In this document: in pieces, positions 1 to 7,359 of the stretch
Position numbering within the stretch: the stretch's first letter is position 1
Layout: every line of letters starts with the position of its first letter
Position numbers and translations under genes: made by a program
Notes under the pieces: model-generated
Databases searched by the model: none
What the model saw: the letters and a program-made list of their open reading frames with translations, nothing else
What the model was told of the DNA's origin: nothing
NCBI GenBank assembly: GCA_947259865.1
Contig: CAMYNZ010000188.1
Location: forward strand, 1 to 7,359
Source of the DNA: an uncultured Desulfobacterales bacterium
GTDB taxonomy: Bacteria > Desulfobacterota > Desulfobacteria > Desulfobacterales > G020354645
DNA length: 7,359 bases
Reading direction: 5' to 3'

Positions 1-40
1 CCGAGATGGTAATAATATTTGCAGCTTCGCTGCTGATTGG

Positions 41-75
41 TTTCCCTTTGCCGTCCTCTCAACGGCAAAGGGAAA
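41..75. repeat. Perfect 14-bp inverted repeat (gene-end hairpin)
   Basis: The arms TTTCCCTTTGCCGT (41-54) and ACGGCAAAGGGAAA (62-75) are exact reverse complements around a 7-nt loop. The structure lies about 110 nt past the stop of the minus-strand selenoprotein gene, so it could form at the 3' end of that transcript. Neither strand has a T-run after the stem: on the minus strand the T-rich stretch comes before it. It is therefore not a canonical intrinsic terminator. An mRNA 3'-end stabilising hairpin, or a terminator for a gene left of the window, is possible. Confidence 0.6.
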
Positions 76-82
76 AAATAAA

Positions 83-125
83 TTTCTCTGCGATCTTCGC
101 GTCTCGAGCAAAGCGGGCGGTGAAT
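83..125 (+). repeat. Intergenic repeat-like stretch (TCTCTGCG...GCGGTGAA type)
   Basis: The stretch begins TTTCTCTGCG, runs through CTTCGCGTCTCGAGC and ends GGGCGGTGAA. This resembles, from memory, the short 'CTCTGCGTCT...GCGGTGAA' repeats scattered between genes in many proteobacterial genomes. Only one copy is visible here, so its repetitive nature is inferred from the resemblance and not shown by this window. I see no convincing gene between 1 and 186. Confidence 0.35.
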
Positions 126-186
126 ATGTCCTACCAGACCAGTGAAGAAGCGAATGAATCACCAATTCATTGGGTGACTTGGGACA

Positions 187-717
187 TCAACGACTACATA
201 GTCGTTCCATTGAAAAGGAAAGCTCACGGACCAGGTCTTCGCCGCTGTGATAGTGTTCGCGATCGATCCAGGTTTCACTCAATTGATGCATCCAGATTGT
301 CGGTGCGGGCGGATTTTTGATCCAGACGGTACCGGCTGTATAAAAGAGATAAATATCCCACCCCACCCTGTCTTTATAGCCGAGACTGCCGGCAATCGAC
401 GTCCCAGATCGTTTGTTGGGGTCGTAAAATTGGCGCATCCGCAGATCTCTAAAATTGGCGGCTTCAACCCCGGCTTTTTCCTTTGAATCTTCGGGCAGCA
501 TTTTTAGCCACACAAAGCTGATGCTGATATCGGCATTTGAATATTTTTTTATAATCGATTCCTGTACCGCCCGGGCACCCCGTACACTTCAGCCCGGTCA
601 TGTCGGTGACAGCAGGGCCAAAAACCGCAATCGCTTGCTGTTGTCGTTAAAATGATTTTTCAGCGGCTGCAACGATCTGTCAAGTGAGATCAGCTTGATG
701 GATTGGTCAATGCTCAT
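187..717 (-). CDS. Thioredoxin-like selenoprotein with a double-selenocysteine UxxU motif
   Basis: I read this as a 176-residue, probably cytoplasmic thiol/selenol redox protein. The frame opens at ATG 717-715, with GAAGGG (733-728) as ribosome site 10 nt upstream, and stops at TGA 189-187. Two TGA codons interrupt it, at 600-598 (residue 40) and 591-589 (residue 43). Decoding both as Sec gives S-P-T-U-P-G-U-S-V-R-G-A. This replaces the CxxC of thioredoxin-fold proteins, and Cys relatives with SPTCPxC are known to me from memory. A hydrophobic strand (residues 31-39, RFLALLSPT) precedes the motif. A helix-like stretch (45-59) and a second strand (63-72, DISISFVWLK) follow it, which is the beta-UxxU-alpha-beta order of this fold. 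The C-terminal part carries GWDIYLFY, a Pro-rich PPAPTIWMHQL and ETWIDREHYHSGEDLVREL. There is no signal peptide or membrane segment. It lies 80 bp downstream of the crotonase gene on the same strand. The exact substrate is unknown. The main alternative is a pseudogene with two nonsense mutations, which is unlikely given the exact UxxU spacing. Without recoding, only a fragment starting near 513 would be called. Confidence 0.85.
571..600 (-). promoter_or_regulatory. Candidate bacterial SECIS hairpin and first recoded UGA
   Basis: Immediately after the first UGA (600-598), CCGGGC (597-592) pairs perfectly with GCCCGG (576-571). The pairs enclose a 15-nt loop, UGAAGUGUACGGGGU. The second UGA (591-589) lies inside this loop. 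The 3' side of the loop carries GGGGU, placing a GGU 19-21 nt after the first UGA, which is comparable to the SelB-binding apical loop in E. coli fdhF. A competing pairing, UGUAC (586-582) with GUACA (567-563), could form a later hairpin suited to the second UGA. Both are drawn by eye without folding energies. Confidence 0.6.
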
Positions 718-797
718 CTGTTTTATGCCCTTCAAACTATTTTTGATCTTTCATAATCTAACTACCCCGATCCCTGATTTCCTGGCCTACTCCAAAT

Positions 798-1595
798 TCA
801 TATTTTGGAATAATCCCCGTGGCGCCCGAGTCCATCAGTGAATCTCTGGGCACCCGCAATTCCTTCTTTTTTAAGGGCATCCAGACCGTTGTACCACTCT
901 CGCTCCAAGGCTTCACGCACCGGCAGACCATGTTGCAGATAGACCGAACGCCGGTCGGCCCGCATGCATTCCTGGGGAAAACGGGCGATCTCGCGGGCCA
1001 TCTCTTCAGCAGCCTCACGGGCCTTACCGTTGGGAACCACAAGCTCGCACAGACCGATGCTGTAACACTCCCGGGCCGGCACCTTGCGCCCGGTCATGAT
1101 AATTTCCAGCGCCTTACCCATACCCACCAGTCGCGGGAGACGCACCGTACCGCCATCGATCAACGGTATACCCCAGCGGCGGCAATAGACACCGAAATAG
1201 GCGCCCTCCTCCATAATCCGAACATCGCACCACAGCGCCAATTCCATTCCGCCTGCCAACGCCGGCCCGGCAATGGCGCCGATTACCGGTTTGGAAAGTT
1301 CCATCCGGCATGGGCCCATGGCGCTTCGCGGGGGCTGAGAACCGTCGGTCGGTATATCCAATTCCTCTACTTCCAGTTTGCCTTTGTTGGCGGCGGCGTA
1401 TTTGAGGTCCCATCCGGCACAAAAACAGTTGTCCTCTCCACAAAACACTGCCGCACTGGCTTCGGGATCCCGGTCAAAATCCTCAAAGGCGGCGAATAAG
1501 GCCTCGGCTGTTGCGGGATCAACTGCGTTGCGCGCCTCGGGCCTATCGATGATGATGGTCGTCACCGGTCCGCTTTTCTCGACATTCACTGTCAT
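798..1595 (-). CDS. Enoyl-CoA hydratase/isomerase (crotonase) family protein
   Basis: This is a 265-residue, soluble, full-length crotonase-fold protein acting on acyl-CoA thioesters. The N-terminal strand with DRPEARNA (17-24) is typical of the family. CAGWDLKYAA (59-68) supplies the first oxyanion-hole loop, and GPALAGGMELALWCD (110-124) the second. Glu118 aligns with the first catalytic Glu of rat mitochondrial hydratase (E144). The second catalytic Glu (E164) aligns with Cys138 in FGVYCRRWGIPLIDGG (134-149), so this is not a textbook hydratase. The CRRWGxPLIDGGTVRLPRL stretch marks a recognised subgroup, also seen in mycobacterial EchA paralogues as I recall. The C-terminus ends GAQRFTDGLGRHGDYSKI, as in that subgroup. 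The ATG has a GAGGGGGG ribosome site (1610-1603) 7 nt upstream, and a strong promoter lies further upstream. The selenoprotein gene follows 80 bp downstream on the same strand. The substrate, and whether the reaction is hydration, isomerisation or another, cannot be read from sequence. Confidence 0.93.
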   Translation of the reverse strand: MTVNVEKSGPVTTIIIDRPEARNAVDPATAEALFAAFEDFDRDPEASAAVFCGEDNCFCAGWDLKYAAANKGKLEVEELDIPTDGSQPPRSAMGPCRMELSKPVIGAIAGPALAGGMELALWCDVRIMEEGAYFGVYCRRWGIPLIDGGTVRLPRLVGMGKALEIIMTGRKVPARECYSIGLCELVVPNGKAREAAEEMAREIARFPQECMRADRRSVYLQHGLPVREALEREWYNGLDALKKEGIAGAQRFTDGLGRHGDYSKI

Positions 1596-1652
1596 GGTCT
1601 TTCCCCCCTCTAGAATGATTGATTGGATGAGAATTTATTACTGCAAGTCTTA

Positions 1653-1681
1653 TAAATAGTGGAATAAGAGATGGGTGTCAA
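1653..1681 (-). promoter_or_regulatory. Sigma-70-type promoter for the crotonase-selenoprotein unit
   Basis: Reading the minus strand, a consensus TTGACA (1681-1676) is followed after exactly 17 nt by TATTTA (1658-1653). Transcription would start near 1646, giving a leader of about 50 nt before the crotonase ATG at 1595. It fits as the start of the two-gene transcription unit running leftward. Confidence 0.6.
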
Positions 1682-1690
1682 TGAGGAGTG

Positions 1691-1707
1691 TTCAGGGGAA
1701 CCCTGAA
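1691..1707. promoter_or_regulatory. Palindrome, possible operator in the divergent promoter region
   Basis: TTCAGGG-GAA-CCCTGAA has perfect 7-bp arms around 3 nt. It is 10 bp upstream of the -35 box of the leftward crotonase promoter, centred near -53 from the inferred start, and about 125 bp before the amidase start. That placement suits a regulator acting on either divergent gene. No U-run follows on either strand, so it is not a terminator. No binding protein can be named. Confidence 0.3.
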
Positions 1708-1815
1708 AAAAGATTGCTTCGTATCGCTCCTGATGATAGTCAACTCAGGGATCGAGGTATTTTTTCCACCCCAACTCTGAAACGAGCGAAATGAATTTTA
1801 TGGAATCTTTAACTT

Positions 1816-1822
1816 AAGAGGA
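1816..1822 (+). promoter_or_regulatory. Ribosome binding site of the amidase gene
   Basis: AAGAGGA lies 9 nt before ATG 1832 and supports that start codon. No convincing -35/-10 pair for the rightward gene could be seen. A weak TTGCTT (1714-1719) with GATAGT (1735-1740) has only a 15-nt spacer. Confidence 0.7.
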
Positions 1823-1831
1823 CAGCAAATC

Positions 1832-3268
1832 ATGACGACACCACCGTTGCACTACCAGACCATCACAGAGTTGGCCGCTCTCATCCGCAGGGGTGATATA
1901 ACCGCCGTTGAGCTGGCCGAGCACTTTATTTCCCGTATCAACCGTCTGGACGATACGCTGAATGCTTACCGACTGAAGTGCACTGAGAGAGCACTGGATC
2001 GGGCCAAGATGGCGGATAGGGCTTTAGCAGAAGGCAACGGTCACGGTCCGCTGCACGGTATACCTTATGCCGTAAAAGATCTATTCGATGTCAACGGTCT
2101 ACCGACAACCGCCGGGGCCAGAATTTTCGAACAGCATATAGCCACAGAGGATGCGGCGGTGATTCGCAGCCTCGATCGGTCCGGAATGATCCTGCTGGGT
2201 AAAACCAATACGGTCCAGTTTGCCTTCAGCGGCGTGGGCATCAATCACGACCACGGTACCCCTCACAATCCCTGGAGCAAAACCCATTACCTGCCGGGCG
2301 GCTCCAGCAGCGGATCGGGTGTGGCGGTAGCCGCGGGCCTGGTGCCAATGGCCCTGGGGACAGACACCGGCGGATCCGTGCGCGTGCCGGCGGCGCTTTG
2401 CGGCACCGTAGGACTCAAGACCACTGTCGGTCGGATCAGCCGGGCCGGTGTGTACCCGCTGAGCTGGAGCCTGGATTCGGTGGGCGTTCTGGCCCGTTCG
2501 GTGGAAGATGCCGCTCTGGTATATCAGAATATCTGCGGTTCCGACGGTAACGATGATACCACTTTAGGCCTGGCACCCCAGGATGTCCTCAGGGATTTAA
2601 AAGCCGCTGTAAAAGGCAGGCGATTGGCATTTGCCGATACCGTCTTTTTTGATGACATTCACCCTGAAGTAAACAAACAGGTGCGTGCATGTGGTGATGT
2701 TTTTAAACAACTGGGGGCCGAGGTATCTGCCATCGAATTTCCTGAAGCTGCAGAAGCCAGGCAATTGAACCCGGGCGGGGTGTTTATTGCATCCGAGGGA
2801 TATACGCTCAACAAAAAGTGGTTGGAGGAAAATTTTGACCGGCTGGATCCCGTAGTGGCCCGGCGCATGATCATGGGCAAGGATATCACAGCCGCAACCT
2901 ATTTGGAGAACACACTGGCATCAAAACGCCTGCGGGCAAAGGTGTACAATGTACTAAAAGACCTTGATGCCTTGCTGGTTCCCACCACATGTGTGCCGGC
3001 CAAACCGGTGGCTGAGGTGGACGCCGATATGGATACCTATTTGAACCACAATGCAATCTATCTGCGCAACACCAATATCGGTAACATCCTGAATCTCTGC
3101 GGCCTGAGCGTGCCCTGCGGATTTACCACGGACGGCTTGCCCATCGGCCTGCTGATATATGGCAAGCCCTTTCAGGAGGAAGTCATCTTGAACATCGGAT
3201 ATGCCTTCCAGCAGCACACCGACTGGCACCGGCGCAGACCGGATTTGTCATGGCTGGAAAACGCGTAG
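1832..3268 (+). CDS. Amidase-signature family hydrolase
   Basis: This is a 478-residue, complete amidase-signature enzyme that hydrolyses a C-N amide bond; the substrate is unknown. The triad is visible. Lys82 lies in GIPYAVKDLFDVNG (76-89). The cis-Ser is Ser158 in PGGSSSGSGVAVAAG (155-169). The nucleophile is Ser182 in GTDTGGSVRVPAA (176-188). The spacing matches fatty acid amide hydrolase and GatA. The following GLKTTVGRISRAGVYPLSWSLD and VGVLARSVEDAAL are also conserved in the family. No signal peptide is seen, so it is probably cytoplasmic. GatA of the tRNA amidotransferase shares this fold, but no gatB or gatC is adjacent, so a stand-alone amidase is more likely. The gene diverges from the crotonase gene and converges on the acyl-CoA dehydrogenase gene, so it appears to be monocistronic. 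The ATG is supported by AAGAGGA 9 nt upstream. The stop is TAG. Confidence 0.93.
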   Translation: MTTPPLHYQTITELAALIRRGDITAVELAEHFISRINRLDDTLNAYRLKCTERALDRAKMADRALAEGNGHGPLHGIPYAVKDLFDVNGLPTTAGARIFEQHIATEDAAVIRSLDRSGMILLGKTNTVQFAFSGVGINHDHGTPHNPWSKTHYLPGGSSSGSGVAVAAGLVPMALGTDTGGSVRVPAALCGTVGLKTTVGRISRAGVYPLSWSLDSVGVLARSVEDAALVYQNICGSDGNDDTTLGLAPQDVLRDLKAAVKGRRLAFADTVFFDDIHPEVNKQVRACGDVFKQLGAEVSAIEFPEAAEARQLNPGGVFIASEGYTLNKKWLEENFDRLDPVVARRMIMGKDITAATYLENTLASKRLRAKVYNVLKDLDALLVPTTCVPAKPVAEVDADMDTYLNHNAIYLRNTNIGNILNLCGLSVPCGFTTDGLPIGLLIYGKPFQEEVILNIGYAFQQHTDWHRRRPDLSWLENA

Positions 3269-3338
3269 GATTGGTTTAAAAACTTCAAATTAGGCTCAAT
3301 AGCTGCGTTGCAAACCTCTTCAAAATGCTCCCAGAAGA

Positions 3339-3377
3339 AAGTGAGCTAAAGTTAAAAGTGAACTAAAGTGTCTAAAG
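3339..3377 (+). repeat. Left cluster of CTAAAGT repeats
   Basis: About two and a half degenerate direct copies of AAGTG-(1-2 nt)-CTAAAGT(T/G) are visible: AAGTGAGCTAAAGTT, AAGTGAACTAAAGTG and TCTAAAGT. The first part (3339-3360) is the inverted counterpart of 3520-3539 with two single-base indels. Whether this is half of a small non-autonomous element or a long hairpin in the 3' UTRs cannot be settled here. Confidence 0.55.
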
Positions 3378-3519
3378 TCCGCCCTGGTGCGATTTGTTCA
3401 TTTATAGATCTGGGCTAAGTATGATTAAAAACCTGACTTCTTAAGTATAATGCAATGGTGATCGGCCTGGGCCAGGGTTAATGAATTCTGTCGTTTTTAT
3501 AAAAGACGGAGCGAAGCGA

Positions 3520-3565
3520 CACTTTAACTTTAGCCACTTCGAACTTTAGTGCATTTTAGGCACTT
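3520..3565 (-). repeat. Right, inverted cluster of CTAAAGT repeats
   Basis: Read on the minus strand this is AAGTGCCTAAAATGCACTAAAG followed by AAGTGGCTAAAGTTAAAGTG. These are the same degenerate units as at 3339-3377 in opposite orientation. The best-matching arm, 3520-3539, pairs with 3339-3360 across about 159 nt. It lies directly after the acyl-CoA dehydrogenase stop, inside that gene's 3' UTR. Confidence 0.55.
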
Positions 3566-3579
3566 ATATTATTCATCGG

Positions 3580-4743
3580 TTAACATATCAACTTAGCGAT
3601 AACTTCCTTCATTATTTCAGTGGTCCCGCCGCCGATTGATAAAATGCGATTATCCCTGTACAGCCTCTCGACCACATTGCCGCGCATGTAACCGTAACCG
3701 CCCAGTATTTGTACGGCGTCGTAGGTGACTCTGTCGCTGGTGTTGCAGGCAAAATTTTTGGCCATGGAAACTTCCTTGACCTGGTCCAGCCCATTGTCCA
3801 TCCTGGCGGCTACACGATAGGTATATTCTCGACTCACATCCACCAGGGTGGCCATATCCACCAGTTTGTGCCGGATCACCTGAAATCCAACCAGCGGCTT
3901 GCCAAAGGCTTCCCGTTGCCGGGCATAGGCTAAGGCTTCTTCAAAAGCCAGTTGAGCGGTCATATTGGCCATCACGGCCAATGCCAGTCTTTCCGTTTGG
4001 AAGTTTTCCATAATCAAATAAAAACCTTCATTTTCTTTTCCGATTCGATTGGTAACCGGCACACGACAATCGTCAAAGTATATTTCAGCGGTGTCCGAAG
4101 CCCACCAACCGGTTTTTTTAAGTTTTTCAGAAACGGAGTACCCCGGTGCCGTGGCGTCGATCACCAACAGACTGATTCCGTTTACCCCCGGCCTGCCGGT
4201 GCGAACCGCACAGGTGATCTGATCCGCCCGGCAACCGCTGGTGATAAAGGTTTTGTTTCCATTAACGATGTAATGGTCAACTTCCCTTATGGCGGCGGTT
4301 TTTAAGCTGGCAACATCCGAACCGCCGCCCGGCTCGGTTACCGCCAGCGCCGCAATGCGATCTCCGGATAAAACAGGTTCAACAAAGCGGCGTTTTTGAT
4401 CTTTGCTACCGTGGTTTACGATCGGCGGCAGGGCGATGTCCAATGAACTCAGTCCGGCCGCCAGGCCCCCGGAGCCGGACCTTATCAGTTCTTCGGTCGC
4501 CGCGATTTTAAAAAAAATATCTCCGGGTGTTCCGCCATATTCCTCCGGATAGCCGATCCCCAGGATACCAACTCCGGCAGCTTTTTGATAAAGCTCTCGG
4601 GGAAATTCTCCCTGTTCTTCCCACTCATCAACATGGGGCCGGATTTCTTTGTCAACAAATTCTTTTATTGACCGTCGGACCATATCATGGGCTTTGCTAA
4701 AATATTGCTGGTAGTCCGCCTTGGTGGTGAAGTTATATGACAT
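3580..4743 (-). CDS. Acyl-CoA dehydrogenase, isovaleryl/long-chain-like catalytic layout
   Basis: This is a 387-residue, complete FAD-dependent acyl-CoA dehydrogenase that would form the alpha-beta double bond in an acyl-CoA and pass electrons to ETF. The N-terminal helical domain (about 1-125) leads to the FAD/substrate signature LAVTEPGGGSDVASLKT (133-149). The middle beta domain carries GWWASDTAEIYFDDCRVP. The C-terminal helical domain has YARQREAFGKPL, then QILGGYGYMRGNVVERLYRD. The catalytic Glu of short/medium-chain enzymes (YEGT) is Gly372 here (IGGGTTEI). A Glu is present instead at 252 in FQTERLALA, the position used by isovaleryl-CoA and long-chain dehydrogenases, so the enzyme should be active. 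The start chosen is ATG 4743-4741, because AAAGGGGA sits just upstream. An in-frame TTG at 4761 would place the ribosome site inside the gene. It follows the M16C peptidase gene by 48 bp on the same strand. Chain-length preference is not determinable. Confidence 0.93.
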   Translation of the reverse strand: MSYNFTTKADYQQYFSKAHDMVRRSIKEFVDKEIRPHVDEWEEQGEFPRELYQKAAGVGILGIGYPEEYGGTPGDIFFKIAATEELIRSGSGGLAAGLSSLDIALPPIVNHGSKDQKRRFVEPVLSGDRIAALAVTEPGGGSDVASLKTAAIREVDHYIVNGNKTFITSGCRADQITCAVRTGRPGVNGISLLVIDATAPGYSVSEKLKKTGWWASDTAEIYFDDCRVPVTNRIGKENEGFYLIMENFQTERLALAVMANMTAQLAFEEALAYARQREAFGKPLVGFQVIRHKLVDMATLVDVSREYTYRVAARMDNGLDQVKEVSMAKNFACNTSDRVTYDAVQILGGYGYMRGNVVERLYRDNRILSIGGGTTEIMKEVIAKLIC

Positions 4744-4750
4744 GGCGCTA

Positions 4751-4758
4751 TCCCCTTT
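4751..4758 (-). promoter_or_regulatory. Ribosome binding site deciding the acyl-CoA dehydrogenase start
   Basis: On the minus strand AAAGGGGA (4758-4751) ends 7 nt before ATG 4743. It falls between an in-frame TTG (4761) and the ATG, so the ATG is the better start and the protein is six residues shorter than the longest frame. Confidence 0.75.
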
Positions 4759-4791
4759 CAAAATGTTTACCAGATAACAAAGCAGGTGGTG

Positions 4792-7359
4792 TTAGATTCT
4801 GTGAAGTTCAAGAGGGTGGGCCGACATTTTTTGGTTGGCTGTTTTTAATTGCTGCACCCCGGAAATCACCGCCACGGCCTTTGCCTGATTTTGGGAATCA
4901 AAATATTTTTCGGCCGTCCGCAGAACCTGTTTGCGGGTTAACGCGAGGATTCTTTCCTTATAGTCCTGACGCGCTTCATCCGAAAGTGAAATAATCTCGC
5001 GGTAAAACGCTTTACGGGCTGCGGCTCCCGGGGCATCCGGCTTATCGATATCCGCACATATCTGTAAAATGGCCTCATTGATATCTTCTTCGCTGTAGTC
5101 GCCTGACCGAATAAAGTCAGCAGCCTGGTTAAATACATTCAATGTCGAAACAATGTGGGGGTCCCGGTAGGAGGCAAAACTAAACAGGCCGTCTTCGGAA
5201 TTGTAAACGGCAAAACCACCATAAGCGCCCCCTTTTTCGCGGATTTCGCGGTGCAAATACATGGATCGAAGAATTTTGCTTATCACCGCCAGGGCGGGAG
5301 CATCTTCGTGCGCCATGCGAACGGTCTCAAAAGACTGGGCCACAAATGAGACCGCTGTAGCGGTGCTCCATCCTTCCCGGGGAATTTTATTTTCAGTATC
5401 AATGGTTGGGGAACTGAACGTATTTTTTAATTTGGTCGTGTCGACGGTGCCGCTTAATTGCTTTTCTATATCGGCCAGCATGGCAACCGCCTTTGCAAAT
5501 GCAGCTTCTTCGCCTATCAAGGCCATTTTGACATTGTCGCGGCCAAACAGATTTTTACCGATGGCGGTTAACTCGGCCGCGACGGATTGTAAGCCTGTCT
5601 CCGTCAGGTCATCAGTAAGGGTTTTGATTGTTTGGACCAGATGAATTCCGCTCCAGATTTCGCTCAGCCGCCTGGCAGTCGAAAAATTCATGGTTGCGCG
5701 CGAAATGGCCAGGCGGTGCCCGTTGTGTATGATCATGGCTTCCAAATTTGCCCGGTATTCCAGCAGGAGGTTCTTTAATCGGCTCAGATTCGAAAAATCG
5801 AAATGTAAGAGCAACTCTTCAAAAATTTCAAACATCGCGGCCTGATTTCGAACCAGGCATTTGGTGCTAAAAGAAATAAAGGGAACACAAGCGCCGGCGC
5901 CGTCAAATCCGGTGCGGGCATGGGCCGACAACCGCAGTCCGCCGGTATACAGATCAATGCGTTGTGCCATATCGGTATAATCCTGCAGGGCGGTCCCCAT
6001 TTTCGGCAGGGCAAAGCAAAAAAAAGGCACAAGCGGTAAAAGCTGTTTTTTCACCGAGCCGACGCCGGCAGCCATTGCCAGGTAGAAAATACCGGAGGTC
6101 GGCTGTTCGTAACCGTTGGCCGCAATATCGGGAAAGGAAGTCGAGGCGTTAACCCGGGGCACGGCCGGCGGAATGTCTTCCCGGACCAGGGTGGGCAGAG
6201 AGGATACATCTTCGTCCGTCTCCTGCAGCTTTATGAGTAATTCCGAATCCAGGATAAGTTTTTCAAGATCCGAACGCGACATGTTGGCTTTAATCTTCTC
6301 AAGTTCCGCTGCCAGCCGGTCCCTTTCTTTGTCTTCCATGGTTTGATCGGGCACCAGCCTAAAGAGAACCCGATGCGTGTTTTGAAGAAAATATTTTTTT
6401 ATGTGCTCTTCGAAAAAGGGGCCTTTAGACATGCTAGCCCGCAATTTTTTCAGATCGTCATCCAGCCGCAGCCTGCTGACGGGATCACCCTCGTGAAGCC
6501 AGCTTCCGGCGATAACCAGCAGCTGTTTGATACCGAAGGGATACGGGCTGTTGGTCACCTCTTTGCGATGAAACTCCACCTGATGAATTGCAGATTCGAT
6601 CAGTTTATCGTCAATTCCTTCAGTGACCAGCTCGTTTAGCGTATCGAAGATGATCGTTTCTACCTCCGGACCGTCGGATTTTGTCACATCTTTCAATCCG
6701 CATACGAACATCGTATCCCTGTTCTCTGCATCGAAACCGGCGGCATCACACAGTGCGGTTCCAAGCTGGGAGTCAATCAGCGCTTTTCGCAGGGGCGAAG
6801 CGGCATTTCCCATCAGGATCTGTTCCAGGAGCGTCAGAACCAGGACCTCAAAGGTGTCTTTTATGTCCGTGGTTAACCAGGCCACGCATATTTGATATTT
6901 TTTTGATGGATTTTCATTTTTGTCCAGGGGATAGGGAAAATCAGCTCTTTGCGGTTGGCGCCAGCGCGGCTGAGCGGGTACTTTTGAATCCGGATCAATT
7001 CTTTCAAATTTATCCAGAATTTTATCCTGTATAAAAGACAGGTGATTTTTCAACGGCAAATTTCCGTAGGTATAGAAAAATGCATTGCTGGGATGATAAT
7101 AGCGCCTGTGGAAAGCCATGAGTTGATCGTACGTCAGCCCGGGGATTTCAGCCGGCTCGCCGCCGGAGTTGTTGCTGTAAGTCGTCGAAGGGTAAAGGGT
7201 TTTTAAAAGGGAGCGGGCCATCACCTGATCCGGTGAAGACATAGCGCCTTTCATCTCGTTATAGACCACGCCTTTGTAAACCAGACGCGTTGAATCATCG
7301 CTATTTAAATCACCTTCAAGTTCGAGACGGTGGCCTTCCTGTTTAAAACTGAGTTCCTC
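4792..7359 (-). CDS. PreP-like M16C zinc metallopeptidase, C-terminal part (5' end beyond window)
   Basis: The open frame enters at the right edge and runs 855 residues to TAA 4794-4792. M16C peptidases of the presequence-protease type are about 970-1000 residues, so roughly 120-150 N-terminal residues are missing, including the expected HxxEH zinc motif. In the visible part, LVYKGVVYNEMKGAMSSPD (26-44) contains Glu35, the likely third zinc ligand. HRRYYHPSNAFFYTYGNL follows, typical of the end of the first M16 domain. Near the C-terminus, REKGGAYGGFAVYNSEDGLF has Arg707 and Tyr713, the Arg/Tyr pair that the second half of the clamshell contributes to the active site, followed by FASYRDP. Such enzymes enclose and degrade oligopeptides up to a few tens of residues. 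Location cannot be judged without the N-terminus. No internal stop or frameshift is seen. The acyl-CoA dehydrogenase gene lies 48 bp downstream, suggesting co-transcription without an obvious functional link. Confidence 0.92.
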   Translation of the reverse strand, partial: EELSFKQEGHRLELEGDLNSDDSTRLVYKGVVYNEMKGAMSSPDQVMARSLLKTLYPSTTYSNNSGGEPAEIPGLTYDQLMAFHRRYYHPSNAFFYTYGNLPLKNHLSFIQDKILDKFERIDPDSKVPAQPRWRQPQRADFPYPLDKNENPSKKYQICVAWLTTDIKDTFEVLVLTLLEQILMGNAASPLRKALIDSQLGTALCDAAGFDAENRDTMFVCGLKDVTKSDGPEVETIIFDTLNELVTEGIDDKLIESAIHQVEFHRKEVTNSPYPFGIKQLLVIAGSWLHEGDPVSRLRLDDDLKKLRASMSKGPFFEEHIKKYFLQNTHRVLFRLVPDQTMEDKERDRLAAELEKIKANMSRSDLEKLILDSELLIKLQETDEDVSSLPTLVREDIPPAVPRVNASTSFPDIAANGYEQPTSGIFYLAMAAGVGSVKKQLLPLVPFFCFALPKMGTALQDYTDMAQRIDLYTGGLRLSAHARTGFDGAGACVPFISFSTKCLVRNQAAMFEIFEELLLHFDFSNLSRLKNLLLEYRANLEAMIIHNGHRLAISRATMNFSTARRLSEIWSGIHLVQTIKTLTDDLTETGLQSVAAELTAIGKNLFGRDNVKMALIGEEAAFAKAVAMLADIEKQLSGTVDTTKLKNTFSSPTIDTENKIPREGWSTATAVSFVAQSFETVRMAHEDAPALAVISKILRSMYLHREIREKGGAYGGFAVYNSEDGLFSFASYRDPHIVSTLNVFNQAADFIRSGDYSEEDINEAILQICADIDKPDAPGAAARKAFYREIISLSDEARQDYKERILALTRKQVLRTAEKYFDSQNQAKAVAVISGVQQLKTANQKMSAHPLELHRI

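What the first reader, a model, noticed from the sequence alone, without database searches (positions are those of the whole stretch)
187..717. Hidden double-selenocysteine (UPGU) thioredoxin-like protein
Two TGA codons 9 nt apart sit in one frame that is otherwise open from ATG 717 to 187. Both fall exactly where a thioredoxin-fold CxxC motif is expected (S-P-T-U-P-G-U). Protein-like sequence with the right strand/helix order continues on both sides. Standard annotation would report only a fragment from about 513. Proteins with two Sec in a UxxU motif are rare; Sec-rich deltaproteobacteria are the known place to find them.
Basis: partly seen in the sequence, partly recalled or inferred. Interest (0 to 1): 0.9.

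Follow-up and report, generated by a model that had tools for sequence, protein, structure and literature searches.

The report
Double-selenocysteine thioredoxin-like protein, new family
This bacterial gene, which standard gene calling would cut down to a fragment, most likely encodes a small thioredoxin-like protein with two selenocysteines in its active site, and it belongs to an apparently uncatalogued selenoprotein family whose relatives often sit among mercury-type genes.

Summary
In detail: one frame (717 to 187, minus strand) is open except for TGA at codons 40 and 43, in SPT-UPGU. It is very probably a real double-selenocysteine gene. Relatives in separate genomes carry TGA or Cys at the same two codons in all four combinations: UxxU, CxxU, UxxC, CxxC. 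Purifying selection is seen on both sides of the TGAs. A hairpin close to the bacterial SECIS model follows at 31 of 32 Sec sites, kept by compensatory codon changes; the last site has another hairpin there. Of 26 genomes with a Sec-type copy, SelA was found in 21, SelB in 18, tRNA-Sec in 19. The window's own genome is not held. No Pfam or NCBIfam model covers the domain, and I did not recognise it in a 2026 catalogue of 119 families. The predicted fold is TlpA/ResA-like thioredoxin. Mercury-type genes lie in 20 of 32 family neighbourhoods against 0 of 40 control regions, but not in the window. Inferred role: thiol/selenol redox or metal transfer.

The parts
187..717 (-). Double-selenocysteine thioredoxin-like gene, ATG to terminal TGA, 176 aa (SPT-UPGU motif)
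   Evidence: vs L001 pN 0.23 on both sides of the TGA pair, pS 0.58 before and 0.65 after
598..600 (-). Sec codon 1 (TGA, residue 40)
   Evidence: TGA or Cys codons at this place in relatives
589..591 (-). Sec codon 2 (TGA, residue 43)
   Evidence: TGA or Cys codons at this place in relatives
564..578 (-). SECIS-like hairpin: 5' arm 578-574 GTGCC, loop 573-569 CGGGC, 3' arm 568-564 GGTAC; 24 nt lie between TGA 1 and the loop, 15 nt between TGA 2 and the loop
728..733 (-). Shine-Dalgarno-like GAAGGG before ATG 717
   Evidence: sequence printed; assignment is my reading
798..1595 (-). Upstream gene: enoyl-CoA hydratase/isomerase (Pfam ECH_1), ends in TGA; a relative (81% identity) also lies upstream of the UPGU gene in L001

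Best explanation
The frame is a selenoprotein gene whose two UGA codons are both read as selenocysteine, giving a thioredoxin-fold protein with a U-P-G-U active site in place of C-x-x-C. Supported by comparison: the frame, the two Sec/Cys positions, the fold prediction, the hairpin conservation, and Sec machinery in most genomes with Sec-type copies, the nearest relative's included. Inferred: (a) one SECIS hairpin, 15 and 24 nt after the UGAs, serves both codons; (b) the diselenol pair works as a thiol/selenol oxidoreductase or soft-metal ligand; (c) in the family as a whole that activity serves mercury or heavy-metal handling, together with MerP-like (HMA), CopZ_N [2Fe-2S]-type and MerA partners. 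I put the double-Sec thioredoxin-fold protein at about 0.95, the metal/mercury role of the family at about 0.55, and that role for this window's copy at about 0.4. The figure below is for a double-Sec thioredoxin-fold redox protein of this family.
Against: No Se incorporation was measured. The window's genome is not held, so its SelA/B/C/D are unknown; SelD was searched nowhere. No mer-type hit in the window or in the L001, L002 and L003 flanks. Rfam finds no SECIS in the window at E up to 10. Single-sequence folding against synonymous shuffles shows no general excess stability (window z +0.78), and real alignments fold only modestly better than column-shuffled ones. The 15-nt spacing to TGA 2 is just under the published 16-37 nt. 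SelA was not found in 5 of the 26 genomes; G682, G740 and G783 show none of the three components, G008 only a split SelB below cut-off. Of 4 Cys-only genomes, G743 has a clear tRNA-Sec (69.3 bits) and G015 one just over cut-off (47.7 vs 47). G002 has SelA and SelB but no tRNA-Sec over cut-off was found (127 of 592 candidates scored). The Cys site of L014 also forms five stem pairs, two of them wobble, though without the loop rule. The queries came from 7 of the 32 neighbourhoods; without these it is 13 of 25, and of those 13, L009 and L066 are hits in an HMA part of the family frame itself and L068 a thioredoxin-type hit touching the family domain, leaving 10 of 25. Related genomes are not independent.
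Confidence: 0.88

Rival explanations
1. The gene is a double-Sec thioredoxin-like protein with a general redox role (disulfide or peroxide reduction), not tied to metals; the mercury genes near relatives reflect selenoprotein-rich redox islands.
For: The window and L001-L003 have no mer-type neighbours; L056 lies near a TsoB-type rhodanese/DsbD selenoprotein gene, L059 and L002 by eye; the fold resembles TlpA/ResA/DsbE and more distantly GPx and peroxiredoxins.
Against: All 3 MerA genes over cut-off in the 31 genomes searched lie within 0.5 kb of the family gene, two in the order of G001 and one in a haloarchaeon; 20 of 32 neighbourhoods vs 0 of 40 control regions.
Confidence: 0.4
2. TGA is read as tryptophan (genetic code 4/25), so the motif is WPGW.
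For: Some database gene calls give WPGW or CPLW at this place.
Against: In the 15 genomic loci whose motif codons were printed, these codons are TGA or Cys codons, never TGG; TGA is the stop of the neighbouring ECH gene; L013 has TGA where the near-identical P0016 shows W (by eye).
Confidence: 0.02
3. The frame is a decayed pseudogene with two nonsense mutations, or a sequencing artefact.
For: Decayed copies exist elsewhere (L026/L058, L027/L059).
Against: Same TGA codons in several genomes; pN well below pS on both sides; hairpin conserved.
Confidence: 0.02
4. Only one UGA is decoded efficiently, or the second needs another signal, so the UxxU form is made poorly and the main product is the 39-residue or 42-residue truncation.
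For: Only one hairpin was seen; the spacing to TGA 2 (15 nt) is short.
Against: The 3 CxxU sites have the 15-nt spacing alone and the 22 UxxC sites have 21 nt, so both codons lie at or near spacings found singly.
Confidence: 0.1

Closest known systems
Prx-like thiol:disulfide oxidoreductase / Prx-like 2 selenoproteins (PF00578 or weak PF04592; UxxC, UxxU)
   Same: Thioredoxin-type selenoproteins in which UxxU has been reported (PMC13188914 Table 1; PMC2398784 passages)
   Different: No PF00578 or PF04592 match in any of 52 members at E up to 10. I could not see the published Prx-like 2 alignment, so identity with that metagenomic family is not excluded.
UxxU metal-binding selenoprotein NF041115 (putative mercuric reductase; MerP-like HMA)
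   Same: UxxU motif and mercury context; an HMA domain with UxxU (below NF041115's cut-off) sits in the gene next to family members in L004 and L061, and by eye in L060 and L062
   Different: It is an HMA domain; ours is thioredoxin-fold and the window protein has no NF041115 match. The one member of 52 that matches is taken to be P0085, with its fused HMA domain.
TlpA/ResA/DsbE thioredoxin-like proteins
   Different: 11% identity to 3gl3_A; no Pfam match for the window protein; WDIYLFY signature; no conserved Pro seen just before the strand at 122-126 (my reading).
MerA-MerT-MerP mercury-resistance operons
   Same: Family genes lie within 0.5 kb of merA in L013, L057 and L014
   Different: Not named as a mer component in the passages I read; the window has no mer-type gene.

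Membership tests
Bacterial selenoprotein | In-frame UGA with conserved protein on both sides | tested here: met
Bacterial selenoprotein | Cys homologs at the UGA positions | tested here: met
   CxxC in L006, L009, L014, L017 and L066; mixed CxxU and UxxC forms
Bacterial selenoprotein | SECIS hairpin fitting the bSECIS model for TGA 1 (3-9 nt loop, G[G/U] in first positions, stem 4+ bp, spacing 16-37 nt) | tested here: met
   5-bp stem, CGGGC loop, 24 nt spacing. The minimum-energy fold of the window segment from TGA 2 (-8.2 kcal/mol) pairs somewhat differently.
Bacterial selenoprotein | The same for TGA 2 | tested here: inconclusive
   Same hairpin, but 15 nt spacing, one below the published range
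Bacterial selenoprotein | SelA, SelB, tRNA-Sec, SelD in the same genome | not testable with these tools
   Window genome not held; nearest relative G001 has SelA, SelB and tRNA-Sec. SelD not searched.
Bacterial selenoprotein | Measured selenium incorporation | not testable with these tools
   needs experiment
Thioredoxin-like (TlpA/ResA-type) oxidoreductase | Thioredoxin fold with the redox pair at the start of a helix after a strand | tested here: met
Thioredoxin-like (TlpA/ResA-type) oxidoreductase | Sequence match to a thioredoxin-family Pfam model | tested here: not met
   0 families for the window protein; best thioredoxin-type hit among 52 members Thioredoxin_4 at E 0.068
Thioredoxin-like (TlpA/ResA-type) oxidoreductase | cis-Pro facing the active site | tested here: inconclusive
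   No conserved Pro seen before the strand at 122-126; model coordinates not inspected
UxxU metal-binding selenoprotein NF041115 | Match to the model | tested here: not met
   0 NCBIfam families for the window protein at E up to 10 and up to 1
Mercury-resistance operon component | Located with mer genes | tested here: not met
   Window copy: no mer-type hit in 7,359 bases. Family: near mer-type genes in many loci.

The most novel reading that the evidence does not exclude
A single SECIS hairpin directs selenocysteine at two UGA codons 9 nt apart, making a diselenol thioredoxin-fold protein that captures or reduces mercury in anaerobic bacteria. The move from UxxC to UxxU came with a one-codon insertion between motif and hairpin that keeps the second UGA 15 nt from the loop, and a conserved Arg (codon CGU/CGG) is held for the RNA loop rather than for the protein.
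Probability: 0.35. Interest if true: 0.85.

Novelty: new variant of a known kind. Interest (0 to 1): 0.74.

Why it matters
It adds an apparently uncatalogued selenoprotein family with all four Sec/Cys states of one active site, a natural series for asking what selenium does at each position. The same hairpin at 15, 21 and 24 nt from UGA is a ready test of how far SelB-dependent decoding tolerates spacing and whether one SECIS can serve two codons. Its tie to mer-type genes suggests a selenium-based route of mercury handling in Sec-using anaerobes. Many database entries for the family are fragments or appear to read UGA as Trp.

Tried and rejected
Window genome search: none held. Rfam SECIS: no hit. 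Single-sequence folding with synonymous-codon shuffles gave no consistent signal; the conserved hairpin appeared only on comparing sequences. The PDB sequence search found nothing for the window protein and one weak hit with the profile (8qag_A, E 0.018). The first genome-contig scan with the window protein alone found nothing, nor did viral contigs. The phylum-wide draw found the family only in its centre genome, 1 of 395, so the family is rare. Trp-coding and pseudogene readings rejected. Apparent CopZ_N/BFD-to-family fusions among database proteins (11 with the BFD motif among 18 long N-terminal extensions) are not used as evidence of fusion: several have a W at the junction that may be a misread TGA stop between two adjacent genes (compare L013).

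Rows dropped: hairpin counts leave out L014 and L039/L066 (Cys; missed by the text pattern) and loci without the motif (L016, L018, L027, L046, L047). With L014 and L066 added, L014 had five pairs, two of them wobble, but loop GACGC without G[G/U]; L066 had three pairs. So of 5 Cys sites, 1 has the stem and none has stem plus loop rule. mis-registered L002 and L023; one search corrected this. G518 (remnant without motif) and G016 (no motif) are in some machinery searches but not in the 26 or the 4; G741 and G769 were not tested. Of 727 proteins passing only the best 120 are listed, and 7,997 candidates were scored.

Papers: PMC13188914 (passages and parts 1-2 of 3 of section 7), PMC9312934, PMC2398784 and PMC12013277 (passages). 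Zhang and Gladyshev 2007 and the two Haft papers are not held. That the family is not in print rests only on searches, the catalogue in PMC13188914, and Pfam/NCBIfam.

Full report
OBSERVATION. The minus-strand frame 717..187 translates to MSIDQSIKLISLDRSLQPLKNHFNDNSKRLRFLALLSPT-U-PG-U-SVRGARAVQE... with TGA at codons 40 and 43 and a terminal TGA. Conventional ORF listing yields a 108-aa fragment from 513.

RELATIVES. A protein search found 86 homologs. Many begin just after the second TGA position; others carry WPGW or CPLW at the motif. Over the 140 homologs listed by two searches a motif pattern was read in 59: CxxW 49, CxxC 6, WxxW 4. Of the other 81, 37 begin within 8 residues of Gly-Ala-Arg, 20 after it, and 24 fit none of these patterns. 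The W readings are most likely TGA taken as Trp: genomic DNA of L005, L008 and L013 has CPL-TGA, and L013 is by eye near-identical to P0016, listed as CPLW. A profile scan of genome contigs gave 18 loci. Their read-throughs show UPGU (L001, L003, L004), UPRU (L002), CPLU (L005, L008, L013), UxxC (L007, L010 and L011 with two domains each, L012, L015) and CxxC (L006, L009, L014, L017); L016 and L018 lack the motif. Searches of whole genomes gave the family in 1 of 395 genomes in the phylum draw (the centre G001 itself), 9 of 291 in the order of G001 and 18 of 114 in the order of G011, a Planctomycete; these include the genomes already known. In the 17-row alignment both motif positions are Cys/Sec in every row.

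SELECTION AND TREE. Window vs L001: pN 0.23 and pS 0.58 before the TGAs, pN 0.23 and pS 0.65 after. In the tree (35 rows) the window is sister to L001 (97/90). Six of seven UxxU rows and the CxxU rows form a supported set (98/92); the CxxU clade (100/100) lies nested among UxxU rows through weaker forks (81/88, 93/87); UxxC is the main form in Planctomycetota. One economical reading, not shown, is UxxC to UxxU to CxxU. Gene content is partly kept between window and L001: PreP 75% and ECH 81% identical.

SECIS. After the motif, the codons for Gly-Ala-Arg-Ala-Val and the first base of the next codon form a 5-bp stem with a C-G-[G/U]-G-N loop. All five pairs form in 31 of 32 Sec sites; L025 has a different hairpin at the same place. 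Gly and Val third bases change together (C-G 18, U-A 11, G-C 1, one U-G): 30 of 31 strictly complementary, shuffle mean 15.3 and maximum 26 in 100,000; shuffles do not remove relatedness. Slid 3' arms never give five pairs (0 of 31 for each of six slides). Ala48 is always GCC, Arg49 always CGU or CGG, residue 50 always ends in G, residue 52 always starts with C or U (31 of 31 each). Of five Cys sites, one has the stem (with two wobble pairs) and none has stem plus the G[G/U] loop. Nucleotides between TGA and loop: 21 in UxxC (22 of 22), 15 in CxxU (3 of 3), 24 and 15 in UxxU (7 of 7). All 10 sites with U at the second position have one extra residue before Gly-Ala; none of the 22 UxxC sites has (offsets). 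These forms are related, so this may be a single event. Against: Rfam sees no SECIS here, and energy-based tests were weak.

MACHINERY. In 26 genomes with a Sec-type copy: SelA in 21, SelB over cut-off in 18, tRNA-Sec in 19 (matches near the 47-bit cut-off not counted, all counted ones are above 61 bits). Four genomes lack a clear hit for any of the three: G682, G740, G783, and G008, which has a split SelB below cut-off. Cys-only genomes G005, G013, G015, G743: SelA 0 of 4 (Fisher p 0.0046), but G743 has a clear tRNA-Sec (69.3 bits) and G015 one at 47.7 bits, just over cut-off. SelD was not searched.

CONTEXT AND FUNCTION. Neighbours by NCBIfam: MerA over cut-off in L013, L057 and L014; CopZ_N_CC (NF047645) over cut-off with a MerTP-like part below cut-off in L062 and L012; TsoB over cut-off in L056; below cut-off: MerR in L013 (143.8 of 150.85), MerTP in L057, HMA-UxxU plus CopZ_N type in L004, HMA-UxxU plus thioredoxin in L061. 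MerA passes its cut-off in 3 of 31 genomes searched, each time within 0.5 kb of the family gene; in L013 a CopZ_N-type frame and in L014 an ArsR-like frame (by eye) lie between. With ten mer-type queries, 20 of 32 neighbourhoods hit and 0 of 40 control regions did. Without the 7 query-giving neighbourhoods it is 13 of 25; leaving out L009, L066 and L068, whose hits lie in or touch the family frame, 10 of 25. In eight loci (L004, L005, L008, L013, L056-L059; order of G001 or titled Desulfobacteraceae) a CopZ_N/BFD-like frame with its own TGA (G[RKS]UCL) lies near the family gene; in L005 that frame is damaged, and in L058 and L059 the family copy is decayed. The window, L001, L002 and L003 gave no hit (L003 has only about 0.1 kb upstream, the window only 186 bases downstream). 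The mercury role is therefore a family-level inference, weaker for this copy.

NOVELTY. No Pfam or NCBIfam (June 2026) model covers the domain. The 119-family catalogue in PMC13188914 lists UxxU for the Prx-like, NF041115 and FmdB families. The Prx-like 2 family of PMC2398784 is the one known group I could not compare directly. I call it a new variant of a known kind: a new thioredoxin-fold selenoprotein family.

Noticed in passing
L004:4010-4546: Gene upstream of the UPGU gene reads HMA GMTUMGU plus CopZ_N-type GKUC: three TGA codons in one frame.
   Followed up: partly
L060:3618-4349(-), L061:5581-6318, L062:3720-4334: Planctomycete HMA (ATULGU or ATUMGU, two TGAs) plus thioredoxin fusion upstream of UPGC-type family genes.
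   Followed up: partly
L010, L011, L062: Tandem family domains, each with its own UxxC, apparently in one reading frame.
   Followed up: no
L026/L058 (G510) and L027/L059 (G518): Family copies with internal deletions near a CopZ_N-type frame: apparent decay.
   Followed up: no
L005:5238-5582 and L008 near 5600: MerR-like frames cut short near the CopZ_N-type frame, possible mer-operon remnants.
   Followed up: no
L014:5635-6528 (Haladaptatus halobius chromosome 2): CPGC family member directly after an ArsR-like regulator (by eye) and divergent from MerA in a haloarchaeon.
   Followed up: partly
database proteins P0012, P0016, P0017, P0030 and others: TGA apparently read as Trp by gene callers; some CopZ_N-family 'fusions' may be an artefact of a misread TGA stop.
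   Followed up: partly
G002 and G743: G002 has SelA and SelB but no tRNA-Sec over cut-off was found; G743 has tRNA-Sec but no SelA or SelB hit and only a Cys family member.
   Followed up: partly
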